Positions 1 to 64,000 of a stretch of DNA of 64,000 bases are shown here, one piece after another. The notes beneath the pieces are model-generated. The model saw only the letters and a list, made by a program, of their open reading frames with translations. It made no database searches and was not told where the DNA came from. Each line of letters opens with the position of its first letter. The first letter of the stretch is position 1. A program made the translations under genes and the position numbers. The stretch covers positions 1,862,501-1,926,500 of the forward strand of contig NC_089447.1 in the NCBI RefSeq assembly GCF_026210795.1. Reading direction: 5' to 3'. This DNA is from Rhizophagus irregularis. Taxonomy: Eukaryota; Glomeromycota; Glomeromycetes; Glomerales; Glomeraceae.

Positions 1-61
1 CTCAATTCTTACACTGAATTGTTAGAAAAAATGAATTAACTTACATTTATGTTTCTTGTAG

Positions 62-2065
62 TTGCGTATGCTTCAATAGATTGGCATGACTTTGTTATAG
101 TGGAAACCGTAGAATTTACAGAAGCTGATGAGACTATTGATCTTCCGCCACCAATGAGTATTATGGAATTGGAAAATATGACTCTTGCTCAGAAGAAGAT
201 GGCTTCGGTTAATTTAGTAGAATCTCAGCCAGATGAGAAAGTTGGCGAAATTGATATGGAGGTTTGTACTGAATAGATGATTAAAATCGTTAATTTTTAT
301 TCTAATACCTATATATTACTTAGATGGATGATGATGTAGATATGGAAGAAGACGAGGAAGGAGAAAATGGAGACCAAGAGCAAGAATCAACTCCGGTAGT
401 AGTGGAAATCAAACCTCCGGACACTTCGGCACCAATGAAAATTGTTAAAGATTATACTCCAAAAGGTATGTCTCTTTGTAATTTATAATATTATTTAATT
501 TTGTTTTTTAATTGCTAACTTAATTTATTTATATTTTAGCGTATGCTCCTAAATCAACTGTTGACAGACCAACAGTAATTTGTCCTAGATGTAAACAGGT
601 TATACCCGTTGATGAAATGGATGATCACGTTCGCATTGAACTATTAGATCCAAAATGGAGAGAACAAAAGTTGGCGGCAGAATTAAAAAAGAAAGAATCA
701 AATTTATTGCAAGAAGGTTCGTTGTTTTTTTCTATATAGCTTCTATTTTAATCTTAAAATAATGTTTATTGTAAAATTTTCATTTTAGGTACCGACGTTG
801 CAAAGAATCTCAAGGCATTTTCTGGTTACCGATCTGACATTTTTGGCACTGAAGAAACCGAAATTGGGCGAAAAGTATGATTTTTTAGTCATGATTTAAG
901 GTTCTTTTTTTTGTGTTTAACAATAATTATTTAAATAGATTGGTGAGGAGGAAGAAAAGAAAAAACGGATCGAAAAGGAAAAAGTCGTATGGGATGGTCA
1001 CACGGCATCAATCAATATGGCTACTCAGCGTGCAGCTGCCGGTGTTTCCATCGATGAACAAATCGCTGCAATTCATAGAAGCAAAGGCTTGACAAGGTGA
1101 TTTAAATTCTCACATGAAAGATTTTACAATTACTGTTTATATGTTTATATTTTTCTCTTTTTGCATTTTAGTGATAGTGATTCTAAAATTGGACCAAAAA
1201 TTCCTCAAGCGCAAGATCAGCGTTACCAACATCCACATCAACAAGGAATGCAACATTCATCTTCGATTCAACAACCACCTATTTATTCTGGGTATCCGAC
1301 TCATTCAGCTCCGGGAATACCACCAGGTCCTCCACCTGCTCCATACCCTGGTTATGTACCTTCTTCTGCACCATTTGCCCATCAACTTCCTGGTTATATT
1401 TCACCTTTAACAACACAAGGTACAAATATAATTTCACAGCAATCCTCTCAAGCTTTTACAACTATTCCACAACAAATTCATAGACCTAACTCATCTTTAG
1501 CTATGTCAACACCAGCTCCTCCTTTACCTCCAACACCATTGGCGATGGGACAATCTTCACTAGCACCGCCAGCGCCTCCAACACCACCTCCACCTCCATC
1601 TAAAATCGGTCGAGCTGTAGACGATGAAGCGGAATTACCAGCAATGTTGAAACGACAGAAAATGGATGCTTTGGCAGGAGGAAGTCTTGTATCTGTAGAG
1701 GAATGGATAGAATCGCATCAGGTAACGTTATTGTATAAATTTAGCAATGAATATAATATTCAATATAATGTAAATATTTTCATTATCATTAGGGCCCAAT
1801 TAATGTGCAAGTTCAATGTCCAACAATTCCTGAAAAACCCGAGTGGAATTGCCACGGTCAAACTATCGTTTTAGACAATTTACCGCTTACTACATTCGTA
1901 TCCACCGTAAAGGATAGGATCGCCTCACAACTAAACTTCCCTGCAGGCAGACAGAAACTTACAATTGGAGGCGCAGTAATGAAAAATCAGCTTTCATTAG
2001 CTCATTATAATATGGAAGACGGAGATATTATTGGATTGGCTATTAAAGATCGAGGAAAGAAATAA
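62..2065 (+). CDS. SF3A1: Splicing factor 3A subunit 1 (SF3A1/Prp21), 3' part
   Basis: C-terminal part of the U2 snRNP subunit SF3A1, which helps build the pre-spliceosome in the nucleus. The 5' part, with the SURP motifs, lies before the window. I read seven exons: 62-261, 324-465, 540-716, 789-874, 939-1096, 1172-1721 and 1793-2065, all with GT-AG introns of about 60 to 75 bases and consistent phase. The first exon reads AYASIDWHDFVIVETVEF, a highly conserved SF3A1 stretch. Next come an acidic linker, the conserved blocks LLDPKWREQ and FGTEETEIGRKIGEEE, a long proline/glutamine-rich region (about 1172-1620), and a C-terminal ubiquitin-like domain ending DRGKK before TAA. The next gene converges on it with a 178-base gap. 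Identification is from remembered family conservation; very sure. Confidence 0.95.
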
Positions 2066-2243
2066 ATATTTTGTTCAACCATAATAATTGTCATAGGATG
2101 CAAATTCTTTTAATTACCAATATTTTCTTATATGTAAAATTTGGGTCAAGGTTCAATAAACTAGGAATTTATGATAATCTAAATTACATATACAATAAAT
2201 TATAATTTATATTCTTGACTATAATAAATTAGTAATATCTTGA

Positions 2244-3808
2244 CTATGAACTATATTTTTTATTTTGAACAATATAATAATTTGAATCAATAGAAATATC
2301 AGCTAGCTTCGAAATCAAATCCTTAATATCTTTTTTTCTTCTGTCATTCTGGATAGAAAAGCCACAGAAAAATCAATAAACCAAATAAATTTGTAAAGAT
2401 TGAAAATAAACATAAAATTATTTACCAATTCAGAAATCCATAATTCAAAAGCCAATGCGTTCTGTTTTTGAATAACCATTCTTTCAGATCTTTCTTGATT
2501 TACCAGATTAATACAATAACGAGAGAATTCTAATTCATTTTCCAGTTCTGGCCATTTTTTTGTAATAGAATTAATAGAATTATTGTTTTCGTCTATTTCA
2601 TTAAAACTATATTCTATTGAATTATTCAAATAGCCTGACAACTTCAACCATATCCAACCAAATGATAAAAATCTTAAATGATACCATAATGATTCATGAC
2701 CAGGATATCTTAGAATAAGATCCTTTGTAAATTGTATTTCTTTATACCAAAGAGACACAATTGAATCTGAACGACTATTTTTTTTTAAGTCTCGGTTTTG
2801 TAATTGAGTATTAATATTGATTTTATTTAGTATATCTCTTCTTGATATACCATAAAAATCACTAAAAGAATTATCATAATATTGACCTATTCTAATTAAA
2901 CACCTTTGTAAATGTTGAAATCCAGAATAATCGGAGATATTTGTTTGAACCCAGATTTTCATAATCTTTAATTCATCGACAAAAAATGACTTAGATTGTA
3001 CCGAATCAGTTTTTATGTTTAATAAAATCCAATGTCTATACGTCCAAGCATAATAATTTTTGGGGTATAATTCTGCTACACGACGAGTTATGTTGATTTC
3101 GTATTGCCATTGTGAAATATCATTAGAAGAAAAGTGTTGTTGAATTCTTAAAATTATCCATTTTCTATTTAAAATACAGGATTTTATTTCAGTAAAGTGT
3201 AATTAAAGAATCGACCTATGTTATAACTTATAATCACCTGTGAAACCAAATTGTTGAATGTTTGGTATGTTTAGGAAAAGTAAATAATAAATCAATAAAT
3301 TTCAATTCTCTTGTTGGATCAATGTGATTATCTATAATTAATTTTTTTCTTTTTATTAAATTTTAAAAAATTGTTATTACAAATTTTTGTTTACTGACAG
3401 TAAAAAATGAGAAATTGCAAGATACCTTGTATTAAGAGCTGAATAACAGTCAGCATTTATAATTACCATACATCTAGTTGAATCTTTTAACAATTTAACA
3501 GTTTCACTAGGCTTGACTTTACCATCACCACGAACGTTCATAAATATTCCATGAGCATATTTATATATTTTATCAACATATTTTAGAGGTATTCCAAGAT
3601 TCGATTCAATAAGGAGAAAGGGATAATATTCATTATTTGTTTGTATACTTTGGTATGGTAATAATCCTATTTCGAGTCTAAATTAATTATAGAAGCAAAA
3701 AAATTTTAACAAAAAGATTAAACAAGAAAGTAGTAGTAACCTACTTATTTACATTTCGTGTGTGTCTAAAATTCGATTCAATGTTGAATACAATTTTTCT
3801 ACCTCCAT
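2244..3808 (-). CDS. PTAR1-like protein (prenyltransferase alpha-subunit repeats)
   Basis: Five exons on the minus strand: 3808-3753, 3677-3426, 3348-3238, 3164-2426 and 2348-2244, giving 420 residues with all phases consistent. The protein carries prenyltransferase alpha-subunit (TPR-like) repeats: NTRKKLIIDNHID, then FHRKWIILR, then YYAWTYRHWILL, then SLWYHLRFL. This spacing and the N-x-R-K / H-R-x-W / W-x-x-R-x-W pattern match protein prenyltransferase alpha-subunit repeat-containing protein 1 (PTAR1). In animals PTAR1 pairs with RabGGTB as the Rab/SNARE geranylgeranyltransferase alpha subunit GGTase-III. The length is close to animal PTAR1 (about 400). The classical FNTA and RABGGTA alpha subunits are less likely because of the long N-terminal exon and weak canonical repeats. 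Start chosen at the first ATG that splices in frame. Function in fungi is inferred. Confidence 0.8.
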
Positions 3809-4103
3809 GCTTGAAATTGGCTAAAATGTGGATCAATTCAAATTTTTAAATCTTCGGTTTGATAATCAATCACGTGTAACCATTAAAATCGCTTTTTTAA
3901 AGGCGGCTAATCATAATTTTCGGTTAGTTCTGATTTTATGATAAACAGCGCTTTGACAAGTTTGCAACTACTTCATAAGCTTGATACTTCATCAAATTTT
4001 ATGTCACTTTGTTTAATGTCACTTTATTAAATAACTTTTTAATTACACAACTATATAATTCAGACAAGAATTATGTTAAATGCCTAAACTTTCAGAATTG
4101 TAT

Positions 4104-5780
4104 TTAATTTTTACTGCCAGATTCACCCTTCTTCTTTTCTGCGCGATCTTTGATTCTTTTTGACATCTCTTTTCGGGCGTATTCAATACGAGCTTGTAAT
4201 TCACCACGTTCTGCTAGAATCCGAATAATATTATATATAAATTGAATGAAGTTATGTTTGCGTAATGAATTCTCGCGCTAAAATTAGAAAAAGCAATTTA
4301 AATAAAGAATAAATTTAAGCGATTGAGAGAAAAAAAAGCATCAAATTATCTTTTACCTCGTATCTTTTAAATTTAACTTTTTCCATTTCAATCCTTTGTA
4401 ATAATTGATCCCTTTCTTCACTTAATTGCATTAATTCACTTGAATTATTAGTATTACTTGCATGACGCATTCGTTCATCAATTTCCCCAATTCGCGTTCG
4501 ATACACGTCTTCACGATTCTTGATAAGTGCTAATAAATTAAATCGAATTTCTGCAGATGTATAACGAGACATTCGTTCCTGTATAACAGGACGGACTTTT
4601 TCTAACCAATTGTCTCCTGTACACGGACCTGATTTAATGAATAAATAAAATTAAAAACAAACCAACCAACAAATTTATCAAAATAGCTTATCAAAAAAAA
4701 AAGAAAAAGGAAAAAAAACTGAATTTTTACCCAAATTCACTGGTCCATTACTTAAACCATCTAACTCATATAAAGCCCCTTGAACAGGAACATACGAGAT
4801 AAAATGGAAAATATCTTCCTTTTCAGACGAAGATTGGTCAGTTTGGTCCAAAAAGAACGGATCGGAACGAGCAAAGCTATTATGTACACCCCGAATAAGT
4901 TCACTATTGGTAATTGCTAAGCCTTTATCCTATAAAGAAATTTAAACAAAAATCAATAAGCAAGTACTCTTAATAAAAATAAATAAATAAAATAAATAAA
5001 TAACAACATAATACAAAACTAAAATTGACTTACATACGGATCAAATAATCTAGTGAAATCTTTAAAATTATCTAATTCGGCACCTAAATCAATCGTAGGA
5101 CAATTCAATAAAATAGACAAAATGGCTTGAGTAGCACATGCATTATTAATAACCTGTAAAAAACAATTTTATTTTCTTTAAATAAAAAAAATGGAATATA
5201 TGATAAATCAAGTTGGATATAATCGTATCAAGAATATTACTTGTTTTGCAAAGTATACATTTTCATCAACACTAAGATCTGCTTCTGGATGTAACCTAGA
5301 ACTGTCATTACCGCCTTGCCACTTGAAAAGAAAAATTAAACCATAAACTGGTCTTACAATTGTTTAGAATAAGTGAAATTCGGACAAAAATTTTAATATA
5401 ATAGTACTTACAAAATTAATAAACTATCGAGGTAAAACGTGTGTATAATAAACATACTTTAATTCTTCTAACGTTTGATCGTCTAAGCTCCAGACCTCTT
5501 CGACTTGTGTCCCTTGTACATTAAAGGCTCTAATTAATTCAGTGAATACACCTATAAATTGAAAGCGTTATTAAATATCAAATTTGAAAGTGCTTGAAAA
5601 GAGTATAGGAAATAAAGTGGAAATGGGCGAAAGAGAAAAAATACCCTTATAAAAAGAAGAATAGTTCAAATCAATTGTTAGCGATTTTAATTTAACTAGA
5701 AATTTTGCTTCAAATAAATAAGTAACCAAATTTCTTACTGGATCCGATTCGATTAAGCACCATTGACCTGCATCAGACAT
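4104..5780 (-). CDS. UCHL5: Ubiquitin C-terminal hydrolase UCH37/UCHL5
   Basis: Peptidase C12 deubiquitinase that edits ubiquitin chains on the proteasome (with Rpn13) or in INO80. Exons: 5780-5739, 5551-5458, 5352-5241, 5153-5034, 4929-4731, 4628-4357 and 4277-4104. The N terminus reads [12 protein letters not shown], then [14 protein letters not shown] and YGLIFLFKW. The catalytic cysteine is in NNACATQA (exon 4), the histidine in EDIFHFISY and the aspartate in LYELDGL (exon 5). The C-terminal extension typical of UCH37 is present ([12 protein letters not shown], a coiled-coil segment, then RKHNFIQFI). Oddity: joining exon 1 (ends CCA before GTAAGA) to exon 2 (after ATAG) leaves the reading frame one nucleotide short of the conserved DPGVF; all later junctions are in phase. 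With that base the product would be about 337 residues, close to animal UCHL5. Family call very sure; integrity of junction 1 uncertain. Confidence 0.93.
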
Positions 5781-6052
5781 CTTTGTAGTATAAACGCGGA
5801 GAGAAAATTGTTTAAAAATGTGATTACTGAAGTTGTGATTATGACGCGAATCTTCATTATTACATAATTTTTGTATAACATCTATCTTGCATGACGATGT
5901 GATACAGATTTAACATGGGTGAAGCGCCACTTGAGGCACGGGCTGATAATGCTTTATATTTATATATATTTACGTGATCATTGTGAAAAATTCTGTCAAA
6001 AATTTACTTTATTTAACCTACGCGAAGTTAATATTTCTTTTCTTGACATAAT
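5781..6052. promoter_or_regulatory. Shared divergent promoter interval, UCH37 / exonuclease gene
   Basis: 272 bases separate the start codons of two divergently transcribed genes, so both promoters must lie here or inside the genes. A TATA-like stretch (TATATTTATATATATT) lies near 5955-5970. No other motif is clear. Confidence 0.4.
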
Positions 6053-7199
6053 ATGTCAGAAGTCCAATTGTATCAATATCACCTTGTTGTAAAACATTGG
6101 AAAGGTAATAAAAATGCAAACATTGAACAATTTTTTAATGCTTCCCACTTTTTTGCTAACCACCCGACATTGGAGTTCTTCCTTGGTAAGTGACTATAAT
6201 TATACAAGGCTGTTTGTACTTGCAGAATTTTAATGTTTTATGTAACGTTATTTCATTAATTTTATAAATATATATTTTTAAGGTATAGAAAGTAAAAATA
6301 ATGAGGATTACCAAGTTTTGCTATTATCTGAGGACTCTGTAAAATCTCTTCATACAGAATTAGAAAATTTTACTTCCTCGAAACTTTCAATGATACCAAA
6401 ATTTCAGAATGTCACTTATAAAAAGGTTAAATCTACTTTTATTGATTCATCACAAGCTTTCAATAAAATCAATAAAGAAATTAAAAAATTTAATAAACAA
6501 AGTAAAGCGGATAGTAAACTCCGTAAGATGAAAGAACAATGGGAAAAAGCACAAAATATGGTCAAGACAAAAAAATACTTTTTCGTAGCAGTGGATGTTG
6601 AAAGCTATGAACGAGATCACTCTTGCATCTTGGAAGTCGGATGGAGCATGTTCGACTCGAAAAGCGAGAAATTTATGGATCGACATTTTTGTGCAACTGA
6701 ATATAAGCATCTGAAAAATGGTCAATTTGTTCCGGATAGGAAGGATAGATTTAATTTTGGAGAAACTGTATGGGAAAGTTTAACAAACATTCGTGGTGAG
6801 ATTATAAAAGATTTAACGGGAGAAAATGAAAAAGGCAATGTTGTCTTTGTTGGACATGATGTTCAAATGGATGTCAAGTATTTGGAGAGTATGAAAGTTA
6901 ATGTTGAAGAAGTCATTAATCCCGCAGCATATTTTGATACAGCAGAAATGAATGCAGCAAGAGTTGGAAAGCCAAATCAGCGAATCGGTTTGGGAAAATT
7001 GTTAGATGAGCTTGATATAGAAAATTATTGTTTGCATAATGCAGGTACGTATTTAAATAATTTCTTGTAATATTTTCTTCAAAGTAATTCATGTTTATAT
7101 TTATAATTTTTAGGGAACGATGCACATTATACATTATGCCTATTTCTTGAGTTATGCAAATTACCTCTTCAATCACCTGAAGAATCCAGCTCTGATTGA
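6053..7199 (+). CDS. DEDDh exonuclease-like protein, Gfd2/YDR514C family
   Basis: Three exons (6053-6185, 6283-7044, 7114-7199), all in phase, giving 326 residues and ending in TGA. After an N-terminal region of about 160 residues rich in lysine and predicted helix, an RNase H-fold exonuclease domain follows. DVES supplies the first acidic pair (D-x-E), GHDVQMDVKYL the middle aspartate block, and HNAGNDAHYTL the H-x(4)-D pair. This is the DEDDh pattern of the fungal Gfd2/YDR514C C-terminal domain, related to QIP-type exonucleases in RNA silencing. Substrate unknown; RNA or DNA 3'-5' exonuclease activity is inferred from the motifs. The start is the first ATG, and the exon-1 residues run smoothly into the domain. 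It converges with the LMW phosphatase gene (162-base gap). Confidence 0.8.
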
Positions 7200-7361
7200 A
7201 AGTTTGAGGTTAAAAATATATTATATTACAACATTATAATTCTTTAATATGTAAAATTTTTTGAGAAAAAAAAATTTATAAATTTTTTTTTTTTTAATTG
7301 ATCATTAAACTATATAATGAAATAAATTCTTAAATAAATGCAAATTAGCAAATCCTGGTTT

Positions 7362-8298
7362 CTATTCCAAATTTAAACTTTTTATAAAAGCTTCTGAACA
7401 TCTGGTTACTTGTTGAAAATTTTTTTCAAATCCGTCGATTCCTCCGTAATATGGATCTACAACAAAGGAAATGTTAAAAAATTTTTAATTACAAGAACAC
7501 TTTGAAAGTAAGTACCTCGAATTATATGTTCTCCTTGGGGATCATATTCACCAAATAATTTAACTTAAAAATCAATATATCTTAATGTCAATTCAACATA
7601 TATGTATATATAAAAAGAAAATTAAATTTAAATCGGTATTACTGATTGCTTTTGATCCCTTCGGTTGTATATCCTTCAGATCAGCTAAATTAGATTTATC
7701 CATACAAAGTATATAATCAAACTCTCCAAAATCTTGCGTTACAACCTTAGGGAAGAATGTATATATTATATATTAGAATGTTAAAAATTAAAAAGTAAAT
7801 TTGAAAATATTTAACCTGTCTTGCATAATGATCTATAATTATGCCATATTGTTTACATGTTTGAGCCGAACGATAATCAGATGATGCACCTAAAAAAAAA
7901 ATACATGAACCATTAAGCAATGATCCTTTTGCGCGAACCTAAAATGAAGTATTTATAACTTACCAACATGAAAACCTGCAGTACCCGCACTATCAATTCT
8001 GAACTGAGACTCTAAACCCTTTTTCTTAACAGTATGTGCAAATACTGCTTCGGCCATGGGGCTAAATGATGATAAAAGCCCTTAATAATCAAACAAATAG
8101 TATTTTATTTAAAAAACAACAAAGCTTTATACCTTCTACAAATATTGCCTATTTCGAAAAAAGCGACGAAATGCAGAAAAATATTTTAATAAAAAACGCA
8201 ACCATAATTTGTACGATTAAAAAGAATTGAGTAAAGTTATCTAATATCTATCTGCTAGTACCTAGACACACAAATAGTACATTAATTTTTTCTGACAT
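7362..8298 (-). CDS. Low molecular weight protein tyrosine phosphatase
   Basis: Cytosolic LMW-PTP (Ltp1/Stp1/ACP1 family), which removes phosphate from tyrosine residues. Seven exons: 8298-8262, 8148-8133, 8061-7964, 7889-7816, 7745-7643, 7563-7516 and 7456-7362, giving 156 residues, the usual family length. The signature P-loop C-x5-R-S is spread over three exons: FVCLG (exon 1/2 junction), NICR (exon 2, only 16 bases) and SPMAEA (exon 3). IDSAGT follows, and the catalytic acid lies in DPYYGG (exon 7). All phases close only with the 16-base exon included. Very sure of family; the precise substrate is unknown. Confidence 0.92.
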
Positions 8299-9894
8299 TT
8301 TAAAAAGAGAGAGCGTCAAATTTACCCATTTTGAGTAAATCGTAATTCATTTATTTCATAATGATCGATCGACCGATCCATTAAAAAAATTTCCGTAGAA
8401 CCAGTTTTACTAGTCAACAACAAATAAAAAAATTTCAGGTTAGTAGTATTTTGCTATATTTGTTATAATCAATTTCTTCCAAACTTTGAACAACAAACAT
8501 GAATTGAACCCGAGTCTTTTATCTAATACATTCAAATTATTTAGAATTTGGTCCAAACTAGCTTATCACGATATTTATCATCTTGCATTATAATAATGCT
8601 ATTTGTTTTCAGTTTTTAAATTCATCCCATAGCATTGTTATAGTATGACAACCAAAAGTAGTTCTAGCTCTAATGGAATTGTGGCCTAAATTTGATTAAG
8701 TTTATCATAATAAAAATATCTGGCAAATACATCAGAATAATATTTTATTCCGCATCAATATTTTTAAAAAAAAAGTCGCGATACAACTCTATGAGTATTA
8801 CGGTATATGAATAAAACATAAATAAAATAAAAGGACAATAAGACTTATTTCCAACTTCTATAAAATATCAACTAAACCAAAATCAATAAAATAATAAATA
8901 AATCAATAAAGGAAATTTCTTAATCATATCTTGTCCAATATATTTTCATTTCGTGTAAAAAGTAGTGTTTACTGTTCAATAAATTGTTACAGAAAGATTT
9001 CCAAAAATTGTTCATAATTGTTAGATTTAAAACTTTCTTACGAAGCCATAAAATGCTTATTTAGTGAATCCTTTAGCAGTAACTCTTAGTACTCAAATTA
9101 ATAATTCCCAGATTTTACATTTCGGACTATGTATTAATTAGTATAATACTGTATATCACGGGCCAAAGTACACCAGGTATGTTGCAAATTTTGGAGGTTT
9201 TTTGCTTAAAACCATGCCGTGATATATGCTAATAAAATTGTTGGATTATTACTGGAATACTAGTAGTTTAATCATAATAATATATAATTCGTAAATTTAT
9301 TTGGTATTATTTTAAAAAATGTTAAAAATAATATTTATGATCTTAGAAATAAATTACTATAATTTTGAAGGCTATATAAAAAAAATTTTTTATCAACAAA
9401 TTATCACATATTTATATATTATATTTGGAACATAAAAAATGGCTTTAACATTTATATATAAATTTATCTTAAATTTTCTTTTTACTAGTAAGTAATTTTA
9501 CCAATCTCTTAATTACCTTTTCAATATGTAATTTTATCTCACAAATCTAGAAATTGATTTATGTAAAATGGCTATAAAACTGATTTTATTGCTTTTATAA
9601 TGATTTATCTCTACTAGAAGTAGATAGAATTTTATCTAATCTAAACAAATTTTTTAAAATTTTAAAATTTAATAATTCTGTTAATATTTATTTATTGCTA
9701 TTTTCAAATTAGTGTAACCTTCTGCATGTCACCCCCTAAGAAAATTAGTTTTTGCAAATGTGAAAAACCCAGAATTTTTCTGAATAACTTTGTAGAAAAG
9801 ATCTAATTACTAGTAATTTTTAAAGGAAATCTCAGGAAATTTTCAATTATTCAAATAGTTTGCATAAGTAAATGATAAAATTTTGTATAATATA
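8299..9894. other. A/T-rich intergenic stretch, no gene seen
   Basis: No coding potential beyond chance. On the minus strand about 8503-8575 there is a tRNA-like hint (a GGTTCAATTC B-box-like motif, with AGCTAGTTTGG about 60 bases ahead of it), too weak to call a tRNA or SINE. A 75-base perfect-ended hairpin element lies at 9152-9226. The right edge abuts the pogo transposon. Confidence 0.5.
9152..9226. repeat. Small inverted-repeat element (75 bases)
   Basis: Starts TATATCACGG and ends with its exact reverse complement CCGTGATATA. The internal stretch CAAATTTTGGAGGTTT recurs near 12210-12228, so this looks like a fragment of a dispersed family. Too short to classify. Confidence 0.4.
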
Positions 9895-9919
9895 CAGTCG
9901 CCACTGGTTATAATGAACC
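9895..9919 (+). repeat. Left terminal inverted repeat of pogo element
   Basis: Begins CAGTCGCCACTGG. It matches the right end over 25 bases with three mismatches (positions 6, 14 and 20). Confidence 0.9.
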
Positions 9920-10207
9920 TGTTTATACCGAAGACTGTTTGTACTGAACCAAGTTCCACAGAACCGATTTTTCTATAATTAATCACACTGGATGTAACGA
10001 AATCACATAATAAATTACCATATATCGCATCTGAACTTATTGTAACCAGCCCAAGTATATCAATTACATATTTAATATAACGAACTGTCACGTGACTTTA
10101 ATTAATAATATAAAAGTATGAACACGTTATCATTAGTCGCGTTGTACGGTTTTACTAGAAAAATTTTTTTCCGTTTAGTTTCGGATAAATTTTCAAAAAT
10201 ACCGATA

Positions 10208-11871
10208 ATGTCAACAAAAAGAAAGAGAGTTAACCTTTCCGCTGGTCAAAAGCGCGAGATTTGTGAAATGAAGGAAAGAGATCTGTGCATTCAAAATGTT
10301 GAACTTGCGCAAAAATATAACGTTGGAAAGTCAACAATTACTGACATTTTGAAAGAGAGTGAACGTTGGCTTACAATTACAGAAAGTCAAGGGAAAGTTA
10401 AAAAATTTCGTGGACCAAAGTGGCCTCAACTTGAAGACGCGCTCGGCCTTTGGGTTGATAATGCACTTAATACTAAACAAGATATTGATGGCAATATCTT
10501 AAAAATAAAGGCAAGTTATTTTGCTGAACAGTTTTCTATAGAAGATTTTCATCATTCAGAGGGTTAGTTAGGTGGCTTTAAAAAACGGCATGGTTTGCGT
10601 CAGTTTAAAAAGCAGGGTGAGGCTGAAATTGCACCTTCTGCTGAATCAATAGAAAGAGATCGTCTTGCTCTTCAGCAGTTCCTTACAACTTATAATCCTG
10701 AAGACATTTGGAATGGCGATGAAACTGGCCTATTCTGGAAAATGGAACCTTCTAGAGTTTTAGCACGCAATTCTTTATCAGGCCATAAAAAAGAAAAATC
10801 CCGAGTTACAATATTTTGTGCAACAAATGTAACTGGTAGTGAAAAAATGACATTAACCTTTATTCATAAATACAAAACACCTCGTGTCATGAAAAATATT
10901 AATCATAAAAATCTTTCAGTTCATTATTTTTGGAATAAAAAAGCATGGATGCAAGTTAGCATTTTCAATGATATTCTCCTTAAACTCAATGAAATAATGA
11001 GAAGAAAAAATCGAAAAATTGTTTTTTTAGTTGATAACGCTCCAGTACATATTATTTTAGATGAAACTCAAGAAAAGTTGGATAGTATAGATGTAAAATT
11101 CCTTCCACCAAACACTACTACTAAACTTCAACCTTGTGATGCAGGAATAATTCATTCATTCAAGTGCCATTACAACCGTCTCTTTCTTCAAAATCAGATT
11201 AATGCATATGATGATGTGCAGGATGGTATTGTGGAAGAACTTGCAGATTATACTATTTATGATGCTCTCCAGAATGCGGCTGAAGCATGGTCAATGGTAA
11301 CTTCTCAAACTATCTCAAACTGTTGGAAGAAAACAGGTATCCTCCCACAAAGTGATGAATTTGAAGAATTTTCTGATGATAATGATTCGGTACTTTCTGA
11401 TAGGTATAAATTTTTTTAATATATTTGAATTTTAAATATTTTTAATTAACTCTTAAAATCAATTCTTTTTTTAGTTTTGATATAGAAATCAATGAACTTG
11501 AGGTGTTGATTTCTCAGTTTCCAAAAAGTGATTTTAATGCATATGAATATCTTCATATTGAGGACGAGATACTAGAGGGTGGGCTTACTGATCATGAAAT
11601 AGTTGATACTATTCGAAATGCAAATAGAGAAGAGGAAAATGTGGTAGATGAGATTGAATTAACACATATAATGGAGAAAATAAGTCCAACAGAGGTAGAA
11701 AAGGCTATAGATAAAACCATAAGATTTTTATATGAACAAGGACCAGAATTCGGGGAAGTAAATGAAGAGTTGAAAATTTTAAGAAGATTGCATAAAAAAG
11801 TGAAGGTATTGATTGTAAAAAATTTAAAACAGATTGATCTTCATTACTTTCGATACGATAATGTTATTTGA
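10208..11871 (+). pseudogene. Pogo/Tigger transposase, one in-frame stop
   Basis: Transposase for the surrounding element. N terminus: psq/CENP-B-type helix-turn-helix (KRKRVNLSAGQKREI, then NVGKSTITDIL), followed by the second CENP-B DNA-binding domain (ALGLWVDNAL to FKKRHGL). The catalytic core has the three aspartates in WNGDETGLFWK, FLVDNAPVH and LQPCDAGIIHSFK, the DDxD arrangement of pogo/Tigger. TAG at 10565-10567 interrupts the frame inside the second DNA-binding domain, where family members usually have tryptophan; the same frame continues afterwards. A GT-AG intron (about 11405-11475) joins the core to an acidic C-terminal exon ending at 11871. The start at 10208 (MSTKRKR) is preferred over the in-frame ATG at 10118, because homology begins there. 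Confidence 0.88.
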
Positions 11872-12070
11872 ATAAACGTTAAAGTTAATATTGTTGCACA
11901 AAATTAAATAAAATTGTATTACTATAGTACGTTATAAAATTAAAATAATTATAAAATATCATGATCTATAATTTTATTGGATAAAATTTATATACCGAAC
12001 AGTTCGGTATATAACATAAATATTACATATCGAATTCATTATATACCGAACCAAATCTCTTGGAACGGAA

Positions 12071-12095
12071 GGTTCGTTATAGCCAGTGGTGACTG
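12071..12095 (-). repeat. Right terminal inverted repeat of pogo element
   Basis: Read on the minus strand it begins CAGTCACCACTGG and pairs with the left end, 22 of 25 bases; TA follows immediately outside. Confidence 0.9.
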
Positions 12096-12296
12096 TAAAC
12101 ACTTTTTTATAAGCAAATTACCTTTATAACTGGAAATTTTCTAAGTTTTACTAACCCTTTTCTACATATCATTTATCGCAGGTCACAATACCCTGAGACT
12201 TAGGTATTTTACAAATTTTGGAGGTTTGACTCTGTACCCCCTATTACATAAGTTTTTACTATTAATAAAAAACTATAAAATAATTAGTGTATCTTA

Positions 12297-12533
12297 AGGT
12301 TGCTGCTCGCTCTTCAAAATTCTACGATTAGTTTTTCCAAAAATTTACTATAGTTTTATTATAGTTTCAGCAAGGTTTCAGCAATTTTGGCATTTATAAT
12401 AGGTTTCGTTAAGTTTCGCTTTTCTCCAGAGTTTCACCAACTTTTTAATAAGACTTTCATATAGTTTCGGCAAAGTTTCACTATTTCAGCATTTTGCTAA
12501 CTTACCAAAACCCCCTAGTTTCTTCAGTAACCT
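12297..12533. mobile_element. MITE, AGGTTGC family, copy 1
   Basis: 237 bases with ends AAGGTTGC and GTAACCT, flanked by TA on each side (12295-12296, 12534-12535). The interior is full of the phrase AGTTTCGGCAAAGTTTCA. A second copy lies at 49410-49649 in the same orientation with the same TA flanks, which fixes the boundaries. Likely a non-autonomous Tc1/mariner-type element. Confidence 0.75.
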
Positions 12534-14577
12534 TAGGTATGCTACACGTCACACCTAAAATATTTGCTGGATTATTTAAATAATAAAATCAATAGAGAAT
12601 GTGACTTTTTTTTTTAGGAATACTATACATAGGGGGTACTATAGCTCTAATATACTGTAATTATTTAGGAAAATTTTAGGTTTTTGCAAATTTTTGGAAA
12701 TCAATTTTCTTAAGAATGACAGAATCCCACTTACTGGTTTCCAGAAAATTTTAAATTACTAGTAATTTTACCAGTGATCCTATTGGTTAATTAATCTAAA
12801 AAGGAAAAAACAACTTAGTGTAATATTTCCTTTTTTAGGTGTAATTTATCTATATATAATAAGATCTTTAAAAATTCTTAATTATAAATTTTACTTTAGA
12901 TTTCTAGTGATCTATCTTATAAGTAGGTAGGATCTTAGAATAACATATATAAAAAAGTCATACTAATTTAAAAATGCTGTTAATTTTTTCTTCTAATTTC
13001 TAAATCATTTTTTATTATTCAGTTTTTTTAATTTTCAATTCAGAAATTTTATGTTTAAAAGTAAAAACTTATTTTACTTTTTTTAATTTAAGTTCAAAGT
13101 ATTAATAATTTTCTTTTATATAGCTTAGATTTTTTTGCTAAAACTAAATTTGACTTGTATTCAATTTGAATCTAATCTGATCTGATTCAAATTTGAATCT
13201 GATTTGAATTTAATTTAATCTAATTTGATCTGATTCAATTCAGTTTTTTTTTAAAAAAAAATTCAAATTTCAGCTTTTTTATTATTAAAAAAATCAAGTT
13301 TTTATATATTTAACTTTTAATTATTAAAAAGATTGATTTTTTTAAAAAATTTATTAGGTTCAGTTTTTTATTATTAAAAAAACTGATTTTTTTTTAAATT
13401 TATTATATTTAGCTTTTTTATTATTAATTTATAATCTGTATAACAACTAACAAGTAGTGAAAATCACTATTTAAATTCAGAAGGTATTAAATAAAATCTA
13501 TTATAATACTTTTAATTTACTTTAACCCTATCCAGATTTAAGATAAAGGATCATCAAGTATATTTTTCTCTCACACTAGCTAACCATTTGATGATATATT
13601 TAGTTAGTAAATTCCAGTCTTCTGAATACCAGATATCCCAAATATGTAAAAATATAAGTTTGGTTATAAAATATGTTCTGGTCTCAAAGATAAATAGAAG
13701 GTGTAAGATGTGATATAATCCTGAAAAAATATTGAGATATAACTGGCTAGCTTGTGACCTGAAGATACATGATTTTTGGAAATCAAATATCACTTTGCAT
13801 ACATTAGCATTCTTAAATTTCAACTATAAATAGGAAAAAGGAAAAAAAAAAATATTTTTGTAATTATCTCTTGTTCTAGTGATTCAATTTTAACAAATAT
13901 TTTTTTGTTATGTAATTCTTCACATTTTTTATAAAATAAAAAATTATTAAAATTGAACTAATAGATTGTAAGATAATTACAAAAACAAAGGTAAAGTAAA
14001 GGAAGGCCAGAAAAGATATAAAGCATTACATGAAAAGGAAGGAAATAGTAAAATAAAGTAACAATGGCATTGTAAAAATATGGACAATTAGAATATTATC
14101 AAAAAAAATTACAATTCTTAAGTTAGGTTTAATAATTAGTTTAGATAATAAGTTGTGATTGATTATTTTAATAAATAAAGCAACAAGTATTAATTTTATT
14201 TTTACTACTTTTGCAGTTTATTTTTTTGTGATTTTGTAATTTTAATTGCTAATAGCATCAGAATTTTAAATAGGGAAAGCATTAAAAAATTAAAGATATA
14301 TTTTAAATGTATTTTTATTTTATGTTTATGATTATCAATATCACTAAAAATCTGAATCACCATATTATTAAAAAAAAAATTTGTTTTAATACAGAAATTG
14401 AATCTGTATTTTAAAGTAAAAAAAATTATAATTACTCAGTGTTTATTCTATCAATTAATATTAAGATTATTTATTTTATTTATTTTATTTCTAGAAGAGA
14501 AGTAAACATTATCTATTATATTAATAGCATGTACTATTTAAAAGCTATATATATAGATTATAGACTATTCAGGTAAT
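12534..14577. repeat. A/T-rich gene-free stretch with simple repeats
   Basis: About 13140-13250 is a degenerate repeat of AATTTGATCTGATTCA. About 13255-13440 alternates TTTTTATTATTAAAAAA blocks with ACTGATTTT. An open frame at 13554-13823 (-) has no recognisable features and A/T-driven composition. I see no gene. Confidence 0.5.
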
Positions 14578-16250
14578 TAGAGGACTCAATCATATATTTC
14601 AAATTTAATCTTATAGATCGAATGATCTGACAGGTTGATCCAAAAAATTTGGGTTAAGTAGTAAATTTAATAACCTGATCTCAAGTTGAGTCAATTACAA
14701 TCAGATATCTGACCTGACCTGTTAATCTAATATATTTTGGATCAAAAAAAAATGTTTTGGCGTTTTTTATATATAAAAAATACCAAAACTTGAATCTAAT
14801 GTTTTTTTCATTAAAAATAATAATAAACCACATTTTTTTTTAATCAAAACATTTTTTTATTAAAAAAAAAATGACAAGTTTTTTTTAATTATAAATATCA
14901 AATCTGACATTTTTTCATTGAAAAAACTTTTTTTTAGTTAAAGAAATATAAAATAATATTTTTTTAATTAAAAATGTCAACCCCGATATTCTTCATTAAA
15001 TTAAACAAAAAAAAAGTTTTTTTAATAAAAAAAATGTCAGATCTGACTAATGTTGCTATCCTAAATTTATTTAACAATAAAATTTAAAAATCTGAAACTC
15101 AAAAACTTTATTTTTAATGAAAAAATTGGTAAATCTGAAACTTTTCTAAATTATAATTAGTTTTAAAAAAGCATAAAAACAGTTTTGGCAATTAAATTTA
15201 TTATAAAAAATAGTTTCAGATTAAATTTTGACTAAACTAAAATTTTGAAAAAATAGTTTTGACAAATATCCTTAGATCTGACATTTTTCATTAAAAGATA
15301 TATAAAAAAGAAATAATGTATTTACCGCACCCTGCGTTACAAATTTATATATATTTTTATGTTTATCATTTGCCATTTTAAGGGGGGGTGCGGTGTATAA
15401 ACTAAAAATTAACATAAACAATTTACAAAAAAAGAAGGATGCATTGTAATGCAGGGTGCGGTAAATAAATTCACTCTATAAAAAAAACTTTTTTTTTAGT
15501 TAAAAACATCAAACCCAATATTTTTCATTAAATTAAACAAAAAAAAGTTTTTTTAATAAAAAACATAAGATCTGACATTTCTTATTAAAAGAAATATAAA
15601 AAACATTTTTTTAGTTAAAAACATTAAACCTGACATTTTTTATTAAAAGAAATAAAAAAATTTTTAATAAAAAATATCAAACCTGACATTTTTTTTATTA
15701 AAAAAAACAAAAAAAAAAAGTTTTTTTAATGAAAAAATGTTAAATCTAACATTCTTCATTAAAAGAAATAAAAAAAAAGTTTTTTAATAAAAAATGTCAA
15801 ACCTAAGTACCTGATGTTTTTTATTAAAAGAAATATAAAATAATATTTTTTAATGAAAAAAATATTAAACCTGATGTTTTTTATTAAAAGAAATAAAAAA
15901 AAAGTTTTTTTAATAAAAAAATGCCGAATCTAATGTTTTCCATTAATAGAAACAAAAAAAAAGTTTTTTAATAAAAAATATCAAACTGATATTTTTCATT
16001 AAAAGAAACAAAAAAAAGTTTTTTAATGAAAAAACATTGAACCTGATATTTTTTCATTAAAAGAAACATAAAATAACATTTTTTTCATTAAATAAAATGA
16101 AAACCATTTTTTTTTTAAATATCAATAAGTCAGATCAAATATTTAAACCAACCTGTGATATTTAAGTTAAATCATCAAATTTATGACTCATCTCAGATCG
16201 AACCAAACCAATTAATTACTGACCTGATCTGATTTATTCAGAGCTCTAAT
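14578..16250. repeat. Hairpin-rich tandem repeat array (composite element)
   Basis: Many degenerate copies of a unit of roughly 60 to 75 bases built on AAAAATGTCAAACCTGACATT, TTATTAAAAGAAA and AAAGTTTTTTAATAAAA. Each unit contains its own inverted repeat (ATGTCA against TGACAT). The outer edges carry non-array sequence with related inverted ends (TTAGAGGACTC near 14579; TTAGAGCTCTG read from the right near 16248), suggesting one element of about 1.67 kb with an amplified interior. Boundaries approximate. Confidence 0.55.
15321..15465. mobile_element. MITE nested in the tandem array
   Basis: 145 bases with terminal inverted repeats of 22 bases (TTTACCGCACCCTGC at the ends; one mismatch) and TA on both sides (15319-15320 and 15466-15467). 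It is distinctly more G/C-rich than the surrounding array and interrupts it, so it inserted after the array formed. Confidence 0.75.
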
Positions 16251-17678
16251 TCAAATAACTCTAGTATATTCAAGCATTTAAATAAGTATAGTGGTTATTT
16301 GAGTATTCATTTAGTTAGATATAGTATAGTTAAATTTTAATTAGATGTTAAATCCTTAAATTTAACTGAGTTAAAATCATAATTTAAGCCAAAATTATGT
16401 AAATTATTACTATAAAAGAAAATTTAATTTATTCAAATATTACTTAAATACATTTTATAAATTTAAATAAATACTCAAATATATATTTGAATATATTTGA
16501 TTTTAAATACTACTTCAAACTAAACTATAATAGAGGTAAAATTATACTACAACTAGTATTACAAACTAAAATCAATTTAGAGACCTAAGACCTGAAGACT
16601 AAAAACTGCTAAATTCATATTTTTTTTCATCTAAAGATATTATTAGAACTCCAAATATCTCTTATACAACTCAGAGATAACATATAGTAAAATGCATTTT
16701 TAATAATAACTCAATTAATATCAATGCTAAAAATGTGATTTTACTATCATTAGATTCATCACATCGGGATGAATCCAACAAGCCTAAATTCATCAAAATC
16801 TAATCACTAGATTGCTTAAAAACAGGAGTATATACGATAAGAAAATTTGAAAATATTTTAAAATATATAATTCTGGCCAGAATTAATATATAAACTCTAT
16901 GCAAACTCTAATGTAAATTGTATAAAAGATGTTCAAAATCCTATATTACCTGTAAATACACTATTTTAAATTGTTTAAATATAAGGTATTTAAATTTAGT
17001 TAAGTAATCTAAAAATATATAGTAGACTCAAAGGGTAAGTTATTAATAAGAAAAATATCTAGCAGATAATAAGCCAATCATATGGGCACTTTGCAATAGA
17101 AAGAGATAAAACTACTAAAAAAATTCATATTTTCTTTTATATATCAAAAATATTCTAAATGCTATAATTTGTTCAAATTTTATATTAACTCATTTTATAT
17201 TTTTTTTAGTAGTTTTGTCCCTTTCTACTGCGAAGCGTCTATATCATTATCAATAGTCAGATATAAGTTATTAATTGATTGTAAAAAGATGTAGATAAAA
17301 TTGGAAAACTAATCTATTTTTAATGGAATGTGTGGTAATTTATTATTCTTTTTCACAGAATTTGATATAGTATAAATTTTCTTTGATAATTGTAAAAAAT
17401 ATATATTATTAAAATGTTTCTTTAACTCTTTTATGTTATTAAAAGTATTTGAATCTGTATATATTTTATAATATACAAAGTGATCATCTTTATTTTTAGT
17501 AAATTTCAGTTTCATTTTTTTCTTTTCAAATATCATTTCTAAAGTTGATAAAAATTATAACATGTATATGTGATAATCTTTTTTAAACTTTTTTTTTATT
17601 TAATTTGATACATGAGTTTTAAAGTTTCATTTTATTTAAAAACTTTTAAAAAACTTCTTTATTAAAAAAAAAATAAAA
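16251..17678. other. A/T-rich gene-free stretch
   Basis: No gene seen. About 16620-16815 resembles the dispersed repeat at 50464-50740 and 51540-51740 (shared words such as AAGCCTAAATT and AAAATCTAATCA beside a TCTAAAGATAT motif), heavily diverged. The minus-strand frame at 17309-17536 is lysine/asparagine-rich with no recognisable domain; not called. Confidence 0.4.
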
Positions 17679-17951
17679 GCTAAATATAACCCATTGTTAA
17701 TATAAGTAAATTTTTAACCTCCAGTTATCGTATATAATTTTATCACCTGTTATTATGTCATTTTTTTCAAGAGGGTTAATATATGATCACCGGATGTGAA
17801 TTTAAGATTATCTAATAAATTAAACTATTATAAGCTTCGCATCATCAGTACAATCAATACAATCAATACAATAACTCTCTTTTCCTCACCACTTTCATAT
17901 CAAAATTTTTCTCTTTTCTCTTGCACTATATTTATTATTTTACTTATTATA

Positions 17952-20737
17952 ATGTCTTCTCCAAACCCTCCTGTATTTCTTGAACATAAACTTGACAAGT
18001 TATATGAATCTAATGTATATGAGCCCGAATATGTTGTTAATATTACAGAAGATGAAGAAAATGGTAATTTATCACTTCAAGTGGGGCAAACTTTTGAAAC
18101 TTTCGAAGAAGTGGAGGCTTTTTTAGCTCAATATTGTGAACAGAATGGTTTTGAATATCGAAAAAGAAGAGTTGAATATGATGATAACAATATCATCCGA
18201 AAACGCACTTATGAGTGTACCAAAGCATCTCAATACCAACCAAAAAAAGATAAAGATCCTGAAAAACATCGAAATCAAAGTTCTGGATCAATTGGTTGTC
18301 AATGGCACTTAAATGTAACTTGTCTAAAATCAACTAACATTACTATAAGAATTACCAAAGTAGTTGATGAACATAATCACCCATTAAGCTCAAATATCAA
18401 GATTCATGGACCACAATTTCGTCAATTTTCAAAAGAAATGAAAAGTGACATATTGGAATATCTTTCTGCTGTTCCAACTATGGGAGCTCGAACTTTATAT
18501 GGATTGTTAAGTAAAAAATATCCGGATATTTATATCCATTGAAAAAATTTATACAATGCAATACAAGAAGTTAAGAGATCTGCACGATTACAAGAAAAAG
18601 ATGATGCTCAAAATATGTTACAAGAACTATATGATCTTCAAAGGAAAGAACCAGGCTGGATAATTGAAACACGTATAATTGGTAATGATTTTCGCCTAGG
18701 AAGTATTTTATGGATGTCACCACAACAAGTTCAACTTTGGATAAGGTTTCATGATGTAGTTATTACAGATGATACATACAAAACAAATCGTTATGATATG
18801 GCATTATCCTTATTTATGGTAATTGACAATCATAATCGTCTTTCGAAGTTAATGCACAAGCAATTTAATAGAAGATGAAACAGAATCTACTTTTCAGTGG
18901 ATTCTTGATTGTATATTGCGTGCAACTAATTTTATATTTCCACGAGTTATTTTTACAGATAGAGATTTAGCAATGGCTGCAGCTATTAAGGCAAAAATGC
19001 CTGATACCCACCATTGTATTTGTGTTTTCCATATTAATCAGAACTTTATAAAGAATTTGAAAGGAAAACTTCGTAATGAATTTAAATCTTGACATCAGTT
19101 ATTTATGAAAACTCGAAATAGTTTATGTATTGAAAATTTTGAAAGAAGATGGCAATGATTGATATCTAACTATCCTGCAGCTCAATCTTATTTGCAAAAT
19201 AAATTATATCCAATTCGATTTTCATGGGCACATTGCTATACTCAAGTCCGATTTATTGCTGGTGTTACAACAACTCAACGAGCTGAATCTAAAAATAATG
19301 TACTCAAGTTAGATGATCTACATACTTTTTCATTGGTCCAGCTTACTCATCAAATCAATGTAAGAATAGAAGAAGAAAAAAGATACACTGAATTTGAAAA
19401 TGAGAAAAATTGAAATATTATGCTTGGAATACGAAATGCAAGTCCAATGAAAAATTTTTTGAACCTATTCTTCAAGTACTAAAAAAATTTCTTACTCCAA
19501 ATTTACTAAATATTGCGAAAAAAGAAATTTTAGAAAGTATTCTTTATGAAGCAACATGTATGGATTTAAATTTAATAGATACCTTGGTAAGTAATATTAT
19601 CTTGAAATTGGGTTAGGGTTAGGGTTAGGATTAGGGTTAGGATTAGGATTAGGATTAGGATTAGGGTTAGGGTTAGAGTTAGTGTTAGAGTTAGTGTTAG
19701 GGTTTGAGTTAGGATTAGGGTTAGGGTTAGGGTTAGGGTTAGAGTTAGTGTTAGAGTTTGAGTTAGGATTAGGATTAGGGTTAGGGTTAGGGTTAGGTGA
19801 TTAATTAGTGTTAAAATCATGAAATTTTTTTAACTTTTAAATTTCTTTATTATAGGATGTTGAATATTTGTTTGAGAATGATTCTATCGAAAGCAAATTT
19901 GGTTGGAAGCAAACATTAGTTAAAGCACTTTTAAGCAAAATTCCGAAATCATTGATTTCTGAAATTTGGGCAATACAATTATCAATTGGCGTACAGCCAT
20001 GGCTTGAACAACATGTTATTCTTTTAGCAGATGGGAGTCATTTATGTACGTGTTTGATGTTAATCAATAAGGGTATTATTTGTAGTCACTTCATTAAAGT
20101 TCTTACAAAAAGTACAGCAGCTTTTTTCAATATTTCTCTAATTCCATCAAGATGGTATGGTGATCAAGTAGCACAATTCTCTGAAGATGAAATACGAACT
20201 TCACCATTAATTCAACTATGTAATGTTCAAAATAAATCTATTCAAACTTCTATTCAAACAGATTTTTTATATTTGAGTGATATATATGGAGGAAATGTTT
20301 TTACACCCATATTAAAAGAAGTAGTGAGTAAAAGGCAACAATATGCAAAAGCTTATGAATTACAGAAAAAGGCTTACAATTTTGCTACACGAATAGGTCA
20401 GGAGTCTGAATACATTAATTTACTTAAAAATTTTATACATACTATGGAGATTAGCCTAGAAGAAGTAGCAAACGAAAAGGAAAATAGTGTTGAAAATCAA
20501 AAAATTACAAATCCAATTTATATTAAACCTCGTATAGCTTTAAGTGAAACAAGTGTTCATGGTAATTATTCTTTATCTGGTGATCAGGGAAATGTGTTAG
20601 CCAATTCTAAGCATTCCTTATCTGACGAAAATTATGAATCAAATAATTATAAACGGATGAAAAAATGTGGAAGATATAAACAGTATGCAATGCATAATAG
20701 ACGTATATGTAATGTAGATTTGGGAAATTCATTGTAA
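17952..20737 (+). pseudogene. FAR1-type MULE transposase, several stops and a frameshift
   Basis: Order of parts: FAR1 DNA-binding domain (FETFEEVEAFLAQYCEQNGF, then GCQWHLNV and DEHNHPL, about residues 35-140). MULE catalytic core follows: VVITDDTYKTNRYDMAL, then VIFTDRDLAMAAAI, then CICVFHINQNF and TTQRAESKNN. A SWIM zinc finger follows (CTC, then CSH, near 20048-20081), then a serine/asparagine-rich tail to the TAA at 20735-20737. Breaks: TGA at 18540, 19090, 19156 and 19411, plus a frame change near 18860-18885. An intron of about 270 bases (about 19588-19856, GTAAGT to ATAG) splits it and contains the telomere-like array. The start at 17952 (MSSPNPP) is preferred over the upstream in-frame ATG at 17796, whose extension looks like leader sequence. 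Confidence 0.82.
19609..19797 (+). repeat. Interstitial telomere-like TTAGGG array
   Basis: About 190 bases of TTAGGG and one-step variants (TTAGGA, TTAGAG, TTAGTG, GTTTGAG) on the + strand, inside the putative intron of the MULE transposase. TTAGGG is the commonest fungal telomere unit. The degeneracy shows it is old or was copied imperfectly. Confidence 0.92.
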
Positions 20738-20989
20738 ATAATGTATTAATGATGTATAATTATTTCATGTAATTAATTCTTTATTCAAAAAATGCTGTAA
20801 AGTAAATTTCTAACTGCAGTTTAATAAAAGAAGTTAATATTAACCAGAATTTTCATAAATTAATCATGTTAATATTAATATTAAACATAAAATTGGGTTA
20901 ATATTAACCGGTTGGAGGGTTAACATTAACAGGGTGTGAGATTTAGCAATTTTGTAAAAAAAAAAATTGTTTTTTAATTTTTATTTTTT

Positions 20990-22470
20990 TTTCCTTTATT
21001 TTGTACAATTTTTGGATATTAGATAAGTCGTAGGTAAGTTTCATTTTGAACAATACTTTGAAACCATTTTTTTTAAAAAAAAAAAATTTTTTTTTATTTT
21101 ATAAGTTTCAGCTACTACTTCTTCACCATTCATTGTGAAATGAAACATTTTCAATTATTTTTCATAATATCGTAATCAAATTTTATATATTAGCAACTTT
21201 AAATAATTTTATATTTCTAATAATGCCCATTCTTTGGGCAAACATTTAGAAGTTCAGTTTTTGGGTGTTGAATAGGTAAGTTTTATTTTGAACAATACTT
21301 CAAAACTTTGTTTTTTTTAATTTATTAATTTTTTTTTCTATTTTATAGGTTTTAGTTTCAGTTCTTAAATATTAGATAGGTGAGTTTGTTTTGAACAACA
21401 CTTCAAAACTTTGTTTTGTTTTAAAAAATAATTTATTAATTTTTTTCTTTTATTTTATAGGTTTTGACTTCAGTTTTTAGATATTGAATAGTGAATTTCA
21501 TTTTAAACAACACTTCAAAACTGGTTTTTTTTAAAAAAATGATTAATTTATTTTATAGGTTTCGGCTCTATTTCTTAGGCATTAGATGGTGAATTTTGTT
21601 TCGAACAACACTTTGAAACTTTAATTGTTAAAAAAAATAATTTTTTTTTTTCTATTTTGTAGATTTTGGCTTTAATTCTTAAACGTTGAATAGGAAATGT
21701 AGTTTCGATTTTAAATAATACTTCTAAAACTTTTTTTTCAAAAAAATAATTTATTAATTTTTTTTATATTTTATAGGTTTTGGTTTTATTTATTTGGATG
21801 TTGGATAGGTGAGTTTCATTTTAAATAACATTTTGAAACTTTAATTATTAAAAAAAAAGTTTGTTTTTTTTTCTATTTTCTGATTTTAGCTTCAATACGA
21901 CTCGCCTACTATTAAGATAGCACCTTGCGACCTAACGTAAGGTTAGATATAAACTCTTTAAGATCCTACTATAAAAGGAAATTTTACGCTATTATTATAA
22001 TTTTTTTTCTTTTTAGTTAATTAACCAATAGAATTTAAGCAAATCCTAAGATAACTGAAGGTTTCATATAAAAGTGAAATTTCTATCAGTAACATATCTT
22101 AGTAGTAGGTAGAGTCCTGCTTTAGTTCTTAAGCATTGGATACTAGATGAGTTTCATTTCCAACAATACTTCAAAACTTTGGTTGTTAAAAAAAATAATT
22201 TAATTTTTTCTATTTTATAGATTTCAACTTCAGTTTTTAGATATTGGATAGGTGAATTTTATTTTAAATAACACTTCAAAATTTTGTTTTGTTTTAAAAA
22301 AAATAATTGATTAATTTTTTTTTCTATTTTATAAATTTCAACTTTAGTTTTTAAATGCTGAATAAGTGAGTTTTGAAGATTTTGCTCAAAATTTTTTATT
22401 AAAAAAAATTTAAATTGTTTTATTTTATAGGTATTGGATTGGCCTTTGAAACTTATTTTTTTCCTTTGCA
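20990..22470. repeat. Tandem array, unit about 105-115 bases
   Basis: At least nine degenerate copies of a unit containing ATTTTATAGGTTTTGGCTT, TTCTTAGATATTGGATAGG, TGAGTTTCATTTTAAACAA and CACTTCAAAACTTT. Landmarks (TTTTATAGGTTT or close) fall near 21095, 21345, 21456, 21552, 21657, 21770, 22215, 22330 and 22425. It is interrupted by a MITE at 21899-22116, which accounts for the gap between 21770 and 22215. Confidence 0.75.
21899..22116. mobile_element. MITE inserted in tandem array
   Basis: Ends GACTCGCCTACTATTAAGATA and, inverted, GACTCTACCTACTACTAAGAT: inverted repeats of about 21 bases with one small indel. Flanks GCTTCA (left) and GCTTTA (right) look like a short target duplication of the array unit. 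The interior has no coding sequence. Confidence 0.6.
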
Positions 22471-24237
22471 GGTTTTAGGATTAAAGAAATGAAAAATGAG
22501 AATCTTTAGTTTTGAAGTTTTAATGTAATTTAATTTTGAAGTGTAATATAAATCAGAATTTTAAATATATTACTTAATAATTTTCCAATTTTTTGATACT
22601 TAAAATTAAATAAACATAATATAAATTTATAATACAATACAATAATGCAAATATCAGAAAATAACTGAATGTTATATATTCAAAATTTATGTAAAATTTT
22701 TAACCAAAAGTTATGTGAATGGTAAATCAAAATCTACCAAAATTTAGCTAAAATTTTGACAACAATAAAAATTTTCAGTTAGAAGATTTATCCAACTTTA
22801 GCCAAATTTTAGCTATAATTTAGGCTAAATTTACCTATACGAAATCTGGCTAAATTGGACTATTTCAACTAGTGAATAAGGATATTTTTATTATTATCAT
22901 ATAATAAAGTTAAAATTTTTTTTTTTTTTTTTAAAACTTTATTATAGATGCGATCATGCCCTATTATAATCACGCTTACTTACATATATATAAACTTACA
23001 AATATAAGATAAACAAATACATATAAGAATTAAGCATTATGAAAGCAGATACTACTAGAGAACAAGTCGACCTGTCACCTAAACGATCACATCATTGTTA
23101 AAAACTATGATGCGACCTCAAATTCAAAAGTGACTGTCATGATCTACCTAAAAATTTGCCTAATGGCCACCTCAATGGAATGCCAAATCATTCCATTTAT
23201 TCCAATTACTTTTTAACATATTACAGTCAACATCTTTAACACCCACTTCAGTGTGTTTACTATGTGACTTAGCTTTTTTATCTTTACCGCTAATACTGTA
23301 CCGCTTTTCTTTCTTTATTTGTAACTCGTTCTTTGGTTCCCAAATAAGCACTTTGAATTCTAATAAAACTCTCCCAGTTATTTGTTTCAGTACCTTATAC
23401 AACAATTTTTCTTCAATAATAACGTTAAAATTATTTTTATTACAGTATAATTTAAAATATATATATATAAATCATGTGATTTATATGATCATATAATAAA
23501 TGGAAATATTTGCTATTCGCCATGTATTAGTATTTATATTTTAATAATTGCATTCTACTGGATGAATATAGCTCATGATAATTTGTTTATATAGTATATA
23601 AATTTAATATTAAAAAAAAAAAAAATATTACTCTTAAATAAGGGGAGTTACATATATTATGTAATATTCAGTTTAATATAAACTTACTCCACCTCCCCTC
23701 TTGTCAGATTTAATAACCAATTAAATTATAATATTTATAAATTATATATTTTATTAAGTGTAATGTAAGATTTTGGTTACCCTCCTCCCCTTTTGATAAT
23801 TACGTAATATCTGTAAGCTCCCTAATGTACAATATATATTTATAAAGATTTAAAATTTAAATATATTTGTGTTGAATATATCTTCTTTTTTTAGAAATTT
23901 TTATATAATAAAAATGCTAATTATTTTATTATGTAATACTAAAAATTTTCTGATTTTTTTTAATAAATGCAGTTTATATCTTATATACTTATAAATAAAC
24001 CTTAAAATCTTATATTATATATATATTTTTACCTCCTTTATAACTTTATTTATTATAGTAAAAGGATTTAAAACTTCATTTTAACTTATAATATAGAAAT
24101 GCATTCAAATGTAAGTATATTTAAAATTTAAACTCTATTTATAATAATTATACTTTTAAGTTCATAAGTTTTATAAAATATAACTTGATAAATCTAAAAT
24201 CTATATAATAGGTGATTTTTTATATTAATATTAAATA
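22471..24237. other. A/T-rich gene-free stretch with a possible coding relic
   Basis: Mostly low-complexity A/T. A 77-codon open frame on the minus strand (23405-23172) is compositionally less A/T-biased than its surroundings and reads on past its stop with protein-like sequence; it may be a relic of a transposon gene. No family recognised. Confidence 0.3.
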
Positions 24238-24239
24238 TA

Positions 24240-24764
24240 CAGTTAGCCCTTTCTATAACGAATTTCGATATAACGAATTTCACAATATAATGAATCTTTA
24301 GTGTAGTATGCATTTAGTTATATAAAAAAAAATTCGTTACGCTGAATTTTACTAATAAAATGCATTATAACGTTAAACAAAGAAAAATTTATGATTTCAC
24401 ATATGTAAATGACCCTTTTTATAACGAATTTCTTTTAAACTGAATTTGTTTTTTAGTATAACGAAGATTTTTGCAAGATAAATTTTAATATAAAAGATAA
24501 TTTGATGTTACTTTCATGAAATTTTTCCCAAATAAGCAATTTTATCATTTTAATTTATTTATCAAAAGATGGATGATTTATGCTTTGAAATTTCTTTGCC
24601 TCTATAATCTGACATTTTACAAATGTATTTGATTTTTCTATATTTTACCGCATTATACCAAATTTTCTGCTATACCAGATAATTCGTTATAGCATTAGCA
24701 AATTTTCTCATAACGAAGGATTGATCAGCCCAGACGTCTACTTCGTTATATCAAGAGCTGAATG
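24240..24764. mobile_element. Non-autonomous pogo-like MITE
   Basis: 525 bases, beginning CAGTTAGCCC and, from the other end, CATTCAGCTC; the inverted termini match at about 20 of 25 positions when the flanking TA is included. TA flanks at 24238-24239 and 24765-24766. The interior repeats TATAACGAATTTC, reminiscent of TATAATGAACC in the pogo element at 9895. No open frame. Confidence 0.65.
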
Positions 24765-24870
24765 TACAAGTAAAAATAAATTATATCTCCCATAAATTAT
24801 ATTTTTAGCAAATTGGCTATTTTTTTATAAGCATTATATAATTTAATATTCAATTAGATTTTTTACTTTT

Positions 24871-25310
24871 GTAACTTTTTACAGAAACTTAACATCTTTA
24901 ATTAATATAGAATTGATATCATTAAGTTTATTTTAATGGTATTAGTTTGACATTATTTTGATATTGATTCAATATTAATTTAATATCAATATGATATCAA
25001 AATAAAGTATTATCATTTTGATATTATATTAATATTGAATTGATATTAAATTAATATTGAAATGGTATCAAAAAATAATTAAAATAGCATTGAAATGATA
25101 TTTTTAAGTTAAACTTAAATATATTGTTTCAATGTTATTTCAATTATCATTTTAATATCATTTTGAATTTTTGATACTATTTCGATATTATTTTGATATT
25201 GAAATGATAATATTTTATTTTGATATCATATTGATATTAAATTAATATTGAATCAATATCAAATAATATCAAAATAATATTATTTGAAAACTTGAAGTTT
25301 CTGTAAAGTT
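24871..25310. repeat. Fold-back element (long imperfect hairpin)
   Basis: The two arms, about 180 bases each, are nearly perfect reverse complements (for example the TTGATTCAATATTAATTT block near 24964 against its complement near 25240). The tips are AACTTTTTACAGAAACTT and, inverted, AACTTTACAGAAACTT. The arms consist almost wholly of ATATTGAT / ATCAATAT words. No gene. Confidence 0.7.
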
Positions 25311-26007
25311 TTTATTTTTCATAAATTTTTTTTTTTAAAATTATTATTTAATGAAAAAATAATTATATTTATTATATTATTTTTAAAAAATTTTTAATTT
25401 TATTAACCAAAGGGAAAATTTCTTTTATGACAATAAAGGATGACAAATAGGATTTTTAATAACAAAAAATTTTCAATTCCAGAAGACCGTAGGGTATAAT
25501 ACATTATAATAAATAAACCTAACTTTTATTTAATCTCTCTAATAACTAATAAATATTAGGGTTTTTTTCTAGTTATTCTTATATTTAATTTAAAATTTGT
25601 TATTTGTTAAAAATTATATAGGTTTAAATTTAGGTATTATAATTAAATTATTGATTTTTAAAATGCTAAAACTTAACCAATATTTATTTTAAGAAATTTT
25701 TTTTAGGAATTTTAAAAAACTGATTGATTGTTACTGGTTGACACTTGACAAAAAAGATTGGGCAACAAATCTAGCTATACTGATAGAACCCCCCTTAAAT
25801 TGTATAATGCCAATTTTGGCCGGCGTTATTATCAGCCATTTCATGTTGTACGACGATTAGTTGAAAATTTTTTAACGAATAAAATTTGAATTAGACAAAG
25901 TAATACTTAAGGCTTGTTCCTTGAACCGACATTTTTTAATCGATATCAGCTTTCCAAGTCCTTAATCGTCCTATATATAATTAAACGCTAAATTTTTTTA
26001 CGTTCTA
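25311..26007. promoter_or_regulatory. Upstream region of PP2A catalytic subunit gene
   Basis: A/T-rich to about 25730, then more complex sequence from 25740 to the start codon, as expected of a promoter plus leader. CCTATATATAATTAAACG at 25970-25987 could hold the TATA region, only about 30 bases before the ATG. No other site recognised. Confidence 0.3.
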
Positions 26008-27400
<1,393 letters not shown>

Positions 27401-28493
27401 ACTTCATATTTTTCAAAAAAAAAAAAATTTTTAAAAAAAAGTATATACATATTCAATATCGTTGATCGATTTGTGCTGATTCTCTAATTGTGAAAATCAA
27501 ATATAGGATACGTATAGTCTAGCACATGATTGTTCAATTGACTAACAAACAATTATTTATACTAAACTTGTTTAAATTTTTTCTTGATGATTGTATAAAG
27601 CATTTTGATGGGACAGTTTTACAAAATTTATTTATACATGTAAATTTTGTTTATTTGCATATTTCTTAATTTTCACTTTCATTTAATTAGCAGTTAGAGT
27701 ATTTATTAATCTTGCCAAGACATATTAAATATGTTGTATCATTATATGCTAAGTAAATGTAAATCTATTAATTTGTGCTATTATATTTATTATTTTCACT
27801 TGAAAGTAAGAAATGTATAAGTATAAAAGTACATTTTAAGTAAATTTACTTTTACTTTATAAATATAGTGTAATTTTAAATATAATGAATTTTACTTTAA
27901 TAATTTATTAAAAAATTAAATATTAAAAAGTGAAATTTTATATTAACTGGTAAAATATTCAATTTTATAATACTAGTTATATATCTATATAGCTTTATAT
28001 AGTTACAATTTATTTATTTTATAAAAAAAATTATATTATATATAAATAAAATATAGTAATAAAAGTAATTATTTATTTCCAATATTTATTAATTTATTAC
28101 CTTATATAATATTTTTGTTTCAAATTTAAAATTCATTATGTAAATAGTAAATATCCAATAAAAACTCATAATTTTGAATAAAAGGTATAAAAAACAAATA
28201 TGAGCATATATAAAAAAGGAAATTAGTCAAAAAAGAATATTAAAATTGCATTATGTTTAGTATTTATTTTAGAAAATTAAATATTGAAAAAAAATTTTGA
28301 TATTTTAAACCTTAAAATGGTACTTATAATAATCAATTTGAATTGTATAATTGTTGCAAAATAAAATGCATTCATATGATTTTTTTATTTTAAATTTAAG
28401 CTGATTATATAAAATCACCAAATTTTAAATGCTTATAACTTTTTATAGCTTTTGAAGATTTGCCAATAAAAATTAAATATTTTTTAATTTATT
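27401..28493. other. A/T-rich gene-free stretch after PP2A
   Basis: 3' untranslated and intergenic sequence, with an A-run just after the PP2A stop codon (about 27415-27440). I see no gene or distinct element. Confidence 0.5.
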
Positions 28494-29384
28494 GTCTGGA
28501 GCGAAGCAAAGGACTATATATGTTTATGAACCTTAATGACATATTGGATCATGTGGCGATGTCCGTTTGTCTGCACGTGCCATTTCTGATTGGTCTGCAC
28601 AGATTGTGTCATTGAAATTTCATGCTACTTCAAAAATAAACAAGTGTAATAATCATAATAAGTTTATGATAAACATGATTACCTGATAATCTCTTTTTTT
28701 GTTTGGTTTCGTCTAGTGAGTATATTTTTTTTAATTGATTTCAAAGGAATGTTTTTGATTTATTTCTTATTCTTTTTCTAGGGTTTCTGGATTTCTTGTA
28801 CATACTGGACTTTAAAGGTAAATTAGGAAGTGGGGGGTTTTTTATTTGTTTAACTTTAAAGAAACGTTTCTAACGTTTTATTTCTTACTTTTTTCCTAGA
28901 GTTTCTGGATTTCTTGTATATACTGGAAAGTTGTTTTTTTATTTGTTTTGCTTTAAAGAAACGTTTCTAACATTTCACTTATTATTATTTCTAGGGACAC
29001 AGGATTTTTATACATGCCAAATTTTTAAAGGTAATTTGGCTTTTCTTATTTGTTTGACTTTAAAAAAACGTTTCTAACGTTTCATTTCTTACTTTTATCC
29101 TAGGGTTTCTAGATTTCTTAACTGGTAAGTTGTTTTTTATTTGTTTTGCTTTAAAGAAACATTTTTAACGTTTCATTTTTATTATTTTTATCTAAGAACG
29201 CAGGTTTTTTGTATATGCTGGATTTTTAAAGGTAAATTGTAAAGAGAGGCTTTTCTTATTTGTTTAACTTTAAAGAAACGTTTCTAACATTTCATTTTTT
29301 ATTTTTTTTAAGGACGCCAGATTTTTTGTACAAATTGAATTTTTAAAGATATTTGGATTTTTGTACAAAATCTTTCGCTCTGGA
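28494..29384. repeat. Repeat element with tandem interior, ends TCTGGAGCGAA
   Basis: Left end TCTGGAGCGAAGC, right end CTTTCGCTCTGGA (inverted, imperfect). After a more complex head of about 200 bases with CACGTG and GATTGGTCTGCACAG, five tandem units of about 95 to 120 bases follow, each with AAAGAAACGTTTCTAACGTTT, CTAGGGTTTCTGGATTTC and TGTACATACTGG. AAACGTTT marks fall near 28861, 28958, 29065, 29157 and 29276. Probably a non-autonomous element; superfamily unknown. Confidence 0.55.
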
Positions 29385-32300
29385 CTTACAATGGTTTCCG
29401 TTTCCTAGTAATATCACCTTTATTGCCATTAATAATTTGTTATATTAAATTTCTGATACTGGAATAGACTTGTAGTATTTATACAATATAAATAGACTAA
29501 TAATTTAATAGTGCTTATTTTAAAAAACAAAATTACCAGTTTATTTCTTTTAAATTTTATTTTTTTTTAGTGTTAAAATATTAATATAAAGTTACTTGTT
29601 AAAATTAATTTTTATAAAAAATATTAAAATTATAATAAATTAAATATTCTTATAAACTTTATATATATATTTAATATAATTTTAATAAATATATAAAATA
29701 AATTATAATTTGATTTTACTATAATTAACTTTTTTTTATAATTACATATTTGGAATAATTTATATTATATATATATAAATTATAAAAAAATATAACTATA
29801 ATAGGAAATTTAAAAATCATTAAATTTATATAAAGTATTAAAGTTATATAATTTTTTATAGGAATTAACTACATTTTTACTACCAATTATTTGGCCATTT
29901 TTTCAGTGGATTTTGCTGAAGAAAAAACTTTTGCTCTTTTTACTTGAATAGTTATAGAGTATTTTTAAAGTTGTTTATAAACTTTCTGGAAATTCTTTCA
30001 AGATTTAAGTAGACCTTTAATTTCCAGTTTAGTAGAGTTATTGTACTTAATTTGAAACAGTTTTTACTAAAAATAATTTTACTTTGTAAAATTTCTGAAA
30101 ATTGTAACAATTACATACTGGGTGATTGGACTTTAAACTCTGTATTAGTGTGAAGTTTTTCTGTTAATTTTTTTTGTTTTTAGAAATGTTGTAAAAGACA
30201 CTTTTAAAGTATAAAAAGTGAACACTTAAAAAGTAAGCTTTTCTTTATTATCAGTTAACATTTGAAGAATTGTAGTAGTAGATAGAGATTTAGTATTTAT
30301 TATCTTTTTTAATCAGTTTTTTCATTTGGGATATTTTGAGGGGTATGACTTTCCCTTTTGTTTTTTAGTTTTTTTTTTCTGAAATTTCAGTATTTTTACT
30401 TTTTAGTTTTCTTTTAAAGAAGTTGAAGTATTGAAATGTTAATAATTTGAATTGAAAATTTGGTATTATTTAACTTTTAGATTTATGTAAATTGGTTTAA
30501 TTAGAAGCTGATAGGATCAGTGAATTTTAATTTTTACTAATTCAAGTTAATTTACTAAAATTAAAAATATTAGATTATTTAAAGCAAAAAGTTATCAGTT
30601 TGACTTGATGTATTTACTTAAAATTAAATAAAATACATTGTATATAGACACAAAAAAGTATTCAATAAGTAATCATCAGATTTTTTTAATAAAAAAAAAT
30701 CGGTCAGAGAATTCAAAATGCAAATATAAATATATCACATCTTGTCCTATAAAAAATCATCAAAGAAAGTACCAGAAGTACTTTGTTAAGTTTTTTTATC
30801 GTCCCTATAAAAATTTTCTATTCCTATAAGAAAAATTCTTGAGGACGCTCTTAGAGATATTACCTTTTTTTTTACAAGTTCTTATTTTAAAATATACTAA
30901 CTTTTATATTGTAATTTCAATTTTTTTAAACAGGTACTATATTTATTAGTAAATAAAATTAAAATAAAAAGTATTAAATCTAATCATTTGTATATCATTT
31001 TGCTGATGAGTAAAAGAACTCTATGAGGATCATAAGAGAATTTGACTTTTAACCTGAATTTTTGTTTTTAATGTTTTTATAATAATAATATGGTTCATAT
31101 TGGTGTATGTTTTATGGTTTGTTAAGTTTAGATTATAGGATTTGCAAAGAACTAAAATAAAGTTAATTATTGTAGATAACTCTACATGTATTTATATATT
31201 TACTTGTTTTTTAATAAATGCATAACAGAATTTTAAAACAAAAAAAAAATAATAATTTTTTATAAAAGGATTTTTTTTTTTTTAATCGCAGTACATTTAT
31301 AAATTTATTAAAATATTAATAGTAATACAAAATACAAAAAGTAAAGAATTACAGGACTATTTTAATATTATTAATTTATAAACCGCTCGTCATACCAAAA
31401 GGCACCTTACGCGTGCACTGTCAAGTAATTGATTATGCTAAATAAGTTGACCACATGTGAAACGAGTCATTCTTAGCCTATATAAGGATTTATATATTTA
31501 TAAAAATATATAAAAATTATAAAAACTAATATGTATTTTATCTATTTATTAATTTATAAAACTATTTTATTAATAAATATATTTATTTACAAAATATATA
31601 TTATTACTAGAAAACAGAAACTATTATAAGTTCAGAGTGAAAAAAAGATTATAAATAAATCTTTATATTGTTTATCTAATATAATACAAATTAATTTTCA
31701 TCTGATGTAGTATAAAAATTCAATAATGTGATACATACAGACAACCAGATATCATCACATGACACTATTTGATATAATCCTTCAAAAATATATATAGTAT
31801 ATCTTATAATATACTTAAATTTTAATTTAAGTATATATTAAGTATATATTAAGTATTTGGGCAAAAATTAAATATATTAAAAATATATTTTAAATATATT
31901 TTAAAAAGTTTTTAATTATATTTTAAATATAAATACTTTTTAATTTTTATAGGGTTCTTTACTTTGCTTTGAACAATAATGATAATAATGTAAGTAATAT
32001 TACCTGATTATTTTTTTGTTTATCAGTTATTTGTTTATAATAATAAATAACTTTTTTTAACGTTATTTAACATCTTTTAACATTTTTTAATATTTTAATG
32101 TTTTTTAATGTTTTACTTTTTAATGCCTTTTCTTTTTTTTTAAACTTTTGAAGGTAAGTTTTTTTTTATAATATTTGTTTACTTTTTTATTTGCTATTGT
32201 TCTTTAATTGCTTATTTTCTTTTTGTAGATTTTTCAACTTTGATATTCTAGTAAATGTAGTAAATGGTAAGTTTTAAGTTTTTTAGCATTTCAAAAGTCT

Positions 32301-34200
32301 AGTTTCTTTATAATAATTAATCAGTTTCATTTTTCATTTGGGTTTCTCTTCTTTAGATTTCTTCTTAGATTTCATTGTATTTCTTTTAAATTTTTTTTTC
32401 AGGTCTTTTTTTATTTTCTTTATATGATTTCATTTTTACTTATGTTTGATTTAGTTTTATTATAATTTTGGTTATTCATTTATCTTCTTATTGGTTTTAG
32501 TTTATTTTAATCTTATATATTTTTTATTTTTTTCATTTAATTTTATTTTTAGTTTATTATAATTTCAATTATTTTTAACTTTAGTGATAGTATCAAAAGT
32601 AATTATACATATATATAATATAGCATAATTATAGATTTTTCTATTTACAATAAATGTATTTGTAAATTTATTTTTATATGCAAATCAAATTAAAAATTTT
32701 ATACATATATGAAATCACTTGATTTTAATAAATTTATATATAGGTGAAATTATTTAAGTGATTTTATCTGAAAAGCAAATTAGCAAGATTCATATAAATT
32801 AATAAAACTTAAATAATAAGAATTATTTTTATAATTATAATATTATTTTATATTTTATATTAATAATATTTGTATATAATTTGTTTAAAAAAAATTATAT
32901 AAATTTTAATTAAATTATTAGTTTTATTATTTATTATTCTATTAAATAATATATATATATAATTTTTTTTAAAAAAAAAATAATACAGTCAATTTTCTCT
33001 ATAATCTTACTTTTTAAGGTTACTTAATAGTATAATTATAATGAGATATATCTATTGGTAAAGGTATTAATCCAATATTTTCAAATATAAATAAATATGA
33101 TATATGTAAAAATATTTTATAAGATAAAATATGTTTAAAATTATTTATCTGTTTTTAAAAAATAAAAACTTTTCCTTCCATTAAGTTTAAAGTGCAGATT
33201 AAATAATATATATTTTATTAGTTATTTTATCAAATCATATGATTTATTATGTATTTATATAAAAGAAATTTTCTATATATTTTTTATAATATGAGATTGA
33301 CAATTGGTATGATTGTACTTATAACCAATAAAGTAATTATATATAAAAAAATTAGAATCAAAAAATATATACTTTAAAAAGAAAAATCTTATATAAGAAG
33401 TATCTATAAAAAGAATTAACTGTATAAGTTATTAAATTTAATAAAAAATATAAAATATATATTTAATTTAACAATTTAAATATTATTTAAATTTTTAAGA
33501 TTTTCTTAATAAATTATTATTTAATTAATCTATTTCTATAAAAAAATAGTTTTTTTTTATAATACTTTTAGATAGTTCTTTAGTTTTTTTTTATTTTATA
33601 TAATTTTAATACATATTTTTTTATATATTAATTAAAGTAGAACAATTAAATTTAAAGTTTTACTAACTTGCTCTCTGAATCAAATTATTTGGATTAAATC
33701 ATTTCCCTAAAATTTATATTTTACATCAATATTTTTTTTTTAAAAAAAAATTATTTGTATTATTATTTGTTTCACTTTATATAGATTTTATTTATTTGGA
33801 TATTATAAAGCATAATAATTAAATTTTCTTATATTTTTGACAATATCTCTCATTTTTATTGTAATTATAATTTACATTTTTTTTTTGAAAATTTGGGCAA
33901 AATTATATAATTATATAAAATTTACTAGTTGGTTAAATCACTTAAGTTAAATCACCTTAAATTAAAATTAATCTTATATTAATCTTATATTAAATCAAAT
34001 ATATATCTAATGATATCTAATGGTAAATAGTTTTATAAAATTATAATAAAAATAATAATAAAACTGAATTTTTTTTAATATGAAAAATTCATAATCTAAT
34101 AAAAAAAAAATCAATAAAAAAAATCAATATTCTAATAATAAAATTAATTTTTAATATGAATATTATCAAAATTTATCAAATTTTAAAAATATTTACTAAT
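29385..34200. other. A/T-rich gene-free stretch
   Basis: No coding region supported; the open frame at 30638-30829 (+) is lysine/asparagine-rich and unrecognised. A more complex island at about 31380-31495 (with CACCTTACGCGTGCACTG and GACCACATGTGAAACG, then TATATAAGG) stands out. TTTTAACGTTTT-type words repeat near 32050-32150. Confidence 0.4.
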
Positions 34201-34440
34201 TATTAATACAATATACAATATTTTTATATATTTTAATAACATTTTTATTAATTATTGAATAATATTATAAAAAAATTTTAAATAGACAATAAAAAATAAT
34301 ATTTTTTGAAAAAAAAAAAATATTAATACAATATACAATATTTTTATAACATTTTTCTTAGTATTAATTATTGAATAATATTATAAAAAAATTTTAAATA
34401 GACAATAAAAAATAAAATTTTTAATATTTTTTGAAAAAAA
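34201..34440. repeat. Direct tandem duplication, 120 bases
   Basis: Two near-identical copies starting at 34201 and 34321, each opening TATTAATACAATATACAATA and running through TTTTAAATAGACAATAAAAA to a poly-A tract. Differences are a few small indels, so the duplication is recent. Confidence 0.8.
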
Positions 34441-35403
34441 AATAAAAAAATTATTAATAATAATATTGTATATGAAAAATTTATTAACCTTTTTTTTTTA
34501 TTTGATAAAAATTACAAATATTATATAATAAAGGATTACTTAAAAGTAAAAAATTTTCTTTAAAAAGTTAAAATGATTATTATTATAAAGAACATGCTTA
34601 TATTATCATATTACTATTACTAAATCAAATTATTTTTTTTTTTAGAATTATAAAACAGATAAGAAATCAAAATATATAAAAAAAATATAAAACAAGTTTA
34701 TATTGTTATAAACAGATAAAGAAATTAAAATATAAAAAATATAAAACAAGTTTATATTGTTATTATTAAAATTTATTCATAATCCAGTCAATTATGTACG
34801 AATATATATATATTTATAATCATAATTATAAATATCTTATCATGAATATATCAATTTTTCAATTTTACAAATCATATAAACATAATAATTTTTTTAAAAA
34901 AATTAACTTCCAAAAAAAAATTATGTGTCTTTTTTTTTATTTATACGATTATGTAAAGCATTGTAAATTCATGACGTATTTATTATAGTTATTATATACT
35001 TAACGTGGGGTGGTATTTAAGTAATAAAAAAGAATAAACGATAAAGTATACTGCTAACAACAATTTATGTTAGCGTTATTTTCTTGGCATAAACAAATTA
35101 TTAAATTATTCGATAATACAATAATATAAATGATTAATTATTTTTTTAATATTAATGATGTCACATTAATTGAATTTTTGAAACAATTTAAACAATTTAA
35201 ATAAAACGTGATTTTATGCGAAATGCTGATGAGATTTACGTTTTGAAGATCTTTTCATAAGATTTTCGTAGATTTACCAAACGAAAAAAGAATAAAAACG
35301 AATGCCTAGTGATTTCCTAAACAGTTATAAACCGGGTAAGTTTGTTTGTTTTTTTATCTATATAATATATATTTTACGCGAAAAAAGCGGAAACTATAAC
35401 AGA
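34441..35403. other. A/T-rich gene-free stretch
   Basis: Holds partial direct repeats (AAACAAGTTTATATTGTTAT at about 34690 and 34744) and a small hairpin, GCTAAC/GTTAGC, near 35052-35075. The open frame at 34794-34988 is composition-driven. No gene seen. Confidence 0.4.
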
Positions 35404-35672
35404 TGACTTTATTGACGCAAGAGATTTGACACAAGAGATATTTGACGCAAGAGATTGTAATTTTAACGAAAGAGATTTTAAAAGAGATTTTAACGTAATG
35501 CAAGAGATTTTAATGCAAGAGATTTTAACATTTTAACGCAAGAGATTTTATTTTAACCGCAAAGATGTTTAACGCAGAAATGTTTAATGCAAAGATATTT
35601 TTAACGCAAAGATGTTTAACGCAAAAATGTTCAATAATGCAAAGATGTTTAACGCAAAGATGTTTGCCAATA
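35404..35672. repeat. Minisatellite, 15-base unit (AACGCAAGAGATTTT type)
   Basis: Two successive unit types: first TTTAACGCAAGAGAT, then TTTAACGCAAAGATG, with spacer insertions. The unit length is a multiple of three (it would read NARDF / NAKMF), but stops and indels break any frame. It lies about 0.8 kb downstream of the CCCH gene's stop codon. Confidence 0.85.
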
Positions 35673-36494
35673 ATTCGTTAATTGCAAAATAATACTTAAA
35701 AAAAAACTTAAAATTTTAAATTGAAATTTTTTTTTTTTTTTTTTGCAAGGAAATAAAAATCTTAATTCTTTAATATTTTTAAATATTTTACTTTTTTTTG
35801 TATTTAAAGAGAAAGGAGAAAAAAGGAGAAAAAGGGAAAAAATATATATTTAGATAACTAGCTTTTTTTTAAAAAAAAAATAAATTCGAAACTTATTGAA
35901 AAAAATAAATAATATTAAAAAAGAAAAACTATAATATTAAAAATAACTAATCTCTTCATTATAACTTTGTAAATATTATTAAAGAACCTCTTTTCGTTAT
36001 CTTAAAAAAAAGGTTGTTTTTTTTGATGTGTATATGATTATATATATGTTTTTTCAATTTTTGGTTTATATAAAAATAAAAAAAAAGTATAAACACGACA
36101 AACAATTCCTTCAAATATAAGCACAAAAAAAAGAGGAAAAAAAATAAAAAGAGCAATATAAACTAAAAAAAGAATATATAAAATAATAAAAACGATTTTT
36201 TTTTTTTTTGTGCCAAATGCCAAAGAGACTACTATATCACCATATTGTTCGTTGAAACTAGTATCCCAACACCTTTTTTATCACATATTCAATATGATTC
36301 ACGATCCCAGTCCTCGGACTTTTAGGAAATAAAATAAAAAAAAAATAATTACACGAAAAAAAAATGAATTGCGAGTTTTAAAAAAAAAATAAAGGTTCCC
36401 AAACCAAATAATAATTTATCCATCCCTATGGAACTTATTATTAGATGATATGAACCCATATATATATATATATAAATATAAATAATATTGATGC
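35673..36494. other. 3' flank of the CCCH zinc-finger gene
   Basis: Likely 3' untranslated and intergenic sequence for the minus-strand gene. The part at 36215-36480 is more complex and may be transcribed. The remainder is poly-A/T with a TATATA run near 36460. No gene called. Confidence 0.35.
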
Positions 36495-38555
36495 TTATCC
36501 TCTATTCAAATTTCTAAAGATTGCCAATCTACTTCGTTGTTGTTGTAATTGAGATTGAGATGCGATTGCTGAAGGATTAATGACACGATCCCCCGATTGT
36601 TTAACGTTAACGCTCATACTAATACTTCGTTCTCTTGAAGTATCAGGTTTAATAACGGAACCAAGAGATTTTTCCAATTTGCATGAAGTCATTGATGCTC
36701 TTCGACGTGCTTGTGTACGAACATTTTCATCAAATCTTTGAGAGATTGAATCATCCATGGCATCACTCAACAATTCACTTAATAACAATGGTTTATCAGC
36801 AAAATCAGGGGGAATAGGAAATTCGTCATCATCGTAATCATCGCCATCATAATTATTAAACCCAAGGAAACCATTTGATAGAATAGTACTTCTTCTCTTC
36901 TTCGTTGGTGTATTATTAACGCTTGAATTAGCTGAACCAATAACAGTCTCGTCATCACGATTTGACGATGATGAAGAAGCATTACTAGCGATTACAGTAT
37001 CAGGTGAGAGAGTAATAGTGTTGGGTGAGAAGTAAGCATTCGCAAATGCTAAAAATTCACTATTTGAAGAAGAAGTTGGTGTAGTAGCAGCTGAATTCAC
37101 TAAAGGTGGCGATGGTATTGAAGTATCAGATGAAGAATTTGAAGAATCGCTAACGTAAGAACCATAAAGAGCTGGATCACTACCAAATTTACTTAATCCT
37201 TTTGATTTGTCTTTCTTATTTGAGTTCTTCACATTATCAGTACTATTTCTTCTCTTGCAAAGGAGGAGTCGTTCTTTATCGTTATGGATGAAACAACATC
37301 TTTTACCGTATGGGCAAGTTCCATTTTGCCAAAAAGTTTTGCAAATTTCGGTCTTATACTTTGGATGATGTTGAACTTTACGTAATTCATTTTCTGAATG
37401 CGCAAATTGACATTTTGTACCATATCTAATTTATCAAAATGTAAAAGGGTGAATAATAAATATATTTAATTAATAAATTAAACATTTTGAATATAAAATA
37501 AAATCAAGATTATATATGATTTTTGATATAACTTACCGACATGAACCTCGTTCTTCCCAATTACGACACATTTCAGTCTTATATAAAGTTGCCTTCTTTT
37601 GTTCTTTTTCAGCCTCGATAGTAGGAGATTTTTCCGATTGTTCGGAATTGGTATCAGACATAACAGTAGTATTACTGCTACGCCGAGCCTTGGAATGTAT
37701 TGATGATATAATTTGTTGTTGTTGTTGTTGTTGTTGTTGATTAGCAGTAATAATTCCAGAATGATAATTATTATTATTATTATTTACAACAACTTGTACA
37801 CCACTTCCAAGAAGGCTTGGATTTGAATCAACCAATGAAGCATTTCTTTTAAGAGCATGGAAATTTTGAAGAGAAGGCCTAGATTTAAGTGGGGAAGTAT
37901 CCTTCTGTTGCTGCGCCACGAAAGAATCCAAAGAATCAACAGTATGATCATTAAACGACCAACCAGAAGTTGCCGGTGTTGAACAACGTGAAGTGACGGT
38001 AGAATTTGTGGTAGCAGTTGTTGGAGTAGTTAAATCTTCTAAGGAGGACCAAGCCGAATGAGAAGAAAGAACCAAAGGTTTAGTAAAAGCCATACCGTAA
38101 AGAGGATTTTGCTGGCCTAATCCTTCATTATGTTCATTGTCGGTTGTGCAACCATTAAATTTAGTACCACTACCATTGTTGAAAGAACCACCACCATTAA
38201 TGAGATAGTCGTAATAAGGAGAATTGATTGAATTAATTGAAGGATTGGTGAATGCTTTCGCAGATGATGCAACGGGGACAGGTTCATTAAACAACAATTT
38301 CTTAGCAAAGGCGAAACATTCGTTAAAATCGTAGGATTTTTTCGGTCCAAGGGGTTCCCAAACCATGTTGTTATTATCAAATTGTTGAGTAGTATCGGTC
38401 AAAGGAGAAAATTTTCTTAATGGCGCAAATAAAGGAGGGAGCAAAGAAGAATTACAAGTATTCTTGAAAGATGACAAATTTTCTGAACCAGAAAGGAATT
38501 TTTGTTCTTCGACTGAACTTTTAACTTCTTGTGTAATAGTAGCAGTAGTGGTCAT
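36495..38555 (-). CDS. Tandem CCCH zinc-finger mRNA-decay factor (TIS11/Zfs1 type)
   Basis: Two exons (38555-37537 and 37425-36495) joined by an 111-base GT-AG intron give 649 residues. The intron falls inside the first zinc finger. Finger 1 is YKTEMC-x8-C-x5-C-x3-H and finger 2 is YKTEIC-x8-C-x5-C-x3-H, separated by 18 residues, exactly the spacing of tristetraprolin/TIS11, fission yeast Zfs1 and budding yeast Cth1/2. Such proteins bind UAUUUAU-type AU-rich elements in mRNA 3' ends and recruit deadenylation (CCR4-NOT). The rest is low-complexity: N-terminal Ser/Asn-rich, a glutamine run, Asn runs, an acidic patch ([11 protein letters not shown]) and Ser/Thr-rich stretches suited to phosphorylation. 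The start is the ATG at 38555; upstream in-frame sequence lacks an ATG. Confidence 0.93.
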
Positions 38556-39106
38556 ATTCAACAATAACAATAAAGAAAAAATGGAAGAAAAATAGGGAAA
38601 GGGTGATCAATAATAACTTGCTATATAAAGATAAATTTTTTTTTTTTGGTTCCAAAATAACGGAGGATATTATTTTTTTTATTAACCAAAAAAAAAAAAA
38701 AGGAAAAGGAAAAGAAAAAAAAAAAAGAGAAAAAAAATAAATTCGTAAGTGTTGAATAGAAAAAAAAATGGATTTAATAGAGAAAAAAAAATGAGAGAGA
38801 AAAAAAAGTGGGTTTTTTTTATGAGTAAATAAAAAAAAAAGTCTATAAAAAGTTTAAAAAAAGTTTTAAGAAAAGATTGAAGAACGTGTAAATTTTATAT
38901 TGAGTATATATATATATAATTTATATAAATAATAGTGTGAGAAAAGTTTATTTGAGTTTATAATGAAATATATGTGATGTATAAGAAAAATAGTATCAAA
39001 AAATGGAATGATGTGTTATTTTATTTATTATATGATGATTGGGTTGAGAGAAAATAGATAAGTGTATAAATAAATAGTGAGAGAGAATCAAATTAGTATA
39101 AACCGG
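38556..39106 (-). other. Long leader region of the CCCH gene
   Basis: About 550 bases between the putative TATA box and the start codon. Read on the minus strand it is rich in pyrimidine and poly-A/T tracts, as in a long 5' untranslated region. No open frame of note. Confidence 0.35.
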
Positions 39107-39114
39107 TTTTTATA
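39107..39114 (-). promoter_or_regulatory. Candidate TATA box for the CCCH gene
   Basis: TATAAAAA on the minus strand, followed downstream by CT-rich patches (TCTCTCTCACT and TTTTCTCTCAACCC) typical of fungal transcription start regions. It is about 550 bases from the ATG, so it implies a long leader; in such A/T-rich DNA a chance match is possible. Confidence 0.35.
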
Positions 39115-41296
39115 GTATCAAAATGGTTAAACATTATGTCAGAAACCATAGAAAAGATGAACCACAAACATGATTCATAAAAAAAAAACTTGTTCTTACC
39201 GTAAATTTATACAACGCGAAACGAAAAAGAAAAGAAATTTAATTTATAAGATCGAGAAGGTTCGTTAAACGGAAAGAAAAACCTTCGATTTTTGATATTT
39301 ACGTGATATAAAAATAAAGTTTAGAATAAAAATGTTTGGGTTGTTAAAGTAACTTCGCACTTCTAAATGGGAAAGGTAAAGGGGGAGAGGAGGAGACAAA
39401 GAAGTTTTTATATTATAAAATATATTTAGGAGAACGGGTTACGTCGAAAAAAAAAAAAAAATTAATTTTCGTTAATATAATAGACGAATGAAAAAGAAAA
39501 AAAAAATATATATATATATTTTTTTTTTGAAAGTGTTTATATGTGTATGTGTGTATATATATCCGAAAAAAAAAAGAAGAATGATCACGACGTTGAAAAA
39601 AAATTTTAAACAAGACAGAAAATCTAGAGTTTTTATAATCGTGAGCCAAAATAATGAGGAGTTAATATTACTAGCTGAGTTATAAAAAAAAAAAAAGAAG
39701 AATAATCTACCAGAACGGGCAACAAAGGCGAGGAATATAAATTATTTTGGTTCATCCAATTTAAGTAACATAAAAAAAAAATTTTTTTTTTAAATAAAAA
39801 AAAAAAAAATCTATTGTTAAACCTTTAACTAAAATGTTATATAAAAAAAAAATGATGGAAAAACTTTATTTAAAAAAAACAGACACAAAGCTGTATAAAA
39901 AAAAATAAACAGTACGTAAATCTTACTGTATAAAAAAAAATTATTTAATAAATATATCACATAATATTTTCTTCTAGCCTGCGTATTTTCCGAAAAAGTA
40001 GAAAAGTCTGATGATCAAAAGAATTTAATTAAATCGTTTTTGCTTTAGCATAAAAAAAATTTCGGAACCAATTAATATTGTGTAACAATCGGATTTAACT
40101 CTATGAACAAAAGAAAATAATAGTAATATTAGACTACTCTATGATATGATATGTATGACCTGTGACTAACTAATATACTCAAAATTAAAATAGATCAAAA
40201 ATTTTACATATTTTTACATATTTCTACTTATTATTACTTATAATCGGAATAAAAAAAGTAATGGATCAATATCAGAAATTCGGTGAAACCACAACAGAAT
40301 TGTATTCCATTAACTCAGGTACAAAAGTTAATTACGTATTGAAGAAAGTAAAATTAAAGATCCGAAAGTCCGAATGTAACCGAATGTAAAAGTATAATAT
40401 AAAATTCCGAATATATATTAATATATATATATGAGAAATTAAAACCAGCTTCCACAATAATAATAATCATTCAAATGACCGCCAGCTCAAGTTTTGCTTA
40501 ACTAATTATTCTTGTATAATATCTTGTAAAATAGAAGAAAAAGATTTCGTTTCAACTGCGGAAAATAATATAAATAACACAATAGAGTGTGACCACTTAT
40601 CTTCTCACAAATTTGGATTGGATTTGCAAACGAAAAAAAAAAAAATTTTATTTCTAGTTTTTAAACCTGTTTTTATATATATATATATATAATTTTTTTT
40701 TTCACGCAAATGGTTAACTAAAATTATATTTACTTCTAAGGGGATGTGATGTTGAACACATCATTTGATTTACAGTCATCATAACTCAGCTTATGTGATT
40801 TGCTTTTAGGGTGAAATCTACCAAACAATGATTTTTATATGGTTTAGAGCACATGTTTAGAGAAGAGTACATGTGAGTTATATTATATAATGTAACATAC
40901 CGATAAAGGTAATTTTGTGCGTGTTAGAAGATAATGAATATGAAAAATATTTTTATTTTCCTAATTAATCAATTTGTAACATGTTTTATTTTCACCTCCG
41001 AGATTTTTCTTTGGGGAAAGAATTAATAAAGAAAAAAAAAAAAAATTTAAAAATAAATATAATAATAATAATAGTAATAAATAAATAAAAAAAAAAGTAA
41101 TAAAGAAAGAAAAAAAAAAAAAATAATTGGGCGCTTCAGCTCAGTTTATGCATTGATTTGCATAAAGGTGACTTGATAAATCAAAATCAATGGCAATATT
41201 ATTCGTTTATTTCAAATCGTTATTGTTTCAATGATCAAATCAAAAGTTAAGAAATTAGTTTATTAAGCAGTGAAACAAACATATTTGACAGTTAAT

Positions 41297-41520
41297 CTCA
41301 TGATTGGTTAATTAATATTTTATCATCAAATGATGATCCTTTAGTATTAAAATGGTGCCATAACTTAGCATGGGGGTTTGAATGGAATGAATGAAATTCC
41401 GATTTTTTTTTTTGGATTCTTTCATGGATTTGTCTGATGATGTTCCTTTGGAGATATTCATCCTTCTAAACTAATTAAATTATTAAATTCTGATTGGATA
41501 TTATCAAAAAATTTTTTTTT
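41297..41520 (+). pseudogene. Possible decayed gene fragment, unknown family
   Basis: From about 41300 a frame reads DWLINILSSNDDPLVLKWC and on to WGFEWNE before a stop. After a T-run the theme resumes in another frame with GDIHPSKLIKLLNSDWILS. Codon-like composition against pure A/T surroundings suggests a relic of a real protein. I do not recognise it. Confidence 0.25.
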
Positions 41521-43032
41521 TTTTTATCAAGTAACTTTTTAGTATTACAAACAAAGATACGATATACGATATATTATTAATTAGTTGAACACGATGGCAG
41601 ATTCCAAGTTTGGGCATTTTTTTAGTTGTCACATCTGCTGATTTATACTCCCACTCCATTGTCAATATATAAGATGGGAGTGGATGCACAATCATCTGAA
41701 TCTTTTTTTTTTACATTAAATTCTATTTTAAGACAGCAAAGTAAAAAAAAAAAAAGTATAGAAGCATATATTTCCAACAATGAACAAATCATTTATCGAA
41801 AACAATTAAAAATAATCAATAATCGAAAATTAATATTTGAACATTAATATGGTAAAAAATACTTGGCCATTAATTATTTACTCCTTTATTTCAACTCAGT
41901 GAGGAGAGAACAAATATTATAAGCCCTCACATTATTAACCCCATGTATTATTATGTATTACTGGGCTTTAAAATTTATGGCTTGTGATTAATAATAAACA
42001 ATAAGTTTATTTTTTGTTGTGTGTGTGTGGCTGTTTTTTTTAATAAACAAAAGAAAAATACATACATGCAAAGTTTTCACTCATCCAAATATAGTATATT
42101 AAAGTAAAAAAAAGATTAGAGTTGTCCGTACTACAAACGTTAAAATAATTTCTTATTAATCATTACAATTTTTAATGATGATTTTTTTTTTTTTTTTCCT
42201 ACGAAATAATAAATAAAAAAAAAACTTGATTTTTTTCATTTTTTATTTATCCATTTTAATGATAAATATTTCTTAATATAGGAAAAGAAAAATTCTGTGA
42301 GAATAATGAATTACAATATTTACTACGACGATTCGGAATCATCCGTCTCAACTTTTTATCATTCTTCCGATTCTTCCGATGCTTCTAATTTGATTTTTTA
42401 ACTCGATGATAAACTTGATTCAAAAGATTAATGAGAATTATTAGTATAAATACACCGAGTATTTTTGACGATAAGAAAGAGAAGTTCATCTATGCATTTT
42501 TTTTTTCTAATAGAGAAAATATTATTTTTTATTTTTATTTTTTTTTTCTTTATTTATTTACATTAATACGCATATAAACTTTTGTTCAATTATGTTAATA
42601 ACAATGGATAAGACTAGTGTTTATATGATTGATATAATAGATAAGGTCGCCATCATCCCGAAAAAAAAAAAAAAAAAAAAATTTTTTTTTAATATATCAG
42701 TTATCAGAGAATATTTAATTAATCCCAAATAAACTCAAATTAAACTTTTTTTTTCTAAAATTCTTTTCTTCGAATGTAAATCATAGCAAAAGACAAAAAT
42801 TTTTTCAACTCGTGCATTAAATACAAAAAAGGAAACGGCAAATCTGTTGCAACATTTTTTGTGTACGTAAAGTAATTGAGAAGATAAACTTCAAAACTTG
42901 TTTATCAAAATAATCAAATATCTTATGTATCACATATTAATTAATTATTTGTAAGACTTTATAATAATTATTATTTCCTGAAACATAATCTTCAATTCTT
43001 CTTCGTATTAGTATTATTATTTATTTTTCTTG

Positions 43033-43100
43033 TTATATTTATTATATTTATTATATTAATTTATTATATTTATTATATTTATTATATTTATTGTATTATT
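43033..43100. repeat. TATTTATTA microsatellite
   Basis: About seven copies of a nine-base TATTTATTA unit with one insertion. Confidence 0.85.
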
Positions 43101-44434
43101 AACCAAGGGGAAGAAAGAAAAACACATTTGACACCGAGTCAAAGTTTTACAAATAATAAATAAAGTAATTTTACCATACATATGCGATTGAAATTAAAAA
43201 AAGAAAACTTTGCTCGTGTTTTAAAAAATTTACCTCGTGCATAACCATTAAATTTAAAGTTATTTTATTTGTATCAAAAACAAATTTAAGCTCAAAGAAA
43301 CAATTTGAAAAAAAACGTGTTTATGGTTTAAATAACGGATTATCCCCGATTTTTATTTACAAATTTGTAACTTTATGAAAAAAGTTATCATTTTTGGTAT
43401 AAACAAACGAGAAAAAGGTGTAGTAATTTTTCCGCTTTATCCTTTTTATCTAAGGGAAAAAAAAAATTTTTTTTTTTTTTTTCTCGATTGATTAGATTGA
43501 TAATAATTATGGTAGTGTATACGTTATACTTGTGATACTAGTGTTATTACTACATCGTGAAAGTTGAAATATGGAAACTTTTATCGTGCATTTGATTATT
43601 TGATTAGTGTCTCTTGGTTAACAAATTGGGAAATTATTCTAATGTAATTAATCGATCTATGGTTTAGTATTGAATGGTTAATATTAATTTGGCAGTTATT
43701 AAAGTTTGAAGCCTGAGAAAATTATGTTCTAGTCTGATTCCTGAACAAGAATTTTTGTTTTTGACTTTATGAGTGCATTCGCTCATACATAAAGTACATA
43801 AATACATAAATGTAACATAATTTATATGATAGTTAGGAACAGGAAATAATAACGTGATTATTTTGACAATTGTTTCGCTTTGTGATTCCTTATAGGTACT
43901 TATGGTGTGATTATGCATATACTCGGTACGAACTCGGAGAAGAAAAAATGTTAACTTTAATACTACTTTAAATCCAGGTATTTGTACGATGTTGAAATTT
44001 CAAAAAACCTGCAAGTCGGTGTTGGTAATTGCATATATATTATTATCATTAGTTTTTTCGGGTTTATCTTCGTTATCTATCCGGAAGATTTCCGGTTATT
44101 ATAAAAAAGTTGTTATCCGATATATCAACTCATTATTTCCGATGTTAAATTATATAATTTATATTATAAAAAAAAAATAATACGTATTTATTGTATTATA
44201 TATATATAATATATATGATAATATATATATTTTAAACGATTTGACTTTTGAAAAAAAGAAAAGAAACAATTCATACACATTTTTTTATGTACTAATAGGA
44301 AACAAAGAAACAAAGAAACTTCTAAAAAACTGGTTCAATCACTCTCCTTTTTTTTTTTTTTTTAATTAATCCTTTCGTAACTCACGAAATATTTACTTGT
44401 TTTTTTTTTATATACTTTTTTTACCTTTTTACTA

Positions 44435-44465
<31 letters not shown>

Positions 44466-46297
44466 GATATTTGGTCATGGGAATAACAATTGATTTACGC
44501 CCTTTTTTTTCTCACTTCTTTTTGAAGTTAGGATTTACATGTATTCGTTCATCATTTCCATTCTATTAGAAAATACTAATCCTTTTTTTTTATTTGAATA
44601 ATGGGATTTAATATGAATAGGATTGAAAAAAAAAGAGTAAAAAAACGTTTGATTGTTTCTTTCTTTTTTTCTTTACTTTGAGGTTCTTTGAAGGAAATTA
44701 GCGAAAGTAAATAAATAATAAATAATAATAATTTAGATTATATGAAATTAATTAAATTAAAATAATACTGATGTATGAATGAATATACAATTATTAACTT
44801 ATTATACTTTTATATACAGTACAAATATATATATCTATATATATATATAATATAATATTAAAATATAATATATATATATATATTTATATATACATACATA
44901 TTAAAATAATTTATTATATTTTATTATATTTATTTATTTTACTCGTCTTTGTTGTATTTATGTTATAATTAAAAATTATTCAATTGAAAATAAAGTTTTT
45001 TTGCGCTTTGTGAACGGTTTTCTTTGTTTTGTTTTAAAAAAAAATTGTGTAAAATTTACTGGAAAAAAAACGGTTTTTTTTTTCTTGTGTCGTTGTGCGT
45101 CTTTTTTTTTCTCGTGTAATCCATTAACCACTCTCCAAGAATGGTTTTAACAAACATGCTTTATTTATAATACACGTGTATAATATGAATTCACAAGTAA
45201 AATTCACAATTATGAATTAAGAATCCACCGTTTATATTACCTAAATTGTCTTAAATTTAATCCAACTACCTGGTAGTTTTTTGCCGGGAAGAATATATGT
45301 AGGTTTTATAATTTTGATTGGTTACTTTAAACATAACGTATAAAATGGTGCAATTTATCCGTCCAACGATTAACTCGTGTTTAGGATAAAAAAATGGTTT
45401 AGTGAGGAAAAAAAAAAGGAACGCGAAAACTCCCATCAAAAATAATTTTAAATATAATTTTTTACATTAAAAAACCTACATTACCTACAATTAAAAATAT
45501 TGAACCTATCAAATTTCAATTTTTTTGAATTTTTACCCCTAAATTTAATTTCTACTTTTTTCGTAGAAATTACTTGCATTAATTTAAGGTCATTAACAAT
45601 ATTGGTTCAAAAGTCCACTGTTTTAAAAAAAAAAATCTAAAATAAGAAAAGAAAAAAAAAAAAAACAAAATAAATTAATCAAAAATGTTTACGATATTTT
45701 TTTTTGTTGATTGTTTGAACAATAATTTGACCAATTATGATAATTTCATCATCATATTTCAGCTGAATTTTAATCAACTTTAATTCGTTACAATACTGAC
45801 AATCAAAAACACTAAATATTTGCACCTTTTTTTAGAGAAATTTCTTAACTTAAATAGATTAGATTGAATATTTAAAAAATGATTAATTAATTATTAAAAT
45901 AATAATTATGATATAATAATGATATTTCCAGCAATTCTTAAAATATTCCTCTAATTTTATTCTTGATTCTTTTAATTTGATGATCATTTAAATGATACCG
46001 CGCATACAAAAATACTATTTTATGGATAATAATAAATAATAATAATAATTTTAATTCTACCAATTCTACTGTACTAAACTTCGTCATTGTAAAATGTGTG
46101 TTAATGGAATTTTCTATTTGGATCCCCAACAAGTTTGATAAAGCGGATCTGTAAATCAGTCTAACTTTTTACTGGTCAAACGAATTAATTTTTTGTTGAA
46201 ATCCCTGATATCCCTGATATCCCTATATTCTGATAATTCATTAATTCATTCATTTTATTAATTCCCCGTAAAAAAAAAAAAATTTTTTTTTAAATAT

Positions 46298-46465
46298 ATT
46301 CATAACTATAATTATACATCAATATGTATATAATTATACATACATAACAATAATTATTTATATATATATATACATAACAATAATTATATTTATATATACA
46401 TAACTATAATTATATATACATAACGATAATTATATTTATATATATAATATATAATTATATATGAA
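46298..46465. repeat. Minisatellite, TACATAACAATAATTAT unit
   Basis: Five or so copies of TACATAAC(A/T/G)ATAATTAT separated by TATATA runs. Confidence 0.75.
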
Positions 46466-47199
46466 AATCATATTTGTAACCTAAATTTGCCATTAAATAA
46501 TGTTAAAAATCTAATTCTTAAAATAGTATTTTCTTTTTATTAGTTCTTTACAAATTTTAGCCATCCAAATAGATATAAATTATGGAAATAATTTTTGTTA
46601 TTTGACTTATTTCTTTTAAATCTTTAGTACCTTTACAAAAAAAAAAACTCTTGATATTTTAATATTTTGTATACTTTTAATTTTCTAATAAAGATTCTAT
46701 AAGAAAAAGCTTTCTTAAATTTATGGATTCTGTAATAGATAATATATGAAATTCTAATGAACTTTCCAGTTCAATTTCCCATTGTATCTTATATTGGTTA
46801 ATGCTATCAGAGGAATTGCAGTCATTATGAAAGATGTATTAGAGAACTTTTGCTATACAAAAATTTAAAGTAATTATGATATTTTATAACAGTACAAACT
46901 GTACAATGATAAAAATATACTATTACAAAAATTTATGGTATATATAATATTTATTACAGCACGAAATTAATTAAACAACTACTAATTATAATTATAAAAC
47001 TAATTTAATGTATATTTAATAGTTAAACTAAGTAAAACAAGGATATTAACTTAAAAAATAATGAAATAAAAGAATGATATATAAAAAAACAGATATTCTT
47101 ATAAAAATAAAATATTAAGTCAAAAAAACTTATTAATCTAGTATAGATTAATTATTTTATATATAGCTTTTAAATAAAAATTAGTAAAACATAAAAAAA

Positions 47200-49380
47200 A
47201 GAAGACATAGTAAATTTTGAAACCTTTTATAGAAAATTGCAATTAAAGCAAAAAGTTATAAGATTAAAAGATTAAGCAAGATATCAATATCATATATTAA
47301 TAAAAATTATTTTTTAATTATTATATTATATATTAATTAATAATATAAACTAGTATTATTAATAATATTTTTATTATTTAAAATCAGTCATACTATAATT
47401 TTTTTAAAAAAATAATCTTATATTAAACTTTTAAATTTTAACAAAATTAATACTTTTTTAATTTAATTTATAAGGTATATCTGATATATTTTATTAAATT
47501 TAATTGCTAAAAAATTATTAAATATAACTATAAGTCCATAATAGTTTATTTAATTAAAAATTAAATAATAAATTTCATAAATAATCTTTATAATTTATAA
47601 TAAATATAAATAAAAATTTTAAAATAATTTTTATTAAATAATTATTTAATAATACTAAAAATAATAATTAAAAAAATTAATAATATTTATAAAAAGTAAA
47701 TGTAAAAGTAAAAAAATAATATCATATAAAGTTATTTTAATTTTATTTAAATAAAATAATAATATAAAAATACATGAAATAATTAAATTTTAATAATTCA
47801 ATTAATTTTAAATTTATTAAAGTTATAATTATTTTATAATTATATTAAAAAAGTTATAATATTAATTATTAGAATTTGCCATTAGTATATAAAACAAGTA
47901 AATTAGTAATTTAATATAAAAATCATCAACATAATTTTGCAGGCATAAAAAATATAGAGAATTGATTTATCTCATAATTTAATCAAATATCATTAAAATA
48001 CTCTTATATAGTAAAATTGCAAATCTATTCAGTTAATTCAAAAAATAAATTTGTTAGTCAAACAGAGATTAGGTGGATTATACTTTGATCCAATTCAGTT
48101 CATTATTATAAATTATTATAATATTATTTTTTTTAATAAACTAAAACTTAATAAATATAATAATAATAATAAAAAAAATTAAAATATATATAAAACTTTA
48201 AAAATTTTTATAGCTAACAAATTATTATTAAAAGTATACTAAAAATTAGCCGATTTGATAGAAAATAAAAATTAAATTTTACAATCAAATTTTATAATAT
48301 ATATCTTTTATAGTAATATTATATTTATTAAAAAAGTTTTTATAATTATCTTGGCATTCAACAGTAATTTAATTTTAATAATTTTTTTTTATTTTATAAA
48401 GTTTTTAAAAAAACTATAAATTAAAAAAAATTATTGTCAAAAATATTAATCCTAATTTTTCAAACCTGATAAAAATTAAAAATATTATTCCTGATATTAC
48501 TGCTAATAATAAAATTGTTAAAAAACAGTATATCATAATTTAGATAATTTCTTAGATATATTCTAATTATTGTGATAATTAATATAAATTATTTATTTAA
48601 ATAAGTTTATACTCTTCATAATTTTTTAATTGCTCTATTAAATATAAAAAATATTAGTGAGTATTTAAAACTGAAAACACTAGATTTATTACTAGAAGCT
48701 AATTTTGACAAGTCATCAATAAATAGTTAGTTTAAGTAAAAAACATTTTATTTTAATAAGTTTTATTTAATAAAATACTTACTCATATCTTTTACAATTT
48801 AATACTAAAAATGCCAAAATCTGAAGCAAAAAAAAAGAAAATTAATTAATTATAATAATCTTATACCCTTCATATTTTATATTTTATTGATTTGTAAAAC
48901 TAACTCATTATAAATGTATTATTGCAATTAAAGTCAAAAAGTTTTGAGATTAGTAACAGAATATTAATATCATATACAGTATATTAATAAAATTATTGCT
49001 AGTACTATTAATGATAATAATAATATTATTTAATACCAATTATATTATAATTTTTAATTGCTAAAAAGTTTAAATTATTAAATATAATTATAATAAATCT
49101 ATAATAATTTATTTAATTAAAATTAAATAATAGAATTTCATAAATTCATAAATAATCTTTATAATTTATAATAATAAATAAAATTAAAAATTAAAAATAA
49201 TTATATTAAAATTTTTTTTTTTAATAAACTAAATTAATAAATATAATAATAATAGAAAAAATTAATAAAAAAAAGTATTTTTATATTGAATAAATTTATA
49301 ATGAAAGTATATTTTTGTTATAAGTAATCTTAACATTCACCAAAGTAAAATTCATTAATGCAAGGGTAAAGTTTATCTAT
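47200..49380. repeat. A/T-rich region with a diverged direct duplication
   Basis: About 47215-47640 and 48895-49250 share order and wording (ATTGCAATTAAAG, then AATATCATATA, then TTATTTAATTAAAATTAAATAATA, then AATCTTTATAATTTATAATAA when read past small gaps). The copies are old. The words are A/T-only, so some similarity may be compositional. No gene. Confidence 0.35.
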
Positions 49381-49409
49381 ATTATATAATTTATTATATA
49401 ATATATATA

Positions 49410-49649
49410 AGGTTGCCTGCCTAAACCTCTCCAAAATTCTACAATTAGTTTCTCCAAGATTTTACTATAGTTTTATTATAGTTTTGGCAAAGTTTCAGCA
49501 GTTTCAGCATTTATAATAAGTTTTGTCAGGTTTTACCTTTCTCCAGAGTTTTGCCAACTTTTTAATAAGACTTTCATATAGTTTTGGCAAAGTTTCACTA
49601 TTTCAGCATTTCGCCAACTTGCCAAAACTCCTAGTTTCTCCAGCAACCT
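49410..49649. mobile_element. MITE, AGGTTGC family, copy 2
   Basis: 240 bases, homologous along its full length to 12297-12533, ends AGGTTGCC and GCAACCT, flanked by TA at 49408-49409 and 49650-49651. Confidence 0.75.
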
Positions 49650-49759
49650 TAAATATATATATATATATTAAAATTTAAATTTTTTTGTTTTGAAAAAACT
49701 AATAGTAATTTTAATTAATAAAAGTATTTATAAAATATATAATATATATTACATAATAA

Positions 49760-50285
49760 TTCAGAAGTTAATATTATTATAAAAAATATGATAAATCTTA
49801 TAAATATTAAGTAGTTTTTATATTATTAAACAACTTTTAATTAATAAAAGAAGTTGATTTTATTTAATCAAAATGGTGAAATTATGCTCTAAAATTAATA
49901 AATAAAAAAAAGAAAAATTTGAAAGTTAGTATTATTATAAAAAATATTATATATTATATTTGTATTTATGAAAATTACTTTACAAATAATTTTACTTTAT
50001 TAAATAATATTAATAAAGAAAATTAATTTTATTTAACCAAAATAGTGAAATTATATTTTGAAAATTAGTAAAAAATTCAAAAGTTAATACCATTATAAAA
50101 AATATAAATTTTTTCATACAAATTATACTAATATCTATAATAAAAATTAATATACAAATATTTTCAATTTTACTAAATAATTTTCATTAATAAAAAAAAT
50201 TAATTTTATTTGGTCAAAGTGGTAAAATTATGCAAAACAGAAAAAAAAAATCAAAAAGTTAGTACTGTTATAAAAAATATAGCAT
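49760..50285. repeat. Tandem array, unit about 157-180 bases
   Basis: Over three copies of a unit with AAAGTTAGTATTATTATAAA (near 49763, 49920, 50079 and 50254) and TTTTATTTAACCAAAATGG (near 49855, 50024 and 50204). Degenerate; no coding sense. Confidence 0.65.
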
Positions 50286-50463
50286 ATGGATTGATTTGTC
50301 TACCTTTAATTAATGTTATATTTTTATTATATAAAATAATATAAAATACTATATAATATATAGTAAATTGGAAGTGAGTATTAAAAAATTTTATTTAATA
50401 TTATTATACTATAATTTGGTAAATATTTTTTTTAAATTAATATAATTCTTAACACTTACTATA

Positions 50464-50740
50464 TATTTTAAAAATTTGTAGCTCAACTTTAAACGTAAAT
50501 ATCTTCAGATTCAATGATCCAATCGGCAAGCTCTCTTTTCGCTCATATAGTCCAGATCAAGGGCTTTTCAAAAAGCCTAAATTTATAAAAATTAGATCAG
50601 TGAATTCCAAGATATTTGCATTTAAGCATGTTAAAAAGTTTGTATCTTAATTTTAAATATAAATATCTCTAGATCTAATGATTCAATCAGAATTCCAGAC
50701 GTCACATATATAACTCACATTTGAGTTTTAGTAAATTCAA
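50464..50740. repeat. Dispersed repeat, copy A
   Basis: Contains GGCAAGCTCTCTTTTCGCTC, AAGCCTAAATTTATAAAAAT and TAGATCAGTGAATTCCAAGA, matching 51540-51740 at scattered but collinear blocks. Also an internal partial duplication (TAAATATCTCTAGATCTAAT against TAAATATCTTCAGATTCAAT). Confidence 0.55.
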
Positions 50741-51539
50741 TTAAAATTAGGTTAAACTCATAATTTTAAATAGAGCAAATTAATTAAAAATTAATTAATA
50801 GTCATAATTATAAATTTTAGTAAATTATATTGATTTTACAAAGGCATATTTTATATTTGAACAAATTGGTACTTTTTTTTAAATTTAACTTATCCTTTTT
50901 TTTAACCTTTATAGATAATATTTTTAAAAATATTAGTTTCAGGGTCTGGGTTATATTTAGGGTCTGGATTATATTTTAACCAAAATTAAGTATAATTCCA
51001 GCTAAAATTAAATATAATGCAGGCCAAAAATCATCTAATTAGTTTCGCAATATTTTATTTTTTAATAATTATTTATATTTAATTTATTATTTTTATTAAT
51101 TATTATTTTATCTATAATCTACATATTTTTAATTATAAATTATAAAAATTGACAGTTTAATTTATATTAATTATTTATTTTTTATTAATAATAAAAAAAA
51201 TGATTGTTAATTTTAGTAAATTGACAATTAAATTTACTGATCTATAAATAATTTTAATAAACTGAAATTATATTTTATTAAGCAAATTTAAACCTATATT
51301 ATTTAGAATTTTACTATAACTTATATTTTGAGTTTTAGCAAATTAATATAGATTTAAAATGTGATAATTTGATTTTTAGTAAATTAAGCCTATTTTAGTT
51401 AGTGTTATTCACGAGCTGAATTAAGTCGAATTTTGAGTTAATTTTTTATATGATAAAACTTGTCACATGCTAATTTTTATAATACTTTTAACTTATATTA
51501 TTTAATGACTAATGAACAGTGCCATGTGAAGTCATTTGA

Positions 51540-51740
51540 AGTACAATATGCTGGATACTAATTTTAGTAGAAGCAAAAAGTGCTAAATTCATGCAGATCA
51601 GTTATGAGTTATATATGTGATGCCTATTCAACTGGCAAGCTCTTTCTTTGCTTATAAAGTCTAGAATAAGAGCTTTCTAATAAGCCTAAAATTATAGAAA
51701 ATAGATCAGTCAATCTTGATATATTTGCATCTAAAGAAAG
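51540..51740. repeat. Dispersed repeat, copy B
   Basis: GGCAAGCTCTTTCTTTGCTT, then AAGCCTAAAATTATAGAAAA, then TAGATCAGTCAATCTTGATA: the same order as copy A. More complex than its surroundings; origin unknown. Confidence 0.55.
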
Positions 51741-52195
51741 TAATACAAACTCTAACATAAAATAATTATTTTTATTGTTTGAAAATATCTATTATCAATC
51801 ACTGAACAAATTCATGTTACACAATTTTATTAGTAAAAAAATTACGTGTAACATTAAAGAAAAAACTTTGATAATATTACAAGTTCTTAACTATCTCTTT
51901 AGTGTAACTATTTAATATATTTATTTTGATTCATTTAGTTACACAGTATCTTATGTACAGCTCGAACACCCTAGTCGCATCAAATCCTAAATAAAACGGC
52001 CAAATTCTTTTATGCAATTTTCATGTGAATATCATGTGATCTTTGGCCTGAATTATACCAATAAACGTAATTTTGCCAGCATTAAAATTTAGAAATTTAT
52101 TGTGCTATATGCAAATTTTATTGAAAAAATTATTTAAAACACTAAATATTGTGAAACAATGTATTTAGGTATTATTCTACGTCTTTTATAACGTT
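51741..52195. other. Left flank of the LTR retrotransposon
   Basis: A/T-rich, no gene seen. Ends in ACGTT (52191-52195), the candidate left target-site duplication. Confidence 0.4.
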
Positions 52196-53462
52196 GCATG
52201 TATCCCCCAATTCCCCTCCCCCGTCATCAATTTACAAGGTTGCGGCGCCACATCGAACGGGCATTGGTCGAACGAACGAATGAGCGAACAAACAAACGAA
52301 CGAACGAACAATTAAACGAGCGAGCAATTAATTAACAACATGATTAACAACGACATACAACAACATATACAACATATAACAACAACATTCTTGTTCACAA
52401 AATAAATAGCGTTAGTAATATAAAACATTAAACGATATAAAATAAAATGTACTTCTTTTCCTCAAATTATATCCACTTTTACCTTTAATTTCAAACTTCA
52501 ATAGCTCTCGCTACGAATTATCACTTTTCAAAACATATATTTAAATCTTCTTAAAATTTCATTGATTAAAAATTAATTAATCCAACATTAATTAAAGTTT
52601 GGGGCGAACCTATTACCTTTAATTAATATTAAACTTCATTAACGAATAATTAAATGAAACTTATATTTTATTGAGTTCTGTGGATGCGAACTGTGGAATT
52701 ACTTTGAATTCCGTTCTCTATATATACAATTTTTACGCTACTTTCTATTCTATCTATATACTATCTTTTATGTTCTTTTACATATTATCTTTCAACTATC
52801 TTTCTAATATACTATCTATATTTTAAATACGCTATCTTTTAATATGCTATCTTATATATTATGCTATCTTATATATTATTTTATATATTATCTTTTCTAT
52901 TATTCAAATATTACATTGTAAAGAAATAATTTATAACCCATCTTTTATAAGCTGCGTTATCTTTTCTTTAAAATAATCTTTCAAATATTATGTCGTAAAG
53001 ATATAATTCATCTTTTGTGGCTGTGTTATCTTTTATATATGTTCTTTTTAATATGTTATCTTTTATATTCCATCTTTATGCCATCTTTTCATATCATCTT
53101 CTATATTATTTTGTGTTCTCCAATCTTTCCGACATTATTTTATATATTCTTTTAATCCACTTTATGTGTTTCGCTCATAATCTACCTTTTGCGCTTATAA
53201 TTATTCTTTCTCGTCGTTCTCATTGTTAAAGATCGCTAAGCCGCAAATGATCGACTCTATTTATCCTATTGGTTCTTTGTCAATCATTCAATAAATATTA
53301 CATCATGTAGATCATTACTCTTCTTAAATGTTTATCCTTTTCGGCTAATTATTTATCCATCCACGCCAATCCACGATTAATTCGTTCGTTCTTAATACTT
53401 GATAATTACATTTGGTGGTTGAATTTTATCTTCTTTTCGTACTTGATATTTGGCCGTTTACA
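52196..53462 (-). repeat. 3' LTR (left copy)
   Basis: Near-identical to 62637-63899. On the minus strand it starts TGTAAACGGCC. Contains a GAAC/GTTC tetranucleotide run (about 52260-52320), a TATA-like TATATATAGAG (about 52717-52727, minus strand) and AATAAAA (about 52667-52673, minus strand) about 50 bases further on, which could serve as poly(A) signal. Confidence 0.95.
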
Positions 53463-53475
53463 TTATCCCCCTCTT
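53463..53475 (-). other. Polypurine tract
   Basis: AAGAGGGGGATAA on the minus strand, directly before the 3' LTR; it would prime plus-strand synthesis. Confidence 0.85.
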
Positions 53476-53537
53476 CGCTATTTGTGACCTCACAAATAAC
53501 TTTAAAAGAATCGAACTCGGTCTCGTTCATAATAATT

Positions 53538-54761
53538 CTAATTGAATCGAACTCGGGTCTTATCGAATACCTCTTTTCCTTTGATTACTATTTTTGGTGT
53601 AAATTCCCTTCGATCATAAAATTTCTTTAACCATTCTCCATTTTGTGGTGTTTTCAATATTCTTCCGTCTAATTCTTTGAATTTATATGCTCCGTTTCCA
53701 AATTCTTCGTGAATTAAATATGGTCCTTTCCATTTGCTCTGTAATTTTCCAGACCGTTGTTTCTCTCTCCATGCTTCATATAATAATACTTTTTCTCCTA
53801 TTTCAAATTTAGGTTTTCTAATTCCCCTCTTGTCGTGTTGTTGTTGTTTGCTTTCGAGCCTTCTTCCACATTTTCTTTTATTTTACTTCTTATTACCGGT
53901 AGCTCTTCAATTAATATTTTTATTCTATCAGTTAATGTTATTTTATTTTCGTCTTTATCTAATGGTAGTTTTGCTCTTCTTCCGTATGTTGCATAAAAAG
54001 GTTTAATTCTTGTTGACGATTCTTGCTTTTTTCATCTATACTGCAAATAACACAGATGGTATATGTTTATCCCAATTTTCTTCTCCTAATTTGGCTAATC
54101 CTTCGCATAAAGTTTTATTGAATCTTTCGACCAAACCATTTGTTTGTGGCCTATATGGCGTACTTAATCTATGGTTTATTCCACACCTTTCTACTAATTC
54201 TTCCATCATTTTATTGTTAAATGGAAACCTCTATCGCTAATTATGTTCTTTGGACATCCATGTCTACAAATTATATCTCTCCAAATAAATTCTACTACCT
54301 CTTTTGCTGTAGCTTCTTTTAGCGTGCTATCGCCATTTGGTAAAATAATCCATTGCCATCACAATATACTTATTTCCCTTTTCTGTCTCTTTTAATGGTC
54401 CAACTATATCTATTCCAATCATCTCGAATGGTTCATTTATCTTTATTGGTGTCAATTCATTCTTTCCTCTTGGTCTTCCTCTCATCTGACAATTCCAACA
54501 TGTTTTTACATATTCTTCTACATCTTCTTTCATATTTTTCCACCAATAATTTTCTTTTATTCTATCTAATGTCGCTTCTATCCCAAAATGTCCTGATAAT
54601 TCATTATCATGCATCATGTACATCAATCCTTCGTATTCATAATCTCTAATTACTCTAAATTTGTTTTGTCCTTTTACTCTATATAGAATCCCCTCTTTCA
54701 ATTCATATTTATTCTCTTTTTCGATATTGTCAATTATTCTTTTGTAATTATTTTCTTCCAT
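53538..54761 (-). pseudogene. Retroelement integrase, frameshifted
   Basis: N-terminal HHCC zinc domain (HDNELSGHFG to CWNCQMRG), then the DDE core: first aspartate in IGIDIVGP, second in ISDRG, glutamate in LVERFNKTL. The C-terminal part has a GPY-like segment (KWKGPYLIHEEFGNG) and ends at TAG 53540-53538. Frame breaks lie near 54335 and 54230, with further breaks before 53990; the start and end are in one frame, so the indels compensate in part. It begins with its own ATG (54761) 60 bases past the stop of the upstream frame, with a second TAA at 54773. It could be a separate reading frame or the end of one polyprotein. It would insert the cDNA into the genome; this copy should be inactive. 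Confidence 0.9.
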
Positions 54762-54821
54762 AATATTTCTTTAATTGATTTCGCTTTTAAATTTGTTATT
54801 TTCGTTACGTGTTCTGTATTT

Positions 54822-55928
54822 TTAGTTCTGTGCTCTTCTCCATCTCTCCACCTCTTTAAATACTTTTCTCCAGCTACTATTGTCATTTTTAACTTTTACT
54901 CGACTGTATCTTTCAGTATCTTTGTACACGCTCTGATTTTCTTCAAACATTCTAACCATGTCCAAATATTCATCCTTCTTTAATGTTGGATATGATGATT
55001 TTTCCGTTTTCTTTGTTTCTCTTCCGATGTAATTTTTCCAACATACGTCGCTATCTTTTTCTAAAAATATCACTATTGATTTATCTATTGTTTCTTTCAA
55101 TCTGAATATTTCTTTTTCCATCTCATGATTTCCATGCGGAGTAATTAATCCTCTGTCAAAACTTTTCGTCTTTTGATAATAATATTCACAATATGGTGAT
55201 TTGTCTAAAATTATTATATCTGTATCTTCGTCATATTCTAGCATTCTTCTGTTTATTTGTTCCACTACTTCTTTTCTGAATTTCCATTCTGTCTCCATCT
55301 TTGATTCATAAAATTCATCTTTATCTTTTCTTCTTCTCTTATAAGTGTTGAATCTTACTTTTAATCCTTGCTTTTCCCATTCTTCAATTAAATTTTGTAC
55401 TATACTTGTCTTTCCTAATCCATCTACTCCATCGATTATTACTATTTCTGGTTGATCCTCTACTATCTTTAATAACCTACTTAATGCGTCGGCGTTCGTA
55501 TTTTCTTTTCCCGATCTATGTATTACTTCAAAATTATATTGCTGTAATTCCATTACCCATCTTGCTCTTTTTCCTTTTGGTATTTTTGCATTCATTAATC
55601 CTTTTAATGCACTGTGATCTGTTATTACTTTAAATTTTCTATCGATTAAATATTTATGAAAATGTTGAATTCCCCAAACTATTCCTAAACATTCCAATTC
55701 TGTTATCGGATAGTTTTCTTCTGCTGGTAATAAACTTCTACTTGCGTATGCTATTACTACTTCTTTTCCTTTTTCATCTTTTTGACTTAATACTGCACCT
55801 AATCCTTTCCCTGATGCATCTGTTATTAATAAAAATTCTTTCTTCCAATCTGGATGTCGCAGTATTGGATATTGTATTAACTTTTCTTTCAACTTTTCGA
55901 ACGCTTCTTGTTGCTTTCTCTTCCCCAA
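54822..55928 (-). pseudogene. RNase H plus thymidylate-kinase-like P-loop domain
   Basis: An open frame of 368 codons; being part of a broken polyprotein it has no real start of its own (first codon TTG). Residues 1-33 are the RT connection. Residues 34-152 are Ty3-type RNase H: TDASGKGLGAVL, ELECLGIVW, TDHSALKGL and NADALSRL supply the acidic residues. From about residue 160 to the end is a domain not normal at this place. IVIIDGVDGLGKTS is a Walker A P-loop of thymidylate kinase style, followed by a basic KRRRK stretch, IIILDKSPYCEYYYQK (position of the DR-x-x-S-x-x-x-YQ motif), IVIFLEKD and GRETKK (lid-like). The order fits dTMP/deoxynucleoside kinases; the usual DR arginine is lysine here. 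Ends at TAA 54824-54822. Activity is unproven. Confidence 0.88.
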
Positions 55929-57454
55929 ATGAAAGGTATTCCCTTCTTTCTTAAATCACTTATTGGTCTTGCTATCTTTGAAAAATTCTTCACGAATTTT
56001 CTGTAATATGAACAAAGTCCTAAAAATGATCTTACTTCTTTCACCGTTGTTGGTGCCTTCATTTCTTTTATCTTTTCTATCTTTTTATCGTCTGGCCTTA
56101 ATCCATCATTTCCTACTATATGTCCTAAAAATTCTATATTTCTTTCCAAAAATCTACATTTCTTTAATTTTATTATTAAATTATTCTCCTGTAACTTCTT
56201 TAATACTTTTTCCACATGTTCCATATGGTCTTCTAAATTTTCTGAATATATCATAATATCATCGATATATACTACCACAAAATCATTTATGTATTCTTCT
56301 AATATTTCATCCATTAATCTTTGAAATGTTGCTGGTGCATTCGTTAAACCGAACGGCATTACATTATATTCAAACAATCCTTTCGAACATACAAATGCTG
56401 TTTTTTCTTTGTCTTCTTCTTTCATCTCTACTTGATTAAATCCTGCTGCTAAATCTATACTTGAAAACCATTTTGCTTTTCTATATTTATCTAATAATTC
56501 ATCCATTCTTGGTAAAGGAAAACTATCCATTATAGTTATCTTGTTTAACTTTCTGTAATCAATACAGAATCTATATTTTCCCGTTTTCTTTCCTGCTAAT
56601 GTAACCGGTGAACTCCACGGACTTTTTGATTTTCTTATCCTTCCTTGTCTTAATAATTTATCTACTTCTTCGCTTATAAATTTTGCCTTTTCGTCTGTTT
56701 TCTTGTATCTTCTTTGTTTTATCAGTTCTACTCCATCTTTTATTTTTATCTCATGTTGTGCCGCTTTTGTTCTCCCTTCTATTTCTTTGTCATATTCCAA
56801 AATATCTTGGTATTCTAATAATAATTTTACCATATTTTCCCAAATTGGTTCTTCTACTTTCCCTATACTTAATTTTTGCATAAATTTTTCACTTGGTTCG
56901 AGCATCTTTTCCGTCTCTCTCTTCAGAGCCAAGACTCTCTATTTAAAATTCTGGTGCATTTTGAATACCTCTCCCTCATCGTTACTTTCATATTCTTCAT
57001 CGTCCTCACTCTCTTCGCTTTCATATATTGCTTCTCTTTCATATCCTACTGGGATCGTTATTATTTCCCCCTGTTCTTCCATCCTTAAGGTATGATCTTC
57101 GAAATTTATTTTTGCGTTATACAGCTTCCATATATCATTTCCCAAAATTAGATCCTCTTCTTCTGAATCTATTACTTCAACTTCTTTTAGTATCTTTAAT
57201 TCATCTTTGTATCTTAAAGTTATATTTGCTTTTCCTAACGCTGCTATCTTTTACCCATTTGCTATTGTACATCTAAATTTACTTTTTCCAAATATAGGTA
57301 TATTCAATCTTCTTCTTAATTTATCTGTTATCACACTTACTGCTGCTCCGGTATCTATTATTACGCTCACTAATTGATCTTCAACTTCTAATTCTCGTTC
57401 TCATTGCTGTAGTTTTCTTTTCTCTTCATTTTTCATAGTTCCCACCGAGTGTAG
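55889..57454 (-). pseudogene. Aspartic protease and reverse transcriptase
   Basis: In Gag's reading frame. The protease has the DTGA active-site motif (codons at 57355-57344) and GNDIW further on. RT follows: FCIDYRKLNK, then DSFPLPRMDELL, FSSIDLAAGFNQVEM, MPFGLTNAPATFQRLM and the catalytic VVYIDDIMIY, then FLGHIVG and SFLGLCSYYRKFV. In-frame stops: TGA at 57403-57401, TAA at 57253-57251 and TAG at 56941-56939. Near 55923-55926 a G-run appears one base short, moving the frame into the RNase H part. An acidic linker (ESEESEDDEEYES) lies between protease and RT. The element's RT and protease families are clear; this copy cannot make the whole product without suppression or repair. Confidence 0.93.
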
Positions 57455-59398
57455 TCAATTTTTTTCGTTTATACTTCTTGGTCTATATGTTGCTTCTCTT
57501 AATTGTTTATGATACTTAGGATTCCCATTTATTAATTGTCCATATGTTATATTCGCCCTACAATTTTTCACATCCCCTACAATATCATAAGGTGGTATTC
57601 CGTCAGTTAATCTTGGTCCATACTCTCTGGGTTTTGTTGGTCCTCCTGCTTCTCTCCATTTTCTTAGTCCTTCTGTTGGGTCGTAATAAGCTTGTCTTTT
57701 ATTACTCCATCTCATTCCTTTTGGTCCTATTGGTCTACCCCCGTTTTGTTCTGTTCGTTCAGGTATATAATTTGGTGCCGTTGTACCACTTGGTATTTCT
57801 CTATCGTCCATTCTATTTCCTGCTTCCCTTAATTCTTCTTGTAAATTTCCCTCTTCATTATTATTTTTATATCCCACTATTGGACTCGTTCTTCTTGATT
57901 GTCTTCTTCCTTTTACTGCGTCATCTTTTGCGTATAATTCATTATGATAATTTAATTCTCCATCTTCATAATCATCATAATAGCCTTGTGTGTAATATAT
58001 TCCATTATATTGTGGTTCCTCGTATCCATATTCATCATAATAATATTCTTCTTGATCATCATATTCGTCCATCATATTTACTCTCGCATTCCTTCCTTCG
58101 GGACAATTATTCTTGTAATGCCCCATTCTATTACATCCGAAACACGTTGGTACCCTATTCTGGTTTGATTGATAACTATTCCTATTACTATTATTTAATC
58201 TCCTTCCCATATTTGGTTGATACCTATCCCTATTATCGTTGTTTAATCTTCTCTCCATATTTGCTACCATTCTTTCTAATTTACTAATTTTCGCCTTCTC
58301 TTTAAACATTTCAGCTAATTCGTCCTCATAATTTTCGTTCAATGGTTTTGCGAACATATTTTGTCTATTGTCATCTTTTCCGATATCTATTTTCGTACTA
58401 ATTGGCGTTCCTATTGCTTTTCTTAAAAATTCGTCTTTTGCACCTTCTTCTCTTACTGCTATTTCTATCGCCCCATTTAAGTTCGCTGGATTCTGTCTTC
58501 TAACTTGATATCCTATTGTTGGTTCTAATCCTTCGATGTAAAAATCTACTTGATATTCATCTGCTAATGCATGTCTTCTAGTTGCTATTCTTAATATTTG
58601 TCTAAATCTTCTTGTATATTCTTCAACACTTTCACTTGTTTCTTGTCGAGTTTTTCTTAATTCTAGCATTTTCTTTCTTCTAACATCCTCTCTGGTAAAT
58701 CTTCTTTTTATTCTATGCTTTAAATCATTATCATTATCTACATCTGCCCAATTCACTAAGTGACCTGCATTTACTTCTTTCATTTCATTATACCATTGTG
58801 CTGCTGCTCCTCTTAAATGTGCTGCTGCGTATACCGCTTGTCTTACGCCATTAGCTCCCGCTGCTTTTCCGACTGCTGCAAATGCTACCTCGAATTGTCT
58901 AACCCAATCAGTAACATCTTCATCTTCTCTTCCATAAAAGAGTGGTATACTAATTGTTCCTCCTGCTTCATTTCCTGCATTTTCGATCCTATCTATCAAA
59001 CTTCCTCCTGCTCCTACTGCTGCGTTCAAAGTATTAGCCGGATAACCTAAAGCATTCTCTATCAATCTTTTTATTTGGTTCTCAGTTGCCATATTTAATA
59101 TATTCTCTTGAAATAAATCTCGTAAATTGTAATCAGATAATTCACTTTCGTTGTCAGAATTTTTAATATTTAATGAACTATTCGTATCTGAGTTTTGACT
59201 CAAGTCGCTACCTCCTCTATTTATAACATTTTCAATTTCATCTTCAGATTCTTTTTCGTTAAAATTTTCAATATTTTCATCCCATATTTCATCCGGACTT
59301 AGTATTTCTCCAATCTTTTCTGAATCATCTGTATTATCTTCTTCTGATTCTTCATTATCGCTTCTTTCGCCACTTTCTTCACTATCTATTATTCCCGC
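57455..59398 (-). CDS. Gag with CCHC zinc knuckle
   Basis: Continuous frame directly after the ORF-X stop codon and in the same phase. It opens with an acidic, Ser/Glu-rich stretch of about 65 codons with no ATG, then the capsid-like region. Retrotransposon Gag motifs are visible: ISIPLFYGREDEDVTDWVRQ, AAQWYNEM, LKHRIKRRFT and ESVEEYTRRFRQILRIA. A zinc knuckle C-x2-C-x4-H-x4-C (CFGCNRMGHYKNNC) follows at codons near 58144-58103, then a Tyr/Asp/Glu-rich tail. The first ATG in frame is inside the capsid region (MATENQIK), so either translation continues from ORF-X or this stop is a mutation. Ends TGA 57457-57455. Packages element RNA into virus-like particles. Confidence 0.88.
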   Translation of the reverse strand, partial: AGIIDSEESGERSDNEESEEDNTDDSEKIGEILSPDEIWDENIENFNEKESEDEIENVINRGGSDLSQNSDTNSSLNIKNSDNESELSDYNLRDLFQENILNMATENQIKRLIENALGYPANTLNAAVGAGGSLIDRIENAGNEAGGTISIPLFYGREDEDVTDWVRQFEVAFAAVGKAAGANGVRQAVYAAAHLRGAAAQWYNEMKEVNAGHLVNWADVDNDNDLKHRIKRRFTREDVRRKKMLELRKTRQETSESVEEYTRRFRQILRIATRRHALADEYQVDFYIEGLEPTIGYQVRRQNPANLNGAIEIAVREEGAKDEFLRKAIGTPISTKIDIGKDDNRQNMFAKPLNENYEDELAEMFKEKAKISKLERMVANMERRLNNDNRDRYQPNMGRRLNNSNRNSYQSNQNRVPTCFGCNRMGHYKNNCPEGRNARVNMMDEYDDQEEYYYDEYGYEEPQYNGIYYTQGYYDDYEDGELNYHNELYAKDDAVKGRRQSRRTSPIVGYKNNNEEGNLQEELREAGNRMDDREIPSGTTAPNYIPERTEQNGGRPIGPKGMRWSNKRQAYYDPTEGLRKWREAGGPTKPREYGPRLTDGIPPYDIVGDVKNCRANITYGQLINGNPKYHKQLREATYRPRSINEKN

Positions 59399-61048
59399 TT
59401 ATTCTTTCAACAACTTATCTAATTTTTTCTTCAATTCTTTTTCCGACTCATCTTTATTTTCTTGAAAGATTTCTATGAATTCTTTATCTAAAATTTCTCC
59501 ATCTGTATATCCCATACTAGTCAATCTCAACAATTCTTCTTCAGTTATTATTGTTCCAATATCTTCAAAAATCTTCTGTAATCTTTTTACCCGATCATCA
59601 ATTTCATCGATATTTTCTTCTTCACAATCTTTGCATACCATTCCTCTTACTCTAGACATATCATCCATCCATCCTAATCTAAACATATCATTCATCCATC
59701 TTATTTCGCATCTTTCGCACCAAGTTGTATTCTTGTTTAACCACTTATGAATTTCTTTTCTTAATTCTTTATCTTCCAAATCTATCATTTCCATATATTC
59801 TTCCACAAATTCTTTAGTTACTATTATTCGATTATTTACCCCAAAACTCTTCATTCTTTGAATTTCTGACACATCTATTTCATATCCCAATTTTTCTAAG
59901 TTGTTTCTTAATTCTATTAGCTCATCTTGTTCATTCTTCTGCGCTTCTTTAACACATTCCCCGCATTCGCTATCCGCTTCGTCCATTTCGAACCTTCTAT
60001 TACCACATTTTTCACATCTTATTGTTTCTTTTTCTAACCATTCTTTTATCCTCAATTCTTTTTCCCTTTCATCCAATTCCTCTATCTCTTGAATTTTATC
60101 CATAAATATTCTCGTTACCAATATATCCATTTCTATCATCAACTTTATTCCTATTTTCCAAATGTCCCTCAGTTGATCTTCATCCATAACATTTGACCTT
60201 CTTCTTAATTCACTAAATTTCCATGATTTATCTCCTATTATTATCTCTAATTCTTCCTCGGAATCATTTTCCAATTCGTAACTTGCTGGACTATCTTCAC
60301 TTTCTGAATCTTCTGGTTCTTTTGTAAATCCCCTAGTATCTATAAATATTCTTATTATCTTTTGCATCATATTCTTGTGATATTCGTGAACATTTTCTAT
60401 ATGTATGTTCTCATATTCTATTTTGGACATTAGTTCCTTTACTTTCTCCTCATTCATAGCTATTCCTTCTTCTTCATATAGTAACTCCCTAAACGTCTCT
60501 ATTGCTCCTGTCTTTACTCGTAATGGTCCAATTTCTTTTGATGTGATTCTATACCATTGCCAAAATTTCTCAAACCTTCTTTCAACATCCCAATCTTCCA
60601 AAATATATTTGTGTTCTATTAATTCAGGATTTCCAATTAATCTATCAAATACTTCATTCCCCAGATTTCTTTCAATACAGTCTCTTACAATTACTAATAT
60701 AATTGTTCGTAATCCCCTTTCTTTCATTTTTGGTTGTATTCTATATCTTATTGATTCCGTTATTCTATCCATTATGTCTCTACATTTCCCTTTATGTATT
60801 GTATCTTCCCTTTCTGAATTATTCATACTTAATAAATCTAATACTCCCTTAATCGTTACGTCATTGTATATTATTATTGCATCTTCAAATTTAAATAACG
60901 CGTCCCAAAATTTCTTGAATACTATTGGTTCATTTACTATTGGATAACATAATTCACAATTTAAACATTCATCCAATTCTTCCGTTCCTAATTCGTGTTC
61001 CTCTTTATGTGTTCTATATTCGCTTTCCCATTGATGGTACCATTCCAT
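59399..61048 (-). CDS. ORF-X: novel 549-residue zinc-module protein upstream of Gag
   Basis: Starts at ATG 61048 and ends at TAA 59401-59399, with no internal break. I do not recognise the family. Visible parts: a CxxCxxC cluster (C28, C31, C34); a central region rich in Glu/Lys/Ile; an acidic segment (about 243-266, EDSESEDSPASYELEND). Two related modules follow, about 325-422 and 423-530. Each has a helix (KELRIKEWLEK / KELRKEIHKWLNK), a CxxC pair, a second CxxC (C345/C348 with C362/C365; C444/C447 with C472/C475), then a helix and the signature I-x-x-x-E-I/L-x-R-x-x-S-x-G followed by KEF. The ORF stops just after the first helix of what would be a third module (EKELKKKLDKLLKE). It is in the same frame as Gag. 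Nucleic-acid or protein binding through zinc modules is a guess. Confidence 0.8.
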   Translation of the reverse strand: MEWYHQWESEYRTHKEEHELGTEELDECLNCELCYPIVNEPIVFKKFWDALFKFEDAIIIYNDVTIKGVLDLLSMNNSEREDTIHKGKCRDIMDRITESIRYRIQPKMKERGLRTIILVIVRDCIERNLGNEVFDRLIGNPELIEHKYILEDWDVERRFEKFWQWYRITSKEIGPLRVKTGAIETFRELLYEEEGIAMNEEKVKELMSKIEYENIHIENVHEYHKNMMQKIIRIFIDTRGFTKEPEDSESEDSPASYELENDSEEELEIIIGDKSWKFSELRRRSNVMDEDQLRDIWKIGIKLMIEMDILVTRIFMDKIQEIEELDEREKELRIKEWLEKETIRCEKCGNRRFEMDEADSECGECVKEAQKNEQDELIELRNNLEKLGYEIDVSEIQRMKSFGVNNRIIVTKEFVEEYMEMIDLEDKELRKEIHKWLNKNTTWCERCEIRWMNDMFRLGWMDDMSRVRGMVCKDCEEENIDEIDDRVKRLQKIFEDIGTIITEEELLRLTSMGYTDGEILDKEFIEIFQENKDESEKELKKKLDKLLKE

Positions 61049-62616
61049 TATATGCTTTAGTTAAATTGCTATGAATATCCATCCAGAATCTCAATCGGAT
61101 TCCTCTCTCTATATATATATTTCACTCTTATCATTTCTATTTTTGATCTTCTAAACATTCTTTCCTCTTTAAATAGATTACTTCTTTCAATCTTAGATTC
61201 CATCTTTCGGTTCTATATATTTACTTCGTCATATTTTACTATTAATTTTTGCTGCGTCTCGAAATTTCAAAAAATTTTTCTAAGTCCACGATCTCCTCAG
61301 GCTGCGGAGGTTTTTTACTGCGCCATAAAATCTATCTTTTATCACTGATTTCCCTAATTTCACATGTCACATCTTTTCGTCACCGTGATTCATAGTTTCA
61401 CTTATCGCCTCTTTTTGTCACATCTTTTTGTCACGTCTTTTTGTCACCAAGATCCATAATTTCACATATCACAAACTTTATGAAAATTTTGGAGTTTTAA
61501 GGTTTGCGAATTTCCAATCTTTCTTATCGTCCACATAAATCCTTCTTACTATATATTCTATATTATATAAATTAATCTATAACACACAAAATGTCGTTCT
61601 TTTCAGATAAATGTCTTTCTTTTCAAATAAATGTTCTTTTTCAAATAAATATTCTTTTAAATAAATGTCCTTCTTTTCGGATTTTACTCTATTATTAAAT
61701 ACTGCACGTAATGTTCATTATACGGCTCGTTAATGTGTAAATATCCTTCTATTTTTTTCTTCTTTTAACGGAACATTGTAATGAAAGCGCGAACGTGACA
61801 CTACACCAGGAACCCTCATCTGAAATGTAGCCTGGGACCTGTAACAATACAACATATCCGTCTTTTCCTCCTTCGTTGGCCGACTCGTCTCTTAACGGGT
61901 GAATCTAATCTTCCGAAATCCAGTTTCAAAAGTCATCAGCTATCCATAAAACTCATCTAAACCAACTTTCTTAAATTGGTGGACCTATACTGGGCTTATC
62001 TCTATCTTTTTCCCTTCGGTCAAAGCATGATAGTTTACAGGTTTGTCCCATTTTATCCATCCAATGTTTCTTGATAGTAGGTGTCTTTACAATTTTCATT
62101 CCCCGTCCCCAAAGCAATTCACGTGTTATTGAGCTGGGTATCCAGATTTGACGTAACCCATACGTTATAATCTTTAATGTCGAAGAATAAAAAATTTTCC
62201 AATCTTGAGCATTTATCCAAAATCCAAACTCAGAGGTAACCCATACCACACAGATGAACCTCGGATAATACATTGGTGTTCTCCCATTATTAATCTTTAT
62301 TCCAAAATTTATCTTTCGCTTCCACATCTCCTTATGAAATTTCTCAGGTACTTTATTCCCGAAAGAAACATTCTTGTGCTTTCTATCGATTAAGTGATTA
62401 CTTGCACAACTCCAAACTCCAATCTTTCGCCTTTTCAAGTTCTTAACTCGTTAAATCCTCATTGATTTATTGGTTCCTTTTGAACTCGTCAAAACCTGAA
62501 ATCTAAAAATAAATTCTAAAAATAAAATATTGATTAATAATACCTATCAGTGACTTACTAACGAAATTAAATTTTCATATTCATTATAATAATAATCATG
62601 TGATTTACGATCATTT
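61049..62616 (-). other. Long 5' leader of the retrotransposon
   Basis: About 1.57 kb between primer binding site and ORF-X, much longer than a usual Ty3 leader. It contains G/C-richer blocks, a TTTTTGTCACATC-type repeat near 61370-61450 and AAATAAATGTC-type repeats near 61600-61680, plus one open frame of its own (next entry). Confidence 0.6.
61971..62438 (-). CDS. Leader ORF, unknown function
   Basis: A 155-codon open stretch; its first codon is TTG, and a stop lies four codons upstream. The first ATG in frame gives about 117 residues beginning MWKRKINFG. Tryptophan-rich, protein-like composition (FICVVWVTSEFGFWINAQDW, then GLRQIWIPSS) and no poly-A/T bias, so it may be a real or recently real gene captured in the leader. 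Not recognised; it could also be an exon. Confidence 0.35.
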   Translation of the reverse strand: MKRRKIGVWSCASNHLIDRKHKNVSFGNKVPEKFHKEMWKRKINFGIKINNGRTPMYYPRFICVVWVTSEFGFWINAQDWKIFYSSTLKIITYGLRQIWIPSSITRELLWGRGMKIVKTPTIKKHWMDKMGQTCKLSCFDRREKDRDKPSIGPPI

Positions 62617-62634
62617 CTTGCGAGTCACGCACCA
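62617..62634 (-). other. Primer binding site
   Basis: TGGTGCGTGACTCGCAAG on the minus strand, two bases inside the 5' LTR. It starts TGG as required to pair with a tRNA CCA end. I cannot name the tRNA: it would end CGAGTCACGCACCA. Confidence 0.75.
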
Positions 62635-62636
62635 TA

Positions 62637-63899
62637 TGAGATCCCCCAATTCCCCCTGTCATCAATTTACAAGGTTGCCACATCGAACGGGCATTCTCAT
62701 GGTCGAACGAACGAATGAGCGAACAAACAAACGAACGAACGAACAATTAAACGAGCGAGCAATTAATTAACAAACACGATTAACAACGACATACAACAAC
62801 ATATACAACATATAACAACAACATTCTTGGTTCACAAAATAAATAGCGTTAGTAATATAAAACATTAAACGATATAAAATAAAATGTACTTCTCTTTCCT
62901 CAAATTATATCCACTTTTACCTTTAATTTCAAACTTCAATAGCTCTCGCTACGAATTATCACTTTTCAAAACATATATTTAAATCTTCTTAAAATTTCAT
63001 TGATTAAAAATTAATTAATCCAACATTAATTAAAGTTTAGGGCGAACCTATTACCTTTAATTAATATTAAACTTCATTAACGAATAATTAAATGAAACTT
63101 ATATTTTATTGAGTTCTGTGGATGCGAACTGTGGAATTACTTTGAATTCCGTTCTCTATATATACAATTTTTATGCTACTTTCTATTCTATCTATATACT
63201 ATCTTTTATGTTCTTTACATATTATCTTTGAACTATCTTTCTAATATACTATCTATATTTTAAATACGCTATCTTTTAATATGCTATCTTATATATTATG
63301 CTATCTTATATATTATTTTATATATTATCTTTTCTATTATTCAAATATTACATCGTAAAGAAATAATTTATAACCCATCTTTTATGGCTGTGCTATCTTT
63401 TCTTTAAAATAATCTTTCAAATATTATGTCGTAAAGATATAATTCATCTTTTGTGGCTGTGTTATCTTTTATATATGTTCTTTTTAATATGTTATCTTTT
63501 ATATTCCATCTTTATGCCATCTTTTCATATCATCTTCTATATTATTTTGTGTTCTCCAATCTTTCTGACATTATTTTATATATTCTTTTAATCCACTTTA
63601 TGTGTTTCGCTCATAATCTACCTTTTGTGGCTTATAATTATTCTTTCTTGTCGTTCTCATTGTTAAAGATCGCTAAGCCGCAAATGATCGACTCTATTTA
63701 TCCTATTGGTTCTTTGTCAATCATTCAATAAATATTACATCATGTAGATCATTACTCTTCTTAAATGTTTATCCTTTTCGGCTAATTATTTATCCATCCA
63801 CGCCAATCCACGATTAATTCGTTCGTTCTTAATACTTGATAATTACATTTGGTGGTTGAATTTTATCTTCTTTTCGTACTTGATATTTGGCCGTTTACA
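62637..63899 (-). repeat. 5' LTR (right copy), with promoter
   Basis: Differs from the left LTR by about ten substitutions and eight short indels counted by eye. On the minus strand TGTAAACGGCC begins it at 63899. A TATATATAGAGAACGG element (about 63151-63166) is the best TATA candidate for element transcription. Outer flank ACGTT at 63900-63904. Confidence 0.95.
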
Positions 63900-63904
63900 A
63901 CGTT

Positions 63905-64000
63905 TAATTGCATATTCTGCTTGTTTTTCATCCAATTTTTTTCAATATACATCCATATACCCATATGACTTTTTTGCAAATGCTTTAATTTGAGATAATG
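63905..64000. other. Right flank of the retrotransposon
   Basis: 96 bases to the window end; nothing recognisable. Confidence 0.4.

Follow-up and report, generated by a model that had tools for sequence, protein, structure and literature searches.

Rhizophagus irregularis carries, within the 64,000-nucleotide stretch analysed here (the window), a Ty3/gypsy element in which the RNase H is followed by some 200 codons with a P-loop. The initial annotation read these codons as a thymidylate-kinase-like domain captured by the element, perhaps to raise the dNTP supply for reverse transcription. What is this domain, does it belong to the element rather than to this single copy, and what might it do there?

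The element and its P-loop domain

The window element is an LTR-bounded Ty3/gypsy retrotransposon on the minus strand, with the gene order Gag, RT, RNase H, integrase. The two LTRs, at a repeat spacing of ~10437, are identical at 1238 of 1250 aligned bases (alignment of 52202-53462 against 62641-63899). Their outer flanks carry AACGT or ACGT on each side, the copy on the 3' side sitting a few bases past the aligned LTR end. The parts of the element are:

62641..63899, (-): 5' LTR, starting with TGTAAAC (LTR alignment)
59399..61048, (-): ORF upstream of gag, 549 aa with CxxC pairs (no Pfam family over its cut-off)
57455..59203, (-): Gag (Pfam Retrotrans_gag 2.4e-13, Ty3_capsid 3.9e-10, a weak CCHC zinc knuckle 0.0067)
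56939..57400, (-): protease region with DTGAA, read from the sequence; a stop breaks the frame in the window copy
55889..56932, (-): RT ORF (Pfam RVT_1 2.2e-45)
55452..55928, (-): RNase H, part of the ORF 54822-55928 (Pfam RT_RNaseH 9.2e-38)
54825..55451, (-): kinase-like domain (dNK/TMPK superfamily), 209 aa, up to the stop codon (phrog_761 6.4e-14; PF02223 sub-threshold)
54327..54761, (-): N-terminal part of the integrase with HHCC (Integrase_H2C2, Pfam 3.8e-22), in an ORF apart from the kinase ORF
53538..54326, (-): rest of the integrase, in several frames in the window copy (ORF list)
52202..53462, (-): 3' LTR (LTR alignment)

We take DTGAA to be the aspartic protease motif; one homologue, P0001, has precomputed matches to the protease families PF13650/PF13975. 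By eye, the starting part of the gag ORFs (about 800-810 aa) of two other elements, L040 and L041, resembles the window ORF at 59399-61048.

The pol of the window copy is broken: RT and RNase H lie in different frames, the protease frame contains a stop and the integrase is split. Another copy in the same genome (L006) has an unbroken 693-aa RT-RNaseH-kinase ORF, followed by a separate 408-aa integrase ORF. The codons described at the outset as running on from RNase H (NADALSRL) in the same open frame number 209 when read from the ORF, and the P-loop GVDGLGKT, the DKSPYCEYYYQ motif and the GRETKK reported for them are all present. The integrase, which had been thought to continue in that frame, does not: a stop lies directly after the kinase and the integrase is a separate ORF, as in L006.

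Copies, constraint and exchange among elements

A kinase search of the genome (146.7 Mb, 32 contigs) returned 172 candidates, 150 of which were scored. The genome holds at least 151 kinase matches, and the 150 listed merge to at least 145 places on 30 of the 32 contigs, fragments included. Measured against the window copy, identity declines stepwise, from about 93-100% (type A) through 82-87% (type B and L037) and 75% (two places) to 59-67% (type C) and 53-57% (type D), with partial matches besides. At least one stop occurs in 43 of the 150 listed matches; in the two B copies that were checked it is the second-last aligned residue, that is, the natural end of the ORF.

The order RT, RNase H, kinase, integrase was found in all 11 elements compared (L036-L046), so the placement of the domain between RNase H and integrase, first proposed for the window copy, applies both there and in these 11. 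The reading frames differ by type. RT-RNase H carries the kinase at its C-terminus in types A and C (L006, L040), and in type D (L041, 593 aa; P0027 and P0031) the kinase is N-terminal to integrase. Among the records from metagenomes, R. clarus, R. irregularis and G. cerebriforme, a number give the kinase as a protein of about 210-265 aa, and part of these records may be fragments or pieces of gene models. That the domain can be fused to either neighbour suggests that binding to one partner is unnecessary. Two A-like proteins have 11-12 residues between NADALSR and the P-loop strand, and seven other proteins have 81-87 (n=9); type C therefore has an extension of about 70 residues.

Other Ty3 elements of the genome appear to do without the domain. 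When 150 RNase H matches were scored, 87 had a listed kinase match at most 1.5 kb downstream and 63 had none, a pairing that would miss a kinase absent from the list. The 61 best-scoring RNase H matches are all among these 63 and look like other Ty3 families, and tblastn found no kinase between RNase H and integrase in any of five kinase-free elements (L047-L051). In one kinase-free family (L047, 365-1345) RNase H and integrase are separated by a long Cys-rich, zinc-finger-like stretch, which matches no Pfam family at E<=0.01. On contig C13, an RNase H at 673482 has no kinase within 1.5 kb, and a D-type kinase lies 16 kb on, at 657524 on the same strand, perhaps as a result of nested insertion.

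To gauge constraint, we used the 30 A copies that match the window copy best, a favourable sample. Over the stretch tested, the frame is open in 30/30 copies for the kinase and for RNase H, in 25/30 for RT and in 15/30 for integrase. Pooled pN/pS, a count made without a codon model, is 0.066 for the kinase (300 pairs, 25 distinct sequences), beside 0.039 for RT, 0.027 for RNase H (after removal of 44 of 276 pairs that were out of register) and 0.071 for integrase. By this measure the kinase is under purifying selection and constrained like the core enzymes, which bears out the constraint across copies that the initial annotation had proposed to look for. A chance insertion or hitch-hiking pseudogene peculiar to one copy would fit the broken pol of the window copy and the stops in 43 of the 150 listed matches. 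We nevertheless regard its probability as negligible: the segment recurs, whole or in part, at no fewer than 145 places, in subfamilies down to 53-57% identity, its pN/pS is low and it has homologues in other species, and a chance insertion in one copy is thereby ruled out.

In an unrooted tree of RNase H and integrase, one branch (100/99) splits 10 kinase-bearing elements from five kinase-free ones, three of which have long branches. This topology is consistent with a single capture of the kinase without proving it. Copy number, constraint and this one branch together give good support to the capture of a nucleotide kinase by the element that was proposed initially.

The kinase and its surroundings do not always share a history. 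In RT (81-85%), RNase H (72-91%) and integrase (82-85%) the B elements (L039, L042) are close to the C elements (L038, L040), but the B kinase is 87-88% identical to that of A and 64-66% to that of C. The RT-RNase H tree groups B with C and an A+B clade is rejected (p-AU 8e-75); the kinase tree groups B with A and B+C is rejected (p-AU 7e-63), the groups for both tests having been picked after the identities were known. Support in the kinase tree is 89/85 for the A+B fork and 99/97 for the larger fork that also takes in L037 and P0013. In L042 the A-like stretch, at about 3905-3330, is the catalytic part of the kinase, and RNase H, extension and integrase are C-like; an earlier two-way identity profile of L042 agrees with the A-like kinase stretch. 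B elements thus combine a C-lineage backbone with an A-lineage kinase, from which it follows that the kinase moves as a cassette. Between L039 and L042, 7-9% of synonymous sites differ in RT, RNase H and integrase and about 1% in the kinase, hinting that the B kinase was recently homogenised.

Family and origin of the kinase

Which P-loop family the domain belongs to was addressed with an alignment of 35 sequences, the window copy and 34 homologues. The PHROG profile phrog_761, named 'thymidylate kinase', covers residues 3-204 of the 209 in the window copy (E 6.4e-14), so that a match to P-loop kinases does exist, and it takes 34 of the 35 sequences at E<=0.1 (best 4.3e-17). Because phrog_761 also takes both TMPK and dNK proteins, namely E. 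coli Tmk (7e-38), the dNK of Bacillus phage SP-15 (2e-36) and a dNK-like gene of the same genome, L035 (2.5e-17), it stands for the joint dNK/TMPK superfamily. NCBIfam TIGR00041 (DTMP_kinase) likewise matches 34/35 at E<=0.1 (best 4.9e-8), in a scan where adenylate and guanylate kinase models match 33/35 each and ftsY 32/35 (best 4e-8). Pfam PF02223 (Thymidylate_kin) matches 30/35 at E<=0.01 (best 7.4e-8), beside AAA_14 with 32/35. For the window copy PF02223 scores 19.2 and 22.1 bits, below the curated cut-off of 27. Six of ten homologues scanned pass that cut-off with 27.1-32.5 bits, nine of the ten having been chosen for a precomputed PF02223 match, and in P0066 the match runs over positions 1-180 of 185. 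PF01712 (dNK) matches 8/35 at E<=0.01 (best 1.6e-4), the window copy being outside those eight; in P0061, where it spans 1-201 of 203, and in P0094 it reaches 20.8-21 bits and misses its cut-off of 27. In profile-profile comparison eight TMPKs align over 34 columns and two dNKs over 133, both at a probability of 94, and these sets are too small to choose between the families.

The first call of Thymidylate_kin has more support in the family than in the window copy: six of the ten homologues pass PF02223 and the NCBIfam and PHROG names agree with it, but the copy in which the call was made stays sub-threshold. A Pfam search for Thymidylate_kin and dNK had also been suggested, and it yields PF02223 in homologues, with PF01712 staying below its cut-off in P0061 and P0094. 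Taken together, these matches assign the element kinase to the dNK/TMPK superfamily as a divergent member; family profiles lend some support to the TMPK side.

The domain might instead be another class of P-loop NTPase, KTI12-, STAND/AAA- or SRP-like, and no nucleoside or nucleotide kinase. Models of these classes take almost as many of the 35 sequences. KTI12 is over its own cut-off in several of the ten homologues and in P0081 scores higher than Thymidylate_kin, and PDB sequence searches, whose matches are confined to the P-loop region, have FtsY as the best profile match. Most matches of these other classes, however, span the P-loop part only, and the near full-length ones are those of phrog_761, of Thymidylate_kin in P0066 and, at a sub-threshold 21 bits, of dNK in P0061. 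We think such an assignment very improbable.

The conserved residues show how far the domain has diverged. R59, D83, K84 and R144 are invariant over the 35 aligned sequences and the P-loop Lys nearly so. With thymidylate kinases (PF02223, TIGR00041, phrog_761) the element kinase shares the P-loop GxxGxGK[ST] and the D-[RK]-x-x-x-[SC]-x-x-x-Y-Q motif, DKSPYCEYYYQ aligning with DR[YH]xxSxxAYQ of TMPKs, but it is only 10-15% identical to six TMPKs and lacks the TREPGGT-type segment after strand 2. In place of the latter stands NTFKRRR, in which K38, R39 and R41 are invariant over the 35 sequences and R40 is nearly so, and Lys replaces the Arg of the DR motif in 35/35. The invariant R59 lies close to the position of E. 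coli Tmk Arg-78, yet is not aligned with it. With TREPGGT replaced, DR changed to DK, the window copy below the Thymidylate_kin cut-off and dNK-type proteins aligning equally well, dTMP is a candidate substrate only. With dNKs (PF01712) the element kinase has in common a DxSP/DxTP-x-x-x-Y-[FY] motif and, against two dNKs, the alignment over 133 profile columns mentioned above; L035 and the dNK of phage SP-15 are examples of this family. It differs from them in its TMPK-like GVDGxGK P-loop and in Asn-35, invariant in 35/35, at the aligned position of the Glu after strand 2, which we take to be a catalytic residue in dNKs, just as we assume the known roles for the other acceptor-site motifs. L035 is 22% identical to it across 192 aligned residues (E 8e-5 among five subjects). 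Within the kinase superfamily the element kinase forms a branch that is isolated and uncharacterised.

A profile search of a protein database, which scored the 8000 candidates sharing most words, gave 120 matches at E 7e-15 or better and, among the matches listed, none from there to 0.01. As far as their truncated names tell, all homologues with a named organism come from Rhizophagus irregularis, R. clarus, R. diaphanus and Glomus cerebriforme, the rest being metagenome or unnamed proteins. A protein of R. irregularis DAOM 181602=DAOM 197198 is 100% identical across the queried L006 kinase region, and some single proteins of the family already carry the source names 'thymidylate kinase' or 'dTMP kinase'.

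As to the source, recent capture of the host dTMP kinase was considered and rejected, since three exon pieces of that gene (L002, on C13) align with the element kinase at E 0.13 or worse. E. coli Tmk aligns with it pairwise in the P-loop only. The search for a close host donor covered L002 and L035 and found none. A second TMPK-like place, L001 (C24, 3288271-3288729 (+)), matches Thymidylate_kin over the cut-off (47.9 bits) and has internal stops and an unusual P-loop region; it may be a host gene of TMPK type that is split or has degenerated. L035 (3985-4992 (-), C28 near 1224005) is a 335-aa ORF with a clear dNK domain (PF01712 1.2e-31), around which tblastn found no element domains; dNKs are unusual in fungi. 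Searching 50,697 phage records by tblastn with P0033 and P0047 brought up no phage donor, and scans of viral contigs (with P0033 and A2) and genome contigs (with A2), which start from short exact motifs, confirmed no relative. P0033 itself is a metagenome protein of 393 aa on a 6.2-kb contig, in which a NUDIX domain (24.8 bits, cut-off 21.1) is fused to a kinase with 46% identity. The part that links the two aligns to the extension at the N-terminus of element kinases, and P0033 may represent a donor lineage or another element type.

Possible roles and precedents

The reading we favour, with moderate confidence, is that one Ty3/gypsy clade of Glomeraceae captured a dNK/TMPK kinase, keeps it as a predicted working enzyme and swaps it between lineages, most likely for dNTP supply. 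An ancestor of that clade would have taken up the P-loop kinase between RNase H and integrase, and the element would have retained it as an enzyme, whether fused behind RT-RNase H, fused ahead of integrase or, it appears, in an ORF of its own, while the kinase was passed between element lineages as a cassette. Attached to RT-RNase H or carried along in the same particle, the kinase would most likely act on a deoxynucleotide or a deoxynucleoside close to the reverse transcriptase. The local supply of a dNTP precursor might thereby be raised during reverse transcription in nuclei or spores whose dNTP pools are low. Such a gain in dNTP supply is plausible; the host owns a dTMP kinase and a dNK-like gene, so the need for an element kinase is not obvious.

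The main rival reading is that the kinase fold has been turned to another task, nucleic-acid binding or 5'-phosphorylation, or the assembly of the particle or integration complex. It owes this rank to the conserved basic stretch N-x-x-KRRR, found where TMPKs carry TREPGGT. Fusion of the domain to RNase H or to integrase would suit such a task, as would Lys-84 and Asn-35 in place of the canonical Arg and the dNK Glu. The P-loop, D83 and R144 are nevertheless kept, and the polynucleotide-kinase profile phrog_505 matches only 2/35 sequences (best 0.0016). We judge this change of task unlikely, though it deserves to be taken seriously.

A variant of the dNTP-supply reading would make the kinase an anti-restriction gene that counters a host defence lowering dNTPs (a SAMHD1-like dNTPase or ribonucleotide reductase control). 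The biochemistry would be the same as in our preferred reading, and exchange of a cassette between lineages would fit such a gene, but the data do not separate it from general dNTP supply. We consider it improbable as the specific role.

To our knowledge, dUTPase is the only nucleotide-metabolism enzyme known as common in reverse-transcribing elements. Domains of this enzyme are described from fungal Ty3/gypsy elements, from LTR elements of rotifers and planarians and from retroviruses (PMC2864245, PMC5408684, PMC6431247), and the dUTPase in the Pol of fungal Ty3 elements serves as the precedent. Like the element kinase, the dUTPase acts in nucleotide metabolism and sits within Pol, where its place varies; it is a dUTP pyrophosphatase and not a P-loop kinase as here. 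The main text of all three papers lacks the word 'kinase'. Viral dUTPases are assumed to serve a similar purpose in cells that do not divide, as quoted in the paper on dUTPase-bearing fungal Ty3 elements (PMC2864245). Orchid Gypsy elements with an AlkB-like m6A demethylase, as described in PMC9289625, are likewise a case of Ty3/gypsy capture and retention of an enzyme, but there it is an RNA demethylase in an additional ORF of plant elements.

No report of a nucleotide kinase in a retroelement was found in the literature searched, which covers few subscription papers and no preprints. In the sections of PMC8647823 consulted, the kinases named are expanded signalling genes; in PMC11075540, on R. 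irregularis TEs, the sole mention of 'kinase' is 'protein kinase'; and the main text of PMC3248453, on LTR elements in fungi, is without the word.

We would give roughly even chances to the stronger claim that this is the first nucleoside or nucleotide kinase of a retroelement, shifted in substrate, which makes its clade partly independent of host dNTPs or resistant to a dNTP-lowering defence, with selection driving replacement of the kinase by recombination. If it is true, the kinase would be selected strongly enough that element lineages take over the kinase of another lineage by recombination. The limitation of reverse-transcribing elements by dNTP pools is an old question. With a constrained kinase, matched at 145 or more places in one genome and swapped as a cassette, an element of obligate plant symbionts would allow that limitation to be tested directly.
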